Source of the DNA: Candidatus Omnitrophota bacterium
GTDB taxonomy: Bacteria; Hinthialibacterota; Hinthialibacteria; Hinthialibacterales; Hinthialibacteraceae
DNA: 64,000 bases
NCBI GenBank assembly: GCA_003598175.1
Contig: QZKN01000172.1
Span: forward strand, 1 to 64,000
Direction: 5' to 3'
Below the pieces are notes generated by a model. The model saw only the letters and a list, made by a program, of their open reading frames with translations. It had not been told where the DNA came from and did no database searches. Of the stretch, positions 1-64,000 are shown in pieces. Within the stretch, counting starts at the first letter, position 1, and each line of letters begins with the position of its first letter. A program made the translations under genes and the position numbers.

Positions 1-4409
<4,409 letters not shown>

Positions 4410-4413
<4 letters not shown>

Positions 4414-5321
4414 GTAAAGAAAAGCAAACCATTCTGATCGTCGATGACGAGCGCCTCAATATCGATATTCTTGGCAGTGAACTTGGCAAGGATTACCATA
4501 TCATTGTCGCCAAAAACGGAAACCAGGCCGTGACGCGAATCGAAAATAACACGATTGATTTGGTGCTTTTGGATATCATCATGCCGGAATTGGACGGATA
4601 TGAAACGATCAAACTCTTGAAAAATCACGATCAAATGAAACATATTCCGGTCATTTTCATTACCTCGAAACAAGAGGACGAGGACGAGGCCAAAGGGCTT
4701 CAACTGGGCGCCGTCGACTATATTCGGAAACCATTCAATCTTCCCATTGTCCGGTCCCGCGTGAAAACCCATTTGGATTTAAAATTGAAGACCGATTTGC
4801 TGGAAAAAATGGTTTCGCTGGACGGTCTGACCAATATATATAATCGTCGTAAATTCGATGAAATGTTGGATCAGGAGTGGAAGAGGGCGACTCGCGCACA
4901 CACCCCCCTATCGATCATTTTAATCGATATCGATTTTTTTAAAAATTATAACGATTTTTACGGTCATACCGCAGGCGACGATTGTTTGAGAAAGGTGGCT
5001 CGCGGATTGAAACTGTGCATCAATCGGCCGGAAGATTTTCTTGGGCGATATGGTGGAGAAGAATTTGTTGTCCTTCTCCCCAATACCAACGCCGCCGGCG
5101 CCAAAATTATGGCTGAAAAATTGCGCCAGGCGGTCGAAAATTTGGATATTCCCCATAGTTATTCCCCAATTTCTGCTCATGTCACCATAAGTCTGGGCGT
5201 CGCCGCAACCATTCCCGTCGAGCCCCATGATTCCGGAATCTCATTGGTGGAATCCGCTGATCGCATGCTCTATGAAAGCAAGAAGAAGGGACGCAATCAG
5301 GTGCAGTGCAGTGAAGTCTGA
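4410..5321 (+). CDS. Response regulator diguanylate cyclase (REC-GGDEF), WspR-like
   Basis: REC '[15 protein letters not shown]...[14 protein letters not shown]'; GGDEF domain with intact '[12 protein letters not shown]'; ATGA overlap with the upstream kinase. Confidence 0.93.
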
Positions 5322-5537
5322 TTCCCGTGAAATCGTTCCCCTTTGTGTGGTCTCGATTCTGTTTCTTCCCCCATTTTCATGGCGGCCTAACATGGTTTTC
5401 TTTTATCGCTAAAGTAAAATAGAGTGACGAGACCTATCCGGGTGGGAGGAATCTCATGAATTCCCCCCCGGCGGTATTATGGAGCGGTGGATTTCACTTT
5501 GTTCAATCCACCCGACAGTCAGCCAGGAGAAAACCAC

Positions 5538-7877
5538 ATGCCGTTGAAAATGATGGGGAAAACGAGTATTCGCACGAAATTGATCCTGTTGTTGTTGTTC
5601 GTCGGGATCACCCCGATCGCGATTTTGGGCACAAGTTCGATTCTACGTTCGAATTGGGCGCTGGAAGAAGCGCAACTCAAGCATTTGACCTCGATTCGGG
5701 AATTGAAAAAGAATCAAATTGAAAATTATTTCTCCACCATTAAAAACCAAATCATCACGTGTTCCGAAAACGGCATGATCATCGAAGCCATGCGGGATTT
5801 CAGCCATTCTTATTTTGCGTTGGAACACAATCCCTGCGAGTCGTACGAAAAAAACCGGGAGCAATTGCATCAGAATTTAAGAGAACGATATCAGTATCAA
5901 CGCCACCATACGCTTGGCGTGGTTGATCATGAAAGTCTCAATTGGTTTCCCGACAATCGAATTTCACAAATGCTGCAATGTTTATACATATCGGAAAATC
6001 CATTTCCGGACGGTCAAAAAGACGCATTCATGGCTGCCGTCGACGAATCCGACTACACGAAACATCATCGCAAGTATCACCCCATTTTGCGCAATTACGT
6101 CAAGCGCTTCGGGTATGAAGATTTGTTTTTGATCGAACCGGAATTCGGAAATATCGTGTATACAGTTTCCAAAAAAATCGACCTGGCCACCAGTTTGCTG
6201 AACGGACCGTTCAAAAACACGAAATTCGCGAAAGCGGCGCAGCAATGCATGAACGCCAAACAGCAGGACGCCGTGATGTTGGTGGATTTCGAGCGCTATG
6301 AACCATCCTTCAATTTACCCTGCGCTTTTATCGCTTCCCCCATTTTTGAAGGCGATAAAATAGTGGGTATCCTTGCCTTTCAGTTTTCCGTTGGGAAAAT
6401 CAATCAAATCATGATCGATAAAGGGCAATGGACCGCCGTCGGTTTGGGAAAGACAGGACAAAGTTTTTTGATCGCATCCGACTTTACCTTGCGCAATGAT
6501 TCTCGTTTCTTGATCGAAGACAAAACAAATTATCTTGCCGCCCTTCGTAAAGTCGGCTTTCCCGAATCCACCATTGAACAAATCGACAAATCCGGCGCCA
6601 GCATCCTATTCCAAAAAATAATGACAAAAGGAACCAAAGCGGCAGTCGCAGGGGAAACCGACCGTGGAATTTATCTCGATCATTTGGGCGTTCCCGTCAT
6701 TGGCGCGTATGCTCCGTTGGACATCGAAGGTTTGCATTGGTCGATTCTGGCGGAGATCGAACAAGAGGAAGCCACCGCGCCGGCGAACAAATTGAGCCGC
6801 AGCATCATTGCCACTGTGATCCTCGTCTTGCTCGTTGCCTTTGCCATCGGTTTGCCGATTATTCGCGCCATTTCCAAATCGATTCGAGTCGTCGGCAAGC
6901 ATTTGCAGGAACTGGCAACCGGCGACGCCGACCTGACCAAACGCCTGCCGATTGAAAGCAGCGGCGAAATGGCCTATCTCTCCAATCATTTTAATACCTT
7001 AATGGATAATCTGACCGGTTTGGTCAAACAGGTACAACAATTGGGAGTTCAGGTGACTTCATCCACAACACAAATTGCGGATTCGGCAAAACAGCTGGAA
7101 GCCACGGTGGCCCATCAGGCGGCGTCGACCAGCCAGGTCGTTGTAACGTCCAAGGAAATCTCTGTTACCTCTCAACAATTGGTGAATACCATGAGTTCGG
7201 TAGTCGAAACGGGAACCGTAACCGCGTCCCTCGCGGATTCCGGCAGAACCTGGCTTGGTGGGATGGACATCACCATGCGGCAATTGTCCGATTCGACCAA
7301 CGCCATTTCCTCCAAACTGGCGACGATTCACGACAAAGCCAATAATATCAACAGCGTGATTACGGCAATTACAAAAATTGCGGATCAAACCAATCTTCTT
7401 TCGCTCAATGCCGCCATCGAAGCCGAAAAAGCCGGCGACTATGGCAAAGGATTCTCCGTCGTCGCCCGGGAAATCCGACGTTTGGCGGACCAAACCGCGG
7501 TCGCCACGTTGGACATCGAACAAATGGTGCATGAAATGCAGACGGCGGTGTCGTCGGGCGTCATGGAAATGGATAAGTTCTCGAAGGAAGTCAATCGCGG
7601 GGTCGATGACGTCCATCGCATCAGCACCCAATTGGAGCAGATCATCAAGAACGTGCAGGCCATCGAACCTCAATTCATCTCGGTTATGGAAGGGATGCAA
7701 TCGCAATCCCAAAGTGCACAGCAAATCACATTAGCCATGATCCAATTAAGCGAATCCGCGACGCAAACCGCCGAATCGCTACGGGAATTCAACCATGCCG
7801 CCAACCAACTCAACAAAGCGGCGCATCGCCTGCGAGAGGTAGTTTCCCGTTTCAAAGTGAGTGATCCAATCGCCTGA
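5538..7877 (+). CDS. Methyl-accepting chemotaxis protein, WspA-like
   Basis: N-terminal TM, long extracytoplasmic sensor region, second TM, HAMP, and signalling hairpin '[69 protein letters not shown]', which resembles WspA. RBS-like aggag before ATG 5538. Confidence 0.93.
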
Positions 7878-7891
7878 ATTGCACGAAACGA

Positions 7892-8428
7892 ATGTACGCC
7901 ATGTTATTGCTTCTCCTAAAAATAGATCAAGACCAGTATGGATTGGACTGTCGATCCATTGTCGAAATCATTCCCTGCGTTCCTTTGCGGAAATCGTCGC
8001 AGGCTCCATCCGGCGTTGCCGGTTGGTTAAACTACCACGGCCTTACCGTGCCTGTCATCGACCTGTGTGTATTGTTACGTGGGCGTTCCTGCCGTATCCG
8101 ATTCAGTTCACGAATCATTCTGGTGCACTATCGTTCCAAATCCGATCACGAACGGTTCCTCGGCCTGTTATGCGAAGGCGTAACGGAAGCCAAACACGCA
8201 TCTGATCTCAAAAAACAATCACACGCATCCGAAAGGTTTTCGGAATTATTTTATGGCGATACCTTCGCCGATGAAGAAAGTTTGATTCAGCAAATTCATT
8301 TTGAACCGTTGGTGGCGCAGGTTCTCAACGCCGTGTCAACATTGAATCCGAACGCAGATATGCTCATTGATGGATCGGCAGAATCATCGGCCGATGAAAA
8401 CATCATGGATGAGGCCAATTCCATTTGA
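7892..8428 (+). CDS. CheW-like scaffold protein, WspB-like
   Basis: 'MLLLLLKIDQDQYGLDCRSIVEIIPCVPLRKSSQAPSGVAGWLNYHGLTVPVIDL' CheW fold signature; sits between MCP and CheA. Confidence 0.85.
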   Translation: MYAMLLLLLKIDQDQYGLDCRSIVEIIPCVPLRKSSQAPSGVAGWLNYHGLTVPVIDLCVLLRGRSCRIRFSSRIILVHYRSKSDHERFLGLLCEGVTEAKHASDLKKQSHASERFSELFYGDTFADEESLIQQIHFEPLVAQVLNAVSTLNPNADMLIDGSAESSADENIMDEANSI

Positions 8429-8450
8429 TTGATCAAACCACGATAGATTA

Positions 8451-8472
8451 TTTATGAAAATGCCGGAGCGCG
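8451..8472. repeat. Dispersed repeat fragment in the wspB-wspD gap
   Basis: TTTATGAAAATGCCGGAGCGCG, exact reverse complement of 51664-51685. Confidence 0.7.
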
Positions 8473-8536
8473 GACGTCCTATTCGCAATTGATTCCGTGC
8501 AAACAAGAGGTCCATGGCACAAAAATGTGATAGAAA

Positions 8537-9220
8537 ATGAAAAAAACAATGAATTTCGAATGGCGAATCGGCGACTGTTGGAATCGAATCGGTGTATATG
8601 GCGATCAATCCTGCCCCGAATTACCACCGGTCATTCATTGCCGCAATTGTGAGGTATATGTCTCCGCCGCTCGGGTGTTGCTCGAGCGGATGCCGTCCGA
8701 TTCCTATTTGCAGCAATGGACCCAACTGATACAAGACGCAAAAGCCGAAAATCCGTCCCCATCGATTTCCATCGTTATTTTTCGGCTGGAAACGGAACAG
8801 TTTGCTCTTCCGACCCAAGTGATCCATCATATAACCGATCTTCGTACTGTTCACCGATTGCCTCATAATAAAAGCGAGTGCCTCACGGGTTTGGTGAATG
8901 TACAGGGAGAACTCCTCCTCTGCATTTCGTTGAGTAAGGTTTTACCCTATGGCCAAACAACCGATGAAGAATCCACTTCATCACATCGTATCCCGCCCCG
9001 CCTGATGGTTATTCAGGCCGGTGGGGAGCGATGGGTTTTACCGGTCAATGAAATCTTCGGAATGTATCAGTTGCATCCCGCTGATATTGAATACGATTCC
9101 GACGAGTTGTCTTTATCCGAACCTTCCCTCGTCAAAGGGACGTTTCGATGGAAAAACGGAAACGTGCACTTGCTGGATGAAGCGCAATTGTTTAAATATT
9201 TAAAAAGGAGTGTCCATTGA
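8537..9220 (+). CDS. CheW-like scaffold protein, WspD-like
   Basis: N-terminal 'CWNRIGVYGDQSCPELPPVIHCRNCEVYVSAARVLLERM', the cysteine motif typical of WspD, followed by a CheW domain. Confidence 0.87.
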   Translation: MKKTMNFEWRIGDCWNRIGVYGDQSCPELPPVIHCRNCEVYVSAARVLLERMPSDSYLQQWTQLIQDAKAENPSPSISIVIFRLETEQFALPTQVIHHITDLRTVHRLPHNKSECLTGLVNVQGELLLCISLSKVLPYGQTTDEESTSSHRIPPRLMVIQAGGERWVLPVNEIFGMYQLHPADIEYDSDELSLSEPSLVKGTFRWKNGNVHLLDEAQLFKYLKRSVH

Positions 9221-11523
9221 AGAACGAAGATCTCCGCGACTTAAGTGGATATTCCATGCCGGAGTTGTTTCTCATGGAGGTGGAAACCCAATCCGGCGCG
9301 ATCAGCGAAGGCTTACTGATTCTCGAAAACAATCCCGAACGGATCGAGGTTATTCCTTCGCTGATGCGGGGAGCGCATTCCATAAAAGGAGCGGCGCGGA
9401 TCGTGCAAATCGAAGCGGGCGTGCGGATGGCGCACGCGATGGAGGATTGTTTTCTGGCCGCGCGTGATGGACGGATTGCCATCGATGCAAAAGCCATCGA
9501 TCTTTTATTGCGCGGCGTCGACATGCTTAAACAAATCGCACATGCGAACACCGGTAATTATTCGGAATGGTTCGATGATCATGAAGAGAGTATTCTTGCA
9601 TTGATTACCGCGCTGACCGCGTTGATTGAATCGTCCCGGCAGAACGCCGCCGGATTGCCGGCAATGGGATTTTCTCCTCACGATCCTCATCGATCCGAAT
9701 CATTTCCCGACAACCTCACGCCCGTCGGAGAGTTGCGCATGAGGGAAACGGCGGCAGATCCATTCACCAAACCGGCCCGATATGTTCGCGTCACGGAAGA
9801 AAAACTACAACAGCTCATGGCGCTGGCGGGAGAATCCCTGGTCGAGAACAAGCGATTGCGTCCGTTTTCGAAATCCCTGCTTCAACTCCGCGTCATCCAC
9901 TCCGAGCTGGCGAAAGTCGTCGATCATATCCGCGAAGAAGTGGAACCCCATACCACAAATGAACACATCCGTTTGCATTTCCACGAAATTCAGCAAAAAT
10001 TTGGCGCTTTTCGAAATAAATTCAATGAGTTATATAACGAGTTCGAACACTATGCGCGCCGATCCGCCAATCTGACCAATCGCCTGTTTCACGAAGTGGT
10101 TGCCAGTAAAATGCGACCGTTTTCGGACGGCGTGCAGGAATTCCCACGCATGATGCGCGATCTGGCAAGACAACTGAATAAATCGGTCAAATTTAAAATT
10201 TTTGGCAAATCCACGCAAGTCGATCGCGACATTCTCGACAAACTGGAATCGCCGATCACGCAACTTTTACGCAATGCGATCGATCATGGCATCGAGTCAG
10301 CGGAAGAGCGAAAAGCGCAAGGGAAAAACAGTGAAGGGTCTATTCTTCTGGAAGCATCCCACTCGTCGGGTATTCTTTCCGTCATCGTTTCGGACGACGG
10401 CCGCGGCGTTGATCCGGTTACACTCAAAAACAGCATCATCCGAAATAAATTGGCCGATGCGGCAATGGTGGAGAAATTGTCGGACGCCGAAATGTTGGAT
10501 TTTCTCTTTCTTCCGGGATTTACGACCTCGAATACGATCAATCAACTCTCGGGACGAGGCATCGGACTGGATGTTGTCCAGACAATGGTTCAAGAAGTGG
10601 GGGGGGTGATTCGCGTACGGTCAAAGCCCAGGGAGGGCATGACGTTTCACCTGCAATTGCCTTTGACTCTCTCAATTTTACGATCGTTGGTAACGGTAAT
10701 TTCCGACGAACCTTACGCCGTCCCCCTTGCCCGTATTGACCGTCTGTTGTTGATCCCCAAAACCGATATCGAAACCATTGAGAATCGGCTTTTTCTCAAC
10801 TCCGAACATCACCAGATCGAATTAATATACGCCCGGCAGATTTTGGAATTGCCGATGTCATCCCTCGAAACGGACAACCTTTCTATCATTGTATTGAACA
10901 AGCGCGGCAAGCGATACGGCCTCGTGGTCGATCGATTTGTGGATGAACGCAATTTGATTGTGCGTCCGCTGAATCCGCGATTGGGGAAAATCGCCGATAT
11001 CAGCGCTGCCTCCGTTTTAAGCGATGGTTCTCCGGTTTTGATTCTGGATGTGGACGATCTTCTCTACTCCATGGAAAAAAATTTCACCGCAATCCAACGA
11101 AAAGAAGAAGATACGCCAGCAAATAAACAACGCGCCGATCGAAGAAAAAAACGGATACTCGTCGTTGACGACTCATTGACCGTCCGCGAGGTGGAGCGAA
11201 AACTACTCGAGAATCACGGATTCGACGTGGACATTGCAGTGGATGGAATGGATGCATTGAACGCGGCGCATTCCCAACGTTTCGACCTCATTATCACGGA
11301 TCTCGACATGCCGCGTATGAACGGCTTCGAATTGGTACAACAGCTTAAAAGTAATGTTAACATCGAATCTCCGCCCATCATGGTAGTTTCTTACAAAGAT
11401 CGAGAAAGAGATCGAATCCGCGCACAAAACGTGGGCGCCGATTACTTTTTGGCCAAGAGCGGATTTCACGATCAAACCGTTTTACAAATCGTTTCTGATC
11501 TGATTGGAAAGTCTGAAGCATGA
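9217..11523 (+). CDS. CheA hybrid histidine kinase with C-terminal REC, WspE-like
   Basis: HPt 'RGAHSIKGAARIVQIE'; kinase 'LLRNAIDHGIES', 'DDGRGVD', 'GRGIGLDVVQTMVQEVGG'; CheW-like domain; REC 'RILVVDDSLTVREVERKLL'. TTG start overlaps the upstream TGA. Confidence 0.93.
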   Translation: MKNEDLRDLSGYSMPELFLMEVETQSGAISEGLLILENNPERIEVIPSLMRGAHSIKGAARIVQIEAGVRMAHAMEDCFLAARDGRIAIDAKAIDLLLRGVDMLKQIAHANTGNYSEWFDDHEESILALITALTALIESSRQNAAGLPAMGFSPHDPHRSESFPDNLTPVGELRMRETAADPFTKPARYVRVTEEKLQQLMALAGESLVENKRLRPFSKSLLQLRVIHSELAKVVDHIREEVEPHTTNEHIRLHFHEIQQKFGAFRNKFNELYNEFEHYARRSANLTNRLFHEVVASKMRPFSDGVQEFPRMMRDLARQLNKSVKFKIFGKSTQVDRDILDKLESPITQLLRNAIDHGIESAEERKAQGKNSEGSILLEASHSSGILSVIVSDDGRGVDPVTLKNSIIRNKLADAAMVEKLSDAEMLDFLFLPGFTTSNTINQLSGRGIGLDVVQTMVQEVGGVIRVRSKPREGMTFHLQLPLTLSILRSLVTVISDEPYAVPLARIDRLLLIPKTDIETIENRLFLNSEHHQIELIYARQILELPMSSLETDNLSIIVLNKRGKRYGLVVDRFVDERNLIVRPLNPRLGKIADISAASVLSDGSPVLILDVDDLLYSMEKNFTAIQRKEEDTPANKQRADRRKKRILVVDDSLTVREVERKLLENHGFDVDIAVDGMDALNAAHSQRFDLIITDLDMPRMNGFELVQQLKSNVNIESPPIMVVSYKDRERDRIRAQNVGADYFLAKSGFHDQTVLQIVSDLIGKSEA

Positions 11524-11605
11524 GCGACTTCATGATCCATACCGTCATGCCGACAGCCACATTATCATTTCAACCACATCCATTTTCCATTCGAAGGATC
11601 GCACT

Positions 11606-12802
11606 ATGAATTCTCGTTTCAATCACACGAAATCCCTGCTGACGGAACATCCGGTTACCGTTCTGCTCATCGACGATCAAGTCATGGTCGGAGAAGCCGT
11701 ACGTCGCATGTTGGCGGCGGAGGAGGATATCCGTTTCCATTTCTGCGACAATCCGACGGAGGCGGTTTCCGTCGCGGAACGCATCAATCCCACCGTCATT
11801 TTGCAGGATCTGGTTATGCCCGAAATCGACGGTCTCACGCTGGTGCAACTCTTTCGTGAGAAAAAATCCACACGGGATATACCACTCATCGTTCTTTCCA
11901 TTAAGGAAGACCCGAAAGTGAAGGCGGAGGCTTTCGCATTGGGCGTGAATGATTACCTCGTCAAATTACCCGACAAATTGGAATTGATCGCTCGTATCCG
12001 TTACCATTCCCATGCCTATATCAATTTATTGCAGCGAAACGAGGCCTACGAAGCGTTGATCAAGAGCAAGAAACGCCTGGCCGCCGAATTGGCCGAAGCG
12101 GCGGAATACGTTCGTTCCCTCTTTCCCAAACCCTTATCCGGCGACATCCGAACGGATTGGTGTTTTATCCCGTCCACACAATTGGGAGGCGATTCGTTCG
12201 GCTATCACTGGCTCGATTCCGATTCCTTTGCCATCTATCTCGTGGATGTCTGCGGACACGGTGTGGGCGCTGCGATGTTATCGATTTCCATTGTAAATAC
12301 GTTGCGCTCCGAATCTCTTCCCGCGGTGGATTTTCGCAATCCTTCCGAAGTTCTTGACGCGCTGAATCACACGTTTCCAATGGAAAAACAAAACGGCATG
12401 TTTTTTACGATCTGGTATGGCGTGTTTCACAAGAAAAGCCGTCGTCTCGTGTACGCCAGCGGCGGCCATCCACCGGCGCTGTTGATTCAGGCGGGAAAAA
12501 ATAAAGTAGAAAAACTCACTTCCAAAGGCATCATCGTCGGCGTCAACTCAGGTTTTCATTACCAAAGCGCTGATTGTATGGTGGAAAAATCCAGCAGACT
12601 CTATGTATTTAGCGACGGTGTGTACGAAATCCGGAAAGGGGACGGGAAATTCATCGAATTCGATCAATTTGTCTCGTTCGTTGTTCAACCGCCGCAATTG
12701 GAAAAATCCACGATCGCGGGAATTAAAGACCAACTCTCTCTTTTGCACGAAAATGACGATTTTGACGACGATTATTCCATGCTGGAAATCATATTCTCAT
12801 AA
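11606..12802 (+). CDS. REC-PP2C (SpoIIE/RsbU-type) response regulator phosphatase
   Basis: REC 'VTVLLIDDQVMVGEAVRRML', then 'LGGDSFGYHWLDSDSFAIYLVDVCGHGVGAAMLS' and 'YASGGHPPALL' PP2C/SpoIIE motifs. ATG 11606 preferred over the longer ORF start at 11504. Confidence 0.9.
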   Translation: MNSRFNHTKSLLTEHPVTVLLIDDQVMVGEAVRRMLAAEEDIRFHFCDNPTEAVSVAERINPTVILQDLVMPEIDGLTLVQLFREKKSTRDIPLIVLSIKEDPKVKAEAFALGVNDYLVKLPDKLELIARIRYHSHAYINLLQRNEAYEALIKSKKRLAAELAEAAEYVRSLFPKPLSGDIRTDWCFIPSTQLGGDSFGYHWLDSDSFAIYLVDVCGHGVGAAMLSISIVNTLRSESLPAVDFRNPSEVLDALNHTFPMEKQNGMFFTIWYGVFHKKSRRLVYASGGHPPALLIQAGKNKVEKLTSKGIIVGVNSGFHYQSADCMVEKSSRLYVFSDGVYEIRKGDGKFIEFDQFVSFVVQPPQLEKSTIAGIKDQLSLLHENDDFDDDYSMLEIIFS

Positions 12803-12992
12803 ATCATCCTGTTTGGAAGCCCAGGATTTGTTATTAACGCGCCTTTTTAATGATAATCTGTAACGGAAGAGATATTTCATTGTGATAAAACGTGTTAGAA
12901 TTATACTATACAGTAATTGTTGAATTGAAACCGCGAAATCAACCGATTTAAAATAGGGTATCGTCGTATGCAAATCCGGAAAGAGGTATTTC

Positions 12993-13352
12993 ATGGTACA
13001 GGAAAAAGGATTTGATGAATCCGTCCTTGATAAATTCATGGATCTGGGCGGAGAGGATTTTATCGTCAAAATGATCGACCTGTTTATCAAGAATGCAACA
13101 AACCGTATCGCGGAAGCGCAGGCCGGTGAACAAGCGGGAGATTTGCCCGCCATTCAACGCGCGGTTCATTCCCTTCAATCCAGCGCCGGAAATTTCGGAT
13201 CCCATCGATTGATCGAACTCAGCCGGCAAATCGAATCCTGTGCGATTGAGCAAAAGGCGGATGAAATTCCTTCCCTTCTCGGCGAACTCGAAACCTATTT
13301 TCATCTTGTAAAAAACAATCTTGAACAGGCGAAACAAAGGTTCGAATTATGA
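12993..13352 (+). CDS. Stand-alone HPt phosphotransfer protein
   Basis: 'AVHSLQSSAGNFGSHRLIELSRQIE' HPt signature in a 119 aa protein. Confidence 0.87.
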   Translation: MVQEKGFDESVLDKFMDLGGEDFIVKMIDLFIKNATNRIAEAQAGEQAGDLPAIQRAVHSLQSSAGNFGSHRLIELSRQIESCAIEQKADEIPSLLGELETYFHLVKNNLEQAKQRFEL

Positions 13353-13720
13353 AAAAGATTGCTATTGTCGAAGACAATCCCGACAACATGCTCCTGGTGC
13401 ATACCCTTTTGGAAGATGATTATGATATTTGTGAATATGAAAACGGCGGCGACGCTTTGGCGGGACTGCCAATCGACAAACCGGATCTGGTTTTACTCGA
13501 TATCTCTCTTCCGGAAATGGACGGCGTCGAAGTGTTGAAACACATCCGTGCGAAGATGCAACTCCACGATTTGCCCGTCATTGCTCTGACCGCGCATGCG
13601 ATGGTGGGGGATCGTGAAAAATACTTGAATTTGGGTTTTAACGACTATATATCCAAACCGATTGTGGACGAGAATCTGTTAATGGCAGCCATCCAACGCT
13701 GTTTGGAAAAAACGGACTGA
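13349..13720 (+). CDS. Single-domain response regulator (REC)
   Basis: 'KKIAIVEDNPDNMLLVHTLL...DLVLLDISLPEMDGVEVLKHIR...ALTAHAM...DYISKPI'; ATGA overlap with HPt. Confidence 0.93.
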   Translation: MKKIAIVEDNPDNMLLVHTLLEDDYDICEYENGGDALAGLPIDKPDLVLLDISLPEMDGVEVLKHIRAKMQLHDLPVIALTAHAMVGDREKYLNLGFNDYISKPIVDENLLMAAIQRCLEKTD

Positions 13721-13811
13721 TCATGGACTGATTTGGTTCCGCCGAACGACTTTCTTTTATAATGATCTGAGTCATTTGATTCTATTCTCCGGCCGGTGAT
13801 CGTGAGATAGG

Positions 13812-16800
13812 ATGGACACGATGCAATTGCAAAAAAAATTAGATGGTTCCATGCTGAAAAATCTGTCGCCAATTGCATTCGGCCTCGGTGGATATTACCT
13901 TCTTATAACCATTGCTCATTGGTTCGTGCTTGCCCCGCCCGTTCTGATTCCCATGATGAGTGTGGCCTTTGTTTCGGCGGTGGTTCTGTTCCTGCTTTTT
14001 TGGATTTTACAAACACGGATCATTCCCCATCCCTGGTCTCACGCCATCGGCGCCGCGATTGCTGGGATTGTCCTTGTGAACAGTTTGGCGCACCTCTATC
14101 TGACGTCGGAGCCGAAACAGACAACCAATATCGCGCTGTTAACCATTGGCATTTCCTGTTTTTTCCTATCGCCGCGCTGGTATGCCGGTTGCCTGTTTGT
14201 AATCTGCGCGGGATGGGCGACCGTGATGTTCCAATTCGAGCCGTTGATGGAGCATCTTCATTTTGTTTTTCTGCAATCGGCGGCCATGGTTCTTTCCCTT
14301 CTGATTTTTGTTGTGCGCTATCGGTCGTATTGCGATTTTCATACCGCCGTCAACGAACTCGAACAAACGCAGCGCCGTTTGGTGGAACGCACCTCCGAAT
14401 TGGAACAGACCACCCGGGAATTGGACCAACAAATCCAGGAACGCAAGCAGGTAAAAGACGAACTGGCCCATACCAACGCCCGTCTGAATGCGGTTCTGAA
14501 CGCCGCCACCCAGGTTTCCATCATCGCGACGAACACGAACGGATTGATCACCGTTTTCAACAAAGGCGCGGAACGAATGGTAGGATATCGCGCCGAAGAA
14601 ATGGTTGGAAAACAGACTCCCGCAATCCTTCATCTCGAATGCGAAGTGATCGCTCACGGCAAACGATTGAGTAAAGAATTCGGCTATCCGGTCGAAGGAT
14701 TCCACGTGTTCGTCGAACGAGCGCGGCGCGGCGGTTACGATGAACAGGAATGGACCTACGTCAAAAAAGATGGAACGCAAATCACGGTGATGTTGGCGGT
14801 GACCGCGGTTCTCGACGCCGACGGCGGCGTCGCCGGATTTTTAGGCGTTGCCACGGATGTGACATCCCGTATCCGATCGGATGCCCTTCGGCGCGCCAGC
14901 GAAGAACGGCTTCGCGCCGTGGTCGACAATGCACTGGATGGAATCCTGACCATCAATTTGGACGGCGTCATTGAATCCTTCAATCCCGCCGCGGAGCGGA
15001 TCTTCGGGTACCCATCCTATGAAATGATCGGACAGAATATCTGTCGCTTGCTCCCCGAATTCTGTCGTGAAAATGAAGACAGCCGGATTTTCAATTACCT
15101 GTTGACGGACAAGGCCATCGTGATCGGCATCAGCAGCGAATTTGCCGGTTATCGCAAGGATGGATCCGTTGTTCTCGTGGAACAGACGATCAGTGAAATG
15201 AGGCTGGACGGCAGTCGCCATTTCATTTGCATCCTTCGCGACATCAGTGAACGAAAAATCCTGGAAGAAATTCAAACGCAACAGAAAGAACTTCTGCAAA
15301 TCTTAAATCAGGCTACCTCGCGTTTCGTCGCATCCGACGATTCCCGCATCATTTTCGAAAACATGCTTTGCGATCTTCTTAAAATCACCCAAAGCAAGTA
15401 TGGGTTCATCGGTGAAGTCATTCCGGAAGAAAGCAATCCATCTTATTTGAAATTACATGCGGTTTCCCATCTTGCCGCAAATGGAGAACCACGAGTTTTT
15501 CAAGAAGAACGCGACGGGCGCGGCTGGAAATTCCCCCTTGTGGAAATGATTGGCGCAAATGCATTGGCGTCGGGTAAACCACTCCTCTGCAATCGACCTG
15601 AGGAGATGGGGGAATATGAAAAATTGTGGGGAATACATCCTCCCTTGGAAACGTTTCTCTCCATACCCATTTTCTCAGGAAATCAATTAATCGGTCTGTA
15701 TGGAATCGCCAACCGCCCGCATGGTTACGATCAAAGCGTCATCGATCTTCTGGCGCCTTTCTCCTCCACCTGCGGCATTTTGATCGAAGCCATCCGCACG
15801 GAACAGAAACGAGTTCACAATCAAAAAGCCTTGCTCGAAAATGAAACCTATGTGCGCGCCATTCTTGATAATGTAATTGATAGTATAATTACAACCAACG
15901 AACAGGGAATCGTGGAATCGTTCAATCCGGCCGCCGAGCGGATTTTTGGGTATGACGCCGGTGAGATGATTGGCCAAAATGTGAGTCTCTTGATGCCGGC
16001 GCCCTATCGCAATCACCATGACGACTATATCGCCAATTATATCCGGTCCGGTAAAGCCAAAATCATCGGAATCGGCCGCGAAGCCGTCGCCTGCCGCAAA
16101 GACCAATCGATTTTTCCCATCGAATTGGCTCTCAGCGAAATGAAATTGGAAAATCGACGTTTGTTCATCGGCATCATTCGCGACATCACGGAGCGCAAGC
16201 AGGCGGAAAAGGCGTTGCGTGAAAGTGAAGAACGCATGCAGGATTTTCTCGACAATGCCAACGATTTGGTGCAAAGCGTTGCGCCGGACGGTCGTCTGCT
16301 TTATGTCAACCGCGCCTGGAAAAAAACGTTTGGCTACGACGATGATGAAATAGCCAAATTAAACATCTTCCAATTAATCAGCCCACGATTTACCGAACAT
16401 TGCCGGCAGGCATTTCACCAGGTGATGCATGGAAATGAACTGACCGATATCGAAGCTGCATTCGTCACCAAACAGGGCGACGAAATCATCGTCTCCGGAA
16501 GCGCCAATTGCCGTTTCGAAGATGGAAAACCGGTTGCGACGCGCAGCATCTTCCGCGATGTGACCAGACAAAAACACGCGGAAGAAGAATTGAAACGCGC
16601 CAAAGTCGACGCGGAAAAAGCCAATCAGGCCAAAAGTGAATTTCTGGCCAATATGAGCCACGAATTGCGAACTCCGTTAAATTCGATCATCGGTTTCTCG
16701 AACATTTTGCTCAAAAATAAAAAATACGAACTGAGCGATAAAAACCTTAATTTTGTCGCCCGCATCTTTGACAACGGACAACATTTGCTGGAATTGATCA

Positions 16801-18155
16801 ACGACGTGTTGGATTTGTCGAAAGTGGAAGCCGGTCGAGTGGAACTGGAAATCACTCCGGTTTCCCTCGGCGATCTTGTGCACGAAACGTTCAGCCAATT
16901 GGAAGGGCAGGTTCGCGGCAAAGACGTGGAATTCGCAGTCGAGATTCCTCTGAACCTGCGTCCCATCGAAACCGATGAAGCGAAATTGAAACAAGTCCTG
17001 ATCAATTTGCTCGGCAACGCCATTAAATTTACGGAAAAGGGAAGCATAAAAGTTCGCATTCTCACTGATTCCCAAACGGAAAATCCCATCCGGCTGGATG
17101 TGGAAGATACGGGAATCGGCATCCCCGGCGACAAATTGGACACCATTTTTGAAGCGTTTCAACAAGCGGACAGCAGCACTACGCGAAAATACGGTGGAAC
17201 CGGTTTGGGCCTGACCATATCCCGCTCGCTTTGCCAACTAATGGGCTACCGACTGGAAGCGTGCAGTGAAATCGGCAAGGGATCCGTTTTCAGCATTCAA
17301 TTTACAACAAATTTTATCGATTTATCCATGCCATCCCTTTCGGATCAAAAGGAATCGTTGCAAAAAATACTTCCGCAGGATATCTCCCAAGCCGGCGAAT
17401 TCGATCCCGCCGCTTTTCAAAATAAGAAAGTGTTGATCATCGACGATGAAGCGGATTCCCGCCTTCTCATCCGCCATTATCTCGAAGAATTCGGCTGCAT
17501 CGTTCTCCAAGCCGCATCCGGCGAAGAGGGCTTAAAAATGGCCCATGAAAATTCTCCCGATCTCATTACACTCGATCTGATGATGCCCCAAATCAGCGGG
17601 TGGGAAATGTTGCGTATCTTAAAATCCGATCCTCAACTCCAACACATTCCGGTCGTTATCGTCAGCATCGTTGGCAAGGAACATCGGGGAACGTTGTTGG
17701 GAGCGGTCGACTATCTCGATAAACCGTTGAAGCGCGAAGACTTGCTTTCCGTCATGGAAAGAAACCTGACCGGAGAGAAAGGGAAAGTGCTCCTCGTCGA
17801 AAGCGATCACAACGTTGCACACCAAATTACCGAATTCCTTGGTCAGGATGCTTATGAGATTCGTCTGGTGGAAAAGTCCTATCTGGCGCTGACCCTTCTT
17901 GAAGAGTTTCGGCCGGATCTGATTATTCTCGATCAATCGGATCATACCTTTGACGAATTTACGTTTTTTGATAGAATCAGAAAAGACGGCCGGTATTGCC
18001 ATATTCCCGTCGTCATCATGACGAACATCAATCTCGATTTGCCGCAACGCCCTCCATTTGAATCCGAACACTCCACCATCCTATTCAAAGGCGAGCAGTT
18101 CGAAGAAAATCTGAAACGGATCGTGAAATCCATTTTTCAGGAGAAAGTGAATTAA
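13812..18155 (+). CDS. Multi-sensor hybrid histidine kinase (multi-TM N-terminus, several PAS, GAF, HisKA, HATPase, REC, REC-like)
   Basis: Multiple N-terminal TM segments; repeated 'ADGVIESFNPAAERIFGY' type PAS; GAF 'LLKITQSKYGFIGEV'; '[24 protein letters not shown]'; '[23 protein letters not shown]'; REC 'VLIIDDEADSRLLIRHYL'. Confidence 0.93.
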   Translation: MDTMQLQKKLDGSMLKNLSPIAFGLGGYYLLITIAHWFVLAPPVLIPMMSVAFVSAVVLFLLFWILQTRIIPHPWSHAIGAAIAGIVLVNSLAHLYLTSEPKQTTNIALLTIGISCFFLSPRWYAGCLFVICAGWATVMFQFEPLMEHLHFVFLQSAAMVLSLLIFVVRYRSYCDFHTAVNELEQTQRRLVERTSELEQTTRELDQQIQERKQVKDELAHTNARLNAVLNAATQVSIIATNTNGLITVFNKGAERMVGYRAEEMVGKQTPAILHLECEVIAHGKRLSKEFGYPVEGFHVFVERARRGGYDEQEWTYVKKDGTQITVMLAVTAVLDADGGVAGFLGVATDVTSRIRSDALRRASEERLRAVVDNALDGILTINLDGVIESFNPAAERIFGYPSYEMIGQNICRLLPEFCRENEDSRIFNYLLTDKAIVIGISSEFAGYRKDGSVVLVEQTISEMRLDGSRHFICILRDISERKILEEIQTQQKELLQILNQATSRFVASDDSRIIFENMLCDLLKITQSKYGFIGEVIPEESNPSYLKLHAVSHLAANGEPRVFQEERDGRGWKFPLVEMIGANALASGKPLLCNRPEEMGEYEKLWGIHPPLETFLSIPIFSGNQLIGLYGIANRPHGYDQSVIDLLAPFSSTCGILIEAIRTEQKRVHNQKALLENETYVRAILDNVIDSIITTNEQGIVESFNPAAERIFGYDAGEMIGQNVSLLMPAPYRNHHDDYIANYIRSGKAKIIGIGREAVACRKDQSIFPIELALSEMKLENRRLFIGIIRDITERKQAEKALRESEERMQDFLDNANDLVQSVAPDGRLLYVNRAWKKTFGYDDDEIAKLNIFQLISPRFTEHCRQAFHQVMHGNELTDIEAAFVTKQGDEIIVSGSANCRFEDGKPVATRSIFRDVTRQKHAEEELKRAKVDAEKANQAKSEFLANMSHELRTPLNSIIGFSNILLKNKKYELSDKNLNFVARIFDNGQHLLELINDVLDLSKVEAGRVELEITPVSLGDLVHETFSQLEGQVRGKDVEFAVEIPLNLRPIETDEAKLKQVLINLLGNAIKFTEKGSIKVRILTDSQTENPIRLDVEDTGIGIPGDKLDTIFEAFQQADSSTTRKYGGTGLGLTISRSLCQLMGYRLEACSEIGKGSVFSIQFTTNFIDLSMPSLSDQKESLQKILPQDISQAGEFDPAAFQNKKVLIIDDEADSRLLIRHYLEEFGCIVLQAASGEEGLKMAHENSPDLITLDLMMPQISGWEMLRILKSDPQLQHIPVVIVSIVGKEHRGTLLGAVDYLDKPLKREDLLSVMERNLTGEKGKVLLVESDHNVAHQITEFLGQDAYEIRLVEKSYLALTLLEEFRPDLIILDQSDHTFDEFTFFDRIRKDGRYCHIPVVIMTNINLDLPQRPPFESEHSTILFKGEQFEENLKRIVKSIFQEKVN

Positions 18156-18160
18156 AAGTA

Positions 18161-19702
18161 ATGGAAGAAGAATTAAAAGCGTCTTATCGAAAATCGTTGC
18201 TGACTCGAATCAATGCGCTGGAAGCCGCCCGACAGGCGTTTTCCGATCAAAGTGCAACCGCGGAAGAATCCATCCGCCGAATCGCCCATTCCCTGCGGGG
18301 GTCCGGAACCACCTACGGATTCCCGGAAATCACAAAGGCGGCGGATCTTGTGGAACACGCAGATTCAAATGAACTGACACGACGGTTGAACGAATTTATC
18401 GATCTCCTCAAAACCATTTCCCAAGGCGGTGAGGGCGGGAAAGGCAACATCCTGATCATCGAGGACGATGCGGACATCTCCAACCTGCTGCGTATCGTTC
18501 TCTCGTCTTTGAAACATGATATTTTTATCGCGGCGAATAAAAGAGAAGCCGAAGACCTGATCGAGAAACAGGATTTTATTCTGATCATTCTCGATTTGAT
18601 CCTGCCCGATATCGATGGACGGAATTTAATCGTGCAATTGCGAAAACGGCCGCAAACGGCAACGGTTCCCATCATCGTCTTATCCGGTCTGACCGGAATC
18701 CAACCCAAAACCGAATGTCTGGCGTTGGGCGCCAATGCATTTTTTGAGAAACCCTTCGATCCGAAATTCATTGCCGCCGCCGTGTCGTCCGAATTGCAGC
18801 GCGCCGAAGTGCAAACGCTGGACTCTCGCATCGATCCGGTCACCGGCCTGTTAAACCGCGCCGCATTTTGCGAATCGTATACGGATATGTTAAACGCATC
18901 GATGAAACGGGGGGAACCGCTAACCTTCGCATTACTCAACATCGATCAATTTAAACCCATCGTGGAGGAATCCGGCTCCGCCACCGGCCAACAGGTGTTG
19001 CAACGAGTCGCATCGGTTGTCGGCAATTCTCTTCGCAAACCGGATATCATGGCGCGATGGGGAAATGATGATTTTGTCATCGCTTTTCCCGGCCTGCAAC
19101 CGAACTCCGTCGTGCAAATCCTCGAACTGGGATTGAAAGCCCTGCAAAGCGAGATGTTTCGCCGACCGGATCAGACGGAATTTCGCGTCACATTTTCCGC
19201 GGGCGTCATAAAAATTACGGAAATGCTTTCCATCGAAGACGCCTGCGCAAAAGCGGACTGTTATCTGTATCTGGCCAAAACGAAAGGGAAACACCGTATT
19301 TTGTCGGAAGAAACCACGGAATCCTTTTCCTCCAAAAAACTGCTGCTGGCCGACGATGATGATCTGATTGCCTCGGTCATCCGCCATCGCCTCCGGCGGG
19401 AAAACATTGAAATGCAGCACGTCACGGACGGAGAAGCCGCGCTTTCCACGGCAGCAAAATCCCCGTTTTCTCTTATTATTTTGGACGTAAAAATGCCGGT
19501 GATGGACGGTTTCGAAGTCCTGGAAAACCTCCGCAAACTGCCCGAATATGAGAACACGCCCATCATTATGCTGACTTCGATGGGAAGCGAGCGGGACATT
19601 ATCCGTGGATTCCATCTCGGCGCGAACGATTATATGCTAAAACCGTTTTCTCCCGTCGAACTCATCGCGCGAATCCGGCGTTTATTGAAAGGAACATCAT
19701 GA
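18161..19702 (+). CDS. HPt-REC-GGDEF(degenerate)-REC protein
   Basis: N-terminal 'RRIAHSLRGSGTTYGF' HPt; REC 'ILIIEDDADISNLL'; GGDEF-like 'DPVTGLLNRAAF...RWGNDDFVIAFPG' (GNDDF in place of GGDEF); C-terminal REC 'KLLLADDDDLIASVI'. Confidence 0.88.
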   Translation: MEEELKASYRKSLLTRINALEAARQAFSDQSATAEESIRRIAHSLRGSGTTYGFPEITKAADLVEHADSNELTRRLNEFIDLLKTISQGGEGGKGNILIIEDDADISNLLRIVLSSLKHDIFIAANKREAEDLIEKQDFILIILDLILPDIDGRNLIVQLRKRPQTATVPIIVLSGLTGIQPKTECLALGANAFFEKPFDPKFIAAAVSSELQRAEVQTLDSRIDPVTGLLNRAAFCESYTDMLNASMKRGEPLTFALLNIDQFKPIVEESGSATGQQVLQRVASVVGNSLRKPDIMARWGNDDFVIAFPGLQPNSVVQILELGLKALQSEMFRRPDQTEFRVTFSAGVIKITEMLSIEDACAKADCYLYLAKTKGKHRILSEETTESFSSKKLLLADDDDLIASVIRHRLRRENIEMQHVTDGEAALSTAAKSPFSLIILDVKMPVMDGFEVLENLRKLPEYENTPIIMLTSMGSERDIIRGFHLGANDYMLKPFSPVELIARIRRLLKGTS

Positions 19703-20067
19703 AAATTCTGCTCGTCGACGACGACCCCGATATGTTACTCATCGTCTCTGTCATTCTCAAAAAAATAGGCGGTTTCGAGGTGATAATGACCGACAGCGGC
19801 CGGAATGCGCTTGTTCTGGCCGAAACGGAATCACCCGACATCATCCTCATGGATTATATGATGGAAGATATGGACGGTCCGGCTCTTCTCGAAGAACTCC
19901 GCCGACGCGAATCCCTCCAAACCATTCCCGTCATTTTTTTGACGGCATTGTCGAATTCATTTGAACTTGAAAACCTATATCAATTGGGCGCAAAAGGGGT
20001 CATTCGAAAACCCTTCCATCCCGATTCTCTGGTCCCTGAAATTCAACGTATACTCGGATCCATGTGA
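19699..20067 (+). CDS. Single-domain response regulator (REC)
   Basis: 'MKILLVDDDPDMLLIVSVIL...DIILMDYMMEDMDG...KGVIRKPFHPDSL'; ATGA overlap with upstream gene. Confidence 0.92.
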   Translation: MKILLVDDDPDMLLIVSVILKKIGGFEVIMTDSGRNALVLAETESPDIILMDYMMEDMDGPALLEELRRRESLQTIPVIFLTALSNSFELENLYQLGAKGVIRKPFHPDSLVPEIQRILGSM

Positions 20068-20162
20068 TCGCGCTTCTTGAACTGGCGGTTGCTCCTTTCA
20101 CCAAATACTCTATAATCACTTCACGATTGTGATGTCGATACGATGTATCTATTTAAAGCGGA

Positions 20163-21278
20163 ATGATCTACTTTTCTTACTATCAAATCATTCATTTTTC
20201 CGTGTTCTCTTTCCCCTTGTTCCCGGATCCGGTTTATAGGGATCACGTCCTTTTTTATCTGTCCATCGCCATCCTCATTTTAACGCTGTTGACTTTCATT
20301 TTTGCCATTCTGGCGATATGTCTGCGTATTGCCAACGAAAAAAAGGCTGCCCGCTACCAGCGAATCGAAGAACAATGGGAAAATGAAATTCTCGAAGTCC
20401 TCGACGGTGAAAAAAAGGCGGAAGATTTGTGGCAAAAGATGGAACAAGAAAAAGATTGGTTGCTGTTTGTGGACTTCCTTTTACGATATGCTCGAGTGTT
20501 AAGCGGGCAGGAACGTGAAATTTTATCCCAAGTCGCTATGCCCTTTCTCGACAGTGTGGCGCGGATTGCCGTAACGGGTGACGCCGAACGGCGGGCCTGG
20601 GCGGTGAAAACACTCAGCGTGTTAGGAATGCCGGCATACAATCAAGCCATCGTGGCGGCGCTCGGCGACTCCTCTCCCCTCGTCACGATGGTGGCGGTGC
20701 GCGCCTTGATGAATAAGGACTATCCCGAATACATCGCTGTGGTGCTCAAACATCTTCACCGTTATGACACGTGGAGCATCAATTACCTCGCCTCGCTGTT
20801 GACCGATATCGGTGCGGAAGCCGTGCCTTTTCTGCGCCAGACTCTGGTCGATCGTGATACAAATCCGCGCACTCGCGCCGTTGCGGCGGAAGCGTTGCGG
20901 ATGTTGAATGATTTCGCGGTTGCCGATTCCATCCCCGCCATTCTCGAACAGGAATCCGACCGTGATCTTCTCTGTTCCTCTCTTCGATTGTTGGGACAAG
21001 TGGGTCGCCCGCAACATTTGACCGTTATTCGCAAAATGTGCGAGTCTCCCGACGATGTCGTGAGAGCCAATGCCATGCGAACGTTGGGCCAGTTAGGCGA
21101 ATCGGAGGATATCCCACGCCTGCGTTCGGCTTTTGACGATCCGTTTCCATGGGTCGCCATCCATGCGGCATGGGGCATGTGGGAGATGGGCAGCCTGGAA
21201 TTGCTCGAACAATTCGCGAACTCGGATCATCCGCGCGCCAACCTGGCGCGGCAGGTCCTGTCGGAGGCGAAGGAATGA
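20163..21278 (+). CDS. Membrane-anchored HEAT-repeat protein
   Basis: N-terminal TM 'LFYLSIAILILTLLTFIFAILAICL', then tandem HEAT-like helices ('AWAVKTLSVLGMPAYNQAIVAAL', 'VRANAMRTLGQLGESEDIPRL'). Confidence 0.82.
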   Translation: MIYFSYYQIIHFSVFSFPLFPDPVYRDHVLFYLSIAILILTLLTFIFAILAICLRIANEKKAARYQRIEEQWENEILEVLDGEKKAEDLWQKMEQEKDWLLFVDFLLRYARVLSGQEREILSQVAMPFLDSVARIAVTGDAERRAWAVKTLSVLGMPAYNQAIVAALGDSSPLVTMVAVRALMNKDYPEYIAVVLKHLHRYDTWSINYLASLLTDIGAEAVPFLRQTLVDRDTNPRTRAVAAEALRMLNDFAVADSIPAILEQESDRDLLCSSLRLLGQVGRPQHLTVIRKMCESPDDVVRANAMRTLGQLGESEDIPRLRSAFDDPFPWVAIHAAWGMWEMGSLELLEQFANSDHPRANLARQVLSEAKE

Positions 21279-22711
21279 TCCATCGATTTTTATTCTATTT
21301 TCTCGAATGGTGTAACTATCTCGTTGTGATTTATTTCATTTCCTTAAATTCGGTCTATCTCCTCACCAGTCTGCTCGCATTCCGTTCGCTGCGAAAATAT
21401 GCGCGGCGGTTGAAATCTTTTTACGTGGAAGAAATCATTTCGACGGGTGGCGCTCCTCCCATCACCCTGCTCGCTCCCGCTTATAATGAAGAAGCCACCT
21501 GCGTGGAATCGGTGAAATCACTCCTGACGCTCCGGTATCCGGATTACGAAATCCTGGTCGCCAACGATGGTTCAAAAGACGCCACGTTCGAACGATTGCG
21601 GGAAGCGTTTGATCTGCATCCCATCGCTCGCGCTCCCACCGCCGCGATACCGACCGCTTCCGTTCGCGGGATGTATCGAAGCCGCCGCCATCCCAATCTC
21701 TGGGTCCTTGATAAGGAAAACGGCGGCAAGGCGGATACACTCAACGCCGGCATCAACTACTGCCGCACCCCGATTTTTTGCGCCATGGACGCGGACAGCC
21801 TTCTCGAACCGGACTCCCTCATCCGCCTCGTGCGCCCCTTTCTCGAAAACTCGACCACCGTCGCCGCCGGCGGCATCATCCGCATCGTCAATGATTGCCA
21901 TGTTCGCGCAGGTCTGGTTTCCAATATTCGTCTCCCGCGGAACTTTTTGGCGAAATTTCAAGTTCTCGAATATTTACGCGCGTTCCTCGCCGGCCGCATG
22001 GGCTGGGACGCAATCAACGCCACATTGATTATTTCCGGTGCATTCGGTTTATTCCGCCGCTCCGTCGTTGTCGAGGCCGGCGGCTACGCGACGAAACGCA
22101 CCTCATTTGAAACCGTCGGGGAAGACATGGAACTCGTCGTGCGTCTGCATCGCTATTGCCGGGAACAAAAAATGCCGTACCAAATCGCTTACGTTCCCGA
22201 TCCGGTGGCCTGGACCGAATGTCCCGAATCCGTCAAGGTGCTCGGTCGCCAACGCAACCGCTGGCAACGCGGATTATTCGAAGTATTAATCCGCCATCGC
22301 CGCATGTTATTCAATCCGCGATACGGCCGCATCGGCCTGTTGGCGTATCCGTATTTCTTTTTTCTCGAAGGATTCGGTCCATTGATCGAATTATTCGGTT
22401 ATATTGCTTTCGCTCTTACCCTCTTTTTTGGATTCGGCTCCCCCATCTACATCATAGGCTTTTTTGCGGTTGCTTTCGTTTTGGGCATGGCGCTTTCGAT
22501 TGCCGCCGTCGCTCTCGAAGAACTTTCCTTTCGGCGCTATCCTCGTTTTCTCGATCTGATCCAATTGTTTGCCTTGTCCGTTATCGAAACCTTCGGCTAC
22601 CGCCAATTGAACTCGTTTTGGCGCGTGCAAGGTTTCTTTTCCGCATTGATGCGAAAAAAAGGGTGGGGTAAAATGGAACGAAAGGGATTTTCCAGGGAGA
22701 TTCTCAAATGA
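21275..22711 (+). CDS. Family 2 glycosyltransferase, processive-type membrane polysaccharide synthase
   Basis: 'LAPAYNEEATCVESVKSLL', 'VANDGSKDATFERL', 'AMDADSLLEPDSL', 'VGEDMELVVRL', and QXXRW 'QRNRWQRG' followed by C-terminal TM helices. ATG 21275 overlaps the upstream TGA. Confidence 0.92.
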   Translation: MIHRFLFYFLEWCNYLVVIYFISLNSVYLLTSLLAFRSLRKYARRLKSFYVEEIISTGGAPPITLLAPAYNEEATCVESVKSLLTLRYPDYEILVANDGSKDATFERLREAFDLHPIARAPTAAIPTASVRGMYRSRRHPNLWVLDKENGGKADTLNAGINYCRTPIFCAMDADSLLEPDSLIRLVRPFLENSTTVAAGGIIRIVNDCHVRAGLVSNIRLPRNFLAKFQVLEYLRAFLAGRMGWDAINATLIISGAFGLFRRSVVVEAGGYATKRTSFETVGEDMELVVRLHRYCREQKMPYQIAYVPDPVAWTECPESVKVLGRQRNRWQRGLFEVLIRHRRMLFNPRYGRIGLLAYPYFFFLEGFGPLIELFGYIAFALTLFFGFGSPIYIIGFFAVAFVLGMALSIAAVALEELSFRRYPRFLDLIQLFALSVIETFGYRQLNSFWRVQGFFSALMRKKGWGKMERKGFSREILK

Positions 22712-23994
22712 TTCCGTTTTTCTTCGTGATTTATTTTACCATTCAACAATCACACTCGTATTTGGATATGGCCAAAGCGGCGATGGAACAGCAGGATTAT
22801 CCCACCGCCATTCAAGCCTATCAAAAATGGCTGGAAGAAGATCCAACATCGTATGATGCGCAATATGGATTGGCTCGCGCCTATTCATTCACGGAAAATC
22901 GGAAAAAAGCGATTGAAATCTACACCAATATATTACACGATCACCTGAACGATCCCGATGTTCACCTGGCCAGAGGCCGCGTTTATGCCTGGGAAAAGCA
23001 ATTTGAACCGGCGGAAGCGGATCTTTCATTCGTAACAAATACATTCCCCGATTATGCGGAAGCATGGGCCGCACTCGGCGATGTCTATTTATGGTCTGAC
23101 CGACCGGAGAGCGCCATTGACGCGTACTCCCGCTGGATTGCACTGGAGCCGAACAACGCCTCGGCTTATCTCGCCCGTACGAAAGCCTATCGTGTAACAA
23201 AACAATTCGATCTCGCACGAAACGACTTGAATCTAGCGCGTGAAAAAGGCGCGAATCGAGACGAACTTGACGCCTTGCTCGCCACTCTTGATTCTCCCCA
23301 AAAAACCATGCCGTGGGAAGCCTCCGTCTTCTATCGATACCATGCCATTTCCGCAGGGAAAGCGGACTGGCACACGTACGGCGCTTCCGTACGGCGCCAA
23401 TTCTCAAAAGGTTCGATCGGCCTTGAAGGGTATCAAACTCACCGCTTCTCAAAAATCGACGAAGCGGCGGCCATTGACGGTTATCTCGACCTTTGGCAAA
23501 AGGCTTACGGCAACCTCCGCTTGCAAGTCGCGCCGGACGCCGATTTTCTGCCTCGCACCGATACCTTGCTGGAACTATTTCAGGGATTCGGCGAGGGCTG
23601 GGAACTATCCGGCAATTACCGGCATATGGACTTTCCCGGCAACAACATCGATATCTACGGTTTTTCACTGGGCAAATTCATCGGCGATTGGTATCTGCGC
23701 GGCCGCACGTACTTCACTCCGGAAAGCGACGATACGTTGATTTCCTATGCTTTTTCCGCCCGTCATTATTTCAACGAGGACGATTTCGTCGAAGTCGGCG
23801 GCGGCGTCGGCAAGGAAGCCGTCACTATCGACGCCGGTCCCATCATTGAAGATCGCCAAACCAAAAGCGTTTCCATCCGCGGCCAAAAATTTTTCCGCGC
23901 CAATCTTGGTCTGACGCTTTCCTACGACTTTTTTGAAATTGATCGCGCCTGGAGCAGTCACGGCGTTTCGATAGGCGTAATTACACGCTGGTAA
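22708..23994 (+). CDS. TPR protein with YaiO-like outer-membrane beta-barrel domain
   Basis: Tandem TPRs ('YDAQYGLARAYSFTENRKKAIEIYTNIL'), then alternating beta-strand region ('GSIGLEGYQTHRFSKIDEA...WYLRGRTYFTPESDDTLISYAFSARHYF') like YaiO/PgaA barrels. ATGA overlap with the GT gene. Confidence 0.75.
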   Translation: MIPFFFVIYFTIQQSHSYLDMAKAAMEQQDYPTAIQAYQKWLEEDPTSYDAQYGLARAYSFTENRKKAIEIYTNILHDHLNDPDVHLARGRVYAWEKQFEPAEADLSFVTNTFPDYAEAWAALGDVYLWSDRPESAIDAYSRWIALEPNNASAYLARTKAYRVTKQFDLARNDLNLAREKGANRDELDALLATLDSPQKTMPWEASVFYRYHAISAGKADWHTYGASVRRQFSKGSIGLEGYQTHRFSKIDEAAAIDGYLDLWQKAYGNLRLQVAPDADFLPRTDTLLELFQGFGEGWELSGNYRHMDFPGNNIDIYGFSLGKFIGDWYLRGRTYFTPESDDTLISYAFSARHYFNEDDFVEVGGGVGKEAVTIDAGPIIEDRQTKSVSIRGQKFFRANLGLTLSYDFFEIDRAWSSHGVSIGVITRW

Positions 23995-24130
23995 ATGCGT
24001 AACATATCGCTGAAACAGGTTTTTCAGGATAGAATAAAGAAAATGCAAATGATTCCGGCGTACCATGCAATCTTACAACTCCCGCCATGCTTACTTCGAT
24101 AAATCGATGGTAAAAACGAGGTACTTTACT

Positions 24131-26455
24131 ATGAAAAAATCAAAACCCAATTCTGGCATCCTTGATTGCCGGCATTATTTCCCCGCAACTTTATTTTTCT
24201 TCATTATAGTAAATTTCGTCCATGCGCAAAATGATGGGAATCCTCCGGTTCCAACGCCAACGATACAGCCAACTCCAGCGGAGGCTATCTTCGATCCCAA
24301 ACAGATCGAGGAAGAAATCAAAACCAAACGCGCGGTACTCGTAAAAGAACTGGACGCACTGAAACAAAGTCCGGCAATCAATGCGGCCACCCCGACGCCC
24401 GATATCCTGGAAAATCTCAATAAACAGATTGCACTTTTGCAGCAAATCGAATTGACGTTCAATCAACAAATTTCCGCGATCCAACAAACCGAGTCTCTTG
24501 AAAACCAAAGAAAACAGGCGAATGAGGAACTCCAAAAATTCAAAGATTCCGTTCCGCCCGATCAGGCATCCTACCTCGAATTGGATCGTATCCGGGATGA
24601 CCTCAACACGGAAATCGGGCGGAAGGATCTGATCGACGCCCAAATCCAATCGGCACAGACGGTTTACGAACAGGCGCAAAAATCATTCGAAGAGAAAGAA
24701 ACCACCCGCCGGCAGGCAAAGGATCAATTTGATAAAAACACCGATGAAACCCTTAAACCATCGCTTGAATCTTTATTGCAGACAGCGTTACTGGAAAGCC
24801 GAGCCGCATCCGAAAATCTGCATCTTCGTGAAATGGAACTTCGAAATGTTCGGCTTTCCCGCACCATTTACCAAACTCATCTCGAATGGTTGTCTTTGCG
24901 CGCCGCCGCTTATGAGAGAGTCGTCGTTTTCACTCAAAGCGAATTGCAGGAACGACTGCAACGCATGGATAAGGATGAGTTCGATCTCCAGTCGGCGCTG
25001 AAAAAAGCGACGGAAGACAAAAAATTGGCGGATAATAAATTGCTCGTCGTCATCGGCAAAGTTGCGCAAAGTTCCGATCCTGATCGCGCGTTGATCGAGG
25101 AAAAAAACGCGCGCGAGCGTGAAGTCACTGCGCTCCAAACCAAAGTCGACGTCATCACTTTGCGGCTGGAACGGATGAAGAAACGCGTCGTCACCTGGCA
25201 AAGAAGATACGCGGTCATCAATCGGGAAGTCGATATCAATCAAATCAAACTGTTTGAAAAAGAAGCCAATGATTTACTCGCCAATTTCGGTCGCGAAGAA
25301 AATCTTCTTCAATTGCGCATCGCCGACCGGCAAAACGACCTGATCAACCTGCAAAACAATATCGACCATTCCCGCGAAGCGCCGCCGCAAGTCATCCGCT
25401 GGCTCAATGAACAAAAAAAGCAATTGCAGGAAACCATCAACGCGTTGCAGGAAAATATCACCAACATCGAGTTGAATCGACGCCATCAAAACAAACTGCT
25501 CAACGAAATCAAACTGCAAACCACCCGTCTGACCGTGTGGGATCGCCTGCAGGAAATCATGGATTCCATCGGTTCGATATGGAACAAGGAAATCTACGTT
25601 TACAAAGAAGGAGAAATTGAGCGCGCCTATTATGTTAAAACCATTTTTTACGCGTTTTTCTTTTTTGTCGCGGGGATGCTACTCTCTGGTTTCCTCAGCC
25701 GTATCATCGGGAAACTACTGCTTCATCGTCTAAAAGTGCAGGAAGGCGCATCCACCACGATTGAATCGATCGTCTATTACATTCTTCTCATCTCCTTCTT
25801 TTTGTACACACTTCGAATTTTGCAGGTTCCGCTCACTGTTTTCACGATATTCGGCGGCGCCTTCGCTATCGCCGTCGGTTTCGGTTCACAAAACATCCTC
25901 AGCAACTTTATCAGCGGTTTGATTTTGTTGGTCGAGCGACCCGTCCGCGTCGGTGATTTGGTTGAAATCGAAGGGATGTTGGGCCGGGTTTCTCGCATGG
26001 CCGCCCGTTGCACTCACATCCGCACTTTTACCAACGTCGATATCGTCGTTCCCAACAGTTCGTTTTTGGAGAATAAATTCACCAACTGGACATTGAAAGA
26101 CAACATCATTCGCTCGGATATCAAAGTGGGCGTCGGTTATGACGCTCCCAGCGAAAAAGTGGAGCAATTGCTGCTTTCCTTTGCGGAAGAACAACCTCAA
26201 ATTTTAAAATTTCCTTCTCCCGTCTGTTTTTTTATGGAATTCGGCGATAATGCGTTGAATTTCGAGTTGCGGTATTGGGTCAATTTGGCGCATGCGAATA
26301 AACTGTTGATTGACAGCCAAATCCGTCATACCATCCTCAAGCGCTTCCGCGAGGAAGGGATCACGATTGCCTACCCGCAACGCGATGTTCACATGGATAC
26401 GTTAAAACCGCTGGATATTCGCATTCTATCTCATGAACATCCGCATGAACAATGA
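24131..26455 (+). CDS. Mechanosensitive ion channel, MscS family with large N-terminal coiled-coil periplasmic region
   Basis: C-terminal 'GGAFAIAVGFGSQNILSNFISGLILLVERPVRVGDLVEIEGMLGRV...TFTNVDIVVPNSSFLENKFTNW' MscS core; signal-peptide-like start. Confidence 0.92.
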   Translation: MKKSKPNSGILDCRHYFPATLFFFIIVNFVHAQNDGNPPVPTPTIQPTPAEAIFDPKQIEEEIKTKRAVLVKELDALKQSPAINAATPTPDILENLNKQIALLQQIELTFNQQISAIQQTESLENQRKQANEELQKFKDSVPPDQASYLELDRIRDDLNTEIGRKDLIDAQIQSAQTVYEQAQKSFEEKETTRRQAKDQFDKNTDETLKPSLESLLQTALLESRAASENLHLREMELRNVRLSRTIYQTHLEWLSLRAAAYERVVVFTQSELQERLQRMDKDEFDLQSALKKATEDKKLADNKLLVVIGKVAQSSDPDRALIEEKNAREREVTALQTKVDVITLRLERMKKRVVTWQRRYAVINREVDINQIKLFEKEANDLLANFGREENLLQLRIADRQNDLINLQNNIDHSREAPPQVIRWLNEQKKQLQETINALQENITNIELNRRHQNKLLNEIKLQTTRLTVWDRLQEIMDSIGSIWNKEIYVYKEGEIERAYYVKTIFYAFFFFVAGMLLSGFLSRIIGKLLLHRLKVQEGASTTIESIVYYILLISFFLYTLRILQVPLTVFTIFGGAFAIAVGFGSQNILSNFISGLILLVERPVRVGDLVEIEGMLGRVSRMAARCTHIRTFTNVDIVVPNSSFLENKFTNWTLKDNIIRSDIKVGVGYDAPSEKVEQLLLSFAEEQPQILKFPSPVCFFMEFGDNALNFELRYWVNLAHANKLLIDSQIRHTILKRFREEGITIAYPQRDVHMDTLKPLDIRILSHEHPHEQ

Positions 26456-26496
26456 CTCATGACCAAGAATAAAAACAGCGCAGATTGAATCACCGA

Positions 26497-26520
26497 GGGT
26501 AAAGCAAGCGTCCCGCTTGC
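26497..26520. repeat. Dispersed repeat copy
   Basis: GGGTAAAGCAAGCGTCCCGCTTGC matches the 56070-56094 arm (reverse complement) except for a one-base deletion. Confidence 0.7.
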
Positions 26521-26878
26521 ACGAACAATACCGGTAGGCATTTATTCAACATTCCGTTATGGAAATTCCGGTTCTTTCCCTCATATTTTAACCATACATC
26601 TTTCTTTTCTGACAAAATGTTCTAGAATGTGAATTACTACTATAGTACGCCTGCTCAAGCGATTTAATTATTTGATCGAATACATTACAAAAAAGGTAAT
26701 ATTTGAATTTATCCTATCAAAAAGTGCAGTTGGCATAATTATTTCTAAACATACAGGCATAAAGACCATTTCAATCATATCAGATTAGTCTAAAATAAGA
26801 GGGGATGTTCTTTTGTTGCTCAATCCGAAGGTTAAAAAAATATCTATATTTCAGGCAATAGGCACAAAGGAGTACGGA

Positions 26879-27694
26879 ATGCACATCATTGTCCCGGTCA
26901 AAATGGTTCCCGACACGACGCTGGTTAAAATCGATCCGGAAACCAACACGCTCGTGCGGGAAGGCGTCCCTTTTATTACCAATCCTTTCGACACGCACGC
27001 GATCGAAGAAGCCTTGCGTCTGAAAGATCGATATGATGCGCACGTTACCGTCATTTCGATGGGCCCGCCCAGCGCGGAATGGGTCTTACGCCGCGCTCTT
27101 TCGCTGGGCGCGGATCAGGCAATATTGCTGAGCGACCGGGTTTTCGGCGGCGCGGACACATTGGCCACCAGCAAAGTTTTGTCGGAAGCGATCAAACGCT
27201 TGCATAACGAACATCCGGTCGATTTGATCATCTGCGGGATGCAAACCATCGACGGCGATACGGCCCAAGTCGGACCAGGCATTGCCTGCCGCATGAAATT
27301 TACGCAATTGACGCTCGTTGATCGCATTCTTCAACTTGATCTGGCGCAAAAACGTATCCAGGTCCGTCGCAAGTTGGAAGAATATTATGAATCCGTGGAA
27401 GCGTCGCTCCCGGCCCTGCTAACCGTGGTTAGAGAAATCAATTCTCTCCGCTACCCTACCGTTCCCAAAAAACTCGAATCGGCGGAAACCATGATTCCGG
27501 TCTGGTCCAATGAAATCTTGAAATTGGATCCGAATACCATCGGTTTAAAAGGATCGCCGACCAACGTCCGTCGCATTTTCGCTCCGCAGCGTGAAAAAGG
27601 TGAAATCATCGACGCCATGGGAGATAACAAAGATGCTGCAGTCAACATGATCATCGACAAACTGTTCGAATGGAATATCGTTATTCAAAATTAA
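26879..27694 (+). CDS. etfB: Electron transfer flavoprotein beta subunit
   Basis: 'MHIIVPVKMVPDTTLVKIDPETNTLVREGVPFITNPFDTHAIEEALRLKD...QTIDGDTAQVGP' EtfB/FixA signature. Confidence 0.93.
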   Translation: MHIIVPVKMVPDTTLVKIDPETNTLVREGVPFITNPFDTHAIEEALRLKDRYDAHVTVISMGPPSAEWVLRRALSLGADQAILLSDRVFGGADTLATSKVLSEAIKRLHNEHPVDLIICGMQTIDGDTAQVGPGIACRMKFTQLTLVDRILQLDLAQKRIQVRRKLEEYYESVEASLPALLTVVREINSLRYPTVPKKLESAETMIPVWSNEILKLDPNTIGLKGSPTNVRRIFAPQREKGEIIDAMGDNKDAAVNMIIDKLFEWNIVIQN

Positions 27695-27729
27695 ATAATT
27701 TACAAAATAGAACAAACGGGGATTCTACA

Positions 27730-29064
27730 ATGAGCCAACCATCTGATGGAAATAAGCGCCCGAAACGACCACGGGGCAAAGTGCGTTATATCGAAGGAAA
27801 ATGCATTGCTTGCGGCGGCGTCTGCCAATCCGCCTGTCCCTTCGACGCCATCGATATTAATGATCAAGGCGAACCAATCATCCATCTGGCCAAATGTAAC
27901 GGCTGCCGAAAATGTATCAAAGTCTGCCCCACCGAAGCGATCGAACTTTTTTACACGCCGGAAGAGGAAAAAATTCTATCTGAGTACTACAAAACCGACG
28001 ATATCAAAAAAACAGCCGCCAAACTATCCACGATCGAGGATTGGAAAGGCGTATGGGTATTTGTGGAGCAAATCGGCGGTCATGCTCATTCCGTATCGTG
28101 GGAACTGCTCGGTGTGGGGCGCACGTTGGCCAGTGATTTGAACGTCGAATTGGCCGCTTTCCTATTGGGTAATGACATTGGCAATTTGGCGGAAGAGGCG
28201 TTTGGCTATGGCGCGGATAAAGTCTACATTATCGACGATCCCATGCTGAACCATTATCAAACCGCCACCTACTTGCATGGCTGTGTTTCTCTCATCCGCA
28301 AATACAAACCCGAAATCGTTCTTATGGGCGCGACCGGCCTTGGCCGCGATCTCGCCGGCGCGGTAGCCACCGAACTGCGAACCGGTTTGACCGCGGATTG
28401 CACCGGCCTGACCATCAGCAAGGAAGATCGGCTGCTGGAACAAACCCGTCCCGCATTCGGCGGCAACATCATGGCGACCATCCTTTCGGAAACCGCGCGT
28501 CCGCAAATGGCTTCGGTTCGTCCTCGAGTAATGTCGAAAAGGGAATTTCAGCAGGGCCGAAGTGGAGAAATCGTTCGCGAATCGTTCCTGTTGCCGGAAC
28601 AAACCCTTTTGACGAAAATTCTGGAAATCATTCCAACCCAATCGCAATCATCGGTCAATCTTGCCGCGGCCAATATTATCGTCAGCGGTGGACGTGGCAT
28701 GATGGCGCCCGAAAATTTTGCCATGCTGAAAGAACTGGCCGATCTATTGGGGGGGGTCGTCGGCGCTTCGCGCAGCGCCGTGGATGCGGGATGGATGCCG
28801 CACGCCCATCAAGTCGGCCAAACCGGCAAAACGGTCAAACCCAAACTGTATATCGCCTGCGGAATTTCCGGCGCGATTCAACATCTGGTCGGGATGCAAA
28901 CCTCGGATTACATCATTGCCATCAACAAAGACAAAAACGCTCCCATTTTCGAAGTCGCCCATCTCGGCATTGTCGGCAACGTATTTGAAATCGTTCCGGC
29001 CATGATTGCACAATTGAAACAAAAATTATCCCACGCGGAAAACAAATCCAAAATCGCCGTGTAA
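27730..29064 (+). CDS. etfA: Electron transfer flavoprotein alpha subunit with N-terminal 2x[4Fe-4S] ferredoxin domain
   Basis: 'CIACGGVCQSACPFDAI' and 'CNGCRKCIKVCPTEAI' clusters followed by EtfA domain 'ATGLGRDLAGAVATELRTGLTADCT' and 'VSGGRGMMAPENF...VGASRSAVDAGWMPHAHQVGQTGKTVKPKLYIACGISGAIQH'. Confidence 0.93.
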   Translation: MSQPSDGNKRPKRPRGKVRYIEGKCIACGGVCQSACPFDAIDINDQGEPIIHLAKCNGCRKCIKVCPTEAIELFYTPEEEKILSEYYKTDDIKKTAAKLSTIEDWKGVWVFVEQIGGHAHSVSWELLGVGRTLASDLNVELAAFLLGNDIGNLAEEAFGYGADKVYIIDDPMLNHYQTATYLHGCVSLIRKYKPEIVLMGATGLGRDLAGAVATELRTGLTADCTGLTISKEDRLLEQTRPAFGGNIMATILSETARPQMASVRPRVMSKREFQQGRSGEIVRESFLLPEQTLLTKILEIIPTQSQSSVNLAAANIIVSGGRGMMAPENFAMLKELADLLGGVVGASRSAVDAGWMPHAHQVGQTGKTVKPKLYIACGISGAIQHLVGMQTSDYIIAINKDKNAPIFEVAHLGIVGNVFEIVPAMIAQLKQKLSHAENKSKIAV

Positions 29065-29080
29065 ATGGAGTGGAGTGACA

Positions 29081-31087
29081 ATGTTTGTCGGACAATTCAT
29101 CTTTGCTGTTCTCTTTATCGCCGCCCTGATTTTCTTTGCGTTCAATTTTTATCGTCTCCTTGCCTTACTTTGTCTTGGGCGATGGGAAAATCGCTTTGAT
29201 TTTCTTCTCACTCGTCTGAAAAACATGTTTGTTTACGCGTTCGGTCAGTTGCGCGTGATTGAGCGACCGTACGGCGTCAATCACCTTCTCATTTTTTGGG
29301 GATTTCTGACTCTGCTGGCGTTGAACGCGGAGTTCCTGATATCGGGTATTTTTCCGGCCTTCTCCCTGTCCTTCATCGGCAGGATTCCGTACGGCCTGCT
29401 TCTCACGGCGACGGAAATCATGTCGCTTATCGTTCTGATTTCCGTGCTGATCGCCGTAATCCGGCGTCTTTTCTTCCGCCCGGCTTACATCGAGCTTTCC
29501 GCCGACGCATTCATCATTCTTTTCATGATTGCGGCATTGATGGTCGCTTATTTCGGTTATCACGCCGGCGAGATTCATTTGGGAAAAACCGACTGGGCCG
29601 GTTGGATGCCCGTTTCCGGTATGGTTGCGAATCTGTTTTCCTCGGTTTCTACAGAGCCGACCGTTCAAACGGTCACTCATCTCTGCTGGTGGATTCACGC
29701 TCTCGTCTTGTTGGCGTTTTTGAATTATCTTCCTTACAGCAAACACCTGCACGTCATCACCGCGATTCCGAATTGCTTTTTTCGCAGTTTTGATTATGCG
29801 AAAACCGTACCGCGCCTGATTTTTCAGCGAGGCAACGAATTTGGCATTTCCAGGATCACCCAATTTACGTGGAAAAACCTGCTGGACTTCATGTCCTGCA
29901 CGGAATGCGGGCGCTGTCAGGATGGCTGCCCTGCCAACCACACCGGTAAAACTCTCAATCCGCGGGATCTGATCCATCGCGGCAAACTCAACCTGTTCAC
30001 CAACGGCCGTTCCATTCTGGCCGGCCGTCCGTTGGATTCGCTGTTGCCCACACCCGCCGATGCGGAAATGAACTCGCCGCTTATCGGAAATGGAGAAAAC
30101 AGTATTTCCGAAGCGGATTTATGGCATTGCACCACATGCGGCGCGTGTATGACGAACTGCCCCGTCTTCATCGAACATGTACCTAAAATCATTGAAATGC
30201 GCCGGCATCTGGTTATGGAACAATCCAAATTTCCGGAAGAATTGACAAATTTCTTCATGAATTCGGAGCAGCGCTTCAATCCGTGGGGGCTCGCCCCCAC
30301 CGACCGCGCCAAATGGGCGCAGGATCTCCCCGTTCCCTTTGTCGAAGAAGGAAAACCGGTCGAATATCTATTCTTCGTCGGTTGTTCGGGCGCTTACGAT
30401 TCTCGTAGCAAGAATGTGGTCACATCGGTAGCGAAAATCTTCAATCACGCCGGTCTCTCATGGGGAATTTTAGGCAACGAAGAAAAATGCTGCGGCGACT
30501 CGCTTCGCCGACTTGGCAACGAATACGTGTTCGAACAATTGGCCCGCGACAACATCGCCACATTCCGGAAATATGGCATCACAAAAATTGTGACGCACTG
30601 TCCGCACGGGTACAGCACATTAAAAAATGACTACGCCCAATTCGGTGGGGAATTCGAAGTTCTTCATCATTCCCAACTGATCGATCAGTTGATACGTGAA
30701 GGAAAACTGACACTTTCGAAAAAATCCAACGGAACCACAGTTTTTCACGATTCCTGCTATCTTGCTCGCTACAACGAGATCACCGAAGCCCCGCGGAACG
30801 TGCTCAAAGGTACACAAAGCGGATCCGGCTTCGTCGAAATGCCTCGTCATGGACAAAACGGTTTTTGCTGCGGCGCCGGCGGCGGCAGAATGTGGTTGGA
30901 AGAGTTGGAAGGCAAACGTATCAATACGGAGCGCACGGAGGAAGCGCTGGCAACCGGCGCCAATACAATCGCCGTGGCTTGTCCTTTCTGCATGACCATG
31001 TTCGAAGACGGTCTTAAGGACCTTGATGTTGTTGATCAAGTCCATGTGAAAGACATAGCGGAACTCGTTGCGGAATCGATGGAATAA
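29081..31087 (+). CDS. Membrane (Fe-S) oxidoreductase, heterodisulfide reductase D-like, probable ETF:quinone oxidoreductase
   Basis: N-terminal cytochrome-b-like TM region, two ferredoxin motifs ('CTECGRCQDGCPA', 'CTTCGACMTNCPV'), two CCG domains ('EKCCGDSLRRLG', 'FCCGAGGGRMW'); adjacent to etfBA. Confidence 0.88.
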   Translation: MFVGQFIFAVLFIAALIFFAFNFYRLLALLCLGRWENRFDFLLTRLKNMFVYAFGQLRVIERPYGVNHLLIFWGFLTLLALNAEFLISGIFPAFSLSFIGRIPYGLLLTATEIMSLIVLISVLIAVIRRLFFRPAYIELSADAFIILFMIAALMVAYFGYHAGEIHLGKTDWAGWMPVSGMVANLFSSVSTEPTVQTVTHLCWWIHALVLLAFLNYLPYSKHLHVITAIPNCFFRSFDYAKTVPRLIFQRGNEFGISRITQFTWKNLLDFMSCTECGRCQDGCPANHTGKTLNPRDLIHRGKLNLFTNGRSILAGRPLDSLLPTPADAEMNSPLIGNGENSISEADLWHCTTCGACMTNCPVFIEHVPKIIEMRRHLVMEQSKFPEELTNFFMNSEQRFNPWGLAPTDRAKWAQDLPVPFVEEGKPVEYLFFVGCSGAYDSRSKNVVTSVAKIFNHAGLSWGILGNEEKCCGDSLRRLGNEYVFEQLARDNIATFRKYGITKIVTHCPHGYSTLKNDYAQFGGEFEVLHHSQLIDQLIREGKLTLSKKSNGTTVFHDSCYLARYNEITEAPRNVLKGTQSGSGFVEMPRHGQNGFCCGAGGGRMWLEELEGKRINTERTEEALATGANTIAVACPFCMTMFEDGLKDLDVVDQVHVKDIAELVAESME

Positions 31088-31171
31088 AAACGACGGATTC
31101 GCCGGTTCTCCCTCCTGAAAACAATCGTAGCACTTGGTTGTTCATTGCCTCGGAATGTGAAATCTTACCAA

Positions 31172-32305
31172 TTATTTTACAATCCAATCGCTCACCGCTA
31201 CGCCCGGTTCGACGGTCACCACGAAAATATTGGCGTTGGCGTTGTGCGCGCTGAAAAAGGCGAACTGTTGATCGTCGGTGACTTCGAACGCTCTGGCATG
31301 ACTGCTGAACGCCTCTGTTTGATTGATCCTGTTCAAATCATCAGTTGACAAAAAGGCGACGGGATTGCCGCCGTTTTCCACGCCCATGCCATCGGGAGTG
31401 AGTTTGTACACTTTCACCCCGGCGATATTCCCCATGACATACAGATGCGGATCGCCCGCAGCCACGCCGGCGATCTTGATATTGACGATATCGGCGTCGA
31501 CGACTTCGCCGGGCACAAACACATCCTCGATCAGAAGACGCTCGATCCCCGCATCGGCATCCAGGACATAAACGGAGCATAGACCTTCCAGCGTACTTCC
31601 TTCACCATAATAGATCAAATCTTTTCCGCCGATATATTTGACGATAAAGTTTCGCAGCCGCACGATGGCGGTATTGAAGGTTCCATTATTCTGCCAGCCG
31701 GAATCAAGCGTGAATGCCTGGCCATCCGCCTCCAACGACCCTGTTACGCGATAACGATGCAATTTCGAACGGTTGGCGCTGCCGACATAATGGTTGGTGT
31801 ACAACAGCGTTCCGTCGTGATTGAAATGCAATGTATCGCAATCCGGCGAGACGTTCGCCTCTAAAAGGTATTCTCTGCCTGAGCCGATGGTCATATCATC
31901 GGGATAGGAAGTAAACGGCTGCCCTTCCTCGCCGCCGTTGCCGATCACGACACGATTGCTGAATTGCGTGCACCCTTTCGGACGTCCGATATGGTCGATC
32001 GCCCAGCGGTGGGCGACCTCATCGGCGGAATTCGCATTGCGCAATTCTTCCACGACATATTGCGAAAAATTGACGCTCATGTTCGAATCCTGCGTATACA
32101 GATAGGTCTGATCGAGAGTGGAATCGGTCCGGCTAGGACCGCCGAAGGTCCAATAATGCGGCGAGGTGCTATGCGCTTCCTCCGCCATTTCTTCCACATA
32201 CTTCAATATCGGCGCTTTCCACCAATACTCCTGTGCGGAAACATCCGTTGCGGAAAGAAAAAAAATGACGCTAATTCCCGCATAAACCAAAAACATGTTC
32301 TTCAT
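31172..32305 (-). CDS. Secreted protein of unknown function
   Basis: Signal peptide 'MKNMFLVYAGISVIFFLSATDVSA'; body looks beta-rich; no family recognised. Confidence 0.6.
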   Translation of the reverse strand: MKNMFLVYAGISVIFFLSATDVSAQEYWWKAPILKYVEEMAEEAHSTSPHYWTFGGPSRTDSTLDQTYLYTQDSNMSVNFSQYVVEELRNANSADEVAHRWAIDHIGRPKGCTQFSNRVVIGNGGEEGQPFTSYPDDMTIGSGREYLLEANVSPDCDTLHFNHDGTLLYTNHYVGSANRSKLHRYRVTGSLEADGQAFTLDSGWQNNGTFNTAIVRLRNFIVKYIGGKDLIYYGEGSTLEGLCSVYVLDADAGIERLLIEDVFVPGEVVDADIVNIKIAGVAAGDPHLYVMGNIAGVKVYKLTPDGMGVENGGNPVAFLSTDDLNRINQTEAFSSHARAFEVTDDQQFAFFSAHNANANIFVVTVEPGVAVSDWIVK

Positions 32306-32604
32306 AGTTTTTACTCCTTTTACTACAAGAATGTCTTACCATACGCATTATGAGGTGAAAAAAAGTGAATGGTCAAGAGCCATTACATGACGGCAACTGC
32401 GTAATGAATCGAAAAGCCAACGCGAATGAACCATTTGAACCGGCCGGATAGGGAACCGATGGGGATACTTACGCCGGCGATTTGATCATTCACGGAAAGG
32501 GGGATATTTTCATTCCTGACGAACCGGTCATCTGCGAATCATAATTTTTCGGGTAATTTTTCTCCGGTTCCGGATATGGTGAGGCTTGCATGCTTTCATC
32601 GATC

Positions 32605-33063
32605 CTACTTGAATGTGAATTGAAGAAGAACCGGATGATCGTCGACAGAGATTTCGACGATGTCGGGTCGGTTTTTTAATGTCTGCCATTGCATTGCATT
32701 GAGTCGGGTGATTTCCGGCGTGCAAAAATTGAAAAGCGCTTCTTCGCCGAAAACCGTCGTCATCATATGTCCGCTAAAGACGTTAAGCAGCTCTTTCACC
32801 GCGTCGTCGGCTTGTTCGACAACCATCTCATCGCCCATATCCATGCCCAACACGTTCGCCGCGAGTTCCAGATGCAAGTCATCGGGAACGGCGATCATGA
32901 TGGCGCCTTCCTTTTCGCCCGTAAATTTCATGGTGGATTGTACGGACATGGAAACATCCGATTCTTTAATATCCTTCTCTGCGTCATCGACGAACATGAA
33001 GGCAAATTTCTCGAACACTTCCGTCGCCGTAGCAATCAAATGCTCACGATAATCATTGCTCAT
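32605..33063 (-). CDS. CheX/CheC-like chemotaxis phosphatase domain protein
   Basis: 'ADDAVKELLNVFSGHMMTTVFGEEALFNF' CheX-type E-LN-G motif; overlaps the CheY-like gene. Confidence 0.75.
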   Translation of the reverse strand: MSNDYREHLIATATEVFEKFAFMFVDDAEKDIKESDVSMSVQSTMKFTGEKEGAIMIAVPDDLHLELAANVLGMDMGDEMVVEQADDAVKELLNVFSGHMMTTVFGEEALFNFCTPEITRLNAMQWQTLKNRPDIVEISVDDHPVLLQFTFK

Positions 33064-33442
33064 CTTTGATCCCCATAACTTCGAAAACAACGTTGCGAAC
33101 CGATTCCGGCGTAAACGGTTTACGGATAATTGCCTTGACGCCTTCCTCTTTAAGATGTTTTAGCCGAGTTTTACTGCCTTCCGATGAAATCACGATGATG
33201 GGAATGGATTTCAGATGTTCATTGGCCTGCATCCGTTCGATCATTTCCATTCCATTCATGACCGGCATGTGCAGATCGGAAAAAACCAAATCAATAGGAT
33301 GTTCGGCAAGCTGTTCGAGTCCGATTTCTCCGTTTTCGGCAAAATGCAATTGTTTAACCGGCACTTCCGCCATTTCGAGCGTTTTCGCAATGACCGAGTG
33401 AACCAATTTTGAATCATCGACAACTAAAATGTTAAATGCCAT
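33053..33442 (-). CDS. CheY-like response regulator
   Basis: 'NILVVDDSKLVHSVIAKTL...DLVFSDLHMPVMNGMEMIERM...AIIRKPFTPESV'. Confidence 0.92.
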   Translation of the reverse strand: MAFNILVVDDSKLVHSVIAKTLEMAEVPVKQLHFAENGEIGLEQLAEHPIDLVFSDLHMPVMNGMEMIERMQANEHLKSIPIIVISSEGSKTRLKHLKEEGVKAIIRKPFTPESVRNVVFEVMGIKDEQ

Positions 33443-33446
33443 AACA

Positions 33447-34301
33447 CTATCCGGTGGACTCCGCATTAAAAAAAGGTTCCAATTGTTCGAGTCCGATTTG
33501 AATTTGACTGATCACACGTTCCACAATTTTCGTTGTCAAAAGCAACCGCTCTTCAATTTCATTATAAACAGGATAATAAAGTCCTTCGCTGCCCACGCCG
33601 ATGCCGATCATCAATACGAAGGAATCGGACACGTTGATCAGATCCAGCATAAGCACATCGTCCCGGCATGCAATAGGATGATGATGCCAACGCGTGCTTT
33701 GGATCACGTCCGCCGGCATTTTCCATTTTCGTAGAAGAATTGCTCCCACTTCGCCGTGGTCGATCCCGTGCAATTTTTTCTCCGCCGCGACGACGGAAAT
33801 CTGAGAAGTGAACGCTTCCTTTAATATCTCTTTGGCATCCGTCAGTTCGTATTGGTCGAGCATGATTTTTCCGATATCATGTAAAAAACCCGCGAGAAAC
33901 AAAAAATCCGGGGTTTCCAGTTGCAGCGCTTTGGCGAGTTCTTCTGCGCCGATCGCCACGGCCAGGCAGTGTCGGATCATTTCCGCCGTCGAAATATCAT
34001 ACTCGTTTATCGGGATTTGGACTATAGGTTTTACCGCTGCGACAATCGCCAATTCCCGCAGCCTTTTGTTCCCGAGTTCCTTTTCCATTTCGTGAAGGGA
34101 AGAGAAAAATGTTCCCTTTTGGAAATATGGAGAATTCACAAATCGCAAAAGTTCATCCACGAACAATTCATCTTTCATGCAACGGCAAATGTCATCCGAA
34201 CGCGTTTCCGGATTCAATCCCAGTTCGATCAACCGCATGGTGGAAACCGGTAAAGGCGAAATCGATTCAATTTTTGCCAAAATTTCTTCTCGCCGGTTCA
34301 T
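33447..34301 (-). CDS. HDOD domain protein
   Basis: HDOD/HD-like 'FLAGFLHDIGKIMLDQYEL...HGIDHGEVGAILLRKWKMPADVIQSTRWHH'. Confidence 0.88.
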   Translation of the reverse strand: MNRREEILAKIESISPLPVSTMRLIELGLNPETRSDDICRCMKDELFVDELLRFVNSPYFQKGTFFSSLHEMEKELGNKRLRELAIVAAVKPIVQIPINEYDISTAEMIRHCLAVAIGAEELAKALQLETPDFLFLAGFLHDIGKIMLDQYELTDAKEILKEAFTSQISVVAAEKKLHGIDHGEVGAILLRKWKMPADVIQSTRWHHHPIACRDDVLMLDLINVSDSFVLMIGIGVGSEGLYYPVYNEIEERLLLTTKIVERVISQIQIGLEQLEPFFNAESTG

Positions 34302-34783
34302 AACTCTGTTTCAACCCCTCTCGATTTGATCGTGGTGGTTCCGGTCTTCATATACAACGTCATGGTTCGTGGAATCGAGCCGCCAACATCTTCCCCTTTT
34401 ATCAAGATATTGTTTTTCCAAAGAACTTTTCTCAAAACGGTATAATTCCGCTCGCCGGTTTTAAACATATCATTCGCCTGCAGGAAATTACCGGCGCCGG
34501 CCACTTTCGCTATCAAGCGGTTTTTTTGTGCGCCGAATTTAGAAAGTTCCGCCAATAAAACCGGAATGCCCGAGTCGACGAACATTTGCGGATTTTGCTG
34601 CGCTCGATTCGGATTGGCTTTTGATAAAGGCAATAGGCAGTGAATCATTCCCCCCACTCCAACGGCCGGATCATAAAGCGTCAATCCGACGCATGATCCC
34701 AGTGAATACGTGACGATAATCGCACTCTTATCATTAGACACTTTCATGTCGGAAATGCCGACGGTAATGATCGTATTGTTCAT
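34298..34783 (-). CDS. cheD: Chemoreceptor glutamine deamidase CheD
   Basis: 'YSLGSCVGLTLYDPAVGVGGMIHCLLP', 'AKVAGAGNFLQAND', 'DVGGSIPRTMTLYMKTG' CheD signatures. Confidence 0.9.
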   Translation of the reverse strand: MNNTIITVGISDMKVSNDKSAIIVTYSLGSCVGLTLYDPAVGVGGMIHCLLPLSKANPNRAQQNPQMFVDSGIPVLLAELSKFGAQKNRLIAKVAGAGNFLQANDMFKTGERNYTVLRKVLWKNNILIKGEDVGGSIPRTMTLYMKTGTTTIKSRGVETEL

Positions 34784-34973
34784 TATGTCCTGTTCAGACA
34801 CGGATTACAATTTTCAATGCACCGGAAACAGCATTTTTTTATGCCAACCGCGTCATGATGCAAACTTTACAAACCAGTAAAATGGTGTTACAAAAAGATT
34901 ATACCTGTTGGAGTAAAAACACCAATTCCAATTCAGTAAATATCAAATCCCCCTGTCCCTTTTCGTTTCGATT

Positions 34974-36455
34974 TTATTCGATCGTTATTTCCGGTCCGAC
35001 GTAATCCGGATGCATGCGACTTCCCGCGCGATGCAGGTAGAGCAATAAGGTTCGCTTTTTTCTGCCCTTTTCCCGCATTTTGTCCACGAATTCAGAAAAA
35101 ATCTTTTCAAAATCGTCTTTCGATTCCACCGATTGCTCATTGATTTTAGTGATCACATCGTTGACTTGAATTTTCCAGGCGGCCGCGGGAGTGTCGGGTA
35201 ACACTCGGGTCACGATCACTCCCTTCAAGTCTTCTTCGTATCCTTTTTCCTTCGCTATTTCCGGGGAGAGAGTTTCAACGGCAATGCCGAGGATTCCCAT
35301 CGAAGGGACGGCTCTGGCCAATTGTTGTTCCGGCGGTCGTTCGTCCAAAATCAATTTTATGGTCTGTTCTTTTCCTTCGCGCAGGATGGTTAATTCCACT
35401 TCGGATCCGACCGCCGTGCCGGCAACCATGGTGATCAGATGTTCATTCCCCTCCACTTTTTTGCCTTCGAATCGAATGATGAGATCGCCTGTCTTGAGTC
35501 CGGCTTTTTCTCCCGGCGTATCCGGATTCACTTCTTTCACCAATGCGCCATAATTGATTCCATATTCCTCTTTAAAATATTTCATGGAAGAAGGTTCATT
35601 ATTGAGACCGACGCCGATGAATCCGCGCCGGACTTTGCCAAAATGCTTCAAACTGTCGATCACGCTTTTGGCCAGATTGGAAGGAATGGCAAATCCGATC
35701 CCTAAATTGGCCGGAATTCTTCCCGCCGTTTGAATCGCATTGTTCACTCCGATCACTTCGCCGTTCAGATTGATCAATGGTCCCCCGCTGTTCCCCAAAT
35801 TGATGGCCGCCGTGGTCTGAATAAAATCTTTGAATCGGAAACCATCTTCGAATCCGACCGGCACGTCCGCATTGGTGCGACCTTTCGCGCTGACGATCCC
35901 TTGCGAAACGGATTGGCTGAGACCAAACGGATTACCGATCGCCAAAACCCAATCACCGACCTGCAACTCATCCGAATTGCCCAACACCGCAAAGGGAAGC
36001 GGCTTATCCTCTTTCAACTTGATCAAAGCGATATCGCTGCCTTCGTCGTGCGCCACTTCACTTGCTTCCAATTCCGTGCCGTCATCGAGCGTCACCGTCA
36101 GTTCATCCGCGTCCTTCACAACGTGGTAGTTCGTCAAAATTTCCCCCTCGCTGGAAATAATGACGCCCGATCCCTGCCAGCCGCGTTTGGGTATGGTCGG
36201 ATCGTCAAAAAAATCTTTTGGCAAAAACGGTTTAAGGATTTCCGGAATCTCTTCTTCCGTGAGTTTCCGCGCTTCCTTTTCCGCCGAAATGCTGACGACA
36301 GCCGGTTTGACCTTGGCGATGGCTTGATGGAACGCATGCGAAAGATTACGAATGGCATCCGGATTCTCCTCGGCAAAGCTCAATCCCCCAAATGACAAGA
36401 ATCCCACGATCATCAGCGCCACGTTCCGCTGTAATCGCTTTTTTATGGTAAACAT
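34974..36455 (-). CDS. Do/HtrA-like periplasmic serine protease with PDZ domains
   Basis: Signal sequence; catalytic triad context 'TNYHVV', 'GSDIALIKL', 'NLGNSGGPL'; PDZ-like 'GFIGVGLNNEP', 'GILGIAVETLSPE'. Confidence 0.92.
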   Translation of the reverse strand: MFTIKKRLQRNVALMIVGFLSFGGLSFAEENPDAIRNLSHAFHQAIAKVKPAVVSISAEKEARKLTEEEIPEILKPFLPKDFFDDPTIPKRGWQGSGVIISSEGEILTNYHVVKDADELTVTLDDGTELEASEVAHDEGSDIALIKLKEDKPLPFAVLGNSDELQVGDWVLAIGNPFGLSQSVSQGIVSAKGRTNADVPVGFEDGFRFKDFIQTTAAINLGNSGGPLINLNGEVIGVNNAIQTAGRIPANLGIGFAIPSNLAKSVIDSLKHFGKVRRGFIGVGLNNEPSSMKYFKEEYGINYGALVKEVNPDTPGEKAGLKTGDLIIRFEGKKVEGNEHLITMVAGTAVGSEVELTILREGKEQTIKLILDERPPEQQLARAVPSMGILGIAVETLSPEIAKEKGYEEDLKGVIVTRVLPDTPAAAWKIQVNDVITKINEQSVESKDDFEKIFSEFVDKMREKGRKKRTLLLYLHRAGSRMHPDYVGPEITIE

Positions 36456-36533
36456 GGTATTTCCTCCAAAATTTTATCCTATGATAGTATTGTACGCGAA
36501 CCGGGAAAGCAGGGAACGCTTCATTCGAACAAT

Positions 36534-38927
36534 TCATTTTTCCCCGGACTTTTTTCGATTTGATTTCAACAGACTCACTTCCAACACATCATCCAAGTTA
36601 TCGACGAACGTGAATTGCAATTCGTCAAGAACCTGCTTGTCCACATCATCCAAATCCTTTTTATTACGGGAAGGCAATAGGAAGCGCTGAATTCCGGCTC
36701 GATGGGCGGCCAGCACCTTTTCCTTGACGCCGCCGATCGGCAAGACCAAACCGCTCAGCGTGATTTCACCGGTCATGGCGACATCTTTCCGCACGGGAAT
36801 ATTCGCGGCCGCGGAGGCAATTGCCGTGGCCATCGTAATGCCGGCGGATGGGCCGTCTTTGGGAACCGCGCCGGCGGGGACATGGAGATGGATTTCGTGA
36901 TCTTCGAAGAATTTTTCGGGGATCTGCAATTTTTTTTGCCGTGCGCGAACCAATGAAAAAGCCGCGCGCGCGGATTCCTTCATTACATCCCCCAATTTTC
37001 CGGTGAGCACCACTCCTTTGCCGCCCGGAACCGGCAGCGCTTCGACGAAGAGTATTTCTCCCCCCACCGCCGTCCAGGCCAGGCCGGTTGCCACGCCGGG
37101 GCGCGATGTTCGCCGCGCCACCTCCCCCGTAAACCGTTCCGCACCCAAAAATTCTCGCACTATTACTTTAGAAATTTTACGTTTTCTCCAGGCGCCGCGA
37201 ATTTTTCGGACCGCGATTTTACGCCCGATTGATTTCAATTCCCGTTCCAGATTGCGCACTCCCGCTTCCCGGGTATAACCGGCGATGAGAAACTCGAGAA
37301 TACCTTTCGCGAAGTTTACATCTCCCGTCTGCAATCCGTTTTCTTCGACGGCGCGGGGAATAAGATATTTTAACGCAATCTGCTCTTTCTCTCTCGTCGT
37401 GTAACCGGCCAGGCGTATCTCTTCCATGCGGTCTCGCAACGGAGGTTGAATGCGATCCGGAACATTTGCGGTCGCGATAAACAAAACTTTAGACAAATCG
37501 ATGTCGACTTCCATATAATGATCGCGGAACGAATGATTTTGCGCCGGATCCAACACTTCCAACAACGCCGAAGACGGGTCGCCGCGAAAACTTTGGCCGA
37601 CTTTGTCGATTTCGTCAAGCATGAAAACCGGATTGATCGTTCCTACCCGCCGAATCTGTTGAATGATCGTTCCCGGCAGCGCGCCGACGTAGGTTCGCCG
37701 GTGCCCGCGAATTTCCGCCTCGTCGTGAACGCCTCCGAGCGCCAGGCGCACGAATTTCCGTCCCAGCGCGCGGGCAATGGACTGGCCGAGAGACGTTTTC
37801 CCCACGCCGGGAGGTCCCACGAAACAAAGAATCGGCCCTTTGATCTTCGGATTCAATTTCCGCACGGATAGGAATTCCAGAATCCGATCCTTCACTTTAT
37901 TCAATCCATAATGATCTTCCTCCAGGATCGATTCCGCCTGCTTCAAATCGATGATATCCTTCGTTTCTTCCAACCAGGGAAATTCCAGCAGCCATTCCAG
38001 ATAATTTCGGGACATGGGATATTCCGGCGAGGACGGATTGATGTTATCCAGACGCTTCAATTCCTTTTCGGCTTTGCCGCGGACGGATTCGGGGAGCACT
38101 TTTTGATCCAACAAATCACGAAGTTCCTGCACTTCGACGTGTTGATCTTCACCCTCTCCCAATTCTTTTCGAATCGCCCGCAATTGTTCGCGCAAATAAA
38201 ACTCCCGCTCATTTTTGCTGAGTTTCGTTTGCACTTCATTTTGAATCTTCCCACCCAAATCGATGATTTCCAGTTCGTGTGCGAGTTCTTTCAACGTCAT
38301 GCGCAACAATTTTTCCAGCGATGCGGTTTCGTATATTTCCTGCAGGCGTGGGACATCGACGCGAGTCAAACTCAGCACCATATACGCGAGCCGATGCGGA
38401 TTATCCAATGAGGAGGGAACGCCCGACAATTCCTTCGGCAAAAGCGGCGACTTTTGAATCAGAGTTTCCGCTTTTTCGGAAATCTGCCGCATCAGCGCCT
38501 GAATCGTGCGGGATTGCCCTCCTTCCTCTTCTTCCGGAATCACTTCCACTTCCGCCCAGGGCACGCCATCCCGTTCCTCGAACTGTTTGATGCGCAGTTT
38601 ATGCATACCGCGAATCACCAGCTGGGTGATGTTCTCTCCACCGCGCATCATCCGGAGAATGAAAGCCGCCGTGCCCGTATGAAAAAGATGGTCGAAGGAG
38701 CGATCCGCGTCGGTTCGCTCACGCTGAATGGCGACCGCAACAAAAAACCGAGCGCCTTGAATGGCAATTTCCACCGCTTTTGTCGTTTCTTCGTTGCTGA
38801 CCGCGATCGGTACGGTTGCGCCGGGAAACAAAACCGAATTGTTTAAAGGAACCACGGGTAACCATCGAGGCACTTCCAATTCATCCTGTTTGACTTGTTC
38901 CACCACTTGCATCGTATCTATCCTCAC
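36534..38927 (-). CDS. lon: ATP-dependent protease Lon
   Basis: '[49 protein letters not shown]' and Ser-Lys protease region '[23 protein letters not shown]...[26 protein letters not shown]'. Confidence 0.96.
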
Positions 38928-39334
38928 AGAAAACGTTTGGCCACTCGAATTTCGAGCAGCCCGTTTTCATATTCCGCTTTCACCAACGCCACATCCACCG
39001 TACCCGGTAAAATCACTGTTTTTACAAACGGTAAAAACTGAATTTCCAATTGATGATACCGGATGCATTTCACGCATTTTTTCATGCGCCGATCGCCGCT
39101 GAGGATCAACCGATTATCCACCGCCTGCAAACGAATGCTGTTTTTATCGAGACCGGCGGCTTCCACCAGAATGATCAAATCGTCCGGCGTTTCCAGAATA
39201 TCCATATTCGGATTCCACGTCGTCCGCGCGCCCGGCGGTTCGTGATAGTGAAACTCGAAGACGTTTTTGCTTTGTCCTTGACAATCTTCGGAAACGAAAA
39301 GTGTTTCTCGGCTTTTCCGAATCCTGCGCGCCAT
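38924..39334 (-). CDS. Small heat shock protein (Hsp20/alpha-crystallin)
   Basis: 'PNMDILETPDDLIILVEAAGLDKNSIRLQAVDNRLILSGDRR...FLPFVKTVILPGTVDVALVKAEYENGLLEIRV'; ATGA overlap with lon. Confidence 0.92.
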   Translation of the reverse strand: MARRIRKSRETLFVSEDCQGQSKNVFEFHYHEPPGARTTWNPNMDILETPDDLIILVEAAGLDKNSIRLQAVDNRLILSGDRRMKKCVKCIRYHQLEIQFLPFVKTVILPGTVDVALVKAEYENGLLEIRVAKRFL

Positions 39335-39397
39335 GATCCTTGCTCCTTCCGATTATCGGATGCAATGTGGTTAACGTTAGCCTTTCAGAAAAAGAGT

Positions 39398-41305
39398 TCA
39401 ACGCCCTTGTTCGAAAACGCGTTGAATAATCGTTGAGAAAATCGGCTGCAACGCCAAAAAAGAATCAAAAAACAATTGATATTTTCGGAGTCGAATCCCC
39501 ACCTGATCCGGTCGTTCTTTTTGCACGAATTGATAGACAGCGGAAAACAACGCCTGTTCCAACGCGATTTTCAGGTCAGCGGATTGATACAGGTGGGAAA
39601 AGCAGGATTCCATTTCCAACCAATCCGCCTGTTCATATAATGCGATCCCATGCGAGATTTGTGTGACGAATGTATCGTGCAGCTCGAGTCCTCGTTTCGC
39701 CTTTATGATTGACGTTTGCAGTGATGTAAGGATTCGCTGCATCTCTCCTCTGATGGCGCACCCATCGCGCTGCGGGATTACAAGTCGGCGAAACAGCTCG
39801 GCGACGTTCTCCGCCGAATCGATTCGTTCATCCATTACCTGATGCAAAGGCATGATCTCTGCGCCATCAAGCAGCGCTCCCCCTTCCGTCGCATCCACGA
39901 TATGCGCCTTCGTGCGTTTGAATTCCTCGCAAAATTGGCGAATATACAACGCCATCACCTGCGAAGTGGGGACCGGCCGTCCTTCCACACCGCGCACCCA
40001 TACGATTTCTTCCCTCATCGCGGCAGAGCCGTCTCGCGGCCCCAACTCGGCGGAGGCAACGCCGTTCGCAATCCTGCCGTAGTGACGCACCAGCGCCGAT
40101 GCAGACGCGTGGGTTCCTCCCCCCTCTTCGCGAAACGCGAGATCCAATCCGACAAAAACGATCGGGTCGGCGCCCAATTCCCGCGCCAGAAAAAAGGCCG
40201 TATGTCCCACCGATCCGCCTTTTTCCACAAATCCGAACGGGCCGCATTTGTCCTCCAGCCAACGCGTCAGCGCTGTCTTTTCCAGATTCAAAAATAGACG
40301 GCGACCGTTCCATCGATTGGGAATCACGCCGTACACTTCCGGATCGAAGGCCAAAATCGTATCCGGAGAGCAGTCCACATGTTCAAAATGTTTGAGATTC
40401 AATTCCGTCGGATCGGTGGTAACGACGATGTGGGGATCGATGCCGTGTTTTTTCAACGTGCGCAGCGCCGTGTCCACGGCAATGATGGCGCAGGAGGATT
40501 CGATTTCCTTTAAACGATGAACATTCTTGTCAAGCGAGGGACCCGCCGCGACGACGATGGCGGGCCGGCCATGCAGCATTCCCCGCACGTCGGTAATTCC
40601 CAGGGCCTGCAAGGCGGGGGGAACGTTCATCCACACATTTTCCTGAATGCGGGGTCCGTAACGGATCATCAAATCGAATTCCGCCGAGGCCAGGCGGATT
40701 TGCTGCTTTGTCGTTTCATATGCGGTTTCATAGAAGCGAGGATGGCAACGCTGCGAAGGAGGATGCGCCAAAACCTGCAAATGGCTGCTCATTATGGATG
40801 ACATGCGAGAACGAACGAAATCGGTCCAATGCGCGAGATCGGGGCCGAGATAAATATGCAGGCGCGGATCGGAAAAGATATCATCGAGCCGAGTCACGCT
40901 CATCGCCAGACGAAATATCTGCGGATCGTATTCGAGCGCCACGGCGTCGAAAAATTCATGGCGATGCTCATCCCAGAGTCGCCGTAAAGCGTAGCCCAAA
41001 CCGATCCCGGCTATCATCGGCGTGTAAATTCGGGAGTGATCGAGGGAGGCCAAATCGCGTTCCACATCCCGCGACGGTTCATAGCGGCTGTAGAACAAAT
41101 GAACCTTTCCGTTTTCATCGACGAATTCCAACGACGGTATGACGCCGCGGGTTGGAATTAACCGATAACGATCGGGATGAGGCTTGAGAGACTTGATCCG
41201 CGCCGCCAGTTCCGGTCGGTTTGTTTCCAATATAATAAGATTTCGATCAAAAATGTCCATGGATTCCTTTTGAACCGAATTGAGACAATATTTTCTCTCG
41301 ATCAT
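39398..41305 (-). CDS. Motility accessory factor / DUF115 (MptE-like) family protein
   Basis: 'GRPAIVVAAGPSLDKNVHRLKEIESSCAIIAVDTALRTLKKHGIDPHIVVTTDPTE...GSVGHTAFFLARELGADPIVFVGLDLAF'; start may be the internal Met at about 41260. Confidence 0.85.
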   Translation of the reverse strand: MIERKYCLNSVQKESMDIFDRNLIILETNRPELAARIKSLKPHPDRYRLIPTRGVIPSLEFVDENGKVHLFYSRYEPSRDVERDLASLDHSRIYTPMIAGIGLGYALRRLWDEHRHEFFDAVALEYDPQIFRLAMSVTRLDDIFSDPRLHIYLGPDLAHWTDFVRSRMSSIMSSHLQVLAHPPSQRCHPRFYETAYETTKQQIRLASAEFDLMIRYGPRIQENVWMNVPPALQALGITDVRGMLHGRPAIVVAAGPSLDKNVHRLKEIESSCAIIAVDTALRTLKKHGIDPHIVVTTDPTELNLKHFEHVDCSPDTILAFDPEVYGVIPNRWNGRRLFLNLEKTALTRWLEDKCGPFGFVEKGGSVGHTAFFLARELGADPIVFVGLDLAFREEGGGTHASASALVRHYGRIANGVASAELGPRDGSAAMREEIVWVRGVEGRPVPTSQVMALYIRQFCEEFKRTKAHIVDATEGGALLDGAEIMPLHQVMDERIDSAENVAELFRRLVIPQRDGCAIRGEMQRILTSLQTSIIKAKRGLELHDTFVTQISHGIALYEQADWLEMESCFSHLYQSADLKIALEQALFSAVYQFVQKERPDQVGIRLRKYQLFFDSFLALQPIFSTIIQRVFEQGR

Positions 41306-41596
41306 TGATATTTATTTATTTTTTCTTGCTGTCCAATTCCCAACAAGAGATAGTTTTTTTGAACACCTGTGATTCAATCGAATTTTTCACAAATTATCTT
41401 CTTATAGCGGACCGTTATCTCTCACTTGGATTTCATACGAAACTGACCGTTTGCGAACAATTTATGGATATAACAACAGCGGTAGAAAAAAAATGGGACC
41501 ATATCCTGTATTCAATCGGAAAGAAGATAGTTTGGCACACTATTTGTTGAAAATGAAGGAAAGGTCATTATATTCATGCAAAACAAGGAGTTATTT

Positions 41597-42391
41597 ATGA
41601 TGTCACGAGGTTGTTTGATCGACATGGATGGAGTCATTTATCGCGGCACTGAACTGATTCCTGGCGCCGATCAATTCATCAAACGATTGACAACGGAAAA
41701 AATCCCTTTTCTGTTCCTGACAAACAACAGTCAGCGGACACGGAGAGATATCGTCACAAAAATCAGCCGTATGGGTATCAATGTGAAGGAAGAACAGGTT
41801 TTTTCCTGTGCAATGGCAACCGCTCGTTTCCTCGCGCAACAAAAACCGAACGGTACGGCTTTTGTTATCGGCGAAGGCGGCCTGTTAAACTCAATGCACA
41901 ACAACGGCTATTCCATCGTGGACCATGATCCCGATTATGTCGTTGTGGGAGAAGGGAGAACGTTTAATATGGAAATGATTGAATCCGCAGTTCGCATGAT
42001 TCTCAACGGAGCGAAATTGATCGCCACCAATCTCGATCCGAATTGTCCCACCCATCACGGTTTGCGGCCCGGTTGCGGCGCCATTGTCGCCATGCTGGAA
42101 ACCGCGACCGGCATCAAAGCCTTCAGCGTGGGCAAACCCAGCCCGGTCATGATGCGCATGGCCCGCAAGGAGCTGGAACTCACCACGGCGGAAACCTACA
42201 TGATCGGCGACACGATGGAAACGGATATTCTCGGCGGCGTGCAAATGGGGTATAAAACCATTCTTGTTCTTTCCGGCGGCACGAAACGGGACGATCTGAT
42301 CCGCTATGCGTACCGCCCCGATGTCATAGTCGATTCCGTGGCGGAACTCTGCAAACCGCCTTATATCAATTTGACGGAACTTGTTGCATAA
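41597..42391 (+). CDS. HAD-IIA family phosphatase, NagD-like
   Basis: 'CLIDMDGVIYRGTELIPGADQFIKRL...PFLFLTNNSQRTRRD...GKPSPVMMRMA...YMIGDTMETDILGGVQMGYKTILVLSGG'; aaggag RBS. Confidence 0.92.
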   Translation: MMSRGCLIDMDGVIYRGTELIPGADQFIKRLTTEKIPFLFLTNNSQRTRRDIVTKISRMGINVKEEQVFSCAMATARFLAQQKPNGTAFVIGEGGLLNSMHNNGYSIVDHDPDYVVVGEGRTFNMEMIESAVRMILNGAKLIATNLDPNCPTHHGLRPGCGAIVAMLETATGIKAFSVGKPSPVMMRMARKELELTTAETYMIGDTMETDILGGVQMGYKTILVLSGGTKRDDLIRYAYRPDVIVDSVAELCKPPYINLTELVA

Positions 42392-42415
42392 CAATCCGAT
42401 CGTTTGTAAGACGCG

Positions 42416-42533
42416 CCGGCAAAAAGTCGGATTCAATTTTGGAATCGGCACATATTGTAGTATCAATCCACAATCTGCAACTATATATTGTGCAGACAGG
42501 ATGTCCGCACCACAATTTTTGACTTTTTGCCGG
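42416..42533. mobile_element. MITE-like element candidate bounded by a perfect 13-bp inverted repeat
   Basis: CCGGCAAAAAGTC (42416-42428) and GACTTTTTGCCGG (42521-42533) are exact reverse complements. Interior contains the short repeat tgtgcagacaggatgtccgcac. No clear target-site duplication seen. Confidence 0.45.
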
Positions 42534-42674
42534 AGTATATAGTAAAATGAGCGTACTCTGTTTTTCAATTTCATCGTGCTCAAAACATTTGTTACGAATT
42601 CCAAATCACTGAAAATATCATATCATTATAAAAAAAGTTGGACTGAATCACCACACAATAGTCATCGATACGGA

Positions 42675-42720
42675 GGCAATCGTAAGAAATTCGAGAAAGC
42701 GATGGCATCAGCGGTCGGCA
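42675..42720 (+). pseudogene. Decayed remnant of a ribbon-helix-helix antitoxin 3' end
   Basis: Encodes 'GNRKKFEKAMASAVG', matching 'GNRNKFEKAMAKVAD' of the antitoxin at 43219-43455. By hand, 29 of 33 nt match between 42675-42707 and 43381-43413. Confidence 0.6.
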
Positions 42721-42793
42721 TGGTCAAAGTTCCTCAAAACCATTTCAAATCCTACGCCGTTGAAAAAAAAATGGTATTATATATAATACCAAC

Positions 42794-43219
42794 ATGAACA
42801 AATATCAAATTGTTATTGATACGAACGTACTCATCTCGGCGCTCCGATCATGTCGCGGCGCCTCCCATAAGCTTCTCACGCTTATCGATAGAGAACTGTT
42901 TGAAATCAATATCTCAATCCCGCTTATACTTGAATACGAAGATGTGGCCAAACGTTTAATTGAGGAAATCAATCTTTCAGAAAATGATATCGATGATATT
43001 TTGGATTACCTGTGTACGGTATCCAATCGGAGAAAAATATTTTATCTTTATCGTCCTTACTTGAGAGATGCAGATGATGATATGGTCCTGGAACTGGCCG
43101 TTGCCGCCAAGTGTGATTTTATTATTACACATAATATAAAACATTTTCAGGGAATCAGTCATTTGGGGATTCGCGCGCTGACTCCCAAAGAATTTCTTGA
43201 ATTATCAGGAGTAAAATAA
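42794..43219 (+). CDS. PIN-domain toxin of a toxin-antitoxin system
   Basis: 'YQIVIDTNVLISALRSCRGASHKLLTLI...SIPLILEYEDVAKRL...DADDDMVLELAVAAKCDFIITHNIKHF' PIN acidic residues. Confidence 0.88.
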   Translation: MNKYQIVIDTNVLISALRSCRGASHKLLTLIDRELFEINISIPLILEYEDVAKRLIEEINLSENDIDDILDYLCTVSNRRKIFYLYRPYLRDADDDMVLELAVAAKCDFIITHNIKHFQGISHLGIRALTPKEFLELSGVK

Positions 43220-43455
43220 TGAGTACAATAAGCCTTCGACTTCCCGAATCGTTGCATGAAACGGTGCGCCGACTCGCATCGAAAGAACAAATCTCGATCA
43301 ATCAATTTATCACGTTGGCGCTGGCTGAAAAAATATCGGCGCTTATGACCGAAGAGTATTTGAAAGAACGCGCCAAACGGGGCAATCGGAATAAATTCGA
43401 AAAGGCGATGGCAAAAGTGGCCGATATCCCACCCGAAGATAATGATCGGATATAA
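43219..43455 (+). CDS. Ribbon-helix-helix / HicB-like antitoxin
   Basis: 'MSTISLRLPESLHETVRRLASKEQISINQFITLALAEKISAL' RHH motif; start overlaps the PIN toxin stop. Confidence 0.87.
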   Translation: MSTISLRLPESLHETVRRLASKEQISINQFITLALAEKISALMTEEYLKERAKRGNRNKFEKAMAKVADIPPEDNDRI

Positions 43456-43501
43456 TTGGATTTCAAACAAATGCCATTATGTTGATAAAAGGATATTTTC
43501 G

Positions 43502-44404
43502 ATGAAACAATCTTATCTTCAAAACCATGATCAATCCTGTCACCCGTTTCTCATTGCCTTGATCGTTGTAATCGGGATGGCTGCGATTCCTGCCGCGTCG
43601 GTCGAAGGTCGGAATGAAATCATTTTTTCCGAAAATTTCGAAAGCGGCGCGCTCGATCAATGGGACGCCGATTCCGTCCTCGACGATCCGACGCGCTTAC
43701 GATTGACGAATGCGCCGGAATATGTATTTCGCGGCAACTACGCGGTTGAAATCACAGCGCAAATCGGCAAGGAAAAAGGCGCCAAACTGAACAAATGGTT
43801 CCTGCCGGGTTATGACCGGGTGTATGCGCGTTGGTATTGCAAATTTGCGGAGGATTTCGATCAGGGCAATCACATGCATTTCGTTCATCTGCTCGCCAAT
43901 CGCCAGGACAACCGCTGGTCGGCGTTCGGCAAGGCCGGAAAGAAACCCAACGGCGACGATTTCTATACCATCGGGCTGGAACCGTGGCGGGATTGGGGAC
44001 GCAACGCGCCTCCGGGAGAATGGATGTTCTACTCGTACCACATGGACATGCCCCTCGATCCGAAAATGAACGCCTATTACGGCGAAATGTACCGACCGGA
44101 CGAAAAACACATTCCGCAAAGGGGACGCTGGTATTGCATGGAAATGATGGTGAAAGCCAATACGCCAGGCGAGGCCGACGGCGAGCAAGCGTTTTGGATC
44201 GACGGCGAATTGATAGGCCGTTTCACCGGCATTCGCTGGCGCACGGACGCCGCCCTCAAAATCAACGATTTCTGGCTGCTGCTGTACGTCCACGACAGCC
44301 CCAAAATCAACCGCGTCTGGTTCGACGAAATCGTCATCAGCCAAAATTATATCGGCCCGCTGGAAAACGAGAGTGGAACCAATCTTCCGGCGATTGAAAA
44401 ATGA
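43502..44404 (+). CDS. Secreted concanavalin A-like (polysaccharide lyase-like) protein
   Basis: Signal peptide; 'IIFSENFESGALDQWDAD...RGNYAVEITAQIGKEKGAKLNKWFLPGYDRVYARWYCKFAEDFDQGNHMHFVHL...FWIDGELIGRFTGIRWR...VWFDEIVIS' lectin/lyase jelly-roll pattern. Confidence 0.6.
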   Translation: MKQSYLQNHDQSCHPFLIALIVVIGMAAIPAASVEGRNEIIFSENFESGALDQWDADSVLDDPTRLRLTNAPEYVFRGNYAVEITAQIGKEKGAKLNKWFLPGYDRVYARWYCKFAEDFDQGNHMHFVHLLANRQDNRWSAFGKAGKKPNGDDFYTIGLEPWRDWGRNAPPGEWMFYSYHMDMPLDPKMNAYYGEMYRPDEKHIPQRGRWYCMEMMVKANTPGEADGEQAFWIDGELIGRFTGIRWRTDAALKINDFWLLLYVHDSPKINRVWFDEIVISQNYIGPLENESGTNLPAIEK

Positions 44405-44412
44405 TAGAAATT

Positions 44413-44436
44413 GTGGTACGGACCTCCGGTCCGCAC
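44413..44436. repeat. Dispersed palindromic repeat (GTGCGGACnTCCGGTCnGCAC family)
   Basis: gtggtacggacctccggtccgcac; related copies at 51621-51645, 56011-56031, 63961-63978 and 42489-42510. Confidence 0.75.
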
Positions 44437-44511
44437 TTTTTGAGAAATGCAGAGTGAGTGGAACGGAGTGAAACCACCATTTTCTTGTTTCATGAACCAT
44501 CAGACAATGCA

Positions 44512-45927
44512 ATGAACCATGTAGTTTTAATACGTCTGCAAAGTGAGAATACCGTAATCACTCCGCCGCTCGGCATCGGATATTTATTGAAAGCGCTACA
44601 TCGGATCGACGAAATCCGGCCCGTCTTCATCGATTGCCACCGCGATAAAATCGGCCACAACAATTTATTAAAGAAAATAGAATCCTTACATCCGCTTCTA
44701 ATCGGATTCCAGGTTTTCTCCATCGATTACAGTCACTTTAAATCTCTGGTTCCTCGTATTCGCGAAATGAGCCCGCAGGCGTGCATCATCGCCGGCGGTC
44801 CGCACATTTCCGGATTGCCGGAACGGACGCTGATCGACAATCCCGATCTCGATTTTGCCGTGAAAGGGGAAGGCGAGGAAACATTGCAACGACTGGCGCG
44901 CGGATTGTTGGACAATACACTTGCGGAAATTCTACATACAATTCCCAATCTGGTTTATCGCGACCGGGATCGAATCGTTTGCAATAAAACCCAGCTGATC
45001 GATGTGAATCGCTACGGTCCGCCGGCGTGGCAGGATCTCGAACCGGATAAATATCCCGCGATTCAGCACGGCACGTTTCACAAAAGCACCCGCGTCGTTC
45101 CCATTTTAACTTCGCGTGGGTGTCCCTACCCCTGCACCTACTGCGCGGGGCATCTGGTTACCGGTAAACTCATCCGTCGGCGCGATATCGGCGACGTCGT
45201 CGATGAAATCGAAACCCTGCAATCCACCTACGGTTTCGAAGAATTCATCATCGAGGATGAGAATTTCACATTTTATAAAGAGCACGTATTGCAATTTTCA
45301 AAAGAAATTGCAAGCCGAAACATCCAGTGCTATTTTTCATTCCCAAACGGCGTTCGTCTCGACCGCATGGATAAGGATATCGTTCTTGCATTGAAACAGA
45401 TGGGAACGTATCTGGTCGGCGTAGGAATCGAATCGGGATCACGAAACACATTGAAAGCGATCAAAAAAAATTGGGATTTGCAAATGGTTCAGGAAAAAAT
45501 CCATTTGTTGAAACAGCATGGTTTGATCGTATTTGGTTTTTTTATTTTGGGATTTCCCAACGAAACCCACGAGGATATCGAACAAACCATCGAGTTCGCG
45601 ATCCGTTCGGAACTCGACCGCGCCTATTTCGGCAATTTCATTCCACTGCCCGGCAGCGCCGATTTCAACCGCTTGATCCGCGACGGAGAATTACAATTGG
45701 AAGCGATTGATTGGAACACCTATACAACGTATTTCGGAAAAATCCCCTATCACCCGCCGGCCATTTCCGCGGCCGAATTGATGAATGCGGTACGCCGGGC
45801 GACATTGCGTTTTTACCTGCGGCCCAAAATATTATATAATTTTCTGCGACAAATCATGAAACCGGTCATGATGAAAAGTCTGTTGACGCGAGTAATGCGT
45901 CTTTTTTTACCGCGACGTGCAGCGTAG
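44512..45927 (+). CDS. B12-binding domain radical SAM protein
   Basis: N-terminal cobalamin-binding-like region; 'TSRGCPYPCTYCAGH' CxxxCxxC motif; 'YLVGVGIESGSRNTLKAIKKN'. Confidence 0.9.
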   Translation: MNHVVLIRLQSENTVITPPLGIGYLLKALHRIDEIRPVFIDCHRDKIGHNNLLKKIESLHPLLIGFQVFSIDYSHFKSLVPRIREMSPQACIIAGGPHISGLPERTLIDNPDLDFAVKGEGEETLQRLARGLLDNTLAEILHTIPNLVYRDRDRIVCNKTQLIDVNRYGPPAWQDLEPDKYPAIQHGTFHKSTRVVPILTSRGCPYPCTYCAGHLVTGKLIRRRDIGDVVDEIETLQSTYGFEEFIIEDENFTFYKEHVLQFSKEIASRNIQCYFSFPNGVRLDRMDKDIVLALKQMGTYLVGVGIESGSRNTLKAIKKNWDLQMVQEKIHLLKQHGLIVFGFFILGFPNETHEDIEQTIEFAIRSELDRAYFGNFIPLPGSADFNRLIRDGELQLEAIDWNTYTTYFGKIPYHPPAISAAELMNAVRRATLRFYLRPKILYNFLRQIMKPVMMKSLLTRVMRLFLPRRAA

Positions 45928-45942
45928 CGAGGTTCAATTGCG

Positions 45943-46944
45943 TTAATCTTTTTTACCGATCAACAAACGCGACTGCGCAGTCAAATCCATGTGGGAATCA
46001 CAATGCAAACCGGCGGATTCGAGCCAACAGCGCGCCTCTTCCACCGTATGGCAATCCCCCTGGTCCGTGCTTACCAACATATTGACGGCAAACAGCGCTC
46101 CCCAGGCCGGACCGGTGCGGTCGGGATCGAGCAGAAAATCCTTGATGCACAACCGCCCGCCTTGAGCCAATGCGTTTGCGCATTTTGCGACCAATTCGGC
46201 GTTTTGTTCGTACGAGTAGATGTGGACAACGTTGGAAATGAGAATAAAATCGTATTCCCCGCCGATCGAATCCCGGAAAATATCGCCGGCTTTCGCGGTT
46301 ACTCGATCCGCCACGCCGGCCTGTTTGGCATTCTCCAATGCGACCGGTGTGGTTTTTTCATTATCAAAGATAACCGCGTGCAGGTCCGGATTTTGCCGGG
46401 CAAATTCAATCGCATATATGCCCGGTCCGCCGCCCACGTCCAGCAGGATTTTCACGTCGCTCAAATCCAGCAATTTTGCCAATTGCCCGGCGCTCGTCCG
46501 TCCGATATCCGCCATCGCTTGGGCAAATGTTTTCTCATTTCCGACCAGATTCGGATCGATCGCTTCGTCGGGAACCGGTTTTCCGCTTTTGACAGCGTCA
46601 TGCAGTTTTCCCCATCGCTCATAGAGTTTCGCGCCATGCCACAAAATACCATTCCGCGGATTCGGGGAATCGGGAAGAAGATATTCCAGCGCGAGCGGTG
46701 AATTGCGATAGGAATCCTCCTCCTTTTCGAGCAATGCCAGGGCTACGAGAGCGTCACACAAAATCCGCGTCGCACGTCGGTCCGTTTCCAGCAATTCCAC
46801 CAGGCGTTCCACACGCACCTTCCCTTTCCCGATTGCTGCAAATACACCCAACCGGTTTGCCGTCAATAGCACCTGACAGGCGCGATATCCTCCGGCGATT
46901 GCATCGATCGGATCTTGGAACGGATGTTTGCACTCATTCATCAT
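45943..46944 (-). CDS. SAM-dependent methyltransferase, O-methyltransferase family 2-like
   Basis: Dimerisation-like N-terminus; 'ILLDVGGGPGIYAIEFARQNPDLHAVIFD' SAM motif; 'GGRLCIKDFLLDPDRTGP'. Confidence 0.88.
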   Translation of the reverse strand: MMNECKHPFQDPIDAIAGGYRACQVLLTANRLGVFAAIGKGKVRVERLVELLETDRRATRILCDALVALALLEKEEDSYRNSPLALEYLLPDSPNPRNGILWHGAKLYERWGKLHDAVKSGKPVPDEAIDPNLVGNEKTFAQAMADIGRTSAGQLAKLLDLSDVKILLDVGGGPGIYAIEFARQNPDLHAVIFDNEKTTPVALENAKQAGVADRVTAKAGDIFRDSIGGEYDFILISNVVHIYSYEQNAELVAKCANALAQGGRLCIKDFLLDPDRTGPAWGALFAVNMLVSTDQGDCHTVEEARCWLESAGLHCDSHMDLTAQSRLLIGKKD

Positions 46945-46981
46945 GTAGTATCCTTTGTCGAAAAATCACGGTTATTGTCTT

Positions 46982-47851
46982 TTATCGAACAGCCTGAATT
47001 CTCGCCTCGATCTCTTCGCACAATTGTTCAAACAGATGGGATGGTTTGTATTGATATTTCGCTTGAAAAGTCGGGTACTCCTGCCAAATATCCATCGCAT
47101 CCGCAATGGCCGACATGTTGGGAATATAGGTGCGAAACGGTTTGGGCATGCGCGCATACTCACCGCTTTGCCGTTCTTCGTGCTCGATGATTTTCAGATG
47201 CGTGGAAACCTGCCTGCGCACCATCGTCCATAACGTTCCCAGGCATTGAATCCGCTTGAAACCGCGCAGCCGCAGCCGTTCGAGCAAATAGATCGATCCA
47301 CGCACGGACAACCGGTCCGGAATCGAGGGAATGATGAAATAATCCGCGCAGCCGAGAAAAAAAAGAACTTGAATCACGAACGTCGGCGGGCAATCGATCA
47401 AGGTATAATCGTAATGCCGGTTGCACCATTGCGCAAAATGATGCCGGACGCGATTGAGACGCCGAAGAAATTCGTCGTTGCTTTGAAATCCCCGCTTGGC
47501 CTTGGCCATGTTGGTCGAAAATTCGTCGATGCGATGGGAACAGGGAATACAATCGAGACGCTCTCGCACGTCGATGATATTCGAACCGCCGCGGGTAATA
47601 TATTCTTCGATGATTTCAGACTGAAATTCGTCGTTCAACATAAACGACAACAAATCATGAAGCGTTTGCCGATTCTTTTCCGCTGTTCCCAAACGCGGCT
47701 CGCCCAACATCAATTCACCGGCCATCGATTGATGATCGGCATCCACCATCAAAATCCGCTTGCCGCCGGCCGCAAAACATTCGGACACAGCGACCGTGTT
47801 GGTGGTTTTTGCGACGCCCCCTTTTAAATTCAAAAACATGATCAAAGGCAT
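46982..47851 (-). CDS. ParA-family ATPase
   Basis: Deviant Walker A 'NLKGGVAKTTNTVAVSECFA'; 'ILMVDADHQ'; 'YDYTLIDCPPTF'. No ParB-like gene recognised in the window. Confidence 0.82.
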   Translation of the reverse strand: MPLIMFLNLKGGVAKTTNTVAVSECFAAGGKRILMVDADHQSMAGELMLGEPRLGTAEKNRQTLHDLLSFMLNDEFQSEIIEEYITRGGSNIIDVRERLDCIPCSHRIDEFSTNMAKAKRGFQSNDEFLRRLNRVRHHFAQWCNRHYDYTLIDCPPTFVIQVLFFLGCADYFIIPSIPDRLSVRGSIYLLERLRLRGFKRIQCLGTLWTMVRRQVSTHLKIIEHEERQSGEYARMPKPFRTYIPNMSAIADAMDIWQEYPTFQAKYQYKPSHLFEQLCEEIEARIQAVR

Positions 47852-47884
47852 TGCGGCATCCCCTCTGCAACCGTCAACACAGAT

Positions 47885-49117
47885 TTATTCGTCCAGAAGA
47901 TTCTTTTCCTGCACACGCCGTTCAATCGTTTCCAATTCTTCCTGTGTATTGAATCCCATTACGTCATTGTCATCCGGCATGGGCGAAGCGTGCACACGAA
48001 ATCGACATTCGTTCGTGTTCGAAGTCAAATAATGTGCGGCGTCCGTGAGATACAATTCATTCTGCGCATTGTTTGCTCGCAAATTCTCCACCGATTCATA
48101 CAACGCCGCCGCCTTGAACAAATACACGGACAGATTCACCAGCGAACATACATTTTCCACTTCTTCGCCGAGTAAATTCAAGTTATCCGCAATTTGAAAA
48201 CGCAAATCGGAGTCGGGAAAAGGCAACGGCGCATTTTTTTTCAAGACCCATTTCTGTTCGTGAAGTTGATTCCAAAACAGCTCGCCGAAGATTTTTCTCA
48301 ATTTTCCCGGTCGATTCCAACAGGCCAGCGCATGCGCTAAAAACGCATCGCAGGGAACGGGATCAACCTCCCACATACGAAAATCGTACAACAACCGCAT
48401 GAGAACGATATCCGGTTTTTCGAGGATGGCCCGCACTTGTCCGGTTTCATCCCGCATGACCCGTCCCGCGTCGGGCCATGCTGATTTGGAAGCGGCGGAC
48501 AACGTCAGATCCGCGCCGGATTGCGCATGATCCTGAAACAACTTTTCCAGCGCCCGCCGGCTCATGAACTTATCCCCCATCGCCACCAGCACATCTCCTG
48601 CATATCCTTGATATTTCAAATATCGCGCAGCCAGGCGCCCCGCATGGCCGGTTCCCGCCGGTTCTTCCTGGAATAGAAACGAAATGCGGAGTTGTTCTCC
48701 CCACAAACAATCGATGACCCGCTTGTACCCAATGCCCACGACCACGACAAACTCAGTAATTCCGAAATTGCGATACATTCGCACGGCCCGCAACAGCGCC
48801 GGAACTCCACAAATCGGACAGAGAACCTTCTGCCCTTCATTGCAAATCATGCGAGAGCCTTTTCCGCCGGCGAGAATCACCACAACCGGCTTTTCCGGAC
48901 TGGTGGATACGTTCGTTCGAGGCAGTGCGGATATGACATGAAATTGGTCAATCGGATCAACCGGCTCCTCCGGCAGGAGGCGCCATTCGTCTCGAGCGAT
49001 TGCGGTATTTTTCCGTTGGGAAAAGGAAAATCCCGGTGAATCCCGTAGTGTTTTCCAGAATTCGGGATACACCGTTTTTACAAACTCGAATTCCAACGTA
49101 TCTTCAAAAACGGCCAT
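47885..49117 (-). CDS. Nucleotidyltransferase (NTP_transferase, GlmU N-terminal-like)
   Basis: 'VVVILAGGKGSRMICNEGQKVLCPICGVPALLRAV...FLFQEEPAGTGHAGRLAA...DVLVAMGDKF'. Confidence 0.85.
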   Translation of the reverse strand: MAVFEDTLEFEFVKTVYPEFWKTLRDSPGFSFSQRKNTAIARDEWRLLPEEPVDPIDQFHVISALPRTNVSTSPEKPVVVILAGGKGSRMICNEGQKVLCPICGVPALLRAVRMYRNFGITEFVVVVGIGYKRVIDCLWGEQLRISFLFQEEPAGTGHAGRLAARYLKYQGYAGDVLVAMGDKFMSRRALEKLFQDHAQSGADLTLSAASKSAWPDAGRVMRDETGQVRAILEKPDIVLMRLLYDFRMWEVDPVPCDAFLAHALACWNRPGKLRKIFGELFWNQLHEQKWVLKKNAPLPFPDSDLRFQIADNLNLLGEEVENVCSLVNLSVYLFKAAALYESVENLRANNAQNELYLTDAAHYLTSNTNECRFRVHASPMPDDNDVMGFNTQEELETIERRVQEKNLLDE

Positions 49118-49241
49118 TGACTATGCAATCTCCTCACCAGTCGCGATATCACCCGCTTTTTCTTTCATTCATGATCGTGACCATCCGGCAATCCCGGTCG
49201 ATGGTATTACTATATCTCGAACCATCAGGATGCATACAGGT

Positions 49242-49282
49242 CCAAAACAAAAAAAACCGCACCCACACGCAGGTGAGTGCGG
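49242..49282 (-). terminator. Rho-independent terminator downstream of dnaA
   Basis: Minus strand reads CCGCACTCAC-ctgcgt-GTGGGTGCGG-TTTTTTTTGTTTT: 10-bp stem with one G-T wobble, 6-nt loop, T-tract, 34 nt after the dnaA stop. Confidence 0.85.
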
Positions 49283-49315
49283 TACCCTGGGCCTTATACC
49301 CCGTAAAACGCTTGA

Positions 49316-50704
49316 TTACATGGAAAACGAATCGGACAAATCCTGCACGATCGAACGCAATTTCGAATCGCCTTCCATTTCCTTCTCGATTTTATTGCAG
49401 GCAAACAATACGGTGGTATGATCTTTATTGCCGAAAAACGTACCGATTTCCGGAAATGAGTGCCGCGTCAGCTTGCGGCTTAAATACATGGCGATTTGCC
49501 GTGGTCGGGCGATGGAGCGGGAACGATTTTTCCCGATAATGTCGGCCGGTTTGATGTTGAAATGTTCCGCCACTTTGCGTTGAATCTTTTCGATGGAAAT
49601 TTCCTTCCCGCCGCGATCGTAGATTTCTCCCAACACCTTGCCGGCGATTTCCAGGTCCAAATCTTCGTTGGTAAATTGAGCGTGCGCGGTGATTTTCGCC
49701 AACGCGCCTTCCAATTCCCGAATCGAACTGCGAATTTTACTGGCGATGAATTCCAGCACGTTATCCGGAATCGGCGGATCGACATGCTCACATTTTTGCC
49801 GTAAAATCGCCATGCGTAATTCGAAATCCGGCGGTACGATGTCCACGATCAATCCCCATTCGAAACGGGAACGCAGACGATCCTCGATGGTCGGAATATC
49901 TTTCGGTGGGCGATCGCTGGAGATAACGATCTGTTTTTGCTTGTTGTGCAAGGCGTTGAACGTGTGGAAAAATTCTTCCTGCGTGGATTCCTTGCCCGCC
50001 AGAAATTGGATGTCGTCGATCAGCAGCACGTCCACGTTGCGAAACGCCGCCTGAAAGGAAAGACGTTCGTTGCGCTTGATCGCATCGATGAAAATATTGA
50101 CGAATTGCTCCGCCGAAAGATACGCTACCTGTTTATTCGAATGAATGCTCGTTTTGATCGCATTGCCGATCGCCTGCAAAAGGTGGGTTTTCCCCAATCC
50201 CACACCGCCATAAATAAACAACGGATTGTAGGATTGCGCCGGCGCTTTCGCCACAGCTTCCGCCGCCGCGTGAGCCATTTTGTTGCATCCGCCGATGACG
50301 AAATTATCGAACGTATAACTCTCGTTGAGCGGTTCGTATTGCAATGGCTCGAACAATTGCATAATCGGTTTTTTGCCTGGATTCGTGATGACGCTGATCT
50401 CTTCAAAATCCGCTTTTTCATTCATGGGGCTTGTTAATCGTATCTCCACATCGATCTGCCGGTTCAACAACGATGAGAATATATTCGCCAGCAATCCACG
50501 ATAATTCTTTTCGACGTATTCCCGCCGATATCCGCTCGGAACGCCGAGGATTATCAGCTCTTCTCGATAATCCAAAACACATACATTTTCGAACCAGGCG
50601 TCAATTTCTTCCAGTGTAATACACCGTTTGAGTGCATCTTCCGCCTGACGCCAAAAAACACAGCTCTCTGCCTTTTCCAACGAAGAAGGCATCGTGACCA
50701 TCAT
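49316..50704 (-). CDS. dnaA: Chromosomal replication initiator DnaA
   Basis: 'YNPLFIYGGVGLGKTHLLQAIGNAI', 'VDVLLIDDIQFLAGKESTQEEFFHTFNAL', DNA-binding 'SRSIARPRQIAMYLSRKLTRHSFPEIGTFFGNKDHTTVLFACNKI'. Confidence 0.96.
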   Translation of the reverse strand: MMVTMPSSLEKAESCVFWRQAEDALKRCITLEEIDAWFENVCVLDYREELIILGVPSGYRREYVEKNYRGLLANIFSSLLNRQIDVEIRLTSPMNEKADFEEISVITNPGKKPIMQLFEPLQYEPLNESYTFDNFVIGGCNKMAHAAAEAVAKAPAQSYNPLFIYGGVGLGKTHLLQAIGNAIKTSIHSNKQVAYLSAEQFVNIFIDAIKRNERLSFQAAFRNVDVLLIDDIQFLAGKESTQEEFFHTFNALHNKQKQIVISSDRPPKDIPTIEDRLRSRFEWGLIVDIVPPDFELRMAILRQKCEHVDPPIPDNVLEFIASKIRSSIRELEGALAKITAHAQFTNEDLDLEIAGKVLGEIYDRGGKEISIEKIQRKVAEHFNIKPADIIGKNRSRSIARPRQIAMYLSRKLTRHSFPEIGTFFGNKDHTTVLFACNKIEKEMEGDSKLRSIVQDLSDSFSM

Positions 50705-51360
50705 TATCGTCCTCCAACTTGTTTTCTTGCAAACTCCATATCAGCGCACCGCTCTCAAATGTGGATTTTTCACTCGCGCCATTCGACAATATACCACACC
50801 TGCGCCGATCAACACCGCACATAGGCCTCCTGCATCGACAAATCCATACTCTTACTGTAGATAACCCCTCTATCCACAACCAATCAGAACAAACACAGGG
50901 AAGGAAAGTGCAATTATAATTGCAATATATAAAATCCCATTAAACTGTTTATTTGAAAATCCCGAATGAGAAAAAAGCGAACCGACTTTGCTTTAAACCA
51001 CATCACCCTACTTTATTTTGCCTGATACGTGGTCTTTTTTCTCGAAAAAACAACTTATCCACAACTAGTCCACAGGTTACTAACAGGTTGATTTCTTTTA
51101 TCTTACGATTCAACACGTCCCTATTTTTACATCGAATCCCCAACAAGGCAATACCCCTCTCCATTTTTTTCCACGATCCGAGTCCAAACCCAACTCTAAC
51201 CTTCCGAAAAAAGCATAGTTAGAGATGGAAAAAAAAATTTTAACTTTTTGTGTCGCTTCTCCTTTTCGCAAGAGAAATCGGCCAAATTAATGTTCTGAAA
51301 ATGAATAACTTATCGTAATACTCATGCGCATTTTAGCGCCGGACATATACCGATTTAAAA
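50705..51360. promoter_or_regulatory. dnaA upstream region with DnaA-box-like sites; oriC candidate
   Basis: Perfect TTATCCACA at 51055-51063; one-mismatch CTATCCACA at 50870-50878; weaker sites at 50760-50768 (TGTGGATTT) and 51066-51074 (TAGTCCACA). AT-rich, no convincing ORF. Confidence 0.55.
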
Positions 51361-51620
51361 ATGGAGCGGAATTTCCCGGCCCTATCCACGAAACAGCAAC
51401 CGGATCAATCATTCGGAGCCAGAACACAACTCGTTTTTATCGCGGAAATGGAATCATTTCTTGTTTTTCCAACTGCTCCCGTGCAAAATGACAGGTCGAA
51501 CAAGAATTTAACTCAAAATTCTTCGTCCCAACTCGATTATACTTCTCCGACAAGCTTGCACTACCATATTTTCATGTCAACCAACATGATCGATTGATCA
51601 CAACAAAGGGATGATTATAC

Positions 51621-51685
51621 GTGGTGGTGCGGAACTCCGGTCTGCACCTGCGGGCAGGATGCTCGCGCTCCGGCATTTTCATAAA
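51621..51685. repeat. Compound dispersed repeat unit
   Basis: gtggtggtgcggaactccggtctgcacctgcgggcaggatgctcgcgctccggcattttcataaa. Its last 22 nt (51664-51685) are the exact reverse complement of 8451-8472. Confidence 0.75.
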
Positions 51686-51727
51686 AAACCTGCGTGGGCT
51701 GTAAGCCCTTGCCGAAGGGATGAAACG

Positions 51728-52792
51728 ATGATGCTTGATCAAGCCTGTAACGTCTCAAATCTTACTGATTCACAAGAAAAATTGAATTCCTTTTCCAACT
51801 CCGCTCCTCCAACAACCGTGGATTTATTAAAACAATATCAAGCGGTGAGAGAAGGCGCCGGTTTATTCGATCTGTGCGATTGGACCAGGATTTCCATCAC
51901 CGGTCCGGATCGCATAACGTTTCTGCACGGACTGGTGAGTAACGAAGTGAAACGACTCTCGTCGGGAAAAGCCAATTATTCGCTTTTTCTCACGCCGCAA
52001 GGGAAAATCATCGCCGATTTTCATCTGCTTGCTTGCGATCAGGAATTGATTCTATTTGGAAAAACAACGATCCGCAACCCGCTTTTCGACGGATTGAACA
52101 AGTATCTTATCATGGAAGAGGTGGAGATTCACGATGCAACGGATTCCCACACTCTTTTTTCTGTGCGAGGTCTGCGATCGGTCGAAAAATCAGCGTTATT
52201 ACTCAATCATAATTCTCTTCCGGATGAATATAACCATATCCCGGCATCCATCGCAACCATCCCATGTTTGATTTTACATGTTCCGCATTCTGGTAAAGCG
52301 AGTTTTGACATTCTGGCGCAATGTGAACATCGAGACTCGCTGCGAAAAGCATTTCTGGACGCCGGAATCATCCCCATCGGAGCCGATGTAGAGGAAATCC
52401 TGCGCGTGGAAGCGGGCATCCCCCTTCTCGGTCAGGATATCGATCAAAAAACGATTCCGCAGGAAGCTCATTTGGATCATGCGATTTCTTACACGAAAGG
52501 ATGCTATGTCGGCCAGGAAGTGATGGCCCGATTGCATTTTCGCGGGCACGTGAATCGTGAATTGACCGGATTCATTCTGGAAACCGATGAAATTCCGCAG
52601 ACTCCGCTTTCGATTGTGAGCGATGCCAAAGATGTGGGAATCATCACAAGCGTGGTGTATTCGCTTGGTCTGCAAAAAACGATCGGGCTGGGATTCCTGC
52701 GCTGCGAATTGAGGGATACGGGAACCGCCGTGGATGTGTTCCACGGTGAACAACATGTTAAAGCGTTCGTTCACCCATTGCCGTTTGTGTAA
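51728..52792 (+). CDS. YgfZ/GcvT-like folate-binding aminomethyltransferase-domain protein
   Basis: 'FDLCDWTRISITGPDRITFLHGLVSNEVKRLSSGKANYSLFLTPQGKIIADFHLL...LRVEAGIPLLGQDIDQKTIPQEAHLDHAISYTKGCYVGQEVMARLHFRGHVNREL'. Confidence 0.9.
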   Translation: MMLDQACNVSNLTDSQEKLNSFSNSAPPTTVDLLKQYQAVREGAGLFDLCDWTRISITGPDRITFLHGLVSNEVKRLSSGKANYSLFLTPQGKIIADFHLLACDQELILFGKTTIRNPLFDGLNKYLIMEEVEIHDATDSHTLFSVRGLRSVEKSALLLNHNSLPDEYNHIPASIATIPCLILHVPHSGKASFDILAQCEHRDSLRKAFLDAGIIPIGADVEEILRVEAGIPLLGQDIDQKTIPQEAHLDHAISYTKGCYVGQEVMARLHFRGHVNRELTGFILETDEIPQTPLSIVSDAKDVGIITSVVYSLGLQKTIGLGFLRCELRDTGTAVDVFHGEQHVKAFVHPLPFV

Positions 52793-52796
52793 AACG

Positions 52797-52821
52797 TACC
52801 GCCGGCAACTTGCCGGCTTTT
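52797..52821. terminator. Probable bidirectional terminator between convergent genes
   Basis: GCCGGCAA-c-TTGCCGGC followed by TTTT on +, located between convergent ORFs ending at 52792 (+) and 52850 (-). Confidence 0.5.
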
Positions 52822-52849
52822 CAATGAATGCCGCGAAGACGGCAATGGT

Positions 52850-53983
52850 TCATTCCAATACCGCTTTTTTTTCGGAGAGTAAATCACGGATCGCTGCCGT
52901 CGGATTCGTGATGGAGGCCACATAATGAGGCAGGCGCACCCGCTCTCCGTTCACCCATTCGTGAATCCCGCGATTACGATAATCCTCAACCAAATCCCTC
53001 AACATAGTCTCCGCGATTTTCGGATGCGTCGATGCCATTGTTTTCATTACCCAACCTGCCGGCGTTCCCCAATATCCGCCGTTTTGATAGTCTCCTGCTT
53101 TTACGGGAAGCAAAAGTCTTTCCCAATATTCGCCTTTGACCAGATGCCGTACCTGCCCCCGTTCGATTACGTCGTCGTAACGGTCCGTAAATAATTCAAC
53201 AATTTGTTCGAACCGATCAGCGGCGATAGGAAAATCGATCGCCGCGGCAAAAGCATTTCCCCATACGTCCACCTGGCGGCAATCTTCCGACGCCGCCAAA
53301 AATAGTCCGGTCGACGGATCGATCAGCGATTCGATTCCTTCCTCCATCTCTTTCATGCGTGTTGCATATAATGCAAGCAAATGTTGATTACCGATTGCGC
53401 GGCAAAGAGCAACCATATCCCGCGAAGCGTTCCAATCCAGCAACGAGCAGAATAACAATTCACCGGTTTTGCCGATCGTGTCGGTAAATCCATAGGGAGA
53501 ATGGGGCAATTGAGGATGATTCCAAACCAGGCCATGCGGTCCGCGCGGAATCGCCTGCATGGCCCAATGCAAAGGCAACAGAAATTCATCCACGAGCGAA
53601 AAATTTTTCGTTCGCGAGATGTATTCATACACCAATGAAACCATAAACGCGGAATTATCCAGCGGCGGCAGACCGACCGGATGGCCTCTGCCGCCCGCTT
53701 CGTATACATTGACGCCATCCACCTGCCGCCGATCCGGCACGACGCCGTCGCCTCGCTGTCCCGCAATCAAATAGCGAATCGCCGCCAACGCTTCCTCGCG
53801 GTCGAACAAATCGAAAAGCGGGAGCATGTAAGCAAAATCCCGCGTCCATAATGCGCCGTAATTTCCCACTCCGTCCGGCGTAAAAAGAATCGTACCATCA
53901 AACGCTTGCCGCCTGCAGCCGTCTATTTCTTTTCTGGCCGCCCCTTCCATCCAACGCAAATCGCTTTCATGAATCCGCATCAT
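52850..53983 (-). CDS. Six-hairpin (alpha/alpha-barrel) glycosidase-like protein
   Basis: 'YGALWTRDFAYMLPLFDLF', 'PPLDNSAFMVSLVYEYI', 'QVDVWGNAFAAAID', 'YQNGGYWGTPAGWVMKTM' typical of GH-like (alpha/alpha)6 enzymes; specific GH family not assigned. Confidence 0.75.
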   Translation of the reverse strand: MMRIHESDLRWMEGAARKEIDGCRRQAFDGTILFTPDGVGNYGALWTRDFAYMLPLFDLFDREEALAAIRYLIAGQRGDGVVPDRRQVDGVNVYEAGGRGHPVGLPPLDNSAFMVSLVYEYISRTKNFSLVDEFLLPLHWAMQAIPRGPHGLVWNHPQLPHSPYGFTDTIGKTGELLFCSLLDWNASRDMVALCRAIGNQHLLALYATRMKEMEEGIESLIDPSTGLFLAASEDCRQVDVWGNAFAAAIDFPIAADRFEQIVELFTDRYDDVIERGQVRHLVKGEYWERLLLPVKAGDYQNGGYWGTPAGWVMKTMASTHPKIAETMLRDLVEDYRNRGIHEWVNGERVRLPHYVASITNPTAAIRDLLSEKKAVLE

Positions 53984-54020
53984 AACCAACATTTCCCCTT
54001 TCGTATTCCCCATCCACTCG

Positions 54021-54494
54021 TCACTTGTCACTCGTCACTTGCTTTTGTGACTGCCGGTAGAGCTTTTCCAACTCCAGCGCCAAATCCTCCGCCCCTTTTT
54101 CCTTCAACAACTGTATGACCGGACCGATTTTATCCGTCATCTTATCATCCTCTGCTTCTTTTTGCACGGATTCCGTTTCCTCTTTCACATCCGCACTCGC
54201 GGAAAGAGATTCCTTTTCTTCGGGTTGTCCCATAACCGATTGTCCAATCGAAGCTCGCAACGCCAGCTCGGGAATGCGCCGTTTGATTTCCTCTCCCAAC
54301 TGTTTGATATCCTCTTGCAGAGTGGGGACCTTCTCACTGATTGAAACTAAGATGGATTCCAGTTGCGATGTCCCTACATAATCCGGATCGGCGGCCCGCC
54401 GTTGTTGCATCGTCACATACGCCGCCGCTAACAGGACCACGATTGTCAATCCGATGATTTTACGAAAAAAAGATGTCATTATTTCTCTCCTCAT
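54021..54494 (-). CDS. Small membrane-anchored protein of unknown function
   Basis: N-terminal TM 'IIGLTIVVLLAAAYVTMQQRR' plus coiled-coil-like charged C-terminus. Confidence 0.5.
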   Translation of the reverse strand: MRREIMTSFFRKIIGLTIVVLLAAAYVTMQQRRAADPDYVGTSQLESILVSISEKVPTLQEDIKQLGEEIKRRIPELALRASIGQSVMGQPEEKESLSASADVKEETESVQKEAEDDKMTDKIGPVIQLLKEKGAEDLALELEKLYRQSQKQVTSDK

Positions 54495-54520
54495 TCATAG
54501 AAAAGATTACAGATTCTTAT

Positions 54521-55792
54521 TCAGACACCATTTAACTCACTCAGGAAATTGCCTTTCTCATCAAACCGTATCTCCCGCAATTCCGCAATCGATTTCACCT
54601 GCGGACTCATTTTCAATTCCGGTAAAAGCGCTTCCGACGCCGCGATCGTGGTCACGTTCAGCGTGTCGCGAATGTGCAGCAGGCGAACCGTTTGCGGAGT
54701 GATCATTTTTCCCAGCGAGATCATGCATTGCTCCAATGCTTCGCGATCCGATTCAAACGTCAGCGGCAGAAACGCATTGAGAATGTTCCGCGAGGTGATG
54801 GCGTTGAGGTAGGTGATTTCCTTATTCATTTTATCGATCACGCGGCGGCTGGTGAAATCGGCCAGGCCGATTCCCACGGCGTTGCCCTTCGATTCCTCCG
54901 TCAGATCCAGCACGACAATGCGCAGAATGTCCGGCGTTTCCTGAATACGATAATTCAACCCATACCAGCGGCCGGTAATGTTCGGATCCAGCCCGGTCCC
55001 GCTGATGTCCTTGCCGATGCGGTCGATGATGAGCGCATCGGCCTTCTCCACCGGCAACGAGGGCATCCATGATTTCGCTTGGGAAAGGAGTTCCCGTTCC
55101 CGATTCTCGATGTCCGGCGCGGGAATAACGTGCAGCTCGGCGGTTTCGTGATAGGCGTTTTCGAGAATGGCCACACCGGCGAGTATTTTTCCCGTTTCCA
55201 GTACATGGCGTGAAACGGATAGGATGATTTGATCATACGCGAACATCGATGTGCGGCTGTGGCAGGCGTCAGCGCCGTCTTTCTTGCCCAAACCGATGGT
55301 GATCATCTTCATCAACCCGCTTTCCACTTCCCCATGAAAATCCGTATGCGGTTTGATGCGATTCACGACGATCACGCCGTCCGCCTCGTAGGCAAATCGA
55401 TCCATAAAAACCGGAATATGCAAATTCGTCTCAACCAGTCGGACCGTTTCCATCGAGGATCGAATCGGAACGCCCATCGTCTCCGGGGTAATACCATAAT
55501 CAGCCAGAATTTTCGCCTGCCCTTCGGCGGTTCCGCCGCCGTGGGAACCCATCGCCGGAAGAATAAACGGTTTTGCGCCATAGTGTTTGAGAACTTCGAC
55601 CACTGTTTTGACGATTCCGGCGATATTGGCAATTCCACGGCTGCCGCCGGCAACGGCGATATTTTTACCCTGCAAATTCTGCGGTTTCAATCCGCTTTGG
55701 CGAAATTGTTCATCAATTGTGCGCTCCACCGATTCGACTTGCGGGCGGGGAAACTGCTGTTCGACGAGAGCCATGCGCGGAAACAAATTCAT
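54521..55792 (-). CDS. Lactate racemase LarA-like (DUF2088) domain protein
   Basis: 'KPFILPAMGSHGGGTAEGQAKILADYGITPETMGVPIRSSMETV...DGVIVVNRIKPHTDFHGEVESGLMKMITIGLGKKDGADACHS'. Confidence 0.8.
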   Translation of the reverse strand: MNLFPRMALVEQQFPRPQVESVERTIDEQFRQSGLKPQNLQGKNIAVAGGSRGIANIAGIVKTVVEVLKHYGAKPFILPAMGSHGGGTAEGQAKILADYGITPETMGVPIRSSMETVRLVETNLHIPVFMDRFAYEADGVIVVNRIKPHTDFHGEVESGLMKMITIGLGKKDGADACHSRTSMFAYDQIILSVSRHVLETGKILAGVAILENAYHETAELHVIPAPDIENRERELLSQAKSWMPSLPVEKADALIIDRIGKDISGTGLDPNITGRWYGLNYRIQETPDILRIVVLDLTEESKGNAVGIGLADFTSRRVIDKMNKEITYLNAITSRNILNAFLPLTFESDREALEQCMISLGKMITPQTVRLLHIRDTLNVTTIAASEALLPELKMSPQVKSIAELREIRFDEKGNFLSELNGV

Positions 55793-56035
55793 CGGATTTC
55801 CCTTCTGTCATTATGTTATTTTACAGGAATTACAATTTTTCACTCTCCTTTCCATTTTACCTTCATCCATTCCGGAAATGGAGGAGATAAGCATTGCAAC
55901 AAAATACAACCGTCAAAACGGGAGATAATATTCCAGTTTTTTTGACAAAAATGCGCTGTCCCTCTTTAAAACACCCTACCAATTAGAGTAATTTATACGA
56001 AAATATTGGGGTGCGGGCTTCCGGTCTGCACATAT

Positions 56036-56094
56036 GGGTAGAGCAGGCGTCCTCGCCTGCGCTGTTCATGCAAGCGAGGACGCTTGCTTTACCC
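56036..56094. repeat. Inverted pair of dispersed repeat (25-bp arms)
   Basis: GGGTAGAGCAGGCGTCCTCGCCTGC (56036-56060) opposite the reverse complement of GGGTAAAGCAAGCGTCCTCGCTTGC (56070-56094); three differences between arms. Confidence 0.8.
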
Positions 56095-56166
56095 ACGGAT
56101 GAACAAACGATAGGTTTTTTTCATCATTTGTTGTGATCAACCGATCATGATAGTTTATGAGAATCC

Positions 56167-56245
56167 TGGCAGGGCAATGCGAACAAACGGCAAATGCCTG
56201 CCAAGGGCAACGGTGAAGCGGTATCGCGTCAAACCGGATTGCCCT
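56167..56245 (+). ncRNA. Candidate structured 5' leader of trpB2
   Basis: Two nested hairpins: TGGCAGGGCA/TGCCTGCCA (bulged G), then AGGGCAA-CGGT...GCG-gtat-CGC...ACCG-ga-TTGCCCT. Ends 38 nt before the preferred trpB ATG. No known riboswitch motif recognised. Confidence 0.3.
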
Positions 56246-56283
56246 CTTTATCGCCAAAAAACTTTACGAAAGAGGACGAAATC

Positions 56284-57639
56284 ATGCTGCAACGACGTAT
56301 ACGACTACCGGATGACAAGATTCCCACCCAATGGCTGAACCTGGCTCCTTATTTGAAGAATCCCCCGGCGCCTTATCTGGATCCGGCAACCTATCAGCCC
56401 GCAAGCCCTGAACAAATGGCGGTTATTTTCCCGATGGGATTGCTTCAACAGGAAATGAGCGCCGATCCCTGGATCGATATTCCCGAACCGATACTCGACA
56501 TTTATTCGATGTATCGCCCCACTCCACTGCATCGGGCATACGGATTGGAAAAAGCGTTGGGAACTCCCGCAAAAATCTATTACAAAAACGAATCCGTCAG
56601 CCCGCCGGGAAGCCACAAAACCAACACAGCCGTGGCGCAGGCGTATTACAACAAAATGGAAGGCGTCACCCGCTTGTCGACGGAGACCGGCGCCGGCCAA
56701 TGGGGCAGCGCTCTTTCCTTTGCCTGCAAATTGTTCGATCTCGCCTGCACGGTGTATATGGTAAAGGTCAGTTATCATCAAAAACCCTATCGAAAATCCA
56801 TGATCAACGTCTGGGGGGCGGAAATTTTCCCCAGCCCCTCCGATAAAACCAACGCCGGACGAGCGATTCTTGAACAATATCCGGACACGCCCGGCAGTCT
56901 GGGCATTGCGATCAGCGAAGCGGTGGAAGACGCCGCCACGCACGACGACACCAAATATTCACTGGGCAGCGTTCTCAACCACGTTCTGCTTCATCAAACC
57001 ATCATCGGCCTGGAAGCGAAAAAACAGTTCGATATGATCGGAGAATCGCCGGATGTGGTGATTGGTTGCGTCGGCGGAGGGAGTAACTTTGCCGGTCTGG
57101 CGTTTCCTTACGCCGTCGACAAAATCAGCGGAAAAGAATTGAAAATCATCGGCATCGAGCCGACAGCCTGTCCGACCATGACGAAAGGTGAATTCCGATA
57201 CGACTTCGGCGATACGGCGAAAATGACCCCACTGATCAAGATGCATACTCTCGGCCACGATTTTGTGCCGCCCGGCATTCATGCCGGTGGATTGCGGTAT
57301 CATGGGCTGGCCCCGTTGCTTTCCTGCGCGATCGACGAAGGACTGATCGACGCCATCGCCGTTGTGCAAAACGATGTATTTAAATCAGCGGTTTTATTTG
57401 CGCAAACGGAAGGAATCATCCCCGCGCCGGAAACGTCGCACGCCATTTGCGGAGCGATTCGAGAAGCGTTGCGGGCAAAAGAAGAAGGCAAGGAAAAAAC
57501 CATCCTCTTCAACTTCAGCGGTCACGGCCATTTCGATATGAGCGCGTATGACAATTATCTCGCCGGCAATCTCATCGATTACGAGTATCCGGAAGAAAAA
57601 GTCAGAGAATCCCTCGCGCGTTTGCCGAAGATCGGTTGA
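56284..57639 (+). CDS. trpB: TrpB-like PLP-dependent enzyme (tryptophan synthase beta, TrpB2 type)
   Basis: '[52 protein letters not shown]', '[16 protein letters not shown]', N-terminal extension typical of TrpB2. Confidence 0.92.
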
Positions 57640-57687
57640 TATTCTTTTATTATCACTTACATAAAAAATCGGTGTAAAACCACGGAT

Positions 57688-60402
57688 TCAAATCGGCGGC
57701 TCCTTTCGTTGCTCTGCCTGGGAAATTTTATATTCCCCGAATCCATCCAGCAACTGCCGGAACGTTTTCGGCGGATATTTTTGGAAACTCTCTTCGTCCA
57801 CATAGACAAAATCATAGACAACATCCGACTGAACGCGGTTGATATCCTCACACCACTGCCGTAGTCGAGCCATTTTCTCCGGCACATCCAGGTCTTCCTG
57901 TCCTTTGGTTTCAACGATGACGATATGATGATTCGAAAGTTTGACTAAAAAGTCCGGGTAGTAGTTGGAAATGTCGCCGTTCGCGTTGACATAGTCCAGC
58001 TTGAAATGCACAGCCAGATAGTTCTTGGCGAATGAGACCACATCGCCGCAATTCTCGAGAAATCTCGCAAACTCAAGTTCCAAAGGGCTGTCTCCAATGA
58101 TACGGTTGAAGACGCTTTTTCTGGGAACAAGATACCCTTGATCCTTGGCGACAAAAGGCCGGGTTTGTCGCAACTTGATCGTGTCGCGGATTTCGGCGTC
58201 GCCTTTGTCTCGCACAGTCAGCGCGTTTATCGCATTTGTAAAGGTATCGATCAACGTCTTGGCAGCAACCATTTCCGACAAATTACGCAATGTATTTGGA
58301 TTTTCCAGTTCCACCATGCGGTCAAATAATTTTTCACGCACAAACGCCTTAACCTTGCCATACAGAACGTCGTAGCCGCTTACCAACCGTAAATCCTTCA
58401 TGATGGTCTGCGCAAAGTAACCGATTACGCTGCGATAATCAGCCACACCCGCCGTGTCCAAAATCGTGGTATGCGTCGCCTCGCCCGTGGTGATGTCTTT
58501 AAAAACGATTTCCCGTTGTTCCTCTTCGCTGAACTCGCGGTACTTCACGCGTGGATGCCTGATCGCGGCGATGTCCATATCGCTCAGGCTTTTGTATTCT
58601 CGATAGACGCGCGGCGTCAGCACCGGAATTTCAATATCCAGCGCAGTGATGTCCTTCTTCTCGTTTTCCTTATCCACTTCGATCACCAGCGGAGTCTTCG
58701 GCCCGGTTCCTTCCCCCATCGCCTTGCGCTCCAACACCACACCTTCGGCTTGGATGGATTCCACGAAGTCCATAAAGGCATCGGTGCCGACTACGCTGAC
58801 GTACTCTTCCACATCGACGGGATACATTTTTCGCAATCCGCGTCCCAGTGTCTGTTCGGGTAGAATATTGCTCTTCGCGGAATAGGCGCGCAGCCCGACA
58901 ATCGTGGTGACGTTGCGCACGTCCCAGCCCTCTTTGAGCATCATGACGGAAATGATCGCCTTGTATGGGCTGTCCGAGCCGTCAATGGCGTTGGCCTGCC
59001 CGCGCAGTTTCTCCAGTTCTTCCTTGGCTTTGCCCGACGCCGCTTCGGAAATCTCGCCGTTGTTTTTCGTGTGAATGACCAGCACGGCGCCTTTCAATTC
59101 CGCGTAATTCTCCTCCAAATATTCGGCCACGTCGTCGCAGTTGCGGGTGTCGTCGGTCATCACGAACAGGATGGCCTTTTTGCCCATCTTTTCGTGTTCG
59201 GTATACGCCTTGCGCCACTCGATCACGCCGAGGTGAATGTAATCGGCGTATTTTTCGGTGTACCGGGCGCTTTGACGCTCCGCCAGTTTGGCGCGACTGG
59301 GGGCGTCGGGCAGGACGGGATGCTTGACCACATTCTGCGAGATGGCTTCCACCAGCGGGTAATCGGCCACGGTCTGCACGAAAATCGCGCCGTTGTTGTG
59401 CCTGGGTGTGGCCGTCGTGTCCACCTGCATGGAAAGGACCGCTCCCTTCTGCTTCAGCCGGTTGTGAATGTCTTCGATGGATTTGAACCAGGCCATGCGC
59501 GGATCGTGAATATGATGCGCTTCGTCATTCAACACCATCAGTTCGTCGATATCCCGAACGATCATGCCCAGGTCTACTTTGGAATCCGTGGTCGCGCCCG
59601 TGGGCCGCTTGCCCAGAAAATAGTCCCGCAGATCTTCATCGTCCGGCGACGGTGGAATGTCCTCGCCCGAATACACCCGATGAATGTTCGTCAGGAAGAT
59701 ATTGCCCGTGTGGCGCGTCACGCGCACTTCGTCCTGAAGATGCAGCGTCAACTGAAAATCTTCCCGCCAGTTGCGCCCGTCAAACCCGTTATCCGGCAGC
59801 ACCGGATCATGGAAAAAGATACGAAGCCCCTGGAAATCGCGGTAAACCCGATCCAGGACGATGATGTTGGGTGTAATGACCAGAAAGTTGCGCGCCAGTT
59901 GCGATTCCGGCTCGTATAGTTTATGAAAAAAACTCCACGCCAGCGCCAGGCTCAACACTTTGGTCTTGCCGCTGCCTGTCGCCATCTTCACCACGAAACG
60001 CCGCCAGGTCTCGTCGAACATCCCGGCTGATACAACTCCGGAACTGTCAAAGCGCATCAGATCGTACTTGTCCTGCACTCCCACCACATCGTAGAGATAG
60101 ACAATCGTCTCCAGCGCTTCTCGCTGTGCGAAGTAGTATTCAAACTGCGTCACGGTCCCGTCGACTCGCGGCAACAGGTGCGGCGTGTTGAACCACCAAT
60201 TGAGCAGGCTGCGGCTGGTATCCGCCGCGCCTGCATACCCTCCATCCCGAAACTCCTTGACTTTGCGACGCAGCGTTGGCACGAGCGGCGGCATGAGTTT
60301 ATCCATGCTGCTTTCCCGCAGCGCCTCATCTTCGGGAAACCAGCGGATGCCCGGATCGAGAATTGCGTGGGGGGATTGCGAAAATTCTTTATGCAGCGCC
60401 AT
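57688..60402 (-). CDS. Type III restriction enzyme, Res subunit (DEAD/DEAH helicase-nuclease)
   Basis: Walker A 'MATGSGKTKVLSLALAW', DEAH box 'VLNDEAHHIHDPRM', 'LPEQTLGRGLRKMYP', C-terminal nuclease-like 'YYPDFLVKLSNHHIVIVETKGQED'. Confidence 0.92.
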   Translation of the reverse strand: MALHKEFSQSPHAILDPGIRWFPEDEALRESSMDKLMPPLVPTLRRKVKEFRDGGYAGAADTSRSLLNWWFNTPHLLPRVDGTVTQFEYYFAQREALETIVYLYDVVGVQDKYDLMRFDSSGVVSAGMFDETWRRFVVKMATGSGKTKVLSLALAWSFFHKLYEPESQLARNFLVITPNIIVLDRVYRDFQGLRIFFHDPVLPDNGFDGRNWREDFQLTLHLQDEVRVTRHTGNIFLTNIHRVYSGEDIPPSPDDEDLRDYFLGKRPTGATTDSKVDLGMIVRDIDELMVLNDEAHHIHDPRMAWFKSIEDIHNRLKQKGAVLSMQVDTTATPRHNNGAIFVQTVADYPLVEAISQNVVKHPVLPDAPSRAKLAERQSARYTEKYADYIHLGVIEWRKAYTEHEKMGKKAILFVMTDDTRNCDDVAEYLEENYAELKGAVLVIHTKNNGEISEAASGKAKEELEKLRGQANAIDGSDSPYKAIISVMMLKEGWDVRNVTTIVGLRAYSAKSNILPEQTLGRGLRKMYPVDVEEYVSVVGTDAFMDFVESIQAEGVVLERKAMGEGTGPKTPLVIEVDKENEKKDITALDIEIPVLTPRVYREYKSLSDMDIAAIRHPRVKYREFSEEEQREIVFKDITTGEATHTTILDTAGVADYRSVIGYFAQTIMKDLRLVSGYDVLYGKVKAFVREKLFDRMVELENPNTLRNLSEMVAAKTLIDTFTNAINALTVRDKGDAEIRDTIKLRQTRPFVAKDQGYLVPRKSVFNRIIGDSPLELEFARFLENCGDVVSFAKNYLAVHFKLDYVNANGDISNYYPDFLVKLSNHHIVIVETKGQEDLDVPEKMARLRQWCEDINRVQSDVVYDFVYVDEESFQKYPPKTFRQLLDGFGEYKISQAEQRKEPPI

Positions 60403-60408
60403 GTTTGA

Positions 60409-61269
60409 TTACTTGCCTTTCTTTTTTGCGGGCGTCCCAGCCATATTGAGCTGCTTATGCTGTTTGGTCTCGATTTTTTTGATGCTTTCCGCCGCAGGCA
60501 ATTCCTCGGGCATCGTCCCGCCCAATTCCTGAATGGTTTGTCGCACTTTCGCGCCGACTTCATGATGCGTTCGGTTCGCCGCTGCTTTTCCTTTAACCTC
60601 GTCCCGGCGCAGTTTTTCCTCGGTCTGAGTCGCCCGGAACAGGTTCGCCGCCAATTCCGTGCTGCCCATGTGATCCAGAATCTTCTGGCTTTTTTTTAAT
60701 CCTTTCCGCCGGTGGATGTCTTCCTGTTTCAAACCACCATAGAGTCCCATATACCCATGATTCTGAAAGATGGCGTAGTCTATCGGCTCGATAACACCTG
60801 CCCCTTTGGCCGCATCTGCCAGTTGGAGGTTATGGCGGCGCATTTCCTCGCGAAGCAGAAGCCGACGTTCCTCCTCAATGCGTTCATCTTCCAGTTCCTG
60901 TCGCCGCGTCTGGATGGCGAAATAGGTCTGGCCTTGCGCCACAATCTCTTTCCTTGGATCGGCGTTCTGGATTGCCAAATAACAGGCATAACGCGACATG
61001 AGTATAGATTTAACCGATCGTTGGCCCCCCTTGCCGATCTCGATCATTTCGGTGACGTCAACGAAATGATCCTCGATGCGGTGTCCACTGTTGAAACAGG
61101 CTAACTTGGCCTTCTCGATGACACCTTCAAAATTGCGGTAATCACCATATCCCAATACTTCGGCAAAATCCCGACTCGACCAAAACTCCATGCCGGCATC
61201 GTTCGTCCTCCTGATCTGCTCAAAGGGTGACGCATGCCCATTGGTTGTCTTCACAATTTCCTTCGCCAT
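60409..61269 (-). CDS. dinD: DNA damage-inducible protein D (DinD)
   Basis: 'SPFEQIRRTNDAGMEFWSSRDFAEVLGYGDYRNFEGVIEKAKLACFNSG...FVDVTEMIEIGKGGQRSVKSILMSRYACYLAIQNADPRKEIVAQGQTYFAIQTRRQEL'; start overlaps the mod stop. Confidence 0.9.
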   Translation of the reverse strand: MAKEIVKTTNGHASPFEQIRRTNDAGMEFWSSRDFAEVLGYGDYRNFEGVIEKAKLACFNSGHRIEDHFVDVTEMIEIGKGGQRSVKSILMSRYACYLAIQNADPRKEIVAQGQTYFAIQTRRQELEDERIEEERRLLLREEMRRHNLQLADAAKGAGVIEPIDYAIFQNHGYMGLYGGLKQEDIHRRKGLKKSQKILDHMGSTELAANLFRATQTEEKLRRDEVKGKAAANRTHHEVGAKVRQTIQELGGTMPEELPAAESIKKIETKQHKQLNMAGTPAKKKGK

Positions 61270-62162
61270 TATTTCTTTCCTCCGTTCTTTCCAATGCTCA
61301 CGTCCACAATCGTCATCGTGTCGTTGCCGAAGATGTCCACTACCTTGACCGCGATCTTGCGCCGCCCCGGTGTGCATTCGTGGAAGATGCTCTTCAGCTC
61401 CAGCGAGCGGTCTTTCTTGGTGCGGAAGCTCTGCCACTCGTTTTCAAAGATATAATCCCCCGTCCAGCGTTCCTCCCATTCGCCGCTTTCCTCGTTCCTG
61501 ACGCGGATGATCTCGCGCTTGCTCTCGAAATTGAAATCCACCGCCCAGTAATCGATCCAGTCCGTCCAGTTCTTCGTCAGCGTTTCGCGCGTGACGATGC
61601 CGTTTTTGTCCTTGCTTACTTTGACGATCTGCCCCTTTTCCACCACGATCCGGCTGGCTTTGTCCTTGAGCGTGGCTTCGGCGTTGGCTATCGAGTCTTG
61701 TGAATAGAATACCGAGAAGTCGGTCAACTCTACTGCCACTGCGGGCGGGACTCCCGCGCTCCCTTTTTTGCCTTCGCGGACGTGCGGTTTAACCTCGATG
61801 GCGGCCACGTCGTGGAAGACCACCTGGTTCTTTTCCACCGCCCGCTTGTCGAACACCTCGGCGGGGATGTATTTGGGCGCGATGTCGATGCCTTTGGCGC
61901 GGGCTTCGTCCAGCACGTTGGGAAACAGGCCCATCTCGAACTCGAAGCCCAGAATATCGACGCGGGTGATGTGTTTCCGGCGGCATTCCAGGATGATCTC
62001 TTCCACGAACAAGCGCGTCACCGGCAGGTTGACCGGCCCCACCGCCACCAGCCGCCCCGCTTTCTTGCCGTGGAACGCGGCGAAGTTCTCCACCTTTTCG
62101 GCGCGGTAGGCGCGCAGGATCAGGTCGAGGAACGCCGCTTCCTTCTCCTCGATCTGTTTGCG
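61269..62162 (-). pseudogene. C-terminal part of type III methyltransferase (mod), separated from the N-terminal part by an in-frame TAG
   Basis: Reading past the TAG at 62165-62163 in the same frame gives 'RKQIEEKEAAFLDLILRAYRAEKVENFAAFHGKKAGRLVAVGPVNLPVTRLFVEEII...', continuous with ORF 61269..62093. Confidence 0.8.
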
Positions 62163-63524
62163 CTACTCTTCTTCGCGCAGGTTGGGATTGACGCCGATAT
62201 AGTGCTGCCGCTCGTATTTGCCCAAGTTGAGGATTTCAAAGGCGCGGTAGTCCTTGCCGTCGGCTTTGAGCTGCCGCTGCACGCCGATCAAGCGCTTGCG
62301 GGTGGTGTGGATGGCGAACTTGCCCAGGTCGGTAACGATCCACTTGCGCCCCAGCTTTTCCGCTACCGCCGCAGTAGTGCCGGAGCCGCAGAAAAAGTCC
62401 GCCACTAAATCGCCTTCATAGGTTCCCGAACCAATAATCCGTTCAAGCAGTTCATTAGGCTTTTGTGTTGGATATTTTGTATTATCAATGGGTTTAGGTT
62501 GGTATGAAGGGAAATCATCCCATACGTCCGATGCCAAGGTTCCTTTTTCCGGATCATCAACATATGTAATAGTATGAGCCTTTGACTCTCGTTCAGAGTC
62601 AGTAGCTTTGCGGCTCATTCTCCGTCTTGTATAGAACCATCTCCCCTCAGAATCTTGCTGCATTGTATCACGAACATAATCACTGAAAGGAACCCTTACT
62701 TCAGGCGATTTTTCGTTGATTTTGAAAGCGTTACCCTTCTTGAACCATAGTATTGTCTCATGGGCCTTCGGTAGTCGTCTTCCGTGTGCGCCACCCATAA
62801 TCTGATGTTTCCATATTAATTCCCCAATTATCCTATCCTTACCAAAAATCTCATCCATTACCATCCTTAAAAAACCAGTTACCCGCCAATCGCAATGCAC
62901 ATAAATACTCCCATCCTCCGCCAGCAAATCCCGCATCAGCACCAGCCGCTCGTAAATCATGGAGATAAAGGAATCCGCCCCCTTGCCCCACGTGTCGCGG
63001 TAGGCGATTTCTTCGAGGATGTTGGGTTTTTTTGTGAAGGTTTCCCCCCGGTTTCCCCCCAAGCTTGGGGGGACGGAAGAGGGGATTTCGATATCCATGC
63101 TGAAATCCGCGCCCACGTCGAAGGGCGGGTCGATGTAGATGAGTTTGAGGCCGCCCTGCTTTTCGATTTCCTCGCGCAGCGGGCCGTTTTTCAGGCTGGA
63201 GAGGATGAGTTTGTTATCGCCCCAAATCAGTTTGTTGGTCCAGCCCTTGAGCTGGCGGCCGCGCTCGTCCAGACTGAACAGAAACTCCTGATCTTTGTCT
63301 TTCCGCTTCACGTCTTCCGGCTTCTCGGCGCGCGGTTCGTCCACCTGCTCGATCACCTGAAAGGGCAGGACGATGCTGCAGACCTCGCTGGTCTTGCCGT
63401 TCCAGACCAGCTCCACCTCCCGCTTGTCTTCAAACAGCAGAAAGCGGTATTTGTCCGGCAGCGGTTTGTCCGCTTCGATAAAACGGATGATTTCCTGTTG
63501 TTCCTGTTCGGTCAGCCGTGGCAT
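62163..63524 (-). CDS. Type III site-specific DNA methyltransferase (mod), N-terminal part up to the in-frame TAG
   Basis: beta-class order: 'LIYIDPPFDVGADF' (DPPY-type motif IV) before 'LVADFFCGSGTTAAVAEKLGRKWIVTD' (motif I). Confidence 0.9.
   Translation of the reverse strand: MPRLTEQEQQEIIRFIEADKPLPDKYRFLLFEDKREVELVWNGKTSEVCSIVLPFQVIEQVDEPRAEKPEDVKRKDKDQEFLFSLDERGRQLKGWTNKLIWGDNKLILSSLKNGPLREEIEKQGGLKLIYIDPPFDVGADFSMDIEIPSSVPPSLGGNRGETFTKKPNILEEIAYRDTWGKGADSFISMIYERLVLMRDLLAEDGSIYVHCDWRVTGFLRMVMDEIFGKDRIIGELIWKHQIMGGAHGRRLPKAHETILWFKKGNAFKINEKSPEVRVPFSDYVRDTMQQDSEGRWFYTRRRMSRKATDSERESKAHTITYVDDPEKGTLASDVWDDFPSYQPKPIDNTKYPTQKPNELLERIIGSGTYEGDLVADFFCGSGTTAAVAEKLGRKWIVTDLGKFAIHTTRKRLIGVQRQLKADGKDYRAFEILNLGKYERQHYIGVNPNLREEE
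63055..63072. repeat. Perfect 18-bp palindrome inside mod
   Basis: CCCCCCAAGCTTGGGGGG, inside a C/G-run-rich block 63041-63088 that encodes 'IPSSVPPSLGGNRGETF'. Confidence 0.85.
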
Positions 63525-63960
63525 GAATGTCCTCTTCAATTCCCAACATTTTTATTTCGTCGTTTCCGTAAACTATTTCAGCGCCTTTTTATCTGATTCG
63601 CAATCCAAAACACAAACGCTGCCAAATATGTCATTTCTCGCGGCGACGTAGAACCGCGGAAATTTTTCGCACAATTTCCTCTTTGGTTTCTCGTATTTCC
63701 ATGTTGCCGTCTTTGCCAACCATTTCAGCATCATTCCTTCTGATCTGCAATCCGAAACGCGGACGTCGGCCCTACGGCAGGGTTGATGATTCAATCGAAA
63801 TGATGCAGCCGAATGAATGGATTGGAACAACGTCGCCGCATACAGATGCAAAGCCTATCGATAAATAGTCGCAGCCATAGAATTCCTGGTCATGCGCATA
63901 ATTCCAAATGAAATCCCATTGTCCCCTTGGCGCTCCGTTAAAAACACATTTTGATATAAA

Positions 63961-64000
63961 CGGACCTCCGGTCCGCACGTGCAGGCCGGAAGTCCGCGCC
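63961..64000. repeat. Dispersed palindromic repeat running off the window edge
   Basis: cggacctccggtccgcacgtgcaggccggaagtccgcgcc. Confidence 0.65.

Follow-up and report, generated by a model that had tools for sequence, protein, structure and literature searches.

One in-frame amber codon in the mod gene of a type III-like restriction–modification operon: probably a recent nonsense mutation

In a Candidatus Omnitrophota bacterium (contig QZKN01000172.1) the mod gene of a type III-like restriction–modification locus is interrupted by a TAG codon, and we asked whether this codon marks a recoded gene, two separate genes, a switchable gene or simply a broken one. The window, i.e. the whole stretch of DNA that was analyzed, comprises 64 000 nt, and mod is located on its minus strand, where the frame 63524..61269 reads MPRLTEQEQQ...NPNLREEE-TAG-RKQIEEKEAAF...SIGKNGGKK-TAA. 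The TAG at 62165..62163 is the only interruption, and the frame remains unchanged across it. The features of the locus are:

57688..60402, minus strand: res, 904 aa, intact, with Walker A ATGSGKT, DEAH and a C-terminal PD..ExK
60409..61269, minus strand: dinD-like gene (DNA damage-inducible protein D, Bro-N; NF008573, 4.6e-122), between mod and res
61269..62162, minus strand: mod 3' part, 297 codons plus TAA; encodes the conserved C-terminal module of Mod in an open frame without decay
62163..62165, minus strand: amber TAG, codon 454; a sense codon at 95 of 95 sites in relatives, CAG at 34
62163..63524, minus strand: mod 5' part, 453 codons plus TAG; N-terminal part and methyltransferase domain with DPPF, TRD and FCGSG
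62478..62837, minus strand: TRD, residues about 230–349; G+C 0.43 versus 0.55–0.59 in the rest of mod
63045..63080, minus strand: in-frame insert SSVPPSLGGNRG, encoded by a repeat with palindrome CCCCCCAAGCTTGGGGGG; not present in the aligned homologues

The geometry of two long ORFs separated by an in-frame stop proves nothing by itself, because 14 such pairs (each ORF ≥120 codons) occur in the window. The two ORFs are one gene because single homologous ORFs span the site in 94 loci, and reading of the minus-strand frame together with these homologues confirmed what the sequence-only reading had claimed, namely that a single amber codon splits mod without a frame change. It had joined the ORFs 62163..63539 and 61269..62093; translation most likely starts at the ATG at 63524 and not at the TTG at 63539, as judged from the homologues, which begin with MPRL or MARL. 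Counted from this ATG, 453 codons precede the TAG and 297 follow it. The assignment as a type III mod likewise held: the homologues agree with it, and the 5' part matches PF01555 (N6_N4_Mtase, 5.5e-44) and the PADLOC MTase_III profile (8.4e-95). The order of motifs is that of the beta-class N6/N4 type III Mods, with DPPF (132–135) before the variable TRD (about 230–349) and the AdoMet motif FxGxG, here FFCGSG (377–382), after it; PMC8259958 accepts DPPY/F as a motif of type III Mods. For the C-terminal part the tail of the PADLOC MTase_III profile (positions 559–616) was the sole match, with none found in Pfam, NCBIfam, PHROGs or the PDB sequences.

The remainder of the locus has the organization of a type III operon. 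The genes mod, dinD and res lie on one strand, the TAA of mod overlaps the ATG of dinD (TAATG) and a 6-base gap is also present; dinD is intact. Res combines an SF2 helicase with a C-terminal PD-(D/E)xK nuclease, its motifs ATGSGKT, NDEAHH and YPDF..VETKG are conserved, and it matches PF04851 (2.2e-14) and PADLOC REase_III (1.7e-22). In 417 columns that are invariant among 12 homologues it departs only twice.

We then considered the genetic code. The sequence-only reading had regarded genome-wide recoding as unlikely and had pointed to TAG as the end of CheX-like, HDOD and radical SAM genes; all three proved to belong to real families (CheX, HDOD and B12-binding/radical SAM). The release factor gene prfA (RF1) was found above the cut-off, while the best PylS match reached 20 bits against a cut-off of 178 bits. 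ARAGORN recognized 37 tRNA genes, none of them with the anticodon CTA, and a pattern search aimed at tRNAs with a CUA anticodon yielded nothing beyond known tRNAs for Ser and Arg and sequences that are not tRNAs. Since the scan scored 150 of 268 candidates in a genome that is 92% complete, these searches fall short of proving the absence of a suppressor tRNA. From RF1, the lack of a PylS match above the cut-off, the failure to find a CUA tRNA and the recognizable genes that end in TAG we conclude that amber recoding is unlikely in this genome, and both genome-wide recoding and pyrrolysine were rejected as explanations.

Homologues of mod were collected by tblastn and pattern scans from plasmids, IMG/VR contigs, one genome of the same class and genomes of many phyla, and uninterrupted genes were observed, among others, on plasmids of Aminobacter and Sinorhizobium medicae. 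The final set comprises 94 loci with 95 sites; as only best matches were kept, intact genes may be over-represented in it. The codon homologous to the TAG is a sense codon at all 95 sites: it encodes Gln at 53 (CAG 34, CAA 19), Lys at 27, Arg at 12 and Ser, Thr and Ala at one each. Two relatives, L051 and L058, share the identical local context NPNLREEE[Q]RKQIEEKE and carry CAG there, so that one C-to-T change (CAG, Gln454, to TAG) would be the simplest origin. The earlier proposal of this change is thus supported, CAG being also the commonest codon at the site. Homologues that naturally end at the same residue and are followed by a separate downstream gene, which would have spoken against a broken gene, were found in none of the 94 loci, and a natural two-gene form was rejected; apparent internal stops in L028, L052 and L082 turned out to be merely the normal C-terminal ends. 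A search of IMG/VR for a near-identical allele with either CAG or TAG gave no match. In one Poribacteria genome (L080) two complete mod genes of the same family lie close together, with res upstream.

How long the stop has been present was estimated from the constraint on both halves. At columns conserved in at least 95% of the 94 sequences, the window Mod departs at 2 of 158 before the stop, one of these adjoining the inserted peptide, and at 0 of 117 after it. Compared with L048, the window mod is 84% identical with a dN/dS of about 0.06–0.07 in the compared parts (TRD excluded), and the polarized changes after the stop amount to 6 nonsynonymous and 33 synonymous on the window branch versus 4 and 26 on that of L048. 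A simple Poisson bound, which is rough and holds if the 3' part has been neutral since, would place the stop within the last ~8% of the branch. Beyond the stop the gene shows no damage, so that the stop is either recent, or an artefact, or tolerated by way of some full-length product.

Among known systems, the Mods of EcoP15I (4ZCF), 6K0W and Mbo45V share with the window the beta-class order DPPF–TRD–FxGxG and adjoin a helicase–nuclease Res. Compared to EcoP15I-type systems the window differs by dinD between mod and res and by the amber codon inside mod. Direct homologues are encoded by the Aminobacter plasmid pANY103c (WP_286299875/WP_286299876; Mod 71% and Res 82% identical), in which mod is uninterrupted at the TAG site and no dinD separates mod from res, and by some 90 further loci from many phyla, again with mod uninterrupted at this site. 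A single uninterrupted polypeptide that includes the Res-contacting C-terminal part is encoded in these homologous loci and not in the window, and by this comparison the window mod is, as judged from its sequence, a member of the family whose gene is broken. Premature stops that silence Mod while the locus otherwise stays are known from phase-variable or pseudogenized type III mod genes of Neisseria and Mycoplasma agalactiae (PMC6789123, PMC9465063). The window resembles them in that the rest of the locus is retained, but there the changes are reversible repeat-length frameshifts, whereas the change here would be the substitution of one base. Phase variation by repeats was rejected, since the frame is unchanged and the TAG is not accompanied by a repeat tract.

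What the truncated protein would retain was evaluated with an AlphaFold model of the read-through Mod, which has a mean pLDDT of 66 with low confidence over much of residues 24–181 and was used only near residue 454. In this model residue 454 is located within a predicted helix (451–473) that joins the methyltransferase core to an alpha/beta plus beta-rich C-terminal module. Fold and sequence searches of the PDB ranked type III Mods first (6K0W, 4ZCF). The Mod dimer of EcoP15I is built from the N-terminal and methyltransferase domains, the CTD of one Mod contacts Res, and Mod2 alone methylates (PMC4490356). By analogy, a 453-residue Mod would keep the cofactor-binding and catalytic, recognition and dimerization parts and lose the Res-binding end. 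A literature search for C-terminal truncations of type III Mods returned none.

Taken together, we consider it probable that the window contains an ordinary type III-like restriction–modification operon whose mod was hit by one very recent C-to-T nonsense mutation, giving a loss-of-function allele. Translation would stop within the linking helix, and restriction would then most likely be off and the cell unharmed, since the Res of type III systems is active only as part of Mod2Res. Expression of DinD and Res may fall as well, since the TAA of mod overlaps the ATG of dinD and the stop is situated ~890 bases earlier, so that translational coupling into dinD could be lost. However, an absence of decay beyond the stop is also what would be expected if the stop were suppressed, belonged to a minority strain or had entered as an error of sequencing or consensus. 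The main rival is that the dominant allele is CAG and the TAG a base error or minority variant, which we regard as unlikely overall. The assembly is a draft of 192 contigs with 91.8% completeness and 4.1% contamination, and an otherwise undamaged mod is what would be expected of a population that lacks the stop; against this, deep consensus usually eliminates single base errors, the assembly contains no second copy of the mod locus, and no near-identical record for comparison was available from IMG/VR. A recent mutation followed by continued methylation differs from our preferred explanation in the consequence of the stop and not in its origin: the 453-residue Mod would remain an active dimeric methyltransferase and only the docking of Res would be lost. 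The domain roles in EcoP15I and the position of all catalytic motifs and the TRD before the stop are in favor of this outcome, but the cut falls inside a conserved helix, the C-terminal module of about 280 residues is far larger than the 106-residue CTD of EcoP15I, and none of the relatives uses a short form, so that we think it improbable.

Of the four options offered by the sequence-only reading, a recent inactivating mutation and a sequence or strain variant are thus favored over a functional split or readthrough, given that 0 of 94 loci are split and RF1 is present. Two halves that assemble, or an amber readthrough that yields some full-length Mod, would explain why both halves are constrained as in the intact relatives, and in the model the break borders on the methyltransferase core; yet the stop is placed in a helix and not in a linker, and translation of the 3' part could begin no earlier than at a GTG located 23 codons past the stop, beyond a conserved helix, with the first in-frame ATG at codon 531. 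No relative is split at the site, no CUA tRNA was found beside RF1, and we consider a split or readthrough very improbable. The RNA fold around the TAG is not unusually stable (z = −0.27), by which a readthrough-promoting RNA element was rejected, and no promoter or terminator was found within the break. We give the least credence to the idea that the amber codon is kept as a functional device, with low readthrough or an active 453-residue Mod uncoupling methylation from restriction; if true, the cell would normally make a Mod that only methylates, alongside small amounts of the full-length form that recruits Res.

Other members of the family carry broken mod genes too. Independent nonsense codons occur in L084 (codon 47, TAA) and L092 (codon 225, TAA), in L038 the middle of the gene is missing, and in L044 (found with L040 in G011, a genome of the same class) the stretch homologous to residues ~68–590 is replaced by another, short sequence, which may resemble a DUF559-type nuclease. 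Because of these cases sporadic loss of mod is, as far as the sequences indicate, normal in this family. The res beside the L044 mod seems internally deleted. A type III Res depends on Mod for recognition, and losing Mod first, while Res is still present, does no harm. Unless the TAG is a base error, the window would show a defense system just as it is being lost, with its Res partner intact and in the order that is safe for type III systems. The amber codon in mod is most likely an ordinary event in an ordinary restriction–modification gene and not a new genetic trick, and for annotation the two ORFs should be read as one gene, neither as two functional proteins nor as a recoded gene.

The surrounding family, in which the cargo carried between the two genes varies, is of more interest than the stop. 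The TRD of the window is common only to L048 among the close relatives printed (both IWKHQIMGGAHGR), and this sharing together with the low G+C content suggests that recognition domains are exchanged by recombination. The loop that carries SSVPPSLGGNRG holds another insert, GPSTGSGQ, in L052 and L057, and the only other place in the genome with the repeat containing palindrome CCCCCCAAGCTTGGGGGG is a cluster of four copies on contig C22 (G000:C22:33724-34118). A second small in-frame insertion (AGVPPA region, about 61741–61763) in the C-terminal part is missing from most homologues. A dinD between mod and res was also found in 6 relatives. In loci L033–L127 mod and res are separated by no interval (<60 bases) in 25 of 86 cases and by >350 bases in 52, and res is located upstream in 8; the intervals encode, among others, DinD, KilA-N, Fic, HepT-like, SLFN_AlbA_2 and AAA-ATPase proteins. 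The mod–res interval thus looks like a variable cargo slot, a docking site for defense genes within a type III operon.
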